64,000 nt of DNA from Naganishia liquefaciens (taxonomy: Eukaryota; Basidiomycota; Tremellomycetes; Filobasidiales; Filobasidiaceae), in NCBI GenBank assembly GCA_013423385.1, contig BLZA01000002.1:62001-126000 (forward strand), written 5' to 3'. Positions 1-64,000 of the stretch are shown piece after piece (position 1 is the stretch's first letter; each line of letters opens with the position of its first letter). The notes beneath the pieces were generated by a model, which worked only from the letters and a program-made list of their open reading frames with translations, was not told where the DNA came from and searched no databases. The translations under genes and the position numbers were made by a program.

Positions 1-399
1 CTCCTCCTTGCTAGGAGACGAAACGGGCATCACGTTGCAGTGCGTGCTCGTTTGCAATTCTCCCTTGGTAGAGGCGTCCGAGTTACTCCTTTTTTCTTGC
101 ACTGACCTAGTACCTGCGGCAAGAAGCCTCTTGGGCGAATGCGAGCTTGAGACAGTACTTGTCCGGACTGATGCCTTACTTCGACCGTCGGTCTGAGGTG
201 GATCGTCAGTGTTCAACAAAGAAGAAGAAGGAGAAGAAGGCGGAAACTCCTGATCCCAATCGACCGGAATCTCGGACGCCTCGACAAATTTCTGTGAAGC
301 ATGAGAATCAAAAAGCCAAGATTTGTAATCCCACTTGTAGCCGCTAAAGTTCTTGATCTCCTGTTGTTCAGCCTCATACGATGTAGGAGAGTGAGACAT
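1..399 (-). CDS. orphan tandem family, copy A (partial, runs off the left edge)
   Basis: Open reading frame of 133 codons starting at 399 and uninterrupted to base 1, so the 3' part lies outside the window. The N-terminal part carries the family module seen in the next copies: FSG followed by an aromatic stretch, a W-(L/I)-x-D motif, then a DWDQEFPP motif about 25 residues later. After it comes a Ser/Thr/Lys-rich, probably disordered stretch. I do not recognise the family. It is most like copy D at 3211-3987, which has DWDKAFPP at the matching place. Reality of the gene rests on this conservation between copies, not on a known domain. Confidence 0.55.
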   Translation of the reverse strand, partial: MSHSPTSYEAEQQEIKNFSGYKWDYKSWLFDSHASQKFVEASEIPVDWDQEFPPSSPSSSLLNTDDPPQTDGRSKASVRTSTVSSSHSPKRLLAAGTRSVQEKRSNSDASTKGELQTSTHCNVMPVSSPSKEE

Positions 400-459
400 G
401 TGGGCGATCCGCTTTATCGAAAGCTTGTAGAATTGATGAATAGGGCAGAGAGCGACAGG

Positions 460-837
460 TCAACAAGATGTTGAACAACAAGAAAGCACGCGGATATCTA
501 CTTGGAGTCGAAGGGGGGTCTCTGCAAGCTTTGGTGCGCTCCTTTCTCGAAGCTCTCCACTGAGGATACATTCTCTCAGCGATCGGCAATTGACGCTGTC
601 GGACTGGATCGGCAGACTGCAGCTGTAGCTCGGATCAGAGGCAGGCATTTCACGTATACTAGTGTCACGGGTTCTCACACAGATGTCGCCTCTATACGAA
701 TTCAGTGTCAGAAAAAAACTCTGTGAAGTTTTCTGCAAGTGGTCGGTCTTTGCATCGGCTGCATGACTTGGAATTTTCAGTAAGGGAATCTCAAGCATGA
801 ATAAGGTTTGGGCAGCGTCGGTCACATGTTTGGCCAT
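460..837 (-). other. 125-codon open frame between copies A and B, unrecognised
   Basis: Open frame on the same strand as the tandem family. It lacks the FSG/DWxxxF and WRPD motifs of its neighbours and resembles nothing I know. It could be a decayed piece of a family copy or chance. It is listed because it fills the interval between copies A and B. Confidence 0.15.
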
Positions 838-910
838 GGTCTGTTGTCAACTGCGTCCCTTTCCTGATATCAATGGAAAGATGGCAATCGCTACGTCTCA
901 TTCGTGCTAG

Positions 911-2011
911 CTACCAGAGTACTCTCGCATTCACACCGATGTATCCTTTTCTCCTTGAGAAGCCTTTCCGCATCTCATTATCCCCCTTGTCCTCGACTAT
1001 CAGCGTGATGTGAGAATTCTCCTTGCCAAAATTCAGGGCTATCCGCTCCATTTCGGCGCGACTGACTTTCTTACCTGGCTGATAGGGGTTGAAGGATTTC
1101 ATGAGCCAAATCAGATGTCCATTAGTCCTCTGAGATTCGACTTTGAACCCGATAATGGGGTAAGAGACAGATCGCATGCATGTCCAGTTCCTGACTACTC
1201 GCGCCAAGCAATCCCGGCCCACGCCGAAGAACATTTCCAAATTTGCTGAACTCGTCACTGTCCACATGTAGCACTTCTCACCGCTGCTGCCAGTGCTAGA
1301 CCCTTCCCGTTCGAACGGTACGAGGTCAGGACGCCAAATCATCCAGCCGCGACGGGTCGCTGGCGTTTGCTTCGAGACTGACGGGTTGTGCAAAAGAATC
1401 TGAAGGCCGTGACTGCGAGTTCTCTGCATCGGGTTCCTGCTTGATGAAGAGTCCGATTTGCCAACGTTGCCGCTCTTGTCATCAAGAGACCTGACACTCG
1501 CGGCGTGGAACGTATGCTCCTGGCGAGAAGTCGCTATGGTGATGGCCTCGAGCGACACCTTACTCTGTGCGTCTCGAACCGAGTTAGCACTGGTCCTGAT
1601 CGACACCTCACTCTGTTGCCCATGGACCGGCTCATCTTTCGTCTCGAGCGACACCTCACTCTCTTTGGTCGGTATAGCAAATTTAGTATCCCATAGGGGT
1701 TTAGAAACTAGTGTCGAAAAATCCGCCTCCCAATCCGCAGGAAGAGATATTGGGTACATCTGCCTACCCTCATGCGGCTCATCCAGATTAAAGGTCAAGG
1801 GTGTTGCCTCCTCGTCGCTGAGGCCGCTGAAGTTCTCGCTCTCATGCTTTTCAACTTCACGAGATGTGGTGGAGTTGTCCGTGCTTTGCAGGGTGAATTG
1901 GGATTTCAGGGTCAAAGTAGTTATCCGAATCGACATATTGGGTGGAGAAAGGGTATTCATCCGGCAAAAGCTTCGACTACTTCTTCTTATAAGCAAGAAC
2001 CAGTATACCAT
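911..2011 (-). CDS. orphan tandem family, copy B (fullest copy)
   Basis: About 350 residues. It has the N-terminal module (ENFSG, then PADWEADF), a long Ser/Thr/Glu-rich middle in which a segment of the type SEVSLE / SEVSIR / SKVSLE recurs three times, and a C-terminal module starting WMIWRPD and ending with a W-L-M-K-S-F segment and a basic tail. The C-terminal module aligns with copy D (WAIWRPDG...WIMKSY), so the family is two-module with a variable low-complexity linker. The true start may be an ATG about 17 codons inside the open frame. No signal peptide or membrane segment is obvious. Function unknown. Confidence 0.55.
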   Translation of the reverse strand: MVYWFLLIRRSSRSFCRMNTLSPPNMSIRITTLTLKSQFTLQSTDNSTTSREVEKHESENFSGLSDEEATPLTFNLDEPHEGRQMYPISLPADWEADFSTLVSKPLWDTKFAIPTKESEVSLETKDEPVHGQQSEVSIRTSANSVRDAQSKVSLEAITIATSRQEHTFHAASVRSLDDKSGNVGKSDSSSSRNPMQRTRSHGLQILLHNPSVSKQTPATRRGWMIWRPDLVPFEREGSSTGSSGEKCYMWTVTSSANLEMFFGVGRDCLARVVRNWTCMRSVSYPIIGFKVESQRTNGHLIWLMKSFNPYQPGKKVSRAEMERIALNFGKENSHITLIVEDKGDNEMRKGFSRRKGYIGVNARVLW

Positions 2012-2326
2012 ATATTCGGCCCTTCCTCAATCGGCAGGGTTCTTTCCATGCGCTCCTTTCTTGAAATCCCTTCACACCTTTCTGTGATGTACATTAACCT
2101 CCTCCCGGCCGACAATATACTCCCAGATGATTCTATGATCATACTACCGGAAAGCGTTGAGAGTTTGAAGCTCGGATAAATGACGCTCGGTTTAGCTCAT
2201 GATGTCATTGATTTTGACTGCCTCAACCGCGAGGAGTCTTAAATTCGATGGCAACCTCATGAAACATCAACGCCGGGTCAGCTGTTGCTAATGCCGTAAG
2301 GTTGACCTCACGAAAGGCAAAATCTG

Positions 2327-2548
2327 CTAATCTTCTTCAGACCAGTGTGCAATCTCGAGCCGGGTATGGTGCGGCGATGATGGATGGTTTAGTGCGAACT
2401 CTGCCACCCAGTCGAATGGGCGGATCATCGGAGATATTGGTGAGCGGTCGATGGCCAGTGAGCCCTGTGGATCACATATCCATATTTTCTCGCCGACCCC
2501 GTTGACACCGCTGACACTAGGGAGCTCATCTGGATCGGCTTGCAGCAT
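2327..2548 (-). pseudogene. orphan tandem family, copy C (N-terminal module only)
   Basis: Starting at the ATG at 2548 this encodes 73 residues that match the N-terminal module of copy D position by position (ELPSVSG...EKIWICDPQG against ELASFSG...EKPWILDPKG), followed by FDWVAEF. It then stops, with no WRPD module in the 300 bases downstream. The frame is open upstream to 2872, but that part does not resemble the family. It is a truncated copy or a very short gene; I favour a remnant. Confidence 0.45.
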
Positions 2549-3210
2549 AAAATTGTTGATGCCAATGATTGAATTGGCGTGGAAGCTTGATGACTTATGA
2601 TGTATATCCAAAGACTCCGCCAGAGACTTCGACTGTGGACAGGATTTTAAAAGTGTCCTCACGTACCAAAAGGAATGGGTATCTATGAACTCGTCTGCTT
2701 GAGTCGAATTGATTTTTGAAGTGAGACTTTCCCTTATTTTTTCGTGGGTGTAGCACAACGAAGCCAAAACACCTTTGCATAGGCCGCCATCATCACGCGG
2801 GAGACCTCCAACCGGGGTCATTGTCCTACGTCCATCATTACCGGAAGCATCCTGTATGGCCTGACAATACACAAAAGTAGCTATATATCACCTGCATATC
2901 AGCCGCTGCGGCGAGGTAAAGGATATAAAGCTGTCGCCTTACGCCCTGTGTCCGACAATGGTAAGAGCGAACTATCTATTTGCAAGATATATCCTCAATT
3001 TCGCAATACCGCCATCACCAGAGTACTCTCTGATCCACCGCCAGGTGTCCCGTTCGCCTGAGAGCATTTTCCTTGGAAATGGCCTTCAACGTGGTGTGTT
3101 GATCGTTTTTGCGAAGTCAAACGCCGTCTTCTGAAGCTTAGCCGGACCAAGTTCATCTGGTTCTTTGGGATGGTAAGATTTCATGATCCATTTGGGGCAT
3201 TCCTTGGGAA

Positions 3211-3987
3211 TTAGGTGATTGCCTTTGTAACGATATCGACGCCGAGGCCCAGGACAGGGTACGGCTGATTAGTCCTCACTGATTCTCTCTTGACGACTCT
3301 AATGAAAGCAGCCTCATTCCCACCTAGGAAACTTGCCGCTTCCCTGCTAGATTTCACCCTCCTCACGCAGATGCTACTGGGATTGGTCGTCTGACCTTCC
3401 TTGGGTACCTCTCGCCCCATCAAGTCAAAATGCCTACCATCAGGTCGCCAGATAGCCCAGGCGCGTGGTCTTTTCGGGTGCCTGTCCTTTGACACCGAGT
3501 TGACATGTACGGAACTCTTGCGAACGTGAATGGGGGCTCTGCCTTCCGGAATTCCGCTCGATAGAACGTTCGAATTTGCACTCTCGTACCCCTTAGGCGA
3601 CGTCTCCGATCTAACGCCGATGATCATGCTGGGCGTCATGTTACCGAGTGAGTTGCAGCTGCGAGCTCGGACAGAAGGAGTAGACAGTGCCGAGTCAGTG
3701 ACAGGAAGCATGTCAGTCCCGAAAGAATCCTCTGTCGTGCCTCGCACACTCGACATTCCTGTCTGCTCGTTCTGACCTGGATCATCAGTTTCGCTTACAG
3801 ACTCGCAGCAAGGGGGCGGGAATGCTTTGTCCCAATCGACCGTGAAGGGGGTCGACGAACTGTAAGAACAAGTTGTCGGCGGTGGACCTTTAGGATCCAA
3901 GATCCAGGGTTTCTCACTGGGCCAGTCGAAACCGCTAAAACTCGCAAGCTCTTTGTACCTATCGTCTTGCCAAAAAGACTCGCTCAT
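3211..3987 (-). CDS. orphan tandem family, copy D (frame broken near the 3' end)
   Basis: 258 codons. N-terminal module FSGFDW...WILDPKG...DWDKAFPP, low-complexity Ser/Thr-rich linker, C-terminal module RAWAIWRPDG followed by a CVRRV strand-like segment. The frame stops after GLGVDIVTKAIT. In another frame the sequence continues with KGNHLIPKE and WIMKSYHP down to about 3095, which matches GHLIWLMKSFNP of copy B. The match across frames implies a shift close to 3215-3235. No intron consensus fits there, so the copy is either recently disabled or affected by a sequence error. Neighbours are the other copies in head-to-tail order. Confidence 0.55.
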   Translation of the reverse strand: MSESFWQDDRYKELASFSGFDWPSEKPWILDPKGPPPTTCSYSSSTPFTVDWDKAFPPPCCESVSETDDPGQNEQTGMSSVRGTTEDSFGTDMLPVTDSALSTPSVRARSCNSLGNMTPSMIIGVRSETSPKGYESANSNVLSSGIPEGRAPIHVRKSSVHVNSVSKDRHPKRPRAWAIWRPDGRHFDLMGREVPKEGQTTNPSSICVRRVKSSREAASFLGGNEAAFIRVVKRESVRTNQPYPVLGLGVDIVTKAIT

Positions 3988-4241
3988 ATAGGGCGATTGC
4001 GTGTGGCGTCGTGTGCCTATCTGACGCTGGGTTGTTGGGGAGAAAAAGTGTAAGAGGAAAAGGTCTAATCCGTGGTCCTTTATGGTAAGAATCGTTAGTA
4101 TTCTCGACGACAGAAGGACGAGTCATTGCTGCACTCCTTTGTCGGGCTTGTCTGCGAGTCGCGAGTCACGGTTGCCGCCATGATAGACAAAACCAATGTA
4201 GATCGGATACACTTTTGCGATTTGCCCTCCTTTGTGCACGA

Positions 4242-5463
4242 CTATACTCGACCCTTGATGATCACCGTCATGGCAAACAAAAACACCAGTAGACAAGCAT
4301 CGCCCGTCACCCTTGTGATCACTGGAAGCACCAATCCGCCAATCTTGAATGCGAGGAGGGCCGGCTCCGAGTATTGCTTTGGAACGAGCGGCAGGAATTG
4401 GGCAATAAGCGCGGGAAGACGGGGTGGCTTTGGCTGGGAAGCGGGGGGGGGGGAAATCAGTCTCTGATTGGGTTGACGTGTGGGTGGAGAGACGTACTCG
4501 AACCAGCAAAGTTTCCGTGCTGTAGAGCAGGATTTCCAGGGTCACGAATGCCCAAAAGACAGGCTACACGGGAGAAAGTCATGTGAGCAGAGAGCCTCAT
4601 CGAGCCGTGGGAAAAAGGACATACCAGACTCGCAAACCCAGATGTCAGGATATCACTCGCAACGCCCGTATCACCCCTCAAGCTCCGCCATCTGCCAGCC
4701 CTTGTTCCTCCCACCTTTTGCGTCCACAAAGACGACTTGCCGGCACCCGACGCCCACACCGATGGTTCCCACACAAAGACGGCAAGGTAAAACATGACCG
4801 TGATCGCGACCATGTGAACCACCGGCACCAGCCGCACCACGAGCGGTTTCTCCTCTGCCGGCCCCGACGGCACCTGTTGTCTCGGCGCAAACGGCGACGT
4901 GCCATCTGATCCTCCTCCTCCTGCGCCCTGGAACATTTGCATCATTTCCGGGTTAAAGAGGGACGACATGTCGCCGAGACCTCCCGCAGGAGGGTAGCCC
5001 GCGCCAAAGGAAGGGTCGTACATCGCGGGCAGCGCGGTAGGGGGGAGATCCGGAGTAGGCGGATCTTCCATGATGGGCGAAGGAGGATCGTCCATTGCCT
5101 CGACTGGTACGTTGACGTTGACGTTGACGTTGAGGGGCGACGGTTCGGGGGTTGTTTGTGGCTTTTGGGACGTTTCCTCGACGGCTGTCACGGGCGGTGA
5201 GACGGCTTTGGATGGGACAGGCGTTTGCGAGGAGCCAACATCTGGGGAATGATTCCGCAAGCCTAGGTAAGACAAGACACCGGCTGACGTTGATTCTCAC
5301 ACGACTTACCCTCTTGCGCGGCCGAAACCTCTTGCTTGACCGCTGTTTCCCCTTTTGCGATTCCAGCCGCAGCAGCCGCAGCGTTTTTTGCGGCGGCTTT
5401 TGCGCGACGAGCCTCGGCTCGACGCTGTGCTTCTGCCCGGCGTTGATCGTCTACCTGTGACAT
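4242..5463 (-). CDS. GET2: GET complex subunit Get2-like tail-anchored protein receptor
   Basis: Four exons (5463-5310, 5241-4625, 4563-4498, 4433-4242) give 342 residues. The N-terminus is a highly charged cytosolic segment (RRAEAQRRAEARR), as in Get2/CAML proteins, which use it to bind the ATPase Get3. After a Pro-rich linker with an NVNVNVNV run and a MMQMFQG segment come three hydrophobic stretches: one near VAITVMFYLAVFVW, one beginning PVFWAFVTLEILL, and a last near ACLLVFLFAMTVII. This is the Get2 layout: soluble basic arm plus three membrane helices in the ER. The last exons are short and split the second helix. It is divergent from the golgin-like gene, with 213 bp between the two ATGs. 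Assignment rests on architecture more than on residue identity. Confidence 0.7.
5111..5134. repeat. hexanucleotide repeat inside GET2
   Basis: Four near-perfect copies of GTTGAC on the plus strand, read on the minus strand as alternating Asn-Val in the Get2 linker. Likely slippage-prone and length-variable between strains. Confidence 0.85.
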
Positions 5464-5676
5464 GCTGACGAGGAGCGAATAGACCGTTGCGCTGGAGATG
5501 GATAGAACGAGACGACGAGAAGAAGACGAGGTTCATCATTACGTTCGCTGCCCGCTCGATCGCGCGACACGTCACTCAGAGTGGGCGCCTGGGCAAGCAA
5601 GGCAGCATAATGCACTCGCCCATCCTCCCCATCCTCGCATCGTCGCCCCCTCGTATCCTGCCCCGTCCAGTCATCA

Positions 5677-8327
5677 ATGACACCAGAAGAGGAACGCAAG
5701 GCCAAGGCGGAGCGAGCAAAGAAGCTGGTAAGCCAAACGGGCTGTCAGTCCGCTCGGTAAAGTTGACACATCTGTCGCGGTTGCAGCTCGCAAAGCGCAA
5801 ACGGGAGAAAGAAGGCCTCGGTATGTGAATTCGGTTAGATTGTGCATTGACGCTCACCATTCTTCCAGGTGCATCCAGTAAAGCATCCTCTGATGTGGGA
5901 GCCTCGCCTCGTGCAAGCCTCGATGTCGTTCGTCCCGTCGACGTCAAGGAAACCGAGGGAAAGTCGCAAGTCGATGCGCAACCGGAGACAGTGAACACGG
6001 TGTTGGAAATCCCAGAGACGGTGACGACAAAGGATGTGGACCCGCCTGCGGATGGGGATGTCGCCGGATCTGGCAAAGCACCTTCCAGCATTTCGGATTC
6101 ACCCAAAGTCGACGAGGAAGCACACGAACCCTCGTCAACGGCTCCTACCGCTGCGGAGCCCGAGGAACCCGCCAAGGTAGTAAATTCGTCGCCGACACCC
6201 TCAGTGATCAACGACGCCGAGCCAGAACCTTCCACCAGTGACAAAAAGCCGAAAAAGAAGAAGAAAAAGGGCAAAGCCGCAACGGCCGCAAACACTGAAG
6301 AAACGGTTGGCGCGCACGAGGAAAAGTCTGATTCCGCAGGAAAGGTGGAGCCAGAGACCCAGGAAGCTGCAGCGCTTGAGAAAGTATCGACTCGGACGGC
6401 CACAACTGTGGAAGCGCAAGTCCCGCAGGACGAAGACTCGCCGGAAAAAGCGGATCAGCTTAACAACAAAGACGAGCCTCCCGTCAAGGAGTCAAGGCAG
6501 ACTTCAAGACCCCCTACAAACACCGACGAGCCCGCACAACCAACTTCTCCCGCGTCAGAGCCCGCTCACGCCGCCCTCATAGCCGCACACCAACGCATCG
6601 CCGCCCTCGAAGCTGAAATCACTCAACTCGCCCATACCCAAAAGCAAGCCACATCCCTGGAACACGACCACGCTGCGCGCGGCACACGGATCCAGAAACT
6701 CGAGCATGAGCTTGCGCGTCTGGGTGAAGCCGAGGCGCTGGCGGCGCACCGAGCCGAGGAGATTTCGTCGTTGAGGCGGCAGGTAGAGGAGGTCAAGGAG
6801 GATGCGGCGGCGGAAGGGTTGCGGTTGCAAGAAGAGGTCACTCGGGTGAATAGAGAGGCAGAGGAACGGCTAGAAAGGCAGCGGGAAAGGGAAAGGGGCT
6901 TGGAGATGGAGGTCAATCGACTAAAGCAGGTATGTTGGTCCTTTGGCGAGCCTTGGAACGTTAGTGATTGGTCATGCCAGGAACATCAGGAGGTCGTCGC
7001 CGCGCAAGACGAATCCGAAGCCGAGCTGAATAGCGTCAAAGACCAGCATTCTGAGCTAGTCAGGGCGAGAGCTGAAATTCAAGAAGCACACGCAAAGTTA
7101 CAAACAGCTCATGACGAGCTCTCGACATCGCTGCAAGCCAATGAGAAGGAGCTGGACGATCTGCGCTTACGCCTTGCGGAGAGCTCCACCGCATTGACGG
7201 AATCGACAACCCGCCTCGGCACGCTCGAATCCTCAAATGCCGCCCTTGCCAACGCCCAGGAAAAGATACAAGCTCAGCTCGCAAAGGAGATCAAGCGCGC
7301 AGATGGAGCCCAGAGCTCGCGGGAGGCGTTGCTCGTAGATAATCAGGGCTTGCTGAGCCAATTGGAGGAGATGCGAGAGCGGAACGCTCAGGTGATGAAG
7401 GATCTTGCGGAACTGGGAGAGGAGAGGGACGCATTGTCCAATACTGTCGGGAAGCTTGAGGTGCGTGCAACATCTCTCATACGGGCTGGGGGTCTTACAC
7501 TCTGCGTGTAGCGTCAAGTACAAGCACTGGAAAGCGCCCAGCAAGAGTCTAGCCAACAGCGCGACCAATTGACCAGTGACCATGAACGCGAAGTCCAGCT
7601 ACGCAAAGACACCGAACGAGATCTCAAGACTGCCCAAGAGTTGCTCGAACAGCAAAGCAAGAGCAATGCAGAATCGAGCGCCCGACTGAATCGACAACTC
7701 GAAGCGATGAGTGTGGCATTCAGCGAAATCGAGCGTGAGCTCGATGTGCCAAGCGCGGTAGAGCCCGGGCAGTCGGCCTCAGCCATCGTAGACGCGATCA
7801 GAGGACTTCAAGCCGAAATTCGAAAGCTTGAAACCGACATCCAGACTCTGCAGGAAGCCGCCAAATCAGCAGAGGGACAGGACGACCCCGTCGCTCTTGC
7901 CCAGACGCAGCACGCGCTGGAGATTAGCAACTACGCCTCGCAACTGCGGTCCGTTGAATCCGCCCTGCACGCGGAATCCTCCCGGTCGCACGGCCTCTCA
8001 AGGCAAATAGCAGACCTGCAAGCCGAACTTGCTGAAGCTAGACGGACACGGCCAGAGACGGCCGCCCTGGTGACGCCCGCCGTCAGTTATCGTTTAGCAC
8101 CAACCACCAATATGATCGACGAAGGATTGGCTCCCTCGGTGAAGCAGAAGAGGCGGGTCGCGCTAGCCTTGCTCAAAGCCAGGCTGTCGGCTGCCGCAGG
8201 ACTGCCTGGAACGCCATCCCTTTCGCAAGAGAACGGACACAAGTCGGATCATTCGTTCCAGAATCAACTGAGCGAAGACGCTGTATTTTGGTGTCCCTGC
8301 TGTGACGGTGACCTCATATCGTTGTAA
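5677..8327 (+). CDS. golgin-like long coiled-coil protein
   Basis: Five exons (5677-5727, 5787-5820, 5869-6929, 6981-7460, 7512-8327) give 813 residues. The start MTPEEERKAKAERAKK is basic, followed by an acidic, Ala/Pro/Ser-rich region with a KKKKKKG block. From about residue 240 to 700 there is nearly continuous heptad-type coiled coil rich in Glu, Gln, Leu and Ala. The C-terminal 100 residues leave the coiled coil (QKRRVALALLKARL) and end with an unusual WCPCC cluster four to eight residues before the end of the tail. Large coiled-coil proteins of this kind tether vesicles at the Golgi, but I see no clear GRIP or GRAB domain, so the Golgi link is inference; other scaffolds are possible. 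The 51-bp third intron is a multiple of three without a stop, so retention would not break the frame. Confidence 0.6.
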
Positions 8328-8377
8328 TCGGCAATGCGTTCGCCTGATGCTGTGCATATGGACTATCATATCCTGAT

Positions 8378-10019
8378 TTACAGACCCGCCGCGTCACCCT
8401 TCGTGATCACTGTCGGAACGGAGCTCGGCGGAATGAGACCGACCTGAGGCTTGGATCAGTAAGGGCGCCACAGAAGAAAAATTTGGCTCACCTCTGTGCA
8501 GACGGCGGTCACAAGGTCAGGTGGTGTCAGGTCGTACAGCAGATGCACAGGTGTCAGGCTATCATCTTTTCCAGTCCGCATTGACGATGCATCGCCTGTT
8601 CCGCTGGTCAAATCAAGTCGCTTGGACCAGTCGCAAAGAGCTTACCCAATTCGTTTCCTGTAACAGCGTCCAGCACAATTTTGTCTCCGAATTTATATGT
8701 CTCGCAACAAGCCACCACGGGAATCTTGCTTTCCTTGGCCAGCATGGCGAGGACCGCTGTTCCCGAACGGGAATAGAGCGCTCCATCCGAAAGCAGAGCG
8801 GCGGTTCCAAGCAGTACAAGAGATGTACGTGGCAGGATGGACGGAAGAGAGGAGAGCAAGGTATATGTCGCCGGAATGCCGTGGGATGTGAGAACGGAGA
8901 GCAGTTGTTTTCCTGTTCAGGAGGGTTAGCCGACGCCATCTCATGCGTGTTGACAGCGACTCACCTTCGAGTAATGGCCGGGAATCAACGACAACGACGT
9001 GGAATTTGTTACGCGGATCCTGCTCCTGCATGCCGGCCCATGCCTCGACCAGCACACGTTCCACAAGCGATGATCTGGCGATTCTCGTGAGCGGTGGGTT
9101 CTCGGGAAAATGGCAGATACCGACCTGGCGAATGTCACAATCGTGTCTCCTGGCTTGATCTTCTCGACCGCTGTCGTGCATATAACCTCGTCTGCCAACT
9201 CGATCCGGTCACGCACGAATTCGTCAATAGCGTTGAGGATCCGCTCTTTTTGCTGCAGAAAAGGCCAGCAAAAAAGGCAATACCTTAGTTGTGATATAGA
9301 GCCTGGACGTGACACTCACCTCGGTCTCCTCTGTTATCCGCTTGTCGGTGCCTATTCTGTTGATCTCGCTCTTGAGATGACTGTAACAAAGTCAGCACAG
9401 TCATACAACAACGGGAAAGCACTGACCGAATCGCGTTTCCACCACCAACGCCCTTTGGTCTACACTGATCCAAGAATGCAATCATCGGACTAAGATGCGC
9501 CGGCAGCAGTCGATGCAGCTCTTCCGGCGGACAACTGAATCCACGAATGACTTCCTTGAAAGCCGCCATCAATCCTATTGTACGTGCGTTGACTCCGCGA
9601 ATCTGGCCCGAGGCGATGAGAATACCATATCGAACGATGATTGGGTGTATCTTGCCGCTGATCAACGCTTCAGCAGAATCGGGAAGCTTATACGTCGGCA
9701 GATGGGAGAAGAGTTGGTTCTGAGTCTGCAGGCGCAGAGCTGCGGCGGAAGATGGTGCTGCGCCGGACGCGATTGCCGAAGCTGATGTTGAGCCCTTGCC
9801 TCCTGTCTTTCCGGAAGGTCCTGATTTCGACTGAGCATCCTTGCTGCCAGCCTTGTCTTTCGGGCCTCCTGAAGCATCTGGGTCTCCTCCACGAGCGGCC
9901 ACCGCAGCAGCTCGCTTCTCCTTCTTCAAATCCTTTGCGGATTTTGCCTTGTCCCCTCCGGCGGGCTTTTCCGCGGCAGGAGTCTTTGCTCCTTTGCCCT
10001 GAGCTGTAGATTCGGGCAT
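8378..10019 (-). CDS. GCD2: translation initiation factor eIF2B subunit delta
   Basis: Seven exons (10019-9427, 9380-9320, 9252-9125, 9083-8965, 8912-8646, 8595-8492, 8443-8378) give 445 residues. eIF2B is the guanine nucleotide exchange factor for eIF2; delta belongs to its alpha/beta/delta regulatory core. The N-terminal about 100 residues are Lys/Ala/Gly-rich and disordered, as usual for this subunit. The Rossmann-like domain shows family signatures: IHPIIVRYGILIASG, IRGVNARTIGLM, KPGDTIVTFARIARSS, FHVVVVDSRPLLEG, IPVVACCETYKF, and the C-terminal YDLTPPDLVTAVCTE followed by VGLIPPSSVP. The frame is open upstream to an ATG at 10124, adding 35 residues; I prefer 10019, where the charged tail typical of delta begins. 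It is convergent with the golgin-like gene, 50 bp apart. Confidence 0.9.
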
Positions 10020-10215
10020 GATGATGGGGGTGTTGAATTTGCAGTACGGGAAACAGACATCGGAGAGAGCACTTGATTGTGCAAAGTTGAGCATGACCTC
10101 GACATGATCGAATGTCACCGGCATGATTAGCTAAGCGCGCTTCCGCGCCAAGGTGGGTTTCTATCTATACAACATCAGGCCGCCCTCGCTCCATGGTAAT
10201 CGCTGTCACTGTCCG

Positions 10216-12227
10216 TTACGACTGCTCGGCATAGATCTATAGACACAATAACTCAGTTTCACGCGCATGGTGACAGGGAATAGCAAGCTTACTTTGATAG
10301 TCTTGTCCGCTCCACCCGTGATCAATCTCGTTCCCGTCTTGTCAAAGGTCGAACAGAATACACCCTGACGAATACGTCGGTCGTGAGTTTAGGTTCCTCT
10401 CGAGTCACACACTTGAACATACCGCTTCCGAATCCAAACTGCCGCTTTGAGGAATATCGTTCAGATGCTGGAACGGTTTACCCGTCTTGTAATCCCAGAA
10501 CGAAAGCGAACCGTTGTCGCCTAATTTCGCACACATAATGAGCGTCGAGTCCCACGGGTCGGGATGCATTTGCCAACATACCACCAGAGAAGAGAACCCC
10601 ATCCTCATTGACGCTGAGCGTGTTGATGATCGCTTCATGACCCGGAAAGTTGAAGACGAACGTGCCCTCGGGACACTTCCACTTTTTGATGCTGGAACCA
10701 AGCCGTCAGCATCGGAACCCGGGACCGTGAGATTATCACTTACTTGTTCCCGCCCGAGCTGGCACTAGCAAAGGTATACTCGTGCGGCGCGATGGCAAGC
10801 GCTCGGACGGATTTTTTGTGATGTGTCAGCGTGGTCATCGCTTTCCCCGCAGCAAGATCCCAAAGCCTTGAGTAAAAATCACAAGATCAGATGGACACCG
10901 TCGGAATGGCATCTTGTAGACTCACTTGATCGTACTATCCATACTGGCGGTAATAACCTGTGGGTCCGAATCCTGACACTTCACATCCGCGACCGTACCC
11001 GTGTGACCCGCTAGCGTAAAGATGTTTGCCTTTGTCCGCATATCCCAGACCTTGACGAATCACGGTCAGTACACACCATCCAGTGGAGGCTATCAAGACA
11101 TACTCGTGCCGTGGCGTCTCGTCCTGCAGTCACCAGTACGTCCAGCGTCGGGTGGATATCCAACGAGTACACGCCTGAAAGATGACCGTGATAGTGCCGA
11201 ATAACCTTGTTCGTTTCCAGATCCCAACATTTCACCATCTGCAATGCGGACAGATTAGTACGGCAGCACCACCCGAGGCAGACGAATACCCACCTTGTCT
11301 TCAGCGCACGAGAAAAGATATGGATGTCTCGGTGAAACGGCCAACCCACGCACGGCCGAGATGTGACCCGTGAGCGACAACTTCAACTCGCCCGATGCCA
11401 GATCCCAAATCTACGCCAGGGTCATCAGCCCCGGATTCTTGTTACAAATACCGAGACAAACCTTGATAACTCGATCACCTGCACCTGTCGCAAACCACTG
11501 ATTTCCGGGCTCAACAGCGACAGATCGCACCCATCCCATATGTCCCGAGATGACCGTCTTCAGTTTCCCTGACAAGGCAAGAGGGATAAGGTGTGTGTTC
11601 AAAGCGCCCAAATCTCAAGACATACATGGCGCATGATAAGCCGGCTTCTCTTCCCTCTCCTCTTTTTTCCGCATCAACGCCTGACTGAGACGCGACGACG
11701 CTGATCCACCCTCGGCGCCATAGCCTTGCTGATGCCTAAACGAGACGAGAGCCTGGTTCTGCTGTGGTATCGACTCTGTCGTTGAGCTGAGGAATGGGTC
11801 AGACGACCCGAACCGTCGAGGCAAGACGGCTGGCTTACCTTTCCTCTGTTGCAGCCCCGCCAGGTCCTCCGATCAGCTTCATTCCGCTCACGCCATTCGT
11901 GATCAGTCCTGGTCCACCTGCTGCACCTCTCGTCACCTGTCCTGGTCTCTGAGGTCCTGCTGGCTGCTTGGCTGCAAGTACCGGTGGAAGGGTTTGCACA
12001 TCGTGATATTCCGTGGCCAGTTTTGATGCAATCTTGATCTTGTGCCTGAGGTATGGTGACGCTATTTAGTAACGATCTTGGCAATAGAGGATGGGTTCGA
12101 GCAAGACTTACGCTCGTTCCAGACCTCCGAATTCATCATCTCCAGTTTCAGACAAAAAGACCGCCCTAGTGCGCTTCGTGGAGAGCTTGTTGAGCTCGGA
12201 CAGCGTTGGTAGGCTCGTCGTGGCCAT
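10216..12227 (-). CDS. PRP46: pre-mRNA splicing factor Prp46/PLRG1, WD40 repeat protein
   Basis: Multi-exon gene starting [16 protein letters not shown] at 12227 and ending TIK|IYAEQS at 10216. After an N-terminal region of about 130 residues with a Gly-rich stretch, WD40 repeats follow: [16 protein letters not shown], then [56 protein letters not shown] and [17 protein letters not shown], most closing with WD dipeptides. This order and the SGHMGWVRS opening are diagnostic of PRL1/PLRG1/Prp46, a core component of the Prp19-associated NTC of the spliceosome, in the nucleus. Introns are about 50-60 bp and some lie between WD repeats. Start choice: first ATG, followed directly by the conserved N-terminus. 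Confidence 0.92.
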
Positions 12228-13214
12228 TTTTGCAGGATCTGCTCCTTATGCCAGTCTATGCAAGCGATAGGACGATGTGAACTTGCGTATACATGCTTTC
12301 AAGGCTCAGCATGCCTCGATCATGCATGCATGCACGGCTGACCCTCGCTCGATCACCACGACGCGTGCGACTGAGATAAAGCGCACCGCGGTCGCAACTC
12401 GGTCGCTGGCTGTTGCATGATCCTTTTCGCCTTTCCTCTTCTGATCCAGTCACCTCGACGTTATCAGCCAGAAGTCTTAACATTCGAGCAGCCTGCAACG
12501 CGGTCACCTAAGAGCTGATATCTCCCACAAGTCTGAAGCGGGGCGCGTAAGAGGAAATTAGACCACGCCCAAGCTCGAGGCTCCGCGAAGACCCCTCCCT
12601 TGGTTTTCGCTCAAAGGCCACAGAACGCAGTCTCGATCAAACGCTGCCTCGAAGAACGAAACCTAGGACAGGCGGTATCCTGCAAGAGCGTGACTTAGGG
12701 AGCTCGCATAAGGCTTGCTAGCATGCCTCTGGGTGTGATTCCGCTACAAGTTGTAGCTTTGTGAATACACACGGTATGAGACGAGAAATATGCAAGTGCA
12801 CGATGTCCCTAACCCGGAAGAACCGCTTGCGAGCGGCGATAAGTCACAGCTTTGTCCATGCGGCGAGATATGGTTCGGCCAAAGCTGCCGACGTTACACG
12901 CAAAACCGTCAACGCGTCGATTCCGTAGCCAAACGGCATTGAAATATGCACAGGCTCTTTGAGACAGGGAACGAGCTACAGAAGGCTGCTTCAGTCGTGT
13001 AATTAGTCAGACTACAGTCAAACCCACTACACCGAGCAATATATTAAACTCCTTTCTCATGCAGTTCACCTCGAAGTCGCACAGATCGGAAATTTGCTTT
13101 CGAGCAGGAATGGCAGATAGAAAGGCCTCGAACGTTTCTCTTACGTCTTTCTCCGAGCGATGCACCTGACCGTCAGCGAATCGATAAAACTTCGCTCATC
13201 TTATGAACAGACAG
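12228..13214. other. intergenic, no gene seen
   Basis: About 1 kb upstream of PRP46. Short open frames only, none with recognisable content. It must hold the PRP46 promoter. No TATA box or RNA gene stands out. Confidence 0.5.
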
Positions 13215-14083
13215 CTATGCGTCGGGAGTACGTTTGTGAAGGGCTCCAGTATTGGGCCAAAACAGAACGGGCCAAGCCAGCTTGCGAAACCGCGCGCCAT
13301 TGAGCATCCGAATCGCCGAAATCCGCTCCAAGTATCGAAGGCCTTGGCGTGATGGAGTCGACAAGACCGACGCTACATAGAAAGTGGTCTCGGATGCCAA
13401 GCTCGGCAATGAAGCGATCATTAGAGTCTGCATATTGATGGGCTTGTAGAGGGTGGCGGTGACGTCGAGAAAAATGTTGGGGCGTGTCGCATTCCCGGAT
13501 TTTAGGCAAGGCTTTGGTGAACACTACGGCTAAGGATGGAAAGGCTTCCGACATCTTGGCCTCATGGGCATTTGCATCGATTTCGGAGATGGACCTGAAA
13601 CACGTCTCGAGTTTTTCGAAGTGGACTTTCTAGCGTGATGAGATACCTGACAGATATGAGAATCAACGAACGGTCGCATCCCCCAAGACTATAAATTGTC
13701 CTTGCCTGGTCCATTTCTAGCCACTTGGTATATGGCCTTTGTCAAAGATTCACCACGACTCCTCGGTATCCTGCGATCAGCATAAGAATAAGGCTCAATG
13801 GGGGCAATGATCCGATCAACTAGTCCAGACAAGTGTCTCATAAAGGACTGGCAATATACCTTGGTGTATTTTCCGATTGACAAGACTCAGGGCGCCGAGC
13901 GAGTCGAGGGCATGAGAGCCGGCTAGAAATTTGCCAATGGTGATGATGATCTCTGTTGGAAGGGTTATGCCGCCTGTCGCGGCCTTGATCAGCACGAGAT
14001 GAGCGGGGTATGCGTGAACACAGGAGGACAATACCCATGACTTTGCCCAAATTGGGCTGCCCGTTATTCTGATCTAGGGACAT
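13215..14083 (-). CDS. possible F-box-like protein, gene model uncertain
   Basis: An ATG at 14083 (MSLDQNNGQPNLGK) followed by an intron with acceptor GCGACAG leads into ITLPTEIIITIGKFLAG...LVNRKIHQGILPVLYETLVW. This is the form of fungal F-box domains (LP-x-E-I-I, then LVNR-x-(F/W/H), then LYETLVW). F-box proteins recruit substrates to SCF ubiquitin ligases. Downstream, one frame gives a plausible C-terminus with LRYLERISAIRMLNG ending at 13215, but I could not join the pieces by clean splice sites, and the F-box frame stops after ETLVWTS. The gene may be degenerate or have introns I cannot place. Confidence 0.35.
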
Positions 14084-15304
14084 GTTCCGAAGGCTGTTCC
14101 GTACGAGTCACCACTAGCGATAAGTGCAAAACGTCACGAAAAGCACAAGTATCGAATATAAAGTACCTTGAAACTCGAACAAACACGTCCTTGATGCTTG
14201 ATCCGCTTGTAAAACATGATGAGACGACGAATGATGACCAGGCACGAAGACCGGGTTGTCCGCAAAGCTCGCCCCGCCAGCGCCTTGCCTCTTACGCACG
14301 ACACAGGTATACTGCATGCAGCCCCTCGATATTGAACGGACTCTGCATTACCCCATCGCGCATAATCTCTTTGCTCGACGGCTGCGATGCCCTACGTCTG
14401 CGAGTCAGCGCGTTTTGAACGCGGTCAAGACCGTCTATATACCTACAGTGCGGAATTTCAACCTGGATTCACTCGCATTTGCGGGCAGAGAGACAGCCGC
14501 AAAGAGCATCTACGCTTTAGATTCTGATCTCTGGTATCTGTACGTTGCTGCTTTTTGGTGGTGTTGTACGTCAGACGCGACGTCGAGAATGCAGGCCATC
14601 CATCTTTGCGGAGAACGTCAAAGGAGATCCTCTGCTCAATGGTGTACAGAATCGGCAAGACAGACCCTAGTGGATGCGAGGAAGAATCTATTCTCGGAGG
14701 GGAAGGATCTAAACGTTGGTGTTCGTCAAGTCCGTCGCGCTATTCAGGAAGTTGGGTCTTTTTCTGCGAGTACGGCAAGTCGAAATAGCTGTTTGCAGGC
14801 ATGATCACACGGAACCGATTTTGGCAAACACAGGTTTCGCGTTCTTTGTACCCCTGAAATAGCAACCAGCTTTCTATAGAGGTGTGTTTGAATACCTGGA
14901 AGTCCGCAAGACAAAGCGTATCAGTTGCTCTTTCGGACGATGTTTGACACAGGTCACCTTGCCGTGTCTCGCTGGTGTTTCGACACCAAGTATACAGCGG
15001 AATCTCGCTTAGGATGTATCACTCGGGTTGAACCATCTGGATACTCGATCTCACAGTGTATGCTCCGCTACTTGTCTACCAGTACTTTGACGATATCGCC
15101 ATCCCGCGTGCCCAACAATCCCTTCAAAGGCGACCGTTCCACTCTGACTCGGTCGCGGCTGCCGACTCTGGGCGCGGAAGCGCATCACGCCATTGCCATC
15201 CCGCGACACTTTCGGGCGGGGAAGGATGGCTCGTCTGACGGGGATAACCAGTGTGTCAGGGATTAGGCACAGTCCACCGTCACACCCATCCCCCCCATCC
15301 AGTC
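14084..15304. other. intergenic, no supported gene
   Basis: About 1.2 kb between the F-box-like locus and the beta-lyase/mevalonate kinase gene. It contains a 183-codon plus-strand open frame (14256-14804) whose composition and antisense neighbours give no sign of coding. Presumably holds the promoter of the fusion gene; no TATA element stands out. Confidence 0.4.
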
Positions 15305-18300
15305 ATGACAGCTTCATCCAACGACTCGTACCCAGGCACGCCGGGCCTGTCATCACTCGCCACCTCGGTCGCATCCCTCGACTCGCCCGCGCCCTCGACA
15401 AACTCGCGACAGTCCAAATCCTCCCTGACCGCCTCTTCCTACCGTTTCGGCACGCTATGCGTCACCTCGGACCACAAGGACCAATTCGGCGCCAGTAGCG
15501 TGCCGATTTACCAGACGGCAACGTTCAAGGGTCTTCCGGGCAATCAATACGACTACACGCGCAGCGGGAACCCGACGAGAACGGCACTCGAGACGCAGCT
15601 CGCGCGGCTGTATGAATGTCGTCGTGCGTTTGCCGTATCGACGGGAATGACGGCGCTCGATATGATTCTTCGACTCGTTTCACCGGGAGACGTCGTGATT
15701 GCCGGTGACGATATCTACGGCGGGACGGATCGTTTGCTTACGTTTACCAAGACCAATGGCGGCGCGGATGTGCGCCACATCGATATGACGAGTCAGAGCG
15801 AGCTTGATGCCGTCTTGAACGAGTGCAAAGAAAAAGTCAAGATGGTCTTGATCGAGAGTCCGACGAATCCGCTGTTGAAGGTGCTGGATATCAAGAGGAT
15901 TGCGGATTCCGTGCATGCGGCGTCGGCAGTGAGTATACTCTTTTGCGCAATCTCCTCCGTATCTGACCTGTTGTAGGACGCCTTGATCGTCGTGGACAAC
16001 ACCATGATGTCGCCTTACCTGCAACGCCCACTCAATCTCGGCGCAGACATCATTTACGATTCGGGAACCAAGTATCTCAGTGGTCATCACGACGTCATGG
16101 CCGGTATCATTGCCGTCGAGCGGGAAGACGTGGTCAAGGTGAGTCTTTCCCTCTCGACGCACATCCACGCAACCTCGGTTGACCCCTCTGCAGCGCATCG
16201 CCTTCCTTATCAACTCGACGGGAACAGGTCTCGCGCCATTCGACTGCCATGTCCTCCTCCGCGGGCTGAAAACCCTATCAATCCGAATGGATCGCCAAGC
16301 ATCTACGGCCTCCATGGTCGCTTCCTACCTCGACACACTCGGCTTCCACGTCAATTTCCCGGGCCTGAAATCACATCCGGGGCGGGACATTCACTTTCGT
16401 CAGGCCGATGGCGCCGGTGCCGTGCTGAGTTTTACGACGGGCGATGTCGTCACGAGTGAGCGGATTGTCGGCGGGACGCGGCTGTGGGGCGTCTCGGTCA
16501 GTTTCGGATGCGTCAATAGTCTGATCTCGATGCCATGTGTCATGTCGTGAGTAAACCTCGGCGTCCCGCACGCGCGCGCGTCTTCCCGATTCCACCAAAG
16601 GCTGACACTCTGGTAGACACGCCTCAATTGCCGCCGACAAACGAGCCGAACGCGGCCTGCCCGAAGACCTGATCCGTCTCTGCGTCGGCATCGAGGATCC
16701 GCGCGACCTGATTGACGATCTCGAACGCTCGCTCGTCCAGGCTGGCGCCATCTACGAACGTTTTGACGAATCCGCATCGATCCCGAGCACACCGACGTCG
16801 TCCTCTGCGGCACCCGAGAGTGCGCGCGTATCGGCGATTGTGAATCATGCGTTCATGACCGATCCTATGGCTGCGGAATCGTGGGCCGTCCGTCGTGCCA
16901 AGCGGTTCCGAAGGGGTGGGCCCGTCGAGGCGGACAAGGGCGTCGGTGCCGAGGATGAAACCCTTGCCACGACGACGACAACGACGACGACCGATTCTCA
17001 GGATATCTTGGTTTCTGCTCCGGGCAAGGTCATCATGTTTGGCGAACATGCAGTTGTACACGGCGTCGTACGTTGAGTCTTCCGCCTTCTTGTTCTCGAG
17101 GCTTCCTATCGGTTGTATATGTGCTAAAATTCGAATGTATCCATACTGCAGACGGCCATTGCCGCTTCCATAAACTTGCGCTGCTTCGCCATCCTGAGTA
17201 AACGTCCCGATCACAAGATCCGACTGGATTTACCGGATCTGCATCTGTACGAAAAGGAATGGTCCCTCGACACTCTGCCGTGGGATGCATTTACAGCCAA
17301 GCCGCTGCAAGGCGGCAGTGCACCCAGGGAGCTCGACGTGGAATCGCTCAAGGCCGTCGAGGGCTTTTTGCACGACGATGGGCTCGATGCGACGGCGCAT
17401 GTGGCCGCGCTGGCGATCTTGTACTTGTACATGGCCATGTCGAATCATGGAGATCGGTGAGTCGACCGGAGCGGGACCGAGTCAAGGGTCTCATTTGTCC
17501 GCTCAGACGCGGCGCCACCTACTGCGCACGATCCGCACTGCCTATCGGGGCCGGACTCGGATCATCGGCCTCTTACGCGGCATGCATCTCTGCCGCCTTT
17601 TTACAACTCTTTGGCTTGCTCAACGTGGCAGCCGGAGCGATCGATGACGCCCAGGCGACGCTCATCAACGACTGGGCGTTTTTAGCGGAAAAGGTCATCC
17701 ATGGGAATCCGAGCGGGATCGACAATGCCGTCGCGGTCCGCGGCGGAGGCTTGACGTTTGAGCGCGCGATCCACGGCAAGGCCGGCGGCATGAAGAGTCT
17801 GGCCGGGTAAGTTTTTGCGGAATGAGCCGCGAGGGATGACGCTAACCCGCGCAGATTCAAATCCGTGCGCCTTCTCCTCACCGACACACGCGTGCCGCGG
17901 CAGACCAAGCTCTTGGTTGCTGGTGTTGGCGAACGCATGACGGCCGATCCGGCATGGGGCGAGCGCATGATGGATGGAATTCAGGAAATCTCGGATCGGG
18001 CCCAGGGCTTGCTCACGGATACGACCAAGGGACGAGCCGAATTTGTTGCGGGTCTTTCGGTGAGCATGAGGCGGCGAGTAAAGCATCGACGAGCTTTGCG
18101 GCTGACTTCGCGCGCAGAGCCTTTTGGATCGCAATCACGAATATCTGGCCGAGCTCGGCGTGTCGCATCCTGCGCTCGAGCTCATTCGCGCAAAGACGGC
18201 GTCGGCGCCGTACCACTTGTCGACCAAGTTGACCGGCGCCGGCGGCGGCGGATGTGCCGTGACTCTTATTCCGGACGGTAAGCGCGCCCTCCCGCCCTCC

Positions 18301-18580
18301 CCTCACTCAACTCGCAGCGCTGATCCCGGGGGCTGCAGACTTTTCCGCCGAGCGAATGGACGCGCTGCTTTCCGAGCTGCGCGAGAGCGGCTTCCGGCCG
18401 TACCTGACGAGCGTTGGGGGTGCCGGACTGGGCATGCTCACCGATGCTCACGCGCTCGACGTCGATGCGCCCGGTGCAGGTGAGACGAATCACGTTCCGC
18501 TACTCAAGGCGTTCCACGATGTCGACGCCGAGCAACTCGGGGCATGGGCCGAGAGCGCGGGCGGGTGGTTGTATATCTAG
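15305..18580 (+). CDS. STR3-ERG12: cystathionine beta-lyase fused in frame to mevalonate kinase
   Basis: Nine exons (15305-15928, 15977-16138, 16194-16546, 16617-17067, 17152-17456, 17507-17806, 17855-18059, 18118-18277, 18339-18580) give 933 residues; an alternative last acceptor at 18318 gives 940. Residues about 45-425 are a PLP-dependent cystathionine beta-lyase (methionine synthesis, cystathionine to homocysteine): [23 protein letters not shown], and the PLP lysine in [16 protein letters not shown] at about K240, ending [16 protein letters not shown]. An 84-residue low-complexity linker (about 426-509) follows. Residues about 510-933 are a complete GHMP-family mevalonate kinase (ATP-dependent phosphorylation of mevalonate, sterol and isoprenoid pathway): [30 protein letters not shown] at about 643-655, and KLTGAGGGG at about 837-845. 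Exon 4 carries the lyase C-terminus, linker and kinase N-terminus with no stop. Methionines at about 460 and 464 could allow separate kinase translation. Convergent with NOP56, 81 bp apart. Confidence 0.85.
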
Positions 18581-18661
18581 GGAAATATGCAGAATGGGAT
18601 ACAATCATACAAGCCGAGCCACTATACAGGTCAGGGGAGACGACAACGCAAAGAAAGGCTC

Positions 18662-21175
18662 CTAGGCCTCGGACTTGCGCTTCTTCTTCTTGTCCTTTTT
18701 AGACGGTGTCTCTCCGTCCTTGGCCGACTTGTCCTTGGACGACTTGTCCTTTTTCGACCGCTTGGATGTCGATTCAACGTTGACGGGCTGTAAGTCTCCC
18801 GGGGCGTCGACCTCCATGGCTGAAGCGTCGAGCGCGGCCACGTCGGATTTCCTGTACCAAAACGACGACGGGTCAGCGAGTCTGTTCCCGCGACCTCTTG
18901 ACGAGAAATCCACCAGCCTCACCTCTTCTTGCTCTTGTCCTTTTTGCTCTTTTTAGGCGTCGTCACCTCGGCGGCCACACCGGGAATCAAACTCTTGAGC
19001 TTTTCCAAATCGGGATCGACGGCCTGTCCCGTCTCCTTGGCCTCGCGCTGACCTTGCTCGACGAGCTTGACGGCCTCGGCGACATCATCCATCTTGGCAT
19101 CATCACCTTCCTCATCGGCATCCTCATCATCGTCGTCCATCGACGCGGCAATCGCCGCCTGTGCCTTGGCGATCGCGTCAGAGTTCTTGCTGACGGCGGC
19201 GCCCGTCTCGTAGAACGCGAGTCGCTCCTCGACCTGGGCACGCAGGGCCTCGCCGTACTTGTTGGTCGGCACGTCGCTGAAACAGTCAATCCTGCACGCG
19301 ATCGAGCACTTGTTGGCGAGGAAACGCGAGATTCGGCCCTTGTGCTTGTTTCCGGCGCGGCCGATAAACGTGCTGTGGTAGATCAAGCCGTACTTTGGCG
19401 TGTTGCCCTTTGTCTTGAGCGCACGGAACAGGGCCTTTTCGGCGCCGAGGATTTGCAGGGTCGAGGCCGGGTACTTTGCCAGGTTGGTCAAGCTTCCGGC
19501 ATGGCTGATCAGTCGGGCGCCGATCGTTTCGCCGACGAGGGCGGCCAGGTTGGGCGCGACGGCGTTCATCTTGTCGACGAGGTATTGACGAAGCGACGTT
19601 CGGTATCCGGCGAGCTGGACGACACGCTCGGCGAAACGCTTAATGTTGATCAAGTCGATTTCGTTGATGTCGCTGCCCATGGACGACTTGGCGGCATCCA
19701 TGACGTTCTTGGCCATGGTCTCGTCGTCGTCGAGAATCTCCTGGATGGCGGCGACCATGCTGGTGTACTTTTCGTCCGACGTGTCAAACGTCAGGCCCGA
19801 CTTGTCGCCGATGAGCAGGACGAGGCGCGCGTACTGGCCCGGGTTGGAGGGTACGATCTTGACGAGCTCGGGGAAATGCCACGAGTACCATTCACGGATA
19901 CGCATGGCAAACGTGTTGACGTCCTTGTCGAGCTGGTCGGCGAGCGCGATGGCCTGGATGATCATGTTGTCGGATCGGTTGACGTTGAACTGTGGGGCGG
20001 GGCGGCGGCGAAGCGTCAGCGCGGCCGTCATGGCAGGAACCCCTCGCCGTACTCACCTTGACCTTGCCTCGCGAGTACGAATGACCCAGACCCAACTGCG
20101 CCATCTTGACATCCCCGCTCGTCATCCCCGTCCCGGCCTTTGCCAGCAGCTTTTCCGCGTGCAGTCGAATCCCGCGCACAAACTCGAGCGTGCGCTCGCC
20201 CGTGTCGCAGTTGATGCCGAGCTGCTGCGCGATCGAGGACGCGAGCGTACGTTCGCCGACACCGAGCAGGATCCGCTGGGATTTGGTGGCCGAGGGCAGG
20301 AGCAGCTGAAGAAGGGCAGAGAGCTGGTCCGAGATGATGCCTGAGGGGGTTAGGGGAAGGCGTTAGCGCGCGTGATGGAAAGACGGCAAGAACAAGGGGT
20401 CTTGTGTTGATGGAAGCGGCGATCCGCGTTATCCAGCGCACAGCCAAGGGGGATGCGCCGAAAGAGGAGAAAACTCGGGCCCCGCCCTATTAATCACACT
20501 CGGGGAATCCCTCGCTTCGGCGTCTCCTGTCCTTGCTCCGCTCGAGGAAGGAAGGAAATTCTCGGCCGTCCGAGGTGTCGAGGTGACCTCGGGGATTTCC
20601 TCGTCAGCGGCGCCTCCTGTCCTCGTTGACGATCGACGAAAGGAGGCTTCTCGCTTCGCTATAGGTGTCACTGCCTGCGGCGCCTCCTTTTTTTCGCTCG
20701 CCCTCTGGCGCGCTCGGGATGGCTTGCCTGCGGCACCGGTATTCTCGCTCCCTTCGGTCGCTCGACGAGACAGGGATTCTCGCTTCGCTCGAGGGAAATC
20801 TCGCTCCCTCCGGTCGCTCGGATCGCTTCGCTCCTCTTTGCCTGCGGCGCCTCATATCCTCGCTCCGCTCGTCGCGCGACTCACCTTCAGAAACATCATT
20901 CGCATTCTGCAGCGCCTCTCCCGCACTCGTAAACGGCAGAAAACTCTTCAACTTGACCATTTTCCCAAACTTGCTCATATCCTGAATCGCCTCTTGCACG
21001 GCTTTGCTCTTGGCCGCCTAGAATCCCCCCCCCCCCCGCCCGCGGACATTAGTTTCTGGCATTTCCGTCGCTCCCTGCTGCTGCTGCTGCTCACAATCTC
21101 CTCCTGCATCGTCACCTCGAACAGGGCATAGCCCGAGGCGTTCTCAAAGAGAACATGGGTCAGGTTTCCAGACAT
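18662..21175 (-). CDS. NOP56: box C/D snoRNP core protein Nop56
   Basis: Five exons (21175-21095, 21017-20885, 20340-20057, 19989-18923, 18851-18662) give 584 residues. Nop56 is a core protein of box C/D snoRNPs that guide rRNA 2'-O-methylation, in the nucleolus. N-terminal domain: [15 protein letters not shown] and [20 protein letters not shown]. The central part has [35 protein letters not shown], and the NOP-domain stretch [20 protein letters not shown] with [12 protein letters not shown]. These separate it from its paralogue Nop58. The C-terminus is the expected Lys/Ser/Asp-rich tail ([23 protein letters not shown]). Intron 2 is 544 bp, about ten times the local norm, and is described separately. 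Divergent from the RNase Z gene, with 255 bp between ATGs. Confidence 0.93.
20341..20884 (-). repeat. 544-bp NOP56 intron filled with short GC-rich inverted repeats
   Basis: From about 20440 to 20884 the intron repeats a few units: several TCGCTTCGCT / TCGCTCCGCTCG units, two copies of CTCGCTCC-C-TC-GGTCGCTCG, and at least four copies of a GCCTGCGGCGCC-like unit. Many are self-complementary or near-palindromic, so the transcript could form hairpins. Introns of Nop56 genes often host snoRNAs in animals; I could not find a convincing C-box/D-box pair here. The frame after the donor stays open to 20604, so unspliced transcript would extend the protein by about 90 residues. Confidence 0.6.
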
Positions 21176-21430
21176 GATGGGCAGACGAATGGATTGAATC
21201 TCGTTTCGCTGCTTTTGTCGTCAACACGCAACAAACCCCCTTGAACCCTCACCCCGTCTGCTCTGATTTCTCCCTCCCCCTGCCATAATTTTGCAACTTT
21301 CGATCGCGCGCGCCCAAGAGAAGCGCGCTGCCTCGCTTACCTAATCATCAGTTGAGGCACCTTCCACTATAACCAACATCCCCCCTTGGCTGCCCCCCGC
21401 CCTGCCGCCCCTCCCCGCCCACGCCATACA

Positions 21431-24397
21431 ATGGACACCCCACGCAGGACACCCCGTCCCGCCAGCATCACATTCGTACGTCCCTCAGTGCCCCCGATGA
21501 CGGACTCGCGCTAACCCCCCACCCCCCCACAGCTCGGAACATGTAGCGGTACGCACCGCACTGGCGGCTCTCTCGGGATCATTCCCACCGCTAAACCCCC
21601 CCGTTTCCAGGCGGCGGCCCCATCATATCCCGAAACTGTTCCTCCCTCGCGCTCAACATCGAAAGCAATCTATGGCGTGCGTCCCCCCCCCCCCCCCCCC
21701 CCCCCCCTCTCCTCAACCATCCTGCTAACCCACCGCCCCCGCCCCTCCACCGCTCCTCCCCTCCATCCAGTATTCGACTGCGCCGAGGGAACCCAAAAGC
21801 GTCTGCAAGAATCAAAACTGAAAATGGGTCGGATCACCCGCGTATTCATCACGCATATGCATGGTGCGCGCTCTTTCCTCCCTCCCTCCCTCTCTAAAAA
21901 TGCGTGCTGATTTCTCGCTCGCAGCGGACCATGTGATGGGTCTTGTGCCGTTGCTGGGGACGGTGATGACAGGGGTGACGACGTCTCCCGAGGAGATTGA
22001 ACGGCTGAGAAAGCTCGGCAGGGCAAAGCGGGTGAGTTTTGTTTTCTGGGCTTGATGGTGAGAGAGGGGGGGCGTTTGGTGGGTTCCTGGGTCGCGAGGA
22101 CGGACGCTATGGGGAGATGGTTTTGCGAATGGAACGGTGAGGGGATACACGCCGGAAGAAGTACCCTCTTGCGAGCGCCAGGTTCTCGGTGGAATGCACA
22201 TCCCTTGCGGGTACGTTCCTCGGCGTTGTTGCAGACGCCCGGAATCCTCGAGCGGGCAATTCGCGCCGATGCAGGGGCCAATGAGAGCATGCGCGTCGTC
22301 CGGCCGCGTGACGATGGGAGACTATTGCTTTTCATGTTTCTGCGCACGGTGTCTTGGACGGCTCGATGAGGATGATCGTCGGAAGGCAATCGACCGGCTT
22401 GGAGTCGGTTCTATGCGCATGACAGGCGTATGGAAGATGAGGGCGCACTGCAGCGAGACCCAGCGCGGTAAAACACGAACTACTTCCGGCCTTGACTAAC
22501 TTCTCGCCTCGCGCGCGCACGCGCCCCTTCCCAGGCCAAACTCCACATCTACGGTCCCCCCGGTCTCCGTCTCCTCCTCCGCCAAACACTCGGCCTCACC
22601 GCCCTCTCCCTCTCCTCGACGTACGCCGTCCACGAGCTCATCCCATACGATGACCGAACGCGCACGCACGCGCGTCCGAGCTGCGGCTGTGATGTTCCCG
22701 CCGAGGGAGCCGCCGCGCCAGGCGAGGGCCTCCATGTGAATGAGGCGCCCGGCATGGACGTGCTAGCGGATGAGGATGGATGCTGGCGGGACTTGTTGAC
22801 GCGGTGTGAGGCTACGGCGGAAGAAGATGGCGTGGATGATGAGGACAAGGCGGACGGGGACGAGGAGCCGTCGACGACGACGGATGAGCCGAGAAAGCCT
22901 GCGAGGCGGAGACGCGGCAAGCGTGAGCCGACGTGGCGGGTCGATGCGGGACCGATCGATCATCGGAGTGAGTGGTCATCCGGGTTTTTCATCCCCGGGC
23001 CCCAACTTTTGGCTAATCGCCGCGAGCGCGGACAGTTCTCAGCCTCGGATTCGTCGTTACCGAGCCGCCATCTTATCTGCCGCTCGACACGGCAGCGCTG
23101 TTGCCCCTACTGGAAGCCGAACGCGAAGCCCTCGCCCAGCTGCCGCCCGACCAAGGCGGCCCGATCGTCAACCCGCGCGCGGTCCTATCCCTCCTGACGT
23201 CGCGCAAACAGCCTTTTACCCTCCCCTCCGGAACCATCCTCGCGCCGCCCGCGCCGGATCCGGAACCGCGGCGCAAGATCGTCATCATGGGCGACTGCTC
23301 GGGCGTGTCCAACGAGGCATTCATCGAGCTCGCTCGTGGCCCGAGTATGCTCGTGCATGAATGCACCAATGCGTGGATTGACCCCGTCATTGACAAGGGC
23401 GACAAGGGCAAACGTGTGCGTACGGCCGAGCTGGACAAGACGTTGATTGCCGGTGGGAAGCGGCCGGCACCGGGTACGCCCGGCGAGCCTGGCGAGGCCG
23501 AGCCCGCCGAGGGCGTGGATTTCATCAAGATGGAGCAGGAGCGCGTACGCAAGATTCTCGCGGCGAAAGCGGTCGTCGAGCAAAAAGCACGGTCGAGGGG
23601 TCATTCGACGCCGGATATGGTCGGGGCGTTTGCGCGCCAGGTACAAGCGAGGCGGGTCACGTTGAATCATTTTTCGGCCATGTGAGTATCCAATAAGTGC
23701 AACGGATTCTCATTGCCGCCGTGCGCTCGTTTGCTGATATGCGCGGTATAGGTTCCCGTCGCCGCATTATGCAACCGACACGCCGTTCCCTTCCCTCTTG
23801 ATGGAAACCAACCATCATTCCCCAGGCCGTCCCCTACCGCCGATTGCCATCTCGGAACTGCACCGTCGCGTCCTCATGTCCTTTATCGAGTCCCAAACGA
23901 CCGATACATGGCACCCCGTCGGCGGTGTCCGTGCCTCGGCCGCCCGCGACCTCATGACGTATGATATCCCGGCTCACGAACTAACCGACGCGGAACTCGA
24001 GGTAATCATCCAGCGTACGGAAGAGGCCGATCGGTTCCAGGACTTGTGGCGGCACGAGGGCGCGACGGGGATCACGCGCGTGTTTGGCATCCGGATCGCC
24101 GGGCTCGACAAAGCGATCAGCGGGATTGGGTATGCGCATCAACGGCAGGAAGAGGACAAGGAGACGTCGAGGGCGAGTAGTACGGTCGAGCCCGAGGTGG
24201 AGACGTCGAGCGCCGCGGGGGATAAGGCTGTCGGGCGGGGCGGCGGCAGTCGTGCGGCTGGGCGAGGACGCGGCGGCGGCGGGCATCGTAAAAAGCCCAG
24301 TACGGCGAGCGCCACGGGCGCTCAGCCACGCGGCGAGGGCCCGCCTCCGTCGAGAGGGCGACGTGGTCATGCGCGGATGAAGAGCAATGCGCAGTAG
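21431..24397 (+). CDS. RNase Z (tRNA 3'-processing endonuclease), metallo-beta-lactamase fold
   Basis: Eight exons (21431-21475, 21533-21548, 21611-21676, 21771-21863, 21925-22031, 22535-22967, 23036-23681, 23752-24397) give 683 residues. RNase Z cuts the 3' trailer from pre-tRNA. Motifs: LGTCSGGGPIISRNCSS near the N-terminus, FDCAEGTQKRL, the zinc-binding THMHADHVMGLVPLLG, LHIYGPPGLRLLLRQ, the distal metal motifs VIMGDCSG and LVHECTNA, and LNHFSAMFPSPHY, which corresponds to HFSxRY. One metallo-beta-lactamase domain, so a short-type enzyme, but lengthened by an acidic insert (about residues 180-255) and a C-terminal Arg/Gly-rich tail (AAGRGRGGGGHRKK). The first exons are tiny (45 and 16 bp). 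The 503-bp fifth intron is long for this region and could hide an exon. Confidence 0.8.
21683..21707 (+). repeat. 25-nt poly-C tract in an RNase Z intron
   Basis: An uninterrupted run of 25 C, starting 6 bases after the donor GT of intron 3 of the RNase Z gene. A homopolymer this long is prone to slippage and to length errors in sequencing. Confidence 0.95.
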
Positions 24398-24628
24398 GAG
24401 GCACGCTTGTAATCATGGACAAAATTGCATTCGGGTACTTGGTATAGAATCTGCAGGGGTATGATGGCGGCGCGCAGCAAACGCATTGGAGACCTGATTT
24501 CTAGGCAAGAGGCCTTGAGCCCTGTGGGTCGTCTGGCTCAAGCAGGAATACACATGCTCCATGCTATATGAGGGTATGATATGAGAACCCATGCGAATCC
24601 CCACGCTTCCGCTGGATTTGGCACGTTG

Positions 24629-25608
24629 TTATCCGTAAATATCGGACGCGGCAGACGTTGCCCCCGCGATAGACGATCCGCCAAACAGGCCCTGCCAACT
24701 CGGCGGCTGGACAAGCGTCACCTGTTTTTCCGCTGTCAAAGGATCAGTCTCAAGTTGCGCCGAATGCGCGCGCACGGGCGACTCACGAATCCCGAGAAGG
24801 TACGTCACCACGCCCGCGTACCGTACCGCATCGTCTCGATTATCCGCCTCGGTGCACCAGTACGCGAGCGATGCATGCGGCGGGACCGGGCCCGGTGTGT
24901 CTTGCATCGTCGCCAGGAGACGTCGTGTCAGGCCCGCACATGGCAGGAAGGGAGGGTACGTGCTGCTCGGCGCCGGCGGGACGTAACGCGGTATTTGGCC
25001 GAGTCGGTCTGCGAGTGGAGACTCATCTAGCGGCTTTGGTGGATGGATGACTTGCAAGGGTGTGTAGAGATGGTCTTCTATTGTTGCGGCGGCGGAATCG
25101 AGGGATGTGAGGATGAGGACGGCTGAGAATGGGTGGGAAGTTATGAATTGGACGATGAGGTCGACGTGGTCTTGTTTGCGCGACTAGGACTTTTTGAGCA
25201 CCTGCTCAGCAGTCCGGGATGCTGGGGGACCTACCGTCAGTGTTGGTGCTCGCTGTTGCAAAAAGACAAAAGACGAGCCTTCCCTCCCGAATACTACGAG
25301 ATTCTCAGCCGAGCTATACGAGAACCGGTCAGCCCGCAACTCACCCTCGATTCCACCCGTCACGATACCCCCCTCCTCGCCCTCTGCTTCACCGACCATG
25401 GGAACGACCATGCCTTCATCGCGAAGCTTGCCTATGCGTCTGAGGCCGAGGGAGTGGACGAGCACATCGACGGTCAGTTGCGGCAGCGATGCCTGCGAGA
25501 CGGAGGGCTGGATGGGTTGTGAGCGCGGTTCAGCCGAGGGAGATGCGCACGTACGATGACAAGGATGGCGTCCTGGAATAGGGATGTAGTACCGGTGTAG
25601 ATGGACAT
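24629..25608 (-). CDS. ADD66: proteasome assembly chaperone 2 (PAC2/Add66 family)
   Basis: Four exons (25608-25555, 25492-25235, 25183-24787, 24732-24629) give 270 residues. PAC2 with PAC1 helps assemble the proteasome alpha ring in the cytosol. The match is the PAC2 core: ASLPQLTVDVLVHSLGLRR, IGKLRDEGMVVPMVG, a two-residue-spaced GIEGELRADRFSYSS strand, LVVFGREGSSFVFLQQRAP, and DHVDLIVQFITSHPFSAVLIL. The third exon uses the CCTAG acceptor, which keeps the frame and gives TSRKQDHVDL. The final intron is 54 bp with no stop, so it can be read through. Convergent with RNase Z, 231 bp apart. Identity is by family pattern; sequence of these chaperones diverges fast. Confidence 0.7.
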
Positions 25609-26021
25609 GGCGAACGATGGATAACTGAGGGATGAGATGGAACAAGAGGGGGCAGATGAGATGAACAATTCAACTGCCAGTCGAGGGCGCTTCGTCACCG
25701 GCGGCCGGAATCGCGCGAGTTGTACCTGGGTAGTGTACTGCAAGTCGCCACCTTGAGAATATCTCGCAACGAGGTTCATCGGCCTGTCGTCGAGTCAAAG
25801 CACTACGCCGGGGAGTAACCATCGGACCACTAGTCTCAGGGCAGAAAGCAAAAGTAGCCAGTTGAAAAGAAAATAACGCAACGGAATCCGCTAACATGAG
25901 TCACGTCCGGATCCAACCTGGTAACTCGAGTATCCCAAACTCGAGTCCAACTAATTCGATGCCAACTTGACTATCTGGTCGCCAGCATAGCAATCAGTTA
26001 TGGACGTACCATCCAGACTTC

Positions 26022-26028
26022 TATATAT
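26022..26028 (+). promoter_or_regulatory. TATA box candidate
   Basis: TATATAT 128-134 bases upstream of the ATG at 26156, in the divergent spacer between ADD66 and the next gene. Confidence 0.4.
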
Positions 26029-26155
26029 GACCAAGATGCAGTACTCGACGAAACCCAAAAGTCTTCGCATCCACCACCACCAAAACACTCGTCGACTCCA
26101 CCGCGACCGAGTATCACCTTGATCATCACCTATACACTCACGCATTCTTCACACC

Positions 26156-26881
26156 ATGCTCTCCCTCCAAACCATTCCTTTCCCAGCGCCTGTTCCCTCT
26201 CAAGACGAATGGGATAGCCGGCGCAACGCCACAGACCACCGTACCTTCCGTACGCTCGATGCGCCCGTCGCGGCATGGCGACGTACACAGGCGTTTGAGC
26301 GCTTCCTCATCGCGCATCCACCTCGAGAGCCGGAGTTTGATATCGAAAGGCTGCCGTTGTATGGGAGGCTTTGGGGGGTCCGTCCAGTCCAGTCATCGAC
26401 GGATGGGCCGGCCGAGGCGACGCTCGTGCAGCATTTGAGGGAGTTGCGAGTAGATGAGGCGGTATGTGTATGTATGTGATGACGGTCTTCATCTTGTCGC
26501 TAACTATACCGTCTCACTTAGATGGCGACGAACCGACCTGTCGTGCTCTCATTACAGGTTCATGGTGACGCTCGCATTTCCGGAGAATTCAAGGCGTCTT
26601 CCACGGCTAAGCCAACCCACCTCGCCCCATCATCCGACATCTCCCGCTCTTCATCCTTCACACCAACCAAAACCCCCAATCTCCTCCCGCCCGACACTCC
26701 CCGCCTCGATGCTGCCCAAGAGGCCGAGCTCGACATCACCCTCGTGGCCCCAACTCCCACGAATTCTCCCGTTCTCCGTGCCCAGGCGCCCGTCTTTACG
26801 CCCAGGACGGCAATGGAAGTCACACGCGGATCTACCTTGAGTGGGTTGAACGACGACCTCGAGCGCCGCGACGTGCACTGA
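26156..26881 (+). CDS. protein of unknown function, 221 residues
   Basis: Two exons (26156-26461, 26522-26881) joined across an intron with donor GTATGT. The N-terminal 100 residues look folded and polar (DEWDSRRNATDHRTFRTLD, then FERFLIAHPP and LPLYGRLWGVRP). The second exon is Ser/Thr/Pro-rich and probably disordered (PTKTPNLLPPDTPRL). No signal peptide, membrane segment or known motif. The start is the first ATG, 134 bases after a TATA-like element. Convergent with the Ser/Pro-rich gene at 27277. I do not recognise the family. Confidence 0.55.
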
Positions 26882-27276
26882 TAGGCGCCCTTGACAGGAC
26901 GTAGTAACGCCATCAAACGTGGGTCTCGCCACATGTGGCACTTGGAGAGGCTGCCAGAGTACCTGGACGAGGAGTGATGCGGGACCGGGTAGCAGTCGGG
27001 GCTTGTAAACCTTTGGAACACATGCGATCAATAAAATATGCGTAGCTACATCATCTATACAAGCGACTTGAACTTTCTTTTGCCTCTTCCTACTAAAAGG
27101 GTCGAGGGCGATATAGGATTCCTGGATACAGAGAAGAGGTACATGGCGGTTCACGGCTATGCTATGCGTGTATTAGGCACCGGGAATAATGACAGTACGT
27201 TGAAGGGTCGATACATGGAATACGGAGCGAATTCGAAGTGGGGGAAACAAAATTGTTCTCGAGTGCAGGCCTTTCT

Positions 27277-29325
27277 TTAGAACATGCCGTTCTCGTCAAA
27301 CGGCGAGGCGAGGCCGGAATCCAAAGGCGTGCCCTTGGCACCGGGCATCGGCAACGTTAGCCCAAACGCAAGCTTTTGGCGTTTCGCCGTCGGTCGGCTT
27401 GGGCTCTCGAGTGGCGCAGGGGTGGTGGTGGTGGTGATGGTGGTCGAGGGCGCCGGGGTATGGTTCATGAATTGGGCAAACGCCGAGGGTGACTTGTGCG
27501 CAGCGGTCGAGCTGCGTGCACGGACGAGGCCTGGACGCGCGCTGCCCATGTGGGTCGGGCGCGGTGTCAGATCCTGGTCGGCCGTCGGGACCAGGCCAAG
27601 TTGGAATTTCGGCGACGTCGGGGCGGAAAAGGAGAGCGGACCGCCGAGGACGGATGGCTCGAGCTCGGATGATCCCGAGTCTGTGCGCATGTGGACCATT
27701 GGCGAGGGGCTTGTCTTGGTGAGCATGATTGCCGGCAAGCCGTGGTCCGGCGTTGCGGGGATCGTATCCGCGTCCATGGAAACGTCATTGGCGTCCGAGC
27801 CAAAGATGCTCGAGGGCGGCGAAACGAGGGAGTAGTGCTGGCCAAACGACTTGCCAAACAAATCTTGATCCGTCTCGGTGGCCTGCGGAGTTGTCGTATC
27901 CAACGGCGCATGGCTCGACTGGGCGTCAAAAACGATGCTCGGCGTCTCACACGCTTGGTCGACAAACGCCGCGTCAGAGGAGAGGGAGAGACAATTGTTG
28001 AAATCGTCGGCGGTGAAACTCTGCCCGCGGTGCAACAGGCTCGACTTGCGCTGCATTCCCGAAGGACGAACTGCAAGGCATCAGCACAAGCTTTTTCCGC
28101 ATTCCAAGGGACCCCGACATACCTGGTCGCGCCTCGCTCGACGCCTTGGTTGACCGCTGCAACGAACTCGAAAGCCTCAGCGCCTTGCCAGTCGTCCGTT
28201 CCGGCTCCTCAACCTCAAGGTCCAACCCAATACTCGGCGGAAACTCGAGAAACGTCTCGCTGCCGTGCCGCTGCATGGCCATTCCGCCGCCCGGGCGTTT
28301 CAAGATCCGGCCCGAAGGTGTCTCGGCGACGGGTGCGCGCGGAGTCGATGGCGCCCCGTTTTGCGTTGGTAAAGGCGTGGCCAGACCGTCAATCAACGCC
28401 GGGGGGAAATCAATCGGTCCATCATCTTCCGTCACACCGGGCGTGTCATCGGTCGGCGACGAAATGACACGTTCCTTGAATCGATCCTCGCGTACATAGC
28501 CCAACGCTTCCCTCCTTGCAATCTCATAAAGCTTGCGTCTCGTGGCACGCCAAGTGTGCTTCCATGGGATGCCAGATGCTGAATGCGTCCGACGGTGCTT
28601 GGACGATCGTTTGGCCGCGGAAAGGCTTGGCACGGAGACAGAGGATGTCATTCCGGTTCTTTTCACGTCAAGGAGAGCAAGAGCGTTGCCGCCTTGCGGT
28701 GTCGGTGGAGAATGGAAACGGATGATTTGCGATGTGATATCGTCGAGTGCTGATGAAGGCGGGAGCGTGCCGGGTGGGTATGGCGTCGCGAGGGGATGAA
28801 GCGGGTTATCGAGGAACTGCAGGACAATCAGCAGGGGTTTCTTGACGCTTGTCTCGATCAACTCACACTTAACAAGATCCCTTCCTCTCGATCATCCCAC
28901 TCCAAACCATCATCTTCCTCCACTTCACTGGCCACGCTCCACCCACTCGCCAATCGTTTCCCCTGCCTCGCCTCGCGCGGCTCATGCTCGGCCGTAACGG
29001 TCCCGCTCGACCCAGCCGAGGAAACCGTACACGACGAATCCGTACGCGGGATGCACGTGGGGGGAAAGTCAAACGTGAATGGTCGTTCGTGCGTTGGCGT
29101 CGGGGTAATCATCATTGGCCAGTACTGACGGGGCGCGTTTTCCGTCAGCAAAGGCCTTACGGGTGGACGAAAAAGGGGGGGGGGAGGAGGAGAACATACC
29201 TTTTCGAGCGCGAGAGGTGTACCGGGAAGAGGCGTGTGCGGGAGGGATGCACCACCGAGGCCGTTATCGCTGTACGATGGCGTGCTCGTACCGGACGATG
29301 TAGAAGGAAACGTGAACGCGGGCAT
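27277..29325 (-). CDS. large Ser/Pro-rich disordered protein, unknown function
   Basis: Four exons, joined at about 29201/29128, 28866/28807 and 28122/28070, encode some 590 residues. Almost the whole protein is low-complexity Ser/Thr/Pro with many SP and TP dipeptides (GTPLALEK, PMMITPTPTHERPF, TPSGRILKRPGG). A short, possibly helical basic segment stands out: WRATRRKLYEIARREALGYV. Other islands are SSLLHRGQSFTADDF and AKRQKLAFGLTLP, the last with a basic KRQK cluster that could be a nuclear signal. The density of SP/TP sites would suit a cyclin-dependent kinase or MAPK substrate; that is inference. An upstream first exon cannot be excluded, as the ATG at 29325 has no strong context. Confidence 0.55.
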
Positions 29326-30621
29326 GTCGAGCGTCGAACTGGGTTGTTATCAAAGGAGCGTCAGGACGCGTTTCGGAGGGGGGAGGAAAGGATAGAGGGT
29401 ACTGACTACTGTTGAGGCATGCGTAGCGCCGGGAGAACGGGTCGTTGAGTATTGGGTTGCATCGCTGCGAGCGTTGTCGGTGGTCTTCTTTGAGGCTCGT
29501 CCGTATGTAAGATTCGACGCGCAGCCGTGGCAAAAAGGATTCGATACGCGTCGTGCTCGGGTTCGGTCGTTGCAAGTAGATATTCCTCGTGGAATCGACG
29601 TGGCGGGACCCCTTGCGTACGGGATGTATGACCACGGGTATATGAAGGGAGGACTCTTGACTTGGCTTTGGGGCGAGAGGAGAGTCGAGAGGGTATAGTG
29701 AATGCGACGACGCTTCAGTCGAGCACCCGAGGGGGCGACGCGTTTCGGTTCTGGGAATGGGGTCCTGTCCACTGTCAAGCGGGGAAAGCGGGGAGGGGGC
29801 ATATCATGGGCATCAAGGTGAGCTATTAAATGAACCGAGGACGCGCTTTTGAGGGGGATAAGTGCGTTTTGTCGCTTTAAACTTGATCTTTTCATTCTGA
29901 TATGCACCTTTTTCCACTCCTTTTTGGGGTCCGCTATCGGTAACTTGTCCCTGGTCGTCCAATCCACCAAGAGCTTCCAAGGGTACCGCGACATCGGGCA
30001 ATTTATTGGAGCCATGTCCGAGCGCGTTTTTCCACCTTATTTAGCTTACTTTCCCAATGCAGGGCTTTTCTTCCAAACGTGTTTAGGCTTTCACATGACA
30101 GCGCAGAGGGTTTGCGGATCCAAGACGCTGCCAAGATTCGAGGAATGCGAGTGGGTACATACCGCTGTGGCGCCAGAGGTAACCGCTGGGACCTCTTCTG
30201 GGTTACATCTTGGGTTATTCGTCAGCTGTCAACCAGGTTGTCCGAGCGCAAGATTCGGCAGAGCCATAGATAGCGCTAACGTCGCAAGCTGATTGCATTG
30301 CAACATCAAGCACAAGACCCTGGCCTGCTTCCGTAGCCTTGTATTCCTGCGACAAATCTAGGCCATGCCAGTCATGGTCATGTACGTCCCAGAGGTCCTA
30401 GACACAAACGCCAATTCATAGGAATGCAATTCGAAAGCGTTCCCCAGCACGAGACCAGGTCCAATACATGTACACGCCCCTGGCTCTACCCACTTCCGCA
30501 GGATCCTCCGCGGATCTATACACAACGATCTGCTTCCCACGAAAGGTTCACAAGCTGTTCCAAACGAGCCTGGCACAGAGCCAAGCCTTCAGGGGACATG
30601 ATCTCATGCTATGCACTTCCG
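29326..30621. other. intergenic, no supported gene
   Basis: About 1.3 kb between the Ser/Pro-rich gene and the 3' end of MSH1. A 222-codon minus-strand open frame (29350-30015) lies just upstream of the Ser/Pro-rich gene; its composition is Arg/Pro-rich without motifs and it is more likely leader or promoter than a gene. Confidence 0.45.
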
Positions 30622-33600
30622 TTACCACACATTATTGTTCGTCTTGCCCTCGAGCGCTGTTAACATCCGCTGTACCGTATCCAGGAAAGACCTAGGCATC
30701 CGTGCCTGCTGCGCCGTTTTCTATTCCGCGCGTTAGCCGTACCCTTTCCCCATCCGAACTCAAGGGACGTACGATGGCGTGGGATTCTCTGTTGACGCCT
30801 TGTTTGAGTCGGTATGAATACGAGAACCGTCCGTCCTGGTCCCGGCGCTTGTCAGTGTCTGAATATCACAGCGCCGTTCGTGGGAGACTCACGGACTCAT
30901 CAAGGTCCGTATTCCAATACTCTACTCCGCGTTGTCTCTCCTCGCCCGCTTGCGACTCGGACTGCAAGATATCACATAGTTCGTGGTAGTGCGTCGCGAA
31001 CAATGTCCGGCAGCCAATGTACCGGAGGATATGGTCGAGGGTGGCGTACGCAATGGCGATGCCCGAGTTGTAGGTCGTCCCGCGTCCGATTCTGCAGAGA
31101 ATCAGCGACAGTGGTTCAAGTGCCAAAGCGACCTACTCGTCCATGATGACCAACGATTTGGACGTCGCATGCGCGAGAATGTAGGCCGTTCTTGATGGTC
31201 ATGCAAGGGTCAGCCGAATGCCAGGCAGATGAGCCGCTGCAACCCACTCGTGCATCTCGAGCATGAATGTGCTCATATCCATAAACAAATCATCCCTCGC
31301 GCCGACCCTACTGAACACGGCATCCACAACGCCCAACTTCGCCTCATCCGCTGGCACAAAGCTGCCCGATTGCGCGAGAATCGTCATGATCGCCGCCTGC
31401 CGCAGCACCGTCGATTTCCCGCCCATATTGGGACCCGTGATGATATGCACTGGCGCCGCGGGGCGGATGTGCAGGTCGTTGGGGATAAACGGCCGTGGCG
31501 AGGTTGGAGACGTCATGAGGCTGTACTCGACGGTCGGATGGCGCGCGTTCAACACCTCGAATGTCGGTCTGCCGAGATGTCAGGTTCACACGTGACATGC
31601 ACAGAGCGGAACGTACTCTTCCTGCATGACAGGCCGTACCCAGCGCAGTTCGTCGGCGACTTGTGCGAAACCGAGCGCAAGGTCCAGCTCGTCGAGAAGT
31701 TGGGCATTCACCAACAAATCATCCTGCCGTGCGAGGATCTACCGCTGCCGTCAGCGTTGCACACGCACCACTAGCATGACACCGTACCCGCTCACGAAGC
31801 TCGTCAAACGCCTCTTCCTGCGCGATCAACACCTGATCATGCAATCCCTGTATCTCCATCCCCAGTACCGTCCACGGCTGCTTTCGCGTTAGCGGCATGC
31901 GGCATTCTGGATAAGTGGGGCGCGAGAGACTCACGTTGAACAGGTACGTCTTGGCCGTCTTGCCCGAACGCACGGGGATGAATCGCTCATCCCGCTCGAC
32001 CAGTCCGGCGTTTGACTTTTTCAAAGGGACATGAACGTACAACCCGGGCGCAAGCGGACTATTCTTGAGCTCGAGCGCGGGCGTGTCTGGTTTCGTCAGC
32101 CAGGATGGCTCTGTCGGACAGCGATGAACGTACTGAACAACTTTTGTAGGGTTTCCTGCATTTCCTCTCGCCGTCGCTCTAGTATCTGGACCTGGGCATT
32201 CAACGCGTCGAGCGTGGGAGAGAACCTTTTTCTGACTGAGTCGATGGCGCTTCCCAACCCAACGCACTCACGAAGGCCTCAACCACCATACCCCTCCTTT
32301 TTCCTGCTCCGTCTCTTCTTGCTCCCCCTCTTCAACAGCCTCATCAAGAGCCGCCTCGGAAACCGCCCCATCCATCACCTCCACCAACCCAGACAGATCC
32401 CGATACCCTTGCAGAAAAGCCCTCAACCGCTCTGATCCCTGTCCACCTTGGCGCGCATCCACGTCAATCCGCTCCACAAGCCTCCGAATCCCCACCAACC
32501 GATCCCTCAAATCGATCAAGTCCCGCGCATTCGTGATTCCCGCGCCCGCTCCACCACGAACGCGTCTCCGGCGACCCGGAAGGCCATACCCGCTGGAAAA
32601 CCGCTGCACGATACGCGCCACCTCGCCGAGCGTTCCCCTCGTCTTTTCCAGCGCCGTCAGGCCCGCGCGCAAATCTTGCCTCAGTGCCGGCCGGTCGAGA
32701 AACGCCTGAACGAGCGCATGCCGATGCGTGATGGCCTTGATGCATGCGAATGGCTGGGTCAATGTCTGTACGAGGAGTCGCGTGCCCGAAGCGGTCAACG
32801 TGCGCTTGATCACCCCAACGAGGGTACCTTGACGGGACTGCTGGCCGCCGGCCCGTGTTGAGCGGAGTGCGTGGCGGACTTCAAGTCCCTGGAGGGTGGA
32901 TGCGTCGATGGCGAGGTGGGTGCGTTGAGTGATGGCGGTCGGTGCCAAGAGGATTGGCATGGCATCGAGGAGACAAGCCGAGAGGTGCGTGACGATCAGG
33001 GATGTTGGGCCCTTGTCGGTCGGGTCGACGTAGGAAAGGAAAATATCGGTGCCCTTGAGGAGCGCCTTGAGATGCGCAATGTGTGCGTCCGAGGGTTGTT
33101 GGTCCGCCATGACGGACTCGAGCGCCGCATCGAGAACAATCTCCACAGGCGCAAGCCTCGTCAACTCGTGCTCTAGCTCATCCGCCCGAATCCTCTTGCA
33201 CGACACGGCTCGATCCGTCGAAATATCGATATACGCCACATCTACGTCTTCTTGGTCAAATGTGATCCCCAACAGATACCGCGCCTCGGATGTACTCTGC
33301 CACGGCTCATTACACAGCGTCCCGGGCGTATACCGCCGACTGACATACCGCATCTTGGCTACACCCTTGACGGACGACTCGGCCTCTTCCACGACGACAA
33401 ACGATGTATTCTGCTCAATGAGCATGGCAAAATACTTGTCGCGCTGCGAGACGGGGAATCCTGCGAATGGGAATGCGCGTGATGAGGCGGTCGAGTCGAG
33501 GGACGACTTGGTTGTGAATTGTTTCGAGGTGAGACGGATGCCGAGCCCCGCGGCGACGCGGGGTGCTTGTGTAAAGTAGGACTATGCGACGCGGTGATTA

Positions 33601-34194
33601 GCATACAGAGAGTTGTTGGGACAAGTGGGACCTCACCTCGTAAAACATGCCGACGCGGGTCAAGATGATATCCCGATGATACCTGTGCATATTGAGAAAG
33701 ACCTCGCGCGCGAGCGGCGTTTGCGGGAAATCACCACGTGCAATGGCCGCTTGGTATGCTTGTTCTTCTAGTCCGTCGACAGCGGTGTCCAAATTCATAG
33801 CAGGTATCAATGGTGGCGAGCCATCGAGCGGTGCCGAGCTGGCGATGTCTGCGAGTCGACGTCGTGATTTGACTCCTTTCCGAGTCTCGGAAGTGTTTGA
33901 GCTGTCATCAAGCCCATCACGCGACCCATCCACCCCTGTCATCTTCGCCCTTCCACTCGTACCACCTTTACTGCCTCCCTTTCCGGCGCTCGTTATCAAC
34001 GGCCAAGCCGGCAGCGCAGGCACGGGCGTCCCATCCTCCGTCGTTGCGCGCGCCGGCAGATCCTTGAGACGGCGATTGGTCTTTTTCGGCAGCGGTTTTC
34101 TCGTCGGGACGGAGGATGTGGAGGCGAGGCGGAGCAGCCTTGAGGGAGGTGCTGTTGCTGTACGCAGAGTACGAATCATCCACGCTGCTCGCAT
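30622..34194 (-). CDS. MSH1: mitochondrial DNA mismatch repair protein Msh1 (MutS homologue)
   Basis: Eleven exons (34194-33637, 33581-32272, 32231-32134, 32086-31935, 31877-31788, 31723-31617, 31568-31248, 31190-31137, 31091-30893, 30835-30773, 30720-30622) give 1016 residues. The N-terminus is a strong mitochondrial presequence: Arg/Ser/Ala-rich, no acids (MIRTLRTATAPPSRLLRLAS). The MutS mismatch-binding domain has RVGMFYESYFTQAP and FPFAGFPVSQRDKYFAM, the Msh1-specific form. Next are connector, lever and clamp regions, then the ATPase: HIITGPNMGGKST (P-loop, about 817-825), MSTFMLEMHE, SLVIMDEIGRGTTYNSGIA (Walker B and signature), and FATHYHE. It ends with RESHAIKTAQQARMP. Msh1 acts in mitochondrial DNA maintenance. 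Head-to-head with VPS10, 234 bp between ATGs. One acceptor is an unusual ATCAAG. Confidence 0.9.
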
Positions 34195-34428
34195 GCCATG
34201 GCCGCTTTCCCTTGAGCGTAACCCCGACCGACATCCCACCCGCTTCCCCGTCGACATGAATTCGAATTCCTCGCCGGCCCTTTCTTGTCTCGGAAGCGGG
34301 ATGCAATCGGCGCGCGGAAGCAAATTCGCGACTGGCACGGGGATCGCTCGCTTCGTCATGAGAAAGGGCCGCCCCTCCTGCGTCTGCCTTCCACCGGGAC
34401 ACGCCATACTCACCACCACCGTCGAGCC

Positions 34429-37400
34429 ATGCGGCTTCTCGGGATTCTCCTCCTCGCGCTCGGGGCTGTGCATGCAGCGGACCCGAAAGTGGCCGTCACG
34501 AGGCTCAAGAACTTGCCCTCCAAGTTGTTCTATTTCGAGGATACCTCGGTGCGTCGTCGCAGAATAAGAGCCAGGGTAAAGCTTTCCCGCTAACGTCCTC
34601 GAGCAGACGATTCTGCTGCATGATCCTCTAGCCTCCGAGGTCAAGATCTCCACCGATGAAGGCGCAACATGGCAACCAATCCCCAACGTGCCGCAAGGAA
34701 CCGCCATCCGGTTGATTCAACATCCATTCAACAATGACATGGCATTCATCATTGGGAAAGAGGGCGTCAATTACGCAACGTACAATCGTGGCGCTTCGTG
34801 GGGCGCATGGGATTTTGGCGATGATGTACGCGGAAGGGAAGCAAGCTTGTCAAGCGACAGCGTCATGTCATTCCATGCGACGCAAAACGAATGGATCCTT
34901 ATTCAAGTCAAAGCATGCGAAGCTACCGGTGTCGGTCGATGGGGCGGCGGTCATAGTTGCTGGGACGAAACATGGTATACCCAGGATGCCTTTCGTTCCC
35001 CACCCAAGCTCCTCCTCGAGCAAACCAGCAGCTGTGTATTCGCCCGTGGGAGCAAGACGTTTACCAGCGGAACCGAATCCCAAATCTTTTGCGCGGCATT
35101 CGACGGTGCGAATAATAAAGATTCCAACGATGGGTGGCACAGTATTACGGAATCCCGACTATACGAATCCGATGAATGGTTCACCGACGGACGGAAACGG
35201 TTCGTCGATCTCGGGATTGGGAAACGTGCGCGAGGGGTAGCAGGGCTCGGGGTTGTCGGGGGATACATTGTCGTTGCGCTCAAAGATCCCGATACGACGG
35301 GTCCTTCAAGCAGCAATGATCCCATGCACCTCTACACCTCGACCGACGCGCGGACATTCCACCTCGCGCGGTTCCCGCACAGTGCGCTTCCGACGCTCAA
35401 GGAAAACAGTTATACCGTCGTGGAATCCACAACGCATTCCCTTGCGATTGATATCCTAACGGATCCGCGCGCGAGCGTCGGCACGTTGTTTGTCAGTGAT
35501 CAAGAAGGCGTCTACTTTGTGCAGGCGCTCCAAGGTACGAATCGGAATGATCTGGGGATTGTCGATTACGAGGGGATTACGGGACTCGAGGGCGTCGGGT
35601 TGGCCAATGTTGTCAAGAATCGAGAAGAGGTCGTCGGCTGGGGAGAGGAAAAAAAGCTGCAGACGCTGATGACGTATGATGACGGTACGTCCCGTTGTAG
35701 ATCCCCCTTTGACCAATGCTGAATCTCCCATCGCAGGAAGCAGCTGGTCTCCGATTCAGGCACCCGCGACACGCCTCAACGGGGACGCGTACACATGCGA
35801 CACGACCGACCTCGCCTCGTGCTCGTTGCACCTTCACTCCGTCTCGTCGCCGCACAACTATGGCAAGACATTCTCCTCGCCCGCGCCGGGATTCATCATG
35901 GGCGTCGGATCCGTCGGCTCGACGCTCGAGCCGTACGATGATTGCGATACGTACGTCTCCTCGGATGCCGGCGTCACGTGGCGAATGGCGCAAGAGGGTG
36001 CGCACAAGTATGAGATGGGCGATCAAGGGGCGATTCTCATCGTGATTGATGATGAGGATCGAACGGACCACGTCCACTATTCGTATGATTTCGGCAAGAC
36101 GTGGGAACGGCTCGATTTAGGAGTGACGCTGAGGGCGTTGCTGTTGACAACTGTCCCAGACTCGACGAGTCAGAAATTCATGATCCTCGGGACCTTGGCG
36201 CGCGGCGATGCATCCGGCGACGGACGACACGCGGTCGTCCACGTCGATTTTGCGGATCTGCAGCAGCGCAAATGCACCGAGGCGGATTTCGAGCGGTGGT
36301 ACGTCCGCCCCCGTGCCGGCCGGGATTGCATCTTGGGACACAAGCAATGGTACAAGCGGCGTAAACCCGACGCGGCGTGTTACGTCGGGAACAAATTCGA
36401 CGAAGAGATCGGGCACGAAGAGGACTGTGAATGCGCCGATGAGGATTTCGAGTGCGATTTCAACTATGTCCTCGCCGACGGTGAATGCGTCAGCAAGGGG
36501 CTCGAGACCGTCCCGGCCGGCTCGTGCACGCGCGAGGGACAGACGTACCTCGGTTCGTCGGGATACCGCAAGATTCCCGGCGATACGTGTAAAGGCGGCC
36601 TGGAAAAGGACAAGCCCGTGCGCAAGGACTGCTCGCTCGCGCGGCCCGAGGACGGCAAGGCTTCGCACGTCGTGCATGAGTTTGACTCGCTCGTGGTCAG
36701 CCAGCAGTATTTCGGCCAGGGGACGACGGTCCTGCTCCAGCTTGCGGATGATTCCGTCTGGCAGTCGAGCAACGAAGGCTTCTCGTGGAAACGGCTATAT
36801 GAGGACGAGCATTTCCTGGCCATCATCATGCACGCCTATGCGACGGAGCGCGCCTATCTCGTGACGGACTCGCGCAAAATGTATTATACGACAGATACCG
36901 GCCGCACGTGGAGCACCATCCAGGCACCCGCTGATCCGAACCCGTTCAACCTGCCCATGCTCGATTTCCATCCGACGCGGCCCGACTGGATCATCTTTAC
37001 GGGCGCGGCCGACTGCACCAACACGCTCAGCACGACGTGTCGCGCGATCGCCTACTATTCGACCGACAATGGCCGCAAGTGGAAAAAACTCGACGAGTAT
37101 GTGCGCACGTGTTCATGGGCGCGCGATGCACGGCTCAAGATTGACGAGCGCGAGATCATTTGCGAGTCGTACCGCGACAAGCGTGGCACGCAGCGGTCGC
37201 CCGACTATAACCCGGTTCAGTTGATCGCCGGTCAGCAATTCTACAGTCGCAAGACGAAATTATTCGATTCCGTCGTTGGTCATGCGACGTTTTCAGAGTA
37301 CATGATTGTGGCGGAATTGGACGAGGCGACCAACATGCTACGCCTGCAAGTCTCGCTCGATGGTCTGCACTTTTCCGAGGGACAATTCCCGCCGAGCATG

Positions 37401-39112
37401 AAGATTGATAATCGCGCCTACACGATTCTCGAGAGCAGCACGGATTCCGTGTTCCTGCACGTCACAATGAGCGACCAGCCGGGCAACGAATGGGGCAGCA
37501 TCTTCAAGAGCAATTCCAACGGCACATACTATAGTCTTGCCGTCGAACACGTCAATCGGGATATGCGCGGCTACACGGATTTCGAAAAGATGATTGGCCT
37601 CGACGGGATCGCCTTGATCAACGTCGTGGCCAATCCCGAGGCGGCCGGCGTATCGGGCAACAAGAAGCTGCGAACGCTGATCACGCACAATGACGGCGCC
37701 ACGTGGAAACCGATGAGTCCGCCAGCACGGGATTCGCTCGGTCAGGAATACGACTGTACGACAACATCGTGCGGACTGCACGTGTGGGGCTACACCTCGC
37801 GACGGGATTTCCGCGCGACGTATAGCAGTCCCTCAGCGGTGGGGCTAATGATGGCCGTCGGCAATGTCGGCGAAACGCTCGCGCCGTACACGGAGAGCGA
37901 TGTGTTTCTGACGCGGGACGGCGGCAAGGTGTGGGAAGAGGTGCACAAGGATGCGCACCTGTGGGAGTTTGGCGATAGCGGATCGGTGCTCGTGCTCGTC
38001 AACGATGAAGGCCCCGTGGATCATGTCATCTACAGCACGGATGAAGGACTGAGCTGGAACGAGTATGTGTTTGACAAGCGCTTGAGGGTTGGGAGTATCC
38101 AGACGGTGCCGACGGATACGAGCCGCAAGTTTATACTGATCGGGACGGCACCGGGCGAAGCGGAACGGAGCGTGATTGTTCACCTCGACTTTTCGCAGAT
38201 CACGCAGCGGAAATGTGAGTTCAAGAGGGACGCAGGGGACAAGGCTGACGTCTTTGTAGGCGTGTTGAACATCGAGGATCCTCAGCACGACGATATGGAG
38301 CTATGGAGTCCGAGTGAGAGTCGCGATGGGGAATGCTTGTTCGGCCGCAAGGTGAGTAGTCTTCCGGTCCCCGTGGAAAAGGACCCATGGCTGACCTCCC
38401 GTCGCGGCCAGACACTCTACCATCGCCGCATCCGCGACCACAACTGCTACATTGGCGAAACGCTCGTCCACCCACGCACGGTCGTCCGCAACTGCACCTG
38501 CGTCGCGAGCGACTTTGAATGCGAATTCAATCACGTCCGCAATGCCGACGGTCAATGCGTCCTCGTCGAGGGTGCCGTCGCGCTCGCAAGGGACACCTCG
38601 GCCGAGCAGTGTGGCGGGTTCGAACAGTATTGGTATGAGCGCACTGCGTATAGAAAGATCCCCTATAGTAGTTGCCAGGGCGGGGACAGACCCGACCGGG
38701 GGACGCGGCATGCGTGTCCGGGCCTCGTGGGCGGGAGCGGGTTCGGCGCGTTCTTGTACTGGGTCGTGCTCGTGCTCGTCTCGGCCGGCGCTGCGGCGGC
38801 CGTCGCCTACTTTTTCTACACGCGCAAGGACCGAGGGTGAGTACTAGCTCTGCTTCATTTGAATCCTCTAGCTGACGTCTTTGCAGTGCCATCCGATTAT
38901 CCGAACACCGAGCCTTTGGCGGCGAGTCGGGCGCGCTCTCGACACTGGCGTCCGTGCCGTACTTTTTGCTCGGCATCGCTGCCACCGCGGGCGCGTGGAT
39001 CCAAGAGCGGATACCATTCGTACGTGGGCTGTTCCCGGGCGGCGGCGCGTCGTACCGCCACGTACCGATAGACGAGGACGCCGAGATTCTGAATGCGTAC
39101 GACGAGGACTAG
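34429..39112 (+). CDS. VPS10: vacuolar protein sorting receptor Vps10 (sortilin family)
   Basis: Six exons (34429-34548, 34607-35684, 35737-38214, 38260-38351, 38412-38836, 38887-39112) give 1472 residues. Signal peptide MRLLGILLLALGAVHA. Two full Vps10 domains in tandem, each a ten-bladed propeller with Asp-box type turns (STDEGATW, SSDAGVTWR, STDNGRKW, TRDGGKVW, STDEGLSW) followed by a Cys-rich 10CC module (CILGHKQWYKRR ... CECADEDFECDFNY in the first; CLFGRK ... CTCVASDFECEFNH in the second). A membrane helix lies at about 1368-1391, then a tail that holds a second hydrophobic stretch (SVPYFLLGIAATAGAW), as in many fungal Vps10 proteins. The receptor carries vacuolar hydrolases such as carboxypeptidase Y from the late Golgi. 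Intron positions fit between the modules. Confidence 0.95.
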
Positions 39113-39281
39113 TTGTACTATATAGCCCGTGTCATTATTATAGAGTCAGGGTTGCTTATTTGCATCCGCGCGTCCGCTTGTCGGGCTGGGCGCGTTGCCG
39201 GAGGATCGCTCGCCGTCGGGCGATAAGGGGCGGGCATAGTGGTGGTGTCCTTGCCATTCCCCTTCCCGGGGGCCATCCATC

Positions 39282-40475
39282 ATGTCCAGCATGCTCGCCG
39301 CACAGCTCATCCTCCATCCCCAGCTCACAAAGTCGCTCAAACTCCTCGCGACCACCGTCGGACGCGACAAGGTGCGGGCGGCTGTCCCATCGTCACCGTT
39401 GATTGTCCGCTGACATGGCCCCCTTCCGCAGACGTACCGATTGATCCAATACCTCGCTCGACTTGTTGCATGGTCGTTGCTTCGCTCTGGCGGTGTGGAA
39501 GCCAAGGATGCCGCGGCACGATGGAACGGGCTCAAGGCGGGACTCGCGAGCGGACGAAAGAGTACGTTACGTGATGTGAACCTCACACCGTCAAGGATAC
39601 TTTGTGTTCTGATGCGCGCATAACGCCAGTGCTGCGACTCGTCAAACCGCTGGAACACCTTCAGACGGCAATCACAACGGCCAACACCCCCGTGTATGTC
39701 TGTCCTTTCGTTTCTGCCGTCCGTGCACTGAATGCCCCCGGTTCAGGAAATCATCTTCCCTGGCGCCCGTCGCCAGTAACGTTGCGCAACTTGCGCAGAT
39801 CGCACGTCAGCTATGCTACGCCGGCTATCTCAGCACCGATATGATCGTCTGGCTCCAAAGCGTCAAGTTCCTCCGCATCCGTGCCGAGTAAGTCTCCCCC
39901 TTTCGAGCTCCGCCGCATCCACGTTGAAAACGCCCTTCCCTCCCTTTTCGCAGCAAATTCGCCCGCATTAGCACAATCAGCCAGCGCTTCTGGCTGGGTG
40001 GCATCCTCCTGAGCTTGCTCTCCTCGTCCGCATCCATGTTCCGCTTGCGCACCGAAGGCCGTCGATTGGCATTGAGCCGTACGGCCGAAAAGAGCGGCCC
40101 GGAGGACCAAGAGGCCCGACGTGCCGAAGGACGGGCGCTCCTCAAGTGAGTCCCCCCCTCCTTCCGATTTCCCTTCAACTCCCCCCCCCTCCCTGGTCTC
40201 TGCTCGACGCATGCTGATCAATCAATTGCGGATTCAGGGAACGCGCCAGTCTCATCTCTCAGCTCACGCTCGACTGTCTCGACGTATGGATTCCCGCGAC
40301 GAATCTGGGCTATGCGCATCTCAATGACGGCGCGATCGGTGCTATTGGGTGAGTTGCGAGAGATTTCGAGCGTGCGCAGAATACTGATGATTGATGCAGT
40401 GTCGTCACGTCGTATATCGGGCTGCAGCAGCAGTGGATCAAGGTTCATGGGCTGCCCGCGGGTAAGGGCAAGTAG
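39282..40475 (+). CDS. PEX11: peroxisomal membrane protein Pex11
   Basis: Seven exons (39282-39371, 39432-39561, 39630-39693, 39747-39887, 39954-40145, 40238-40348, 40400-40475) give 267 residues. Pex11 shapes and divides peroxisomes. Family features: N-terminal amphipathic segment LILHPQLTKSLKLLATTVGR, then DKTYRLIQYLARLVAW, ARQLCYAGYLSTDMIVWLQ, ISQRFWLGGILLSLLSS, and the C-terminal LDVWIPATNLGYAH with a final membrane-associated stretch. Length is near the yeast protein (236). VPS10 ends 169 bp upstream on the same strand; the two are functionally unrelated. Confidence 0.85.
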
Positions 40476-40688
40476 ACGAGGTATTGGCTGTGGATGTTTA
40501 GTCAGATGGCTGGAAACGAGTGTAATTCGATTCTATCAATGCGTTTGCATGGCCACCCATTCACCTGTCCGCTGCCCTTTGCCCCTTTTGCCTGGAATCC
40601 CAACTCGCCAAATGTGCATGACGCCTTTCCTCTGATCGCCGATGCGCCGGAGATGGCCGAACGCGCCGTGTGACTCGCAGCGTATACA

Positions 40689-40696
40689 TATATATT
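40689..40696 (+). promoter_or_regulatory. TATA box candidate for the aldo-keto reductase gene
   Basis: TATATATT about 75-82 bases upstream of the ATG at 40771, inside a run of alternating T/A in an otherwise C-rich leader. Confidence 0.45.
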
Positions 40697-40770
40697 CCCA
40701 GCCCATCCAACCCCCGACCGCCCTCCCCGCCCCCTCCCCCTCCCTCCTATCCCACACACACGCACGCACC

Positions 40771-42048
40771 ATGCCATTCACCTCAGTCAAGCTCAACGAC
40801 GGCCGCCACATTCCCGCTATCGGCTTCGGGACGTGGAAGATTCCGCAGGACGTGGCGGGCGACCAGACGCAGCAGGCCATCGAGGTTGGGTTCGACCATA
40901 TCGATACCGCGCAGGTATGGCTTTTCTCTGCTAGCGGCGTCATCGTCGTCGTCGTTCGAGGGGCTCCTTTCTGATACGTCGGTCCTTAGGTCTATCGAAA
41001 TGAAGTCGAGGCCGGACAGGGAATTCGGGATAGTGGATTGAAGCGAGAGCAGTTGTGGATTACGACCAAGTGGAGCGGTGTCGATGATAAACCCGTTCGA
41101 CAGAGCTGTCTCGAGAGTTTGGACAAGGTTGGGTTCCCTTCCCTTGGTTGTCTAGGACGGAATGGGCTAACATGTCGCGGTGGAATAGCTCGGCATCGAG
41201 TACCTCGACTTGTACCTCATTCATTCGCCGCGGCTTTGCAAGGGCGATATCGCCGGTACGTGGGCCGAGTTTGAAAAGCTGAAAAAGGAAGGACTCGTCA
41301 AGTGAGTTGCTCGTCGATGGGGTGCAAGGATTGCCAGTGTGCTTACACGTCTCGCAAAAGGTCTATCGGTGTCTCCAAGTAAGCGGCTCGTTATTGGAAG
41401 CATCGAGGAAACAGAATACTAATTCCGCTTCAGCTTTACCGTCAAAGACCTTGAGACGCTCTTGAAAACCGCCAACATCAAGCCCGTCGTCAACCAAAGT
41501 AAGTCTTCTGCCACCTGCCACCTGCCACCTGCCACCCCAATCACTACTGATCCCTCGAACAAAGTCCTCCTCCACCCCTACGTCATCCACCAACAAACCC
41601 CGCTCCTCGAATACATGCACGAGCAGAATATTGCGCCCGAGGGCTACTCTTCCTTGATCCCGCTGACGTCCCGCCAGGGCGGACCGGTCGACAAGCCCGT
41701 CGCCGAGATTGGGAAACGACTCAAAGTCGAACCGGAACAAGTCTTGCTCGCTTGGTCTCGTGCAAAGGGGTACGTCCTTTCCCTCTCTCCCTCCATCCTC
41801 TACCCTCATATTGACGACCGCTTGGTTCTTCAAGGGCAATCGTCATTACCACCTCGTCACGCAAGGACCGGCTCGAGCGGTACCTTGCCGTCGGGGATAT
41901 CACATTGACCGACCAAGACGTCGAGGCGATTGATAAGGCGGGGCGAAAGGGTGAGCGCGATGAGAAGCGAAAGACACAAATGGTTAGGGGCGTCAAGTGG
42001 GCTGCGCTCGGAGGTGTCGGTCTATGGGCGCTGGCGAGGCTTCTCTAA
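40771..42048 (+). CDS. aldo-keto reductase with a C-terminal membrane-anchor-like tail
   Basis: Seven short-intron-separated exons, about 298 residues. NADPH-dependent reduction of a carbonyl; substrate unknown. AKR signatures: DGRHIPAIGFGTW, FDHIDTAQVYRNE (catalytic Asp and Tyr), LWITTKWS (catalytic Lys), YLDLYLIHSPR (catalytic His), SIGVSNFT, and the cofactor-binding VITTSSRKDRLE. It deviates from the family at the end: after the KGERDEKRKTQM linker, the last 18 residues (VKWAALGGVGLWALARLL) are hydrophobic and could anchor the enzyme as a tail-anchored protein. Two introns use weak sites (donor GTTGGG, acceptor ACAAAG). One intron contains four copies of a 7-bp repeat. Confidence 0.85.
41508..41535 (+). 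repeat. 7-bp tandem repeat in an AKR intron
   Basis: Four copies of CTGCCAC in a row within the short intron between the fifth and sixth exons. Confidence 0.8.
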
Positions 42049-42329
42049 GGAATGGTGAAACAAGCAAGAGGGGAGGGGATTGGCAAGGAGGGCAAGAGAA
42101 CAAGAAAAAATATGGTTGTAGATACACGCTCGGCGAGACGTCTAGTTGGAATGCTTGAAACATGGCTTTGACGCGATACTTGGCGCCGGATTGGGTTTCA
42201 TTCTATACGGTTCCACACGGTGTTCAAGGATCTATATGGCTGCCTCATGCACAAGGTATGTGTTATCATCGCGCCTGATCGCGTTCCAAATCGGCTCTTA
42301 GACCTTCAAAACTCCGCAACCTACGTCTA

Positions 42330-42692
42330 TCACGGAGCGCTGAGCAATTCTTCATAATGCCTTCTACCATCGACCGAGCTATACATCATGACGGTCTCAG
42401 AGCCCCTTGGTACAGCCAGTCTGATCTGCAGGCTCCCAGGCTTGACGCCTTCAGAATGCCCAGAAAGCGCTCGCTCGCGGTCGCTGAGCCGGCCGATTGG
42501 ATTAAATGCGGGAGATGACGAATCAGACCCACGGACTTCCGGACGCCAAACCGCCCATTGAAAACCCCTTTCCACGTCCCCATACGGCTTGACCTTGTCG
42601 CTATCAGGGAGCAAACGCACTGCGAGAGCATTCACAGCACCCACGTCAGGCCGGAAATGATAGCTCAAGATTGGACGCATCCGGATGACCAC
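42330..42692 (-). CDS. possible distant solo member of the orphan WRPD family
   Basis: 120 codons reading on the strand opposite to the acetyltransferase and overlapping its first 36 bases. It contains FQWAVWRPEV, close to AWAIWRPDG and WMIWRPDL of the tandem family at the left edge, and some 40 residues later PGSLQIR, which may match PSSICVR of copy D. The FSG/DWxxxF module is absent. It may start at a downstream ATG. The match is short, so this could be chance. Confidence 0.3.
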   Translation of the reverse strand: MVIRMRPILSYHFRPDVGAVNALAVRLLPDSDKVKPYGDVERGFQWAVWRPEVRGSDSSSPAFNPIGRLSDRERALSGHSEGVKPGSLQIRLAVPRGSETVMMYSSVDGRRHYEELLSAP

Positions 42693-43214
42693 GAGTTTAC
42701 CGTATCGACGCGCAAAGACCTGCTCGACCTGGCGGCAATCAATGATGCACTGGACAGCGACCTCGTCTACTGGAGCACACGATTGCCCGAGGAGGTATTG
42801 CGCAAGATGCTGGACAACTCGTTATCACTAGGGCTCTACCATACTGGACCGAATGGCGGTAAGCTTCTCCCCTTTGGGCCATCTATGATCTGGTACCAAC
42901 TCACTCGTGCAGTTCGACAACAAATCGGGCTTGCCCGGGTTGTCACCGACGAGGTCTCTTTTGCGTACCTCACAGATTTCTACTGTTTGAAACCGTTCCA
43001 GGGAAAAGGATTAGGCAGCTGGATAATGAAAATACTGGACGATACATTCGTCACTTGGCCACACCTGCGGCGCCTCATGTTTATCACGGATCCTGTCCAC
43101 GGCAAGCCCTTTTACGAGAAACACCTGCACAAGTGTCACGAGTTGGATCTCGTATCCAAGGGCTATTGTATGATGGAAAAGCTCTACGACGGAGCACCAA
43201 AGATCTTCCGATGA
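42657..43214 (+). CDS. GNAT-family N-acetyltransferase
   Basis: Two exons (42657-42858, 42913-43214), about 167 residues. The fold is recognisable from QQIGLARVVTDEVSFAYLTDFYCL (beta-strand pair) and the acetyl-CoA motif QGKGLGSWIMKILDD, the R/Q-x-x-G-x-G/A form of GNAT enzymes; C-terminal FYEKHLHKC and KGYCMMEK also fit. Substrate cannot be told; fungal single-domain members of this type resemble small-molecule or arylamine-type acetyltransferases. The 54-bp intron is in frame and lacks a stop, so the unspliced form would also translate; the spliced join (GPNGVRQQIG) fits the family better. The start is the ATG before AQDWTHPDDHEF. Confidence 0.75.
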   Translation: MIAQDWTHPDDHEFTVSTRKDLLDLAAINDALDSDLVYWSTRLPEEVLRKMLDNSLSLGLYHTGPNGGKLLPFGPSMIWYQLTRAVRQQIGLARVVTDEVSFAYLTDFYCLKPFQGKGLGSWIMKILDDTFVTWPHLRRLMFITDPVHGKPFYEKHLHKCHELDLVSKGYCMMEKLYDGAPKIFR

Positions 43215-43255
43215 CGCGGAATGCGAAAAAAATATCCATAGTGTCCATGCTCAAT

Positions 43256-45825
43256 TTACAGAAAGAATGAGGCATTGATCGCCAACCATACCAGCATCGT
43301 CGGCCACAACACCTTCCACACTTCCCTACCCGTCTTTGCCAATACGCCGTTCCGCCCGCCAAGCCACTTACCGACAACGGCCAGCCGCTGCTTGAGTATC
43401 CTCAGCCGACGATTCCGCGTCTTGACATCGGCGTCAAACACAAGCTGCATCACCGTCATGTCTTTTGCCTTTGCGGCGCTGATCCAGTCGCTCGGGGTCG
43501 TCATCATCCGGGATGTTTTACGCGACAGCGTTCGTGGTTTGCTCGGAGTGCCGACGCGCTGCGATGCCCCACCGTCAGGCAGAGGCAGGAAATACGACGA
43601 GGGCTCATCACTGATCGGTTGAAGATGTTTTTCATTGTTCAGGGGCGTTCCTCCAGGGGATGTATACGGTCCAGCCGTTACCCGAGAGCGCGGTCCCGTC
43701 TGACTCATGTACAGTCCATCGGGGAAACGTGATTCTTCTTCATCCGCAATCGAATGGCGCTGGGCCTTGGGACTGGCCAGCGGTGAGACTGGCGCCGATT
43801 TGGTAATCCGACGAACGTTACTTGGTCGCGAACGGGCCGTCGCTCCGAGCATTCCCGAGCTAGCGGTCTCCTCCATCGGACTCATCTTGAGTATCTGCGA
43901 CGATTTCCGCGCAATCGTGGGCGATTTTTCGCGATAAGGCGACAGGTTGGCGCTGCTGTTGCTGAAACTGCCCGGCCCGGACCTTGGCGCTGGGGAATTG
44001 TCGTTGACTATGCCTCCAGAGCCAATGGTCCAGCCGCCATACTTGGCGATGACCTGCTTCAGGTTCAAGTAGAACAGCAGAAGAATGCACACCGTAGCGA
44101 GCGGAATGTAGCGTTTAAAGTAGATTTGTAGCTGGTCCGGCAAGAGGCACGGAGTGTCGGCGAACGTCGGCTGTGATAGCGAGACGGCGTGTTGTGGCGG
44201 CACGAGAGACATCAATTGAAACCCGGGCCGATTGATGCCCATGGCCATAGAGAAGGCCTTGAGTGTCGTCTCCTTGACTCCAGTTGGATGCCAATACTCG
44301 CAATAGTCATGGTCATCGCCGCTGTAAAAACACTCAGCCGTGTCCCGAGCAAAGCAAGATTCGACTTACCTGAAGATGGCGTCCGGTTTCAAATAATTGA
44401 GCAGGAACCGGGTCGTCTCGCTCCCCAGCAGATTCTGGTATCCGATTCCCGCGCCCTTGAGCAGTCTGCCCCTTTCCCTTAGGGGTCCGCATGTTGATGA
44501 TTCCGGACGCGCCAGCGGAATGTGACTAATCAGGATCTTGGGTCCGGAAGGCGGGTCTATGGCAGACGATCAGTCGAGCACCAGATCCCAAATGCAGCCA
44601 AACGTACTTTGGCTAAGATTCTTGATGAACTCGATCACCCCGCCAGGAACACCTTGCCACTCGCCTAATTGCACTTCGGCTGCGTATCGACGATAGTCTT
44701 CTTCGATGAGGCTAACAGCGTCTAGCAATATGACAGTGTGATTTGCAATCTCAATGAGCGTGTTGGGAGGTGTAAAGCTGGAAAGGCGTCAGCTAGATTC
44801 ATCGAGTCACGTGTAACGACTCACTTTTCCGCAAAGCGTTGCTTTGCAAAAGGGCTGAATAGTCTGTTAGGCCCCAATCCGAGATCGTGGTTTCCCGGCA
44901 CATAGTATATCGGCGTGGCATCGGAAAGCGAGAATATCGACTTGAATCGTGCGAGGTAGCTCTGATACCTGACGATAGAATTAGCGTGATGCAAGCCCAA
45001 CATCCATGAGACCTACTCCTCATCGTCAAACACGCCTCGTCCCCAATCCATCATATCGCCAGCCATAATAACCGCATCGATCTTGCCGAGCCTCTTCAAG
45101 ACATCCCAGCTCTTGCGCATATACAGGTCGATGAACCACGTTGTGAATTTCTGCAAGATCGAATTCCGGCTTGGATACGATAGTGTCGGGTGCGGTATCT
45201 GCGGATCGGCGAGAAGCACAACGTGTGTCGGCGTGACTGCTTGCCATGTTCCATTCATATCAATCTGCGCAGTCGCGACTCTGGTATCCGGAAACCGGCA
45301 TCCTGATACGGCGTGGAAGAATTCTCCAACCTCGCACCAGATGACCATGACGATCCATCCAAACCTCATCCCCCAAATCAGTGTCATCCGACTGCGCCAA
45401 CCCGTTCCCGCTCCCCATCGGTCCGCCTGCGCCGTTCCACCCAGCGCCTGTCCTCCCTGCAGCCCACCGCTTGTTCTCCTTCTCTCAAGCAGACCCGACG
45501 AAGCGCCCGCGATTCCCGATGGGAAAATAATGCTGGGACTACGCGAGAGCGAGGGCGTCTCGCCGTTACTGCTCGCGGGATACTGATGCGCGAAAAAGGA
45601 TCCTCCCGTGGATAGTGGCTGATCCGACACGCCCTCGGGATACAGGGATGACGCGTAGCCGTATCCCATCCCTCCGCCGTTCTCGAGCGACTTGAGATCC
45701 ATATGTGAATTGTGACGTGATGACATGGGCGAGTTTCCAACATCGATAAAGGACTGGGAACGGTAGGGCGAGGAAAGGCCGCGGGACGGGCCGAGGTCAC
45801 CATAGCGGTCTCTGTTCTGGTCCAT
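43256..45825 (-). CDS. Cdc1/Ted1-type membrane metallophosphoesterase
   Basis: Multi-exon gene from MDQNRDRYGDLGPS to a C-terminal helix ending ASFFL. The calcineurin-like phosphoesterase motifs are complete: VVLLADPQIPHP, VIMAGDMMDWGRG, YYVPGNHDLGLG, ILISHIPLARP and SGDDHDYCEYWH. A membrane helix precedes the domain (WIVMVIWCEVGEFFHAV), a second follows it (YIPLATVCILLLFYLNL), and the last residues are hydrophobic. Proteins of this kind (Cdc1, Ted1, mammalian MPPE1/PGAP5) remodel ethanolamine phosphate on GPI anchors in the ER/Golgi. The N-terminal 130 residues and a 200-residue Ser/Pro-rich loop before the last helix are disordered additions. I cannot say whether it is the Cdc1 or the Ted1 orthologue. 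Confidence 0.8.
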
Positions 45826-46210
45826 GGTGTCGACGCAGGAGAGGCGGAAATGCCTTGTGGGAGGATGCTCAGCGCGATGATATTGGGCGCAGGGACACGA
45901 GAGATGAATGGTAAACAGGCGTCCCGGGCGATCGGGAGATCCTAGACAAGTCGCGCGTGCCAAGCTGGATTAGCTCCGTTTACGTAATCTGGGACCACTC
46001 GACTCATGGGGAGATTCAAGTGGGCTTTTCGCTGGGTCTCGGTCCACGGATGCAACGAGATACCCACCGTGACAGCGGCGTGAGGAGGATCTGTCAAACC
46101 CTGCGAATTCAACGGGATTCGGCAAAGCACACCCACGACTTTCGCAACGTCCATGGAGAACATGCGCTGTAGCAGATTATACCTATTCATAACTCTATGT
46201 ATCCTCCGAA

Positions 46211-47660
46211 CTACAAGCTTATCCAGAGACCCAAGGAAAGGACAGACGCAGCCAGAACGCCAGCAACGCCAGAACGCAAGACACTGGCAGCACTCGTTGG
46301 CGTGGCACTCGCGCTCTGCGCGCTCGATGCTGTTCCGGACGGTACAGGGGAGGACGAACTGGCACTCGATGCGGTCGAGGCTGTCGCCGTGCAGTTGACG
46401 AACGGACATGTCAGATCTGTCGCAGGCACCCGAGCCGAATAGTTTGACGGTGTCGTATATGTAATCCTGTCCAAGTCTGCAGTGCGGGTCGGCGAAAATG
46501 CCTCTTCACGGCATGGAAGTGTGCTTACCAAAGTATGTCCGGTTCTGTTCGGTTCCCCCATTCTCAATTCGGAGATCGTGCTCCCCTTCCGGCAGCCCAC
46601 CAGCGAAAAAGTGTAATCCGCCCAGCTTTTCACACGATTTATCGCCTTCTGGGCTTGCGCATCCGGAGCGGCCCGTCAGATAGGCCATCTCCGTATCATT
46701 GATGTACACCGCGTAGTAGCCGTGATCGTTGACCTGATCGCCGTAGACGTATATCGCGGAGCCTGTGAAGACGTCAGTTGCTGAACACCGTATGGATATC
46801 AATGACGTACCAGAAAAGTTTAGAGAAACCGAGGCGAGAGGGGCATCAGTGTAGGCAGAGCTTCCGCCCCAGAAGTCTGTCACATTGTTCGTTGTCCAGT
46901 CTCCGGTATATCTCAATCTCGACTCGTTGTCGTCGACGGTCGTGTTCGTCAGCGTCGCTCTGAAGAGATGTTCAGCTCTTATCCTTCTGTACTATCGACT
47001 AAATGCTCACCCTTCTCCGCCTACGGGAATCCCGCCGATAACGATATAGTCCAGGCCCAGGACCCCAGTCCCTTCAGGCAATCCCACGTTTCGAATGACG
47101 ACCTCGTGCTGCGCGTACGTCAACTTGGCATTAGTCGAAAGAGACGTCGACGAGAAGAGGCTCGCTCTTGAAGAAGATTCCGCTGTACTCGAGACGGCGG
47201 TCTTGGTGGTGATGTTGGCGGTGTATGGCTGATCGAGGGATGGATCGATGATGACCTGATATGATGTATTGGAGAAACCGTAGATGTCGAGCGAGTCACC
47301 TAAGGACAGGTCAGCGATGCTCCGATCATTATGAAAGCTGAGGTACCCGTAAAGTTGAATCTGGCCTCTGCGCCACGGAAGCTCGTTTGATGATACGTCG
47401 CTGTCAACGCCGTCAGTTATTGCGCCGCAACAATGGCTGCACAACGTACCTTCGTGCCATACTGATCCCGTCTGCTCTTGAGTCTGATTGAACCACGACG
47501 GATTGTCTTGCGGATTAGGCGTAGTCCATTGAATAGGACTGGTATACGCTGAAAACGGGAAAGACACCCGTCAGCATACGCATTGATTTCGGTCCAGTCT
47601 ACCAGACTCACCAATCAAGGGGTCGAAATCGTCGATGGTGAGGTTGATAGAGAGCGACAT
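46211..47660 (-). CDS. surface-type protein with two beta-sandwich repeats and a C-terminal hydrophobic anchor
   Basis: About seven exons, roughly 370 residues. Two related units follow each other: unit 1 from TIDDFDPLIAYTSP with ATYHQTSFRGAEARFNFTG and SLDIYGF, and unit 2 from TVDDNESRLRYTGDW with SSAYTDAPLASVSLNFSG and AIYVYG, each ending in an L-P-E-G-x-H-D-L/V type strand. This pattern (opening Asp-Asp, a Phe-Asn-Phe-x-Gly strand, a YGF/YGD turn) belongs to a basidiomycete family of predicted galactose-binding-like folds. A Ser/Ala/Thr-rich stalk follows, then a hydrophobic C-terminus (GVAGVLAASVLSLGLWISL), fit for a GPI signal or a membrane helix. Many N-x-S/T sites suggest secretion, yet no N-terminal signal peptide is seen. 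Ligand unknown. Confidence 0.6.
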
Positions 47661-48146
47661 GGTGAGACGAGGCAGCGGGAAATGCTAGCGGGAGAGCGGG
47701 ACAGGAAAAAAGGACCTCCTTTTTGTTTTGATATCCCACTCAAAGAACCCTTTGCACGGCACAGCATCAAGTGTGTCTCGGAAATCTCGGCACTTTTTCC
47801 GTATATTGAATTTGCCAGCGGGAATAGAACTGAAACTGAATCCAGCGTGGCTCGATCGCGCGACCGAAAAGATTGTTTGCCACTAATCAATCCCACTGCG
47901 CATGCCGCGAGATGCCTGCAGAAGAGATCCTTTGCTGAAGCCATCTATGCATAAGCCAATTCTACATGAATACAGGGGCAAGAAGCACGGGTCATGATTT
48001 CCAGCCCGGACCTCAAGAGGTATATCTACCAGTCTCGCCAGCCAAAGGGTATAGGTGAAACCAAATACCCGCCTCTATCGCCTCGCCCATCGAATAATAA
48101 GAGCTCGTCCTTCTCCCTCACCACTAGACCCGATCCGTCCGCTCCA

Positions 48147-49770
48147 TTATAGCTTCTTGTCTCCTCTGAGGATATCGACGCCTAGCCGCAGTTGCTCGAG
48201 GAATACGAGTGTGAGAATCGTTTGAGGACACAGCCTCACCCTGAAGGAACAAGGTCAGAAGCGATTTCGGGTTGGCGGGCGAAGACGTACCACGCAGCTG
48301 TCCAGCCACGGAAGAAGAATGGCAGACCTTCCGTCTTCACAGCCTTCATGATGATATGGGGAATGCTCTGCAAACAAGGGTATGATTAGGGCGTGATCCC
48401 GGATCCGCGTCAAAGAGCTCACCTCGGAACCACCCTTGGAAGCCATAACTCGAGACTTGACGACGTCCGCGGGCGCACACACGGCTGAAATTCGCGCATT
48501 AGGAACCTATCTCGAGTGCAGCTCAAATGCACTCACTCGTGGCGACGGTGCCCGCAAGGAAACTTGCGCCAAACTGCAAGACTGGTCCATCCTGAGTTCC
48601 CTTGATACTCAGCAGGATCCGCTTGAAGTAATCATACGACGCCAATTGCGAAGAATTCATCAAGACAGCTCGGACCTTGATAGACCAATTAGAAGGGCTT
48701 TGTAGGCAGAATGGGGGGGGGTCCACTTACGACATTTGGGCCGACACCTCTATACAGAGCAAGGATACCTTCATCCTTGGTTATTCGATACAGACCGTGG
48801 ATGCAGTTTCTGTAGCCGTAACGCTCTGCAGGGGGACGCGTGCGATCTGACGCCATTCTGATCAGGACCACCTCTGCAAACCAGATAGATTAGCGGAATA
48901 GCCTCCCCCTTTTGTCAGGGACACATACCTGCGGGAACGCCGAGCAAACCCGCAAAGCCACCTGCAGCAGCACTAGCGCCGAGCATACTGATCATGCTAG
49001 GGTCTTTGGGTAGCCATTTCGTCTTGACCACCTCGTAGGCGCCGAATCGGAATGTCGAGTATGTAAGAGCTCGTAGCAGAGCTGCAGTGAGACCGTCGTA
49101 TGCTCCTCTTATACCTGCACAGGCGACATCAGCCCTGTAGAGAACGGCAGCTGAAAGGTGCTGGCGTACCGTGTGTCCTTATGATTCCAGCAAAGAATTG
49201 TCCCGTGGATTTTGTATTCGTTTTCGCCGTCTGCATTTGCACTTTTGTCAAGTCGAGGGGGTGGCTGGATCGCAAGGTGTCAGTGAAGGTCGCGACTGCG
49301 ATAATTCCCGACCCACGTGAAGAAAGTCGCACAGGCCGACGCCATTCCTACAAAAGGAGATAAGGTCAGACCTGTACCAGAGTGCGCCATACTTGCGCAA
49401 CGATTGACCAATGTTGCGTACCTCCTAGCCTACGCAAGGGAAAGAAAAGGCAGATATCAGCCATCTGGTTCCTCTAGTAAGCCCTCTAGCCCAAAACCAA
49501 GCCTCGCCTACTCGACCCTATCCCAAAAGTCGAATCCAAGTCGAGACAATCGCTGCCCCGACCAGGATTCGAGGGTTTAGGACATGAATGCCATCGAGCG
49601 CAGCTAAGGCCATCCTGAGAGTACTGCGCATTCCGCGGTGGGCCAGCGCGAGGTTCCCTCAAAAATCTTCGTTAACGTGATTTTTTTACTTACATGAAAG
49701 GGTATGCCTTCTTCTTGCCAATAGTTGAAGGTTGCGACAGACGCGGCGGTATCACGGGTGCTACGGCCAT
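48147..49770 (-). CDS. DIC1: mitochondrial dicarboxylate carrier (Dic1 type)
   Basis: About nine exons, about 300 residues. It exchanges malate or succinate for phosphate across the inner mitochondrial membrane. The three carrier repeats each show the PX[D/E]XX[K/R] signature: THPLDLTKVQMQT, VPAEVVLIRMASD and APADVVKSRVMASK. The stretch RPPAERYGYRNCIHGLYRI, then GVGPNVVRAVLMNSSQLASYD, is typical of dicarboxylate carriers. Exon 1 (49770-49694) ends KKKAYPF plus two bases; exon 2 is only 8 nt (49429-49422) and exon 3 begins at 49347, together restoring the conserved YPFMLGGMASACATFF of helix 1. Without the microexon the frame and the GG motif are lost. The gene ends in VDILRGDKKL at 48147. Confidence 0.88.
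49422..49429 (-). other. 8-nt microexon of DIC1
   Basis: GCTAGGAG, between a TTGCGTAG acceptor and a GTACGC donor. Joined to the 2 bases left by exon 1 and the start of exon 3 it encodes M-L-G-G, the end of the conserved start of carrier helix 1. The flanking introns are 264 and 74 bp. Confidence 0.75.
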
Positions 49771-50428
49771 TCTTGAAGCTTGTCCAGCGAGATTGAAGAG
49801 TTATTGAAGTCGATGTTGAGTAAGAATCCCGGATCTTGCGTTTCAGCCCTAAATGGCGCGTGGTGGGCGACGATCACTTCCTCGAATACGGGTCGTTTCG
49901 AGAAGCGCTTTGTAAGATCTGAATCGGTTCGCTTGCCAAATCCAGTCGCTGATCGTCCTTGTTTCAATTGATTCCTGTAATGATAGCTTTATCTCGTCGG
50001 CGATATCGGGCCGATTCAGTGCTGTATTGAAAAAATTGCTGTCGCGTTCAATCTTTGTTGATGGCTCCCTTTGTAATGGAGACTTATAGAGACGTCCCTT
50101 CCTGCTCACAGGCACGATCAAGCGAGTGAAATATCTCAACGTTAAAGCAGGCGGACCGTTTCCCCCTTACAAGCGATGCCATCCGAAAGTTCGAAATCAC
50201 CACCCACTTGTGTGCAGCAAATCGAAATAAACCTCCACTCCAACAGCCATACCGATTGCTTGCATTCGAAAATACAGCGAGAGGCTTGTTCTATCACTAG
50301 GGGACCTCGGCACATCGCACTGCGCGGAAGAAGAAGGCTTCGGGCGGCGACTCTCGCCGTTCCGCATATCGCCGGAACCCTAAAACATAAAAAATCATCT
50401 CATTTTACGAAAACAACGCACATCGCTT
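49771..50428. other. intergenic, nothing recognised
   Basis: DIC1 promoter side and upstream flank of the tRNA. A minus-strand open frame of 97 codons (49849-50139) has no recognisable motif. Confidence 0.4.
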
Positions 50429-50500
50429 GGGTCCATAGTTTAGTGGTTAGAATAGCTGCCTTCCAAGCAGCTGGCAGGGGTTCGATTCTCCTTGGACTCA
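50429..50500 (+). tRNA. tRNA-Gly, anticodon TCC
   Basis: 72-nt cloverleaf. Acceptor stem GGGTCCA pairs with TGGACTC (one G-T), discriminator A; D-loop AGTGGTTAG; anticodon stem GCTGC/GCAGC around loop CTTCCAA with TCC at positions 34-36; T-stem AGGGG/CTCCT with loop TTCGATT. No intron. Reads GGA codons (and possibly GGG). Followed at once by eight T. Confidence 0.95.
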
Positions 50501-50508
50501 TTTTTTTT
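50501..50508 (+). terminator. RNA polymerase III terminator
   Basis: Run of eight T directly after the tRNA discriminator base. Confidence 0.9.
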
Positions 50509-51046
50509 GGGTCCTTGTCGAAAATCTCGCCACCTTCAACGAGATCTCGAACCTATATCATTACGGCACATGTCGTTTCTCTGTAAAGTGATCATGACTT
50601 GGGCATAAAGTAGAGGCAATCTCACCATCACCCCATTCTATCTATGGCTTTTGAACGTTGCAGAGGCAGCTTTGGTGGGGAGCCGATGTCTATAACGCGT
50701 GTGCAACCACTAACGACCCCGTGCGCCTGCCGGGAGCGTGCTGCGCATCGAGCGTACCAGGGCTCGACTTTTTCGTCGCAACCTGTCCTCGCTCCCCAAA
50801 TCTGCGAGTGAAGCTTGGCCTGTGAGCTGACCTTAGCCTGCATGATCCACTAGACCCCGGCTGGACTCGGGAACCAGATGGATTTCGACTACTAGCCTGA
50901 TGTGGGTAAAGCGCGATTGTCTTGGCTTATCTGATTAGATTTTGCATCCGCAGGCTCCTATGCCGAGAGCGCCCGGAACTCATAAAGCTCAACAAGTCCT
51001 TCATCTTTCCCGTATACTCGCCGTCCCCCAAAGCCAAACCGAAGCG

Positions 51047-53543
51047 ATGGAGACAGCAAAACGAATATGCAAACGTCTCATCAAGAGGGCTGCTATCATC
51101 GGGTCTCTATTATTTCTACTCGCAGCCTTCTTTCGGATACGGAGCGGAATATCTCCACCGTGGCAGTCTTCGGACGACGAGCTACAAAGACTGCAAACAT
51201 TCTACCCAGACCGTTATGACGATGCTCTGGAATCTTCCGAAGCTTTCCGATATAGCGCTTTCGTCCTTCCATCACGGATCTTGTGAGTTAGACGATCTTG
51301 TCCGTCTACTTGGCTGACAAGCTGTTCTCAACGACAGGACAGGCTACTATGCCGTCGCCATCGTGCTCATCGGCGCAGCTTGGTATCTGCACGATTATCG
51401 CAAAGATAGCCTTGATCTAGTCCACCGCTTCTACTCCCTTCGATGGTTACGCACCCATTTCTTGGAATCGCCTCTCTTCAGTCTTCGACACCACGTGCCC
51501 ATACCGATATTCCGTCTACAAAGATTCACCATTCAAGCGCCATTAAGATATCAGGCAATGGTTATCGGTCTGCTGCTTTGCATCAACGTCGTACCTCTTT
51601 TATGCTTGTACCGTATTTTGCCAGGGACGCGCGATGTCTTGTAGGTCTAGACCCTGTCAAGTCCACCCGGGCTCATGTTTGCCTCGTCCAGCTGGCCAGA
51701 TCCGCATAGCCATCGCGATCAGCTCATGCGCTACTTGTCGGACCGCTCGGCGACTCTTGCTATGGGGCAGCTTCCCCTCGTAATCCTGATGTCGGGCAAG
51801 AACTCGCCAATCGCTCTTATATCAGGTTTGGAAATGAATGACTTGATGCTTTACCACCGCTGGCTTGCCAGGATGGTCTGGCTTCAGATGAACGTCCACT
51901 CCTTTGGATATGTGATGATCGCCTTGCTCAAGTCCCACCTTTTGAGAAATTTTGGCAAGGCCTATTGGAACTGGGGCGTAGTGGTCAGTGTTGGTGAAGC
52001 TTCTTGACGCCATGACGTACTAAGCTTTGCCTAGGCGATGGCTATGATGTGGGGCTTGACCGTGTTGTCGATCCGGGAGATCCGTCGAAGGCACTACGAG
52101 GTATGCCAGTTTATAACCCTTGAGAATCCCGTACTGACCTGTCTCGTCAGGTCTTCGTGTTCTTGCACATAGTGATGTGTATGATTGCCCTGGTCGCTTT
52201 GTATCTGCACATTCACCTGCTGCGGCATCACAAGGTCGGTCAAGTCACGTTATATCTTTATAGCATGAGACTGAAGCCTTTCGCAGCTGGATATCTATAC
52301 GAGAATCACACTCGCGAGCGCCGCGTTCTGGGCGTTCGACCGCATCCTTAGGCTCCTGAACCGTGTCTACCAGTCTCTCCGCTCAGTACGCGGTGGGATC
52401 TGCCGCGCGTCGATATCGGCCCTTACCAAAGAGATTGTTCGCCTACGGATCACTATGCCCAAATCTCGCATAGTTTTACCGACGGAATGTCACTTAATCA
52501 CGAGCGCATCTGTGCCCGCTAGGATCAGCGCAGGGCAGAGCATCGGACTTTCCATCCCAGACATCCAGTGGGTTGGCGATCACCCTTTCACAGTGATGGC
52601 AACGGGCGAGATTCCAGAACATTCCGACACAGGCTATCTGGATCTGGCAATCAAGGCAAACCAGGGGCTCACCAAGAAACTGGCAGATATTCTGCATGTC
52701 AGCCTCGGAGGAGAAAACCACGATGTGCAGACGACTGAGCATGGTCTAGGAGTGCTTGTGGAGGGACCGTATGGCAGCCTTCATGAAGAGGTAAGCGCGG
52801 CTTGGATCTCCAGAGCTTCAGGCTGACCAAAGTCACGCAGGTCTATGCGACGGAAAATCTTCTGCTCTTTGCCGGAGGCGTGGGTGTGACGTTTGTCCTG
52901 CCGCATTTCGTCAAGACCGCTTTGCATGCACCGAAGACCGCTTGCAAACTGGTGTGGATGATCCGAGATCTAGGTGAGTATGCCGAGACTCCCTGAATCA
53001 GGTTTCCTGACAAGCTGCAATTACGTAGACGCGTGTGTGATCATCCAGGATGAATTGGAGATGCTAGCGCAGGAATTACAGTCTCACAGTCTCGCTGCTG
53101 CACACGCAACACCGTCACGAGCGCCGCTTCTGATCGAGATCCACGTCACCGGGAGGCGTGCACGGAAACGAGCTCTCAGCTCCGTCGACCTTGAAGCACA
53201 ACCTCTTCTTCGCGCCTCCACAGATCATGCTGTGATAACCTCGGCAGGGCACACCCCGATATCAGAGGATGAAGAACAAAAATATGAAGTTGAAAGCGCA
53301 GACGCGAAGACTCCGATTCTCGTGTCCTCATCATGGCTCGACATTACCATCAAGCATGGACGCGCATCCAGCGTGATTGAACGGCACTTTCCCGCGAGCG
53401 AGCTTTCCAGCTCGCAGTCACTGACTATCATGTCCTGCGGGCCCGCCGCGCTTTGCGACGAAGTGCGCATGCATACCAAGGCTACGTCGCTGGCCTGCTC
53501 CTGGAAATCTGTACATTATATTGAGGAGTGTTTTAGCTGGTGA
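51047..53543 (+). CDS. ferric-chelate reductase (FRE/NOX-type flavocytochrome)
   Basis: Multi-exon gene, about 680 residues. It reduces extracellular Fe(III) or Cu(II) at the plasma membrane with NADPH as donor. N-terminal membrane helix (AAIIGSLLFLLAAFF) and several more (YYAVAIVLIGAAWYL, AMVIGLLLCINVVPLL). The heme-binding part has the expected histidine pairs: LMLYHRWLARMVWLQMNVHS and FVFLHIVMCMIALVALYLHIH. The FAD site is DHPFTVMA and the NADPH site LLLFAGGVGVTFVLP; a C-terminal LTIMSCGPAALCDEV completes the family pattern. The NAD-binding domain has a Ser/Glu-rich insert. The frame is also open from an ATG at 50960, adding 29 residues; I prefer 51047, close to the first helix. One join near 51600-51690 is not resolved. 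Confidence 0.85.
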
Positions 53544-54064
53544 ACGGTGTAGTTATTATGCCATTCGAGCGCGACTGCAACAGGATGTCGTCGCGCTGAT
53601 TAGTATACACTGTATCGAATAGGAAAGGACGATCATTCATGGCGATATTTATGGATGCTGTGAATCAGATAAATTGATGCTTTGACTATGTCCCGAGTTT
53701 TAATTCGTCCGGCCTTGTTAAGGATACCTTGATCTCTTCGGCCAGGCTCGGGGTATGCCGAGATCTGGTCGCTGCCAGCAACTGGGCTCGTCACGTGGTG
53801 GGTCCCACTGACATCGACAACACTGACACTGCAATCACCGGCTTCCCTGATACAACCCTGCTTAGTTTCCTCCAGACTATCCACTCGTCCATCCTCGACC
53901 GATCTCCTCATGTATCAGATACGCTTGAATGTTTGATGCAAGCGTTTGATGCAAGCGTTTGATGCAAGCGTTTCGGCATCTTTTTTGATTGCGACATGTA
54001 TCTCGACAATCAGACCCTGTCAAGTAACGATCAGATATTCCATCTCTCCCGGGATCTCAAAAAC
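53544..54064. other. intergenic between convergent genes, with a short tandem repeat
   Basis: 3' flanks of the ferric reductase and the glutathione transferase. Apart from the 13-bp repeat at 53931-53969 nothing is recognised. Confidence 0.4.
53931..53969 (+). repeat. 13-bp tandem repeat, three copies
   Basis: Three perfect copies of GTTTGATGCAAGC, followed by a partial fourth (GTTT). Confidence 0.9.
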
Positions 54065-54781
54065 TTACGGAACATCAGGCCAAGTCGGATCATCCCTGTT
54101 GTACAACCGCTCATTCTCCCTCAGGACCTGCCAGCCTTCTCGCTCTGTCATGCGAAGTACCAGAGCCTTGAGATTCTTCCATTTGAGCGCGTGTTCCTCA
54201 AAGTACCGGGACCAGCGTGCCAGGATCACAAACATGTAATCGGCGGCGGTCGGCTGAGGAATCCCATCAACGATGTTTTCCACCAGGTACGGCTGACCTT
54301 CGAGTTGCTTCTCGAGTAGATCCCAAGCAGCTCCGATCCTCTTCCTCGCCATAGCCTTGATCGTCTCGATGGAGGTCGGATCGCTTGAACCCGAGTCCTT
54401 ATCCGCGTAGAACCAGTCTCTCATCGACGGTGACACGGTGTTGGCGAGGTAGATCACGGTCTCGAGGTATTTTGGGTACTGGAATGATCGGGGGTCCGAA
54501 GGTGCCAGATGGGCTTCAGGGTGACGAGCGGCAAGAAGCAAGGCCGTTGCCGCGGATTCCGTGATAATCTCCTTCGCGCCATTATCGCCATGCAGTATGA
54601 GGGTCGGCACAACACCCTTGGGGTTCAGTGCAAGGTATTTTTCACTCTTTTGATCCTTTGCGGTGAAGCTGACATATTCGGTTTCGTAATCGATGCCATG
54701 GGTGAGGGCCAATTCAATGAGGATCCAGTGGGGGATCATGCTGGCCGATCCCGAATGGAAGTACAGGGTGTATTCCGGCAT
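54065..54781 (-). CDS. glutathione S-transferase
   Basis: A single exon of 238 residues. It conjugates glutathione to electrophiles or acts as a peroxidase in the cytosol. N-terminal thioredoxin-like domain: YTLYFHSGSASMIPHWILIEL, then ALNPKGVVPTLILHG (cis-Pro) and ITESAATALLLAARH, where E-S binds the glutathione gamma-glutamyl group. The all-helical C-terminal domain has WDLLEKQLEGQPYLV and PTAADYMFVILARWS with the conserved Asp that caps a helix. The SGSAS segment in place of a catalytic Tyr suggests a Ser-type or bacterial-like (beta/GTT-like) class. The frame is open for another 122 codons upstream to 55147, but that part is Arg/Ser-rich and not GST-like. Intronless, unlike its neighbours. 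Confidence 0.88.
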   Translation of the reverse strand: MPEYTLYFHSGSASMIPHWILIELALTHGIDYETEYVSFTAKDQKSEKYLALNPKGVVPTLILHGDNGAKEIITESAATALLLAARHPEAHLAPSDPRSFQYPKYLETVIYLANTVSPSMRDWFYADKDSGSSDPTSIETIKAMARKRIGAAWDLLEKQLEGQPYLVENIVDGIPQPTAADYMFVILARWSRYFEEHALKWKNLKALVLRMTEREGWQVLRENERLYNRDDPTWPDVP

Positions 54782-55147
54782 TTTGTCAGCTGCTGGCGAT
54801 GACTTAGTCGGCCTGATGAGAGAAAGGGATGTATACGAAGTGTCTATGAGGAAGGTGTCGAGACGCCGCTCTCCCTGCCATCGTTTGAATGGCCTTGCAT
54901 CCTGTCGTCGTGGCACGCCCTCCGGGTGACGAAACCTGGTTGAGGCATCTTCTATCTGCTTGGCGATCGGCGCGCCCGACTTCGGAGATCCCAGTGGCGA
55001 AGCAATTGACAAGCGCCACAGCAGCCTGGATTCATACGTTGAATCAGTCTGGTAGCCATCGATACACCATGCTGGCGTGAATCCTCGAGCTTCTTGGGAT
55101 TTTCGAATTATCAGGTCACGATCCCTTCGCGATGAAGTTCTGGTCAT

Positions 55148-58100
55148 TCACTTCGCTTGTCGAAGCTCCCAAGAGACTACCGAACCATAGGCTAGGCGAT
55201 GCAAATCGCATTCCCCGTGCTTTGACTGGCAACGGGAACGTAATGTATCACCTGTCATACTATCGCAGGAAGCTTCGCCAATCCAGACCTTTCGAATTGA
55301 AATGGGAGGCTCGCCGAGGCTCTTGTCTCGATACTTTCGATTCAAGGACTCGTCTAGGCTGACAGTTATCAAAAAACGTTCCTGATCGATACAGTGCCTT
55401 TAAACCTGTCCAGGCAGTCGTCTAGGCTCTCATCAGATAACATGACATATAGTTGTAAGCAGCATGTCCTTCTTCCGAAGCTTAAGACACGGTTCTAGGC
55501 CACAGTTGGGGGATTGAGAGACATCACCCGGAACGGCGAAGACTACAGAGTCCTCTACACGCAAGCTAGGTCTCATGACCGATGATCAGAGTACACTAGT
55601 TCCCAAGCGGCATGTCTCCGAAGCACTACATTCCAGGCAGCCTCGTCAACCTTCGGTTCCCTAGCTGCTGTTCGTACTCCTTCCCTCCTCGGACTGTCAC
55701 CGCAAATCTGCAATATCTAACAATCATCTGTATTGCGAAAGACTGGAATTGCTGATTGACCTCTATTGATCTACCGATCCACACTGCTAATCGAGCAGTG
55801 CACATCACATGTGCAACCGATTGGATAATGCCCTTGTCGATCTGATCACACCGCCAGTATCAATGGAAATGGCTCAGGAGCGCTATAGGCGGATTGAAGC
55901 CTCCATTACATCCTTCTCCTTCTGCTGCCTCCTCATAACCGGTGTTCCAGCCATGCTGTACGCTTGAAAGAAATTGAACGATCATTCGAATCAAACCCCG
56001 GGGAGCTCCCCAAGGATCCTGCTGCTGATCTGCCCAGCTATCTGAGCTGCTATCTGCCCTAAATCAGCTTTCTGGCCTCGAAATAGCTGTCGCGTTGACG
56101 CAACATAATGCGATGGAAGTAAGAGATTGCCATGCTGGGCAGCTTTCTAGGCCCAGCGACTCGATACATATGCTTCACACACGACCTCAAAAGCCTCAGC
56201 TGAGAGCGATGAGGTGACGTGCTTTACCAGCGCTGCGGTTGTCAAGAGAAGAGCTCCTGTATCAGTGATAGTTCGAAAGACCACGACAAAACGCTGTCTA
56301 GCCCTAGGAGATCCAGCCGACAGCTCCGCTATCCGAGGCTGTTCATCCCGCGACATCCCGGCTACAATTCCCGGCTTCTCTTCTGTTGGTGAATCGCGTT
56401 AATCACCATGCGGATTTTGCCATGCGACGGCGGCTGGAAAAATCCGCGATTCCTGCTCTTTTTTCGGTTACGAATTATGGTGCTGATATACTCCCGCTGA
56501 CGCAAGAAATCTTTAACGCCTTCGTATCGCCGAAGCCCGCTTGGCATCCGGCACTTTCGAACAGCTACCGGCACCTGAGCATAGCTACCAAGCACCTGAG
56601 CAATTACCTGAGCATAGCTCCCAGGCATCGACTATACTATTCTATGATGTACGGTGTGTCGAGAAGTAGTCCAAGATCGCCAGCAGCATTTCTAAGCCGC
56701 TGCTCAAGCACTTATCGAGGGCTCCCGTGCACAGCCATATTCAGACAGTTGTCCACAGCATGCGGACAACAGTACGGGTACATTTCTCCGGCCCTAACAG
56801 TCGATACAGAAAGCTATACAGAACCGCAGGAGCGACTCCAAGCCGACCCGTGGGAGAACTGAGCGAATGCTGAGCGCAACCGCTCACTTAATAGGCGCTC
56901 GCGCATCCGGGCATCGCTGACAATCTTGGTCTGCACAAAAACGTCTGTTACACAATCTTCTCGACGTCCATGGCAGCTGTCGTGGCCAAACAAGTCATGA
57001 GACCTGAATCCACCGATTTTCTCTTCAGTTGTTCGTGGTCTAAGTCTTCTCGATATCCAGTCTCTTCCGTGGTTTGGCACCCTTCACGTTTCGTTAGCTG
57101 CTTCGTTCGCAACAAAACATCGTTGCCACGCTGTTTCATTCAAGACTGAAGCTCGAGCCGGAGCGGAGCCATTCTGCGTTGTAGGATACGTTGCAATTGC
57201 CACAGACAGAAAGCTACGGTGGGTCATCTCGGTCGCAATGTGCCAGAATTGCCATACTTTGTGGTCTCCGACTCCAGAAAAAGCACGAAGATTGCACGAA
57301 GGCGCGGGTGATCAATACGATGACAGCCTGATCCGCTACGATGCGGGAAACTATGGAGGAGCTTATGGAGGGTAGGGAGTGGCGAGTGGATGGCGTTGCG
57401 ATCGACGCTTGGCAAAAAGTTCACCCGAATGCAAGCCCTTCATGTGCAGATCGCATACAGCTCTCCTGGTTACGAACAAGAGCTTGGGAAAGCTCTTGGG
57501 AATTGCGAAGAGCTTGCGAGAAGTCAATCGGATTCGCGAATTCTTGCAACGCTGACAGCTACTCGCGATTCCGACAGCGACTCTGACAAATGCGTCGCAG
57601 ACAGAAAGCTTTCGCTGCGGCATGCTGCACAAGCTGCGGCGTGTAAGCAGATCCTGTAGCTTCTCCTTCACTCAAGCAGCTACTCGAGCTGCTCTTCGCG
57701 ATTTGTAGCAGTTTGTAGCAGCCTTTGTAGCCTCGAAATAGCTCCGTCTAAAATTCACGAACGGAACAGCTAGCGGATGAGCCGCGGGCATCCTTCCGAG
57801 ATTGCCATTAGGCAAAATAGCTGCCACACTGGCTGGATGCTGTGAAACCATTCTGAAACCGCAACGTAGTACGGGGAAGTCGATGTGGAGTTGTCGCTTT
57901 CATCGTTTCATGTGATCGTGTGATCAATCAATAGAATGCACTGGATTTGGTCTGTGCATAGCCGATAGTGGCATAGTGGCGACGAGGTGACCAAGTCGTT
58001 GGAGATATCGCAGCAAGGGAGGTATACTACAAGCAATCATATTGAGCGCTACACACTCCGGTGGATTTCCCAATAAAACTAGCTCTCGAGCTAGAATCAT

Positions 58101-59284
58101 CAGACCCCCCGACCTCCGCAGAACCGCCGCAGCGGGACATCAATCCCAGTATCAGCAGTATCACGTCCCCACCTCAACGTCGGCCAACTCGGACCAGCAA
58201 GCGATTCCCATTCAAGATCGCCGACTATAACGATAGGGATTCCCGTTCGTCACGCCTTTTGCCAACACGGACGAGGTGACATTCGGCCGAGCAGAGACGT
58301 GCCACTGGCCTGTCACCTGAGGACCCCACGTTCCACACACACACACACTTTCGCCTCGACATTCTGCATCGAACCATATAGACTCGAGCCATTCTTGCGA
58401 AGACGTTCGGCCTACAGAGCTGGACTGCATCAGGCGATCACAACAAATCCACATAATCAGCGCCAGACAGACGACTTTGCGGAAACCCAAAAGGTGAGTC
58501 CTATCTGATCTGTCACCCTTCCCGACCTCCGTCGAATACCCCCAGTCATCCTCTTCGACGAGCGCCTGTCATGCGCACCGAAACCCATGCCGCCCGGGCA
58601 GCAAAAGGCTATCGCGATCGACACGAGCCTATTCCAGTGATGCGCGGCGTTCGCCGTTGTGCGTGTTCCGGGACATTGTGCAGTCGCGCCGTTGGTTTGA
58701 GCTTGCAGGATGTGCCTGATTGACCTGGGCGCCGATGGCTGGGGTTGTCAGCGTTATGCATCGAGGATAAAGAGCAGTTCTCCTACCTCAACGATCTAGG
58801 ACGCAGGTTGGAAGCGCTGCGGCCTAGTGTCAAGTGATTTCTCGAGGTTGTCGTCGCTCAGACCGTTTGACCGCCTGCATAGGTGGTTCACCAACGATAT
58901 CGATGTCAGCGAAAGCTCAGAGATAGGAATCGACAACGAAACACATCCTCGTTGAACGCTGCTCGGACCGGACTTGTTGAACAACCAATCCTGCCTATCC
59001 GGAAAGCGGCTGACTCGAGTGTCCTTCCAGCCACAGTTCTCGACACGGCACCCTCGACGACGTCCGATCAACAACGGCATCGTCAACCTAAGATAGGAGT
59101 CCACGGAAAGGAGGTACGCCCCGATCGCTCCGCAGTCGAGTTGCCCGCGATCGCTGACCGTCTTCCATCAGCCTTGTCGTGGAAAACCCCTAGATTTGCG
59201 ATCTGAAACGCTAGACCGACCGGTACCGCCGGCAAACGAGGGCTTTTGATCATCACATGGAAAGCACCGCGTCGCGGCGATTTT
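55148..59284. other. 4.1-kb gene-poor region
   Basis: No open frame here has a recognisable domain or a convincing splice pattern. Short motifs recur: CCTCGAAATAGCT at about 56075 and 57733, several ACCTGAGCA units with AGCTACC or AGCTCCC between 56571 and 56625, and self-complementary AGCAGCT-N5-AGCTGCT near 57675. A CA microsatellite lies near 58334. These may be remains of an old repeat, but I see no terminal repeats or transposase. Confidence 0.4.
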
Positions 59285-59290
59285 TATAAA
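59285..59290 (+). promoter_or_regulatory. TATA box
   Basis: TATAAA 66-71 bases upstream of the ATG at 59356 of the FYVE gene, the best core-promoter match in the window. Confidence 0.6.
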
Positions 59291-59355
59291 GGAAGACGGC
59301 CCTTCGCACATTACGGATTCCCCTTCTTGCCGAGATTGTAAACACCTTTGACACC

Positions 59356-61839
59356 ATGGCGCCCCAGACGACAGTCAGTCCCGCAAGTAGCAGTGATTTG
59401 TCCTCGGCCACACGCAGCATCGACAAGGATCGAGAGCATCGTGCAAGGTTGCAGGCGTACTATGTCACACAGGAGCCGTTCCAGATTGCGTATATCCAAG
59501 AGCAGCAAAAGCGGGAACGAGAGGCGATGGAGCAGGAGATGGCGATGAGGGAGGCGATGGAGAGGGCGCATGCGGAAGAGCAGATTCAGAAAGAAACGAG
59601 TAAGTCGTGCGTTTCTCCTTTTTCGACGCGCCGCTCATCTTCCCTTCAGCTATCACACTTGATGGACAACAGCAGATCAATGCCGCTCTTCAGCAAGTCC
59701 CGCCACCATTCATCCTGCCAGACACCGCATCCCACGAACAGCCATCGGCACCCGTTATCTCAAATAACGCCTTGCCTGTCATCGTCTCTTCGTCTGCCGA
59801 ATCCAATGACGATCCGCAAGTCGTCAACGCTCCAGATGCCAGCGATCATCCAATTTCCGAACAGTCATCTAGCAACGATTCGAAACCCACGAGCTCCCTC
59901 TCCACGCATTCGGAGCAATCGGGCGACAACGCTCTGGCAACGGATGGCAGTTCCGGCAGCGGCGAGAAGCCTCGTGGACTCCTCTCCAACTTGGTACCCG
60001 CAGCCGCAGCACTCGCACGACCGCTCGGCATGCAACGATCGCTCTCGGAATTTTTTGGCTTGAAGACACAAGGCGCAGACGAGAACCGTACACCGCTCGC
60101 GCAGAATGAACGACGCGTTTCCCACAGTTCGACTAACAGCGACGCGTCATCTCTGGTCGAAGAAGGCAAGAGCGGGATCATTTACTATCAAAAACGTGGC
60201 TCGACCGATACGACGGCCAGCGGATGGAGTCATGGCGAAAGGAGAAACCGCTTACCTGCAGGCGCGAGTGGTGTTGCCGTGCACAAGGACTTATGGAAGG
60301 TATGTTTTCATTCCTCTTCTACTTTGCATATACTGATTCTTTATCAAAGCTTGATCAAATGTCCGAGACGTGCGACTTTCCTGAATGCAACGTTGTGTTC
60401 AGCTTTACCAAACGTCGACATCATTGTCGCGCTTGCGGCCAAATCTTTTGCACTCCTCACGCAAGCTTTGCACTTGATCTCTGGTACCCTCCGACAAACT
60501 CGGGCGAGGAACCGCGAAGTGGCGCTGCCAGCAGACGGCCTAGTAACGACACGACACACGACGCCCATCCCAACGAATCTGCACCCGACGCCTCTGTAAA
60601 TTCGCTGCTTCGACCTCTGCCCACCAGTAGATTGTTTGCGCAAAAGGGAGCCATCAAGCCAGCGCGAGTGTGCGAGGACTGCTATGACAAGGTTTGGAAT
60701 CCCGACCGCTATGCCTCACGCGAACGTAATAGGCGTGCCGAGCCCAGAACCAATAATGACCATGGCGATCTCGATAACGACAGTCAAGCATCTCATTCGG
60801 GCATCTCCCTCCCCGACGGAAGACCTGCATCCGCCGCTCAGCTTCTGAATGAACGCGTGCTGCAGAGATCGAGGTCCGCTCGAAGTACCGGTCGGAGAAT
60901 GTTCTCCGCTCCTGTATCGCCGGTTTCGACAAGTCCGCCTGTTGCGAGCGGTCTAGAACCCACCGTCCTCGGCATGCAGTCTGGCCTCAGTCGGCAGGGA
61001 TCTCGATCCAGCTCGCTCGCTCCTCAAGCTGCCCGACAAAATGCACGACTCGCCAGAAACGCTTCCGCGCATGGCGCTCTCTCTCTTCGAACGCGTATGC
61101 CAACAAGCCCGGCTTTGGCTTCAGAAGCTACGCCTCGACCCATGTTCTCCCCAACGGCCGAAGCTCTCAATGTTGGGCCACAACAACGCTCGCTCTCTCC
61201 GAGTGGCCTCGCGCACACCAGCGGCAACGGCTACTTCCCCGCTATGCCGCCGCCGTCGAAAGCGTTCTTGCCGGGAGAAGAACCGAACCAGCATGTCAAC
61301 GGAATCTTGTCAAATTACCCTCTTGCATACAAGCCAACCACTCCGGGGTCTGGTGCAACATCTCCATACACCTCGGGTCCACCATCGACCGTCGACCACT
61401 CGGGATTCGCCCGCGCCGCACGATCGTCCGCCCACATGCGTCTGGATATGCCCAAGAATGGATTCCCATTGGATGATCCCATGTCGAGCAAGGCAAGCAG
61501 CGCGAGGTTGCTCACGCCTGATCGCGAATGGGTTCCTGGTGCCTGGGGATACGCCAAGGAGACGTTTGATCCCGATGTCGAGAGCGAGAGCGATACCGAG
61601 GATGAGGATGAGCGGGATGATGCGGTCGAGGGACTCGTGAGGAAGACGCGGTCGAGATTGATCGTCGATGGTGGTGAGTAGCGTGACCTTTTGAATGAGG
61701 AGTATGAGCTGACGAACCGGCAGATATCCGCTTGAAAGCACACGATGTCGTCCGAGAACCCAAATCCCGGCTTGGAGCCCAGCGCTCGCCCGCCCCGCAA
61801 TCGCCCGCGACGCGATCTATGCCTTGGTCCACTTTTTGA
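59356..61839 (+). CDS. FYVE zinc-finger protein
   Basis: Four exons (59356-59599, 59650-60299, 60360-61673, 61724-61839) give 774 residues. FYVE domains bind phosphatidylinositol 3-phosphate on endosomes. After a charged coiled-coil segment (residues about 25-80, REREAMEQEMAMREAME) and a Ser-rich region comes the FYVE domain: CDFPEC at about 306-311, the signature RRHHCRACG at about 320-328, and a last zinc pair in RVCEDCYD. An insert of about 65 residues separates the third and fourth Cys pairs, longer than in standard FYVE domains. The C-terminal half is Ser/Pro/Arg-rich and ends with an acidic ESESDTEDEDERDD stretch. The last intron is inferred: without it the protein would end at 61681 with GGE. 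Exact orthologue unknown. Confidence 0.8.
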
Positions 61840-62550
61840 ACAATCTCCAGCATCTTGCCAACTCGCATTCATCAATCAGCATTTTCCTATTTTCGCATTC
61901 AGTTGTACGACGCAAGGATCCAATACACGGTCCACCATCACATAGCATCTAGCATGGAATCTTGGCATCGAACCTAAGGAAGAGTCTCGCATTGTAGTTT
62001 TGACGTTGTGAAATATTGTACTCGTAGCATGGTTGACATAGTATCCTCGTTCGAGTCTGACTTGCCATGCTTTTGCTCATCGGAGAGATGAGCGCCGATA
62101 CCGAGAGCTACACTGAGCAGAGCGAGCAGAACTTGGTTGAGCTTGATCAGCCAGCAGCTGGATGAGCAGGCGCATTTTCCCTTGGTACCGGCACACGATC
62201 GCTGCTGTACCTTCAGTCCGCACGCGCAACTGTACTTCGCGTGGAATAGAAGCAACTTGGACTTTCAACCCTGTATTTCGGTCCATTGCTGCTGCCTGTC
62301 GTCTTATGCTTCTCAGGTCTTCCGCAAGACGCCACGCTTCCCTGCTCATTCCCTTACTTGCAATACAACGTCGTATGGAGCGCGATCCAGCGATACGTCG
62401 CCGGTCCACACCCCGACAGTGAAACCGCAAAACATCCAACGTGAGTGTCCTTTCCGCAAACTCGCTTCAAGTCTGTCGCTTATACAAGTCTACCAGCCCA
62501 CCATATAAGGGATTTTCGCACGCCTAATCGGGGCATTCCCAGCCGTCGAG
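61840..62550. other. intergenic between the FYVE gene and SET9, one doubtful frame
   Basis: Two overlapping minus-strand open frames, 61974-62255 and 62077-62439, were looked at. The first ends in a hydrophobic stretch (LNQVLLALLSVALGIGAHL) that could be a membrane helix. I could not link them by splice sites. A small membrane protein gene is possible but unproven. Confidence 0.3.
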
Positions 62551-64000
62551 ATGGGGCGGACAAGAGGTCTAAAGAGACTGCCACGACCCGTCTCCTTGGC
62601 AGAATCGGAATCTCCTCCTCCCGAGCGCCCGGTGAAACCGCATTATCGCACGACAGGCCGCAAAGGCCCACCGGCGCGATACGACGTCCCTTCGAGTGAT
62701 TCAGAGGAGAAGAGCGAAGAGGAGGACGGTCCCGATGGTCCTGGAGATGAAGGGGTCATTCGACAAAGTCCAGAACATTCGAATCTGGACGAGGAAAGCG
62801 ATTTGGATCACGACGACAGCGAGGATGACAATGATGTTGAGGATGAACAGGACGACGAAGAGCGAGAAGGAATGGTGGCTCTCGAATCAGATATCGACGT
62901 TTCCGAAGAATGGTCACCTCGACAGTTGGAACTCATTCAGCTCGCTTCCGACCTATCTGCAAACGACGATCTCCTTTCCTGTATTTTCGTGGACACGTTC
63001 GGCAGCATGTCGCTGAAGGACGACCTGGGGGTTTACTATCACCAAGGTGACTTCGTCAAGCCGTACTTTGATAGGAAGCAAGTGCTTGAGATGGCGCAGC
63101 AGACTATTGTCGAGGGCGACGTCCAGGGCGCTATGGATCGATGCCTTAGACTGCAGATCATTCGAGATCACATCAGCAAATTGAGGTCGAACCAGCAAAT
63201 CAAGAAATTTGTCGCTCATATCAAGAGATATCTGATGCTCTACCATCCTGCATCGCGAGTCGAAATCAGGACGACAGACAGGTATCGATTCGCGACCAAT
63301 AAATCCGAATTGGCGGTATTCTCTACGGTGGACTTGGACCCGGGTCTCACCGAGTACGCGATCATGGACATCCAAAGTCTTCATCAACAGCCAGAACAGC
63401 CTGATTCCGCTGGATCGAATCGAAGCAAATTCAATGCGCCCACCCTGCATGGTCTCCCGAACGCTATCAATGGCGCCATCATGGGTGGAGAGCTTGCACA
63501 TCTCGGCAACAACCTGTCAGCCGAACCGCGACCTCCGATGCTCGTCCTAGACGAGATCACTGGTGCGATGGAAGTTATGCCCAAGATTTGGGAACAGCGA
63601 TTGAGCGGCAACGCGGTTGATGATGAGGATTCGCTCTTGAATCCGGTGTTGGCGGCTCGAAAGGGTAAACAAACGCGCAACGTGCCTTATGGTGATATGG
63701 ACCTCGACGTCAACGGCGGCATCGGCGGACCCAAGAAGACGGCGGAGATTCGGGACTTTAGTATCGTCAATTCGGGAAGGCAAGGACTAATGCTCTTCCT
63801 TGGACCGGGACGTTTCATCAACCACGATTGCTCGCCGAATGTCGAGCTTATCACAACAAAGAGGAACGTCATTACCTTCCGTGTCTTGAGGAGGATTCGG
63901 GTCGGCGAGGAGTTGACGACTTGGTAGTGAGTGGTTTCATCGCTAAATCGGGATTAGAGCTAATTCCCTTACAGCGGCGATAACTACTTCGGCCAAGGGA
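62551..64000 (+). CDS. SET9: histone H4 lysine-20 methyltransferase Set9 (SUV4-20 type), partial
   Basis: Exon 1 runs 62551-63926 and exon 2 begins at 63975 and leaves the window. An N-terminal extension of about 120 residues is very acidic (DDSEDDNDVEDEQDDEE). The family-specific start follows: LELIQLASDLSANDDLLSCI, then a helical region (AHIKRYLMLYHPASRVEI). The SET domain shows DFSIVNSGRQGLMLFLGPG, GRFINHDCSPN at about 420-430 and VGEELTTW|YGDNYFG, the GEE-x-x-x-x-Y and NHDCxPN S-adenosylmethionine and catalytic motifs. Set9 methylates H4K20 in chromatin and supports DNA damage checkpoint signalling. The zinc-binding post-SET part lies beyond the edge. The stretch between about residues 275 and 385 is a long insertion relative to the compact SET fold. 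Confidence 0.85.

Follow-up and report, generated by a model that had tools for sequence, protein, structure and literature searches.

The window analysed here (64,000 nucleotides of contig BLZA01000002.1 from Naganishia liquefaciens) carries on its forward strand a gene at 15305-18580 whose product begins with cystathionine beta-lyase (CBL) and ends with mevalonate kinase (MVK), the two being joined by a variable linker. CBL is a PLP-dependent enzyme that splits cystathionine and so yields homocysteine, and MVK phosphorylates mevalonate. This gene is almost certainly the basidiomycete metC-MVK (STR3 joined to ERG12), and it is very probably expressed as one spliced mRNA and one bifunctional protein of about 940 residues. 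The first-pass annotation was not aware of a description of the fusion, and the suggestion of novelty must be withdrawn, since metC-MVK (PMC3342255) and the corresponding STR3 orthologues (PMC3468542) were both reported in 2012. The window adds a further species and a long linker, but nothing new in kind.

Gene model and enzyme identity

The splice model comprises nine exons (Table 1), which add up to 2823 bases in one frame with a single terminal stop and encode 940 residues. All eight introns follow the GT-AG rule. When the alternative start of exon 9 is used, the frame is kept and the protein is seven residues shorter. The length of 933 residues given in the first-pass annotation corresponds to this variant, while the main model yields 940. 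Its central observation, that a single stop-free exon runs from the end of CBL through the linker to the first kinase motif, was borne out by the splice model; the junction stands, and only the linker length changes (83 residues in our count instead of 84). Similarly, the splice model, the domains and the motifs agree with a single gene that encodes two apparently complete enzymes in a single frame. That this frame is translated into one bifunctional polypeptide, as had also been proposed, is very probable from the sequence.

Table 1. Exons of the fusion gene and the intron that follows the first kinase motif
Feature	Position	Strand	Basis or remark
Exon 1: ATG start and N-terminal half of CBL	15305-15928	+	splice model; PF01053 from residue 50
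Exon 2: CBL with presumed PLP lysine K240 in SGTKYLSGH	15977-16138	+	splice model; alignment
Exon 3: CBL	16194-16546	+	splice model; frames of P0250 and P0260 end here too
Exon 4, junction: CBL C-terminus, linker (about 427-510) and 16-residue kinase motif	16617-17067	+	
Intron 4, directly after the first kinase motif	17068-17151	+	in-frame stop 17074-17076 if retained
Exon 5: MVK	17152-17456	+	splice model
Exon 6: MVK with a 14-residue motif and HGNPSGIDN	17507-17806	+	splice model, alignment; PF00288 at 630-711
Exon 7: MVK	17855-18059	+	splice model
Exon 8: MVK with a 13-residue motif	18118-18277	+	splice model, alignment
Exon 9: MVK C-terminus and stop	18318-18580, or from 18339	+	splice model

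The N-terminal half matched the Pfam family PF01053 (residues 50-419, 411.5 bits) and exceeded the cut-off of the NCBIfam model for eukaryotic CBL (TIGR01329; 528.6 vs 487.5 bits). In frame with it, the C-terminal half was recognised as MVK by PF00288 (33.6 bits vs a cut-off of 22.3) and by the invariant columns of the kinase motifs, and the kinase C-terminal domain PF08544 scored 20.9 bits, slightly under its cut-off of 21. When the whole protein was scanned against NCBIfam, lyase models occupied the list and no MVK model was found among the top 25 families. In the relative P0001, residues 508-904 match two structures of mevalonate kinase, 1kvk and 2r3v. We take K240 to be the PLP lysine, and the roles of the kinase motifs are likewise assumed by analogy with characterised CBL and MVK enzymes.

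We then looked at the copy number of both enzymes in the 19.4-Mb assembly, searching exon by exon and considering the best candidates only. The two best matches to the MVK model TIGR00549 (99.4 and 42.6 bits) lie within the fusion gene, and other loci scored 28.8, 19.9 and 18.3 bits. No piece reached the cut-off of 163.05, the single exons of the fusion gene included, since introns split the match. Three other GHMP loci were best matched by the NCBIfam models for homoserine kinase (203.8 bits) and diphosphomevalonate decarboxylase (264.5 bits), both above cut-off, and for phosphomevalonate kinase (101.8 bits on a 119-residue piece, below the cut-off of 376.95). For TIGR01329, pieces of the fusion gene scored 259.9 and 164.4 bits and the next candidate, on contig C16, 78.8 bits; none reaches the cut-off. 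Four pieces on contigs C14 and C16 favour models of cystathionine gamma-synthase or gamma-lyase, but these are fragments that all stay below the cut-offs. Thus, neither a second MVK (exon-by-exon profile search, best candidates) nor a second good CBL match (TIGR01329 search, which had further hits on C6 and C11, and NCBIfam scan of the four pieces on C14 and C16) was found in the assembly, and within this scope the fusion gene carries the sole MVK and the sole best CBL match of the genome. The idea of an extra copy beside normal single genes is therefore unsupported, and the methionine and sterol pathways of this organism probably rely on the fusion gene alone, as published for other basidiomycetes.

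Downstream of the fusion gene and tail to tail with it lies a gene for a Nop56/Nop58-type snoRNP protein (18919-20052, reverse strand; PF01798, 287.7 bits). Its tail perhaps extends to 18662, if a lysine-rich frame (18662-18952), for which no Pfam family match was obtained, is its last exon. In this case only about 80 bases would separate the two stop codons. The sole tRNA that ARAGORN detected in the window is a tRNA-Gly (anticodon tcc) at 50428-50501 on the forward strand.

Fused relatives and the two halves searched separately

A search with the whole protein (E ≤ 0.001, 8000 scored candidates) found 575 relatives, of which the best 120 were listed. The candidates measured 0.55-1.75 times the query length, so that the search is suited to fusions and blind to basidiomycetes in which the two genes are separate. 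The 120 listed relatives (878-994 residues) all have the CBL-MVK layout, which answers the call of the first-pass annotation for one protein with both domains in other basidiomycetes. In 118 of them the best local alignment spans 95-100% of the query; for P0064 and P0094 (886 and 916 residues) it spans 43-44%, and both contain lyase and kinase domains. According to precomputed domains PF01053 is present in every listed relative, and PF00288 or PF08544 in 119; P0006 (913 residues, 99% coverage) has PF01053 alone. A Pfam scan of eight fused relatives gave PF01053 followed by PF00288 in each case.

An organism was named for 107 of the 120 relatives and, judged by genus name, all 107 are basidiomycetes. 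The genera include Naganishia, Kwoniella, Cryptococcus, Tremella, Calocera, Dacryopinax, many mushrooms and polypores, Sporobolomyces, Rhodotorula, Microbotryum, Violaceomyces, Exobasidium, Ceraceosorus and Bartheletia. By their genus names, the fused relatives thus come from Tremellomycetes, Dacrymycetes, Agaricomycetes, Pucciniomycotina and Ustilaginomycotina as well as from Bartheletia. The closest listed proteins belong to Naganishia vaughanmartiniae (QFC22_005207, P0001; 949 residues, 81% identity) and Naganishia friedmannii (QFC21_005753, P0002; 962 residues, 80% identity). Both cover 100% of the query and are labelled hypothetical protein. One jgi entry, P0082, bears the name cystathionine beta-lyase/mevalonate kinase. 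In P0003, P0004, P0049, P0062 and P0082 the whole frame (900-944 residues) lies on a contig of only 2883-3170 bases, a size that would be compatible with spliced mRNA.

When the window's protein was aligned with the 120 relatives (121 rows), K240 was invariant. The same holds true for PGK (515-517), GEHAVV (522-527), AGLGSSA (647-653) and the fixed positions of HGxPSGxDN, and one ten-residue motif is identical over its entire length in 121 of 121 sequences. A514 is kept in 118, and the pattern of the unbroken HGV-TAIA stretch matches 111 of the 120 fused relatives.

Each half was also searched alone, and the best 120 of 3008 matches (kinase half) and the best 120 of 7977 (lyase half) were listed. 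Among the matches listed, the kinase half found single-domain kinases of fungi outside the basidiomycetes, Mucoromycota among them (about 38-46% identity), and the lyase half single-domain lyases, mostly from ascomycetes (about 56-62%). The halves match Str3 and Erg12 of other fungi, which are encoded there by two separate genes and here by one. BLAST of the proteins P0121-P0359 indicated that 30 of 239 match both halves (detail for 71).

Among the matches listed, named candidates for stand-alone basidiomycete enzymes were not sustained. All eight named basidiomycete lyase matches (P0243, P0246, P0247, P0248, P0251, P0252, P0254, P0283) continue into kinase sequence and thus look like truncated or partial fusion models, and the five named basidiomycete kinases (P0122, P0125, P0136, P0139, P0214) hold lyase sequence. 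A possible exception is P0145 (476 residues), which consists of the kinase half alone with a linker-like N-terminus and may be a fragment or a genuinely separate kinase gene.

Taken together, the fusion is a widespread basidiomycete trait, common to many mushrooms, smuts and relatives. For its absence outside Basidiomycota we rely mainly on passages of PMC3342255 and PMC3468542. The fusion probably arose once, in an ancestor of all basidiomycete subphyla, when two complete genes became joined end to end; the available part of PMC3342255 also places the origin of metC-MVK in the basidiomycete ancestor.

The linker and the intron behind the first kinase motif

Does the fused gene give rise to two working proteins, either by cleavage of the linker or by a kinase start at an internal methionine? 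The linker is indeed variable. Mean agreement with the query is 0.02-0.22 per ten-residue block at residues 431-510 of the 121-row alignment, and the length ranges from 31 to 102 residues. The window's linker is among the longer ones and contains two methionines, and a KR or RR pair occurs in 54 of the 121 linkers. However, 88 of the 121 linkers lack methionine (33, including the window's, have at least one), so that the linker offers no conserved start site for the kinase. The ribosome-skipping word NPGP is absent from all 121 linkers, and the low block agreement reveals no conserved cleavage site at residues 431-510. We therefore consider two separate products very unlikely.

We rate as equally improbable a switch in which retention of intron 4 yields a CBL-only protein beside the full one. 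The retained intron would bring in the stop codon listed in Table 1 and leave the lyase half with the linker (532 residues). Nine proteins from the half-search listings end at most 80 residues past the first kinase motif, and two continue normally. Seven of the nine (P0241, P0243, P0244, P0245, P0249, P0254, P0255) read HGVV and then unrelated residues, which means that they run into the intron at the position of the window's intron 4; for P0245 (3251 bases) and P0255 (2534 bases) the source is a short jgi contig, which may be RNA. The same picture would arise, however, from genomic sequence read without splicing or from an intron that was missed, and an early stop in a retained fungal intron is common by chance. 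Among public entries, P0243, P0244, P0245, P0254 and P0255 read into the intron and resemble truncated fusion models, and P0243, P0245 and P0255 are labelled cystathionine beta-lyase by a source. The reading frames of P0250 and P0260 stop at the position of the exon 3 end, as CLMS and CVMS.

An artefact, either neighbouring genes misjoined in the assembly or gene model or a stop codon lost by sequencing error, can be ruled out for all practical purposes, since the layout is common to at least 120 relatives from many independent genomes, introns beside the junction sit at the same places in relatives, and expressed fusion sequences are in print (passages of PMC3720577 and PMC3846667).

The position of intron 4 is common to several relatives. 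Four kinase pieces start in the far end of this intron, and one of them (P0239) comes from Jimgerdemannia, a non-basidiomycete. Since P0239, a single case, enters at the same place, the intron may predate the fusion and, judged from these sequences, may be an old MVK intron.

Possible function and comparison with published fusions

The reading that we prefer remains one spliced mRNA and, translated from it, a single protein of some 940 residues. The N-terminal PLP half would convert cystathionine to homocysteine and the C-terminal half would phosphorylate mevalonate, so that two independent active sites would be joined by a variable tether. Both halves are predicted to be active within one polypeptide. 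The simplest view is joint expression of two single-copy enzymes at a fixed ratio. The CBL and MVK reactions share no metabolite, which makes channelling unlikely; if there is any gain, joint regulation is the likelier one. A link of methionine and sterol supply via S-adenosylmethionine may fit, and our literature search found no experiment on a connection with sterol C-24 methylation. Knock-out or down-regulation of the fusion gene should hit both pathways together.

A regulatory tie through SREBP is conceivable but rather doubtful. According to the accessible text of PMC9810662, SREBP targets a "mevalonate kinase" gene of Ganoderma lingzhi (g3941), which goes up when SREBP is overexpressed; neither "cystathionine" nor "fused" occurs as a word in this paper. 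Since Ganoderma lucidum has only the fused MVK (passages of PMC3342255), g3941 is presumably the fused gene, and the lyase would then come under sterol control. With both enzymes of basidiomycetes under a single promoter and in a single chain, SREBP would reach CBL and would also set homocysteine and methionine supply, with methyl donors following sterol demand.

Several reports bear on the fusion, and the following statements refer to the parts of these papers that were available. Liu et al. (PMC3342255) named it metC-MVK and found it in 12 basidiomycetes, Laccaria bicolor lacking it; they describe metC-MVK as the sole MVK homologue and the sole best CBL match of the genome, the fused protein as the only MVK of Ganoderma lucidum, and a 16-residue insertion in the MVK part. 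In PMC3468542, STR3 orthologues with a C-terminal mevalonate kinase were present in all examined basidiomycetes save Postia placenta; stand-alone MVK was not found in basidiomycetes, and ascomycetes have two separate genes. The fusion was seen as a mycelium unigene, and thus as an expressed sequence, in PMC3720577, as a transcript in PMC3846667, and as the only MVK of another genome in PMC4129116, where a role in terpenoid synthesis was inferred. Passages of PMC4393869 contain an ordinary ERG12 entry and leave the fusion unmentioned, as do those of PMC11753615. The authors of PMC3342255, PMC3468542, PMC3720577 and PMC3846667 call its function or relevance open, and our literature search, with most subscription papers outside it, found neither enzyme assays nor genetic work on the fused protein.

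The window's gene resembles metC-MVK as given in the passages of PMC3342255 in its N-terminal CBL, its C-terminal MVK, its basidiomycete host, its sole MVK and its sole best CBL match. It has the same architecture as the basidiomycete STR3 orthologues in the corresponding part of PMC3468542, which likewise occur without a stand-alone MVK. Its protein is longer (940 or 933 residues) than the metC-MVK average of about 886 stated in the former paper, and its linker measures 83 residues compared with a median of 43 in the 121 sequences.
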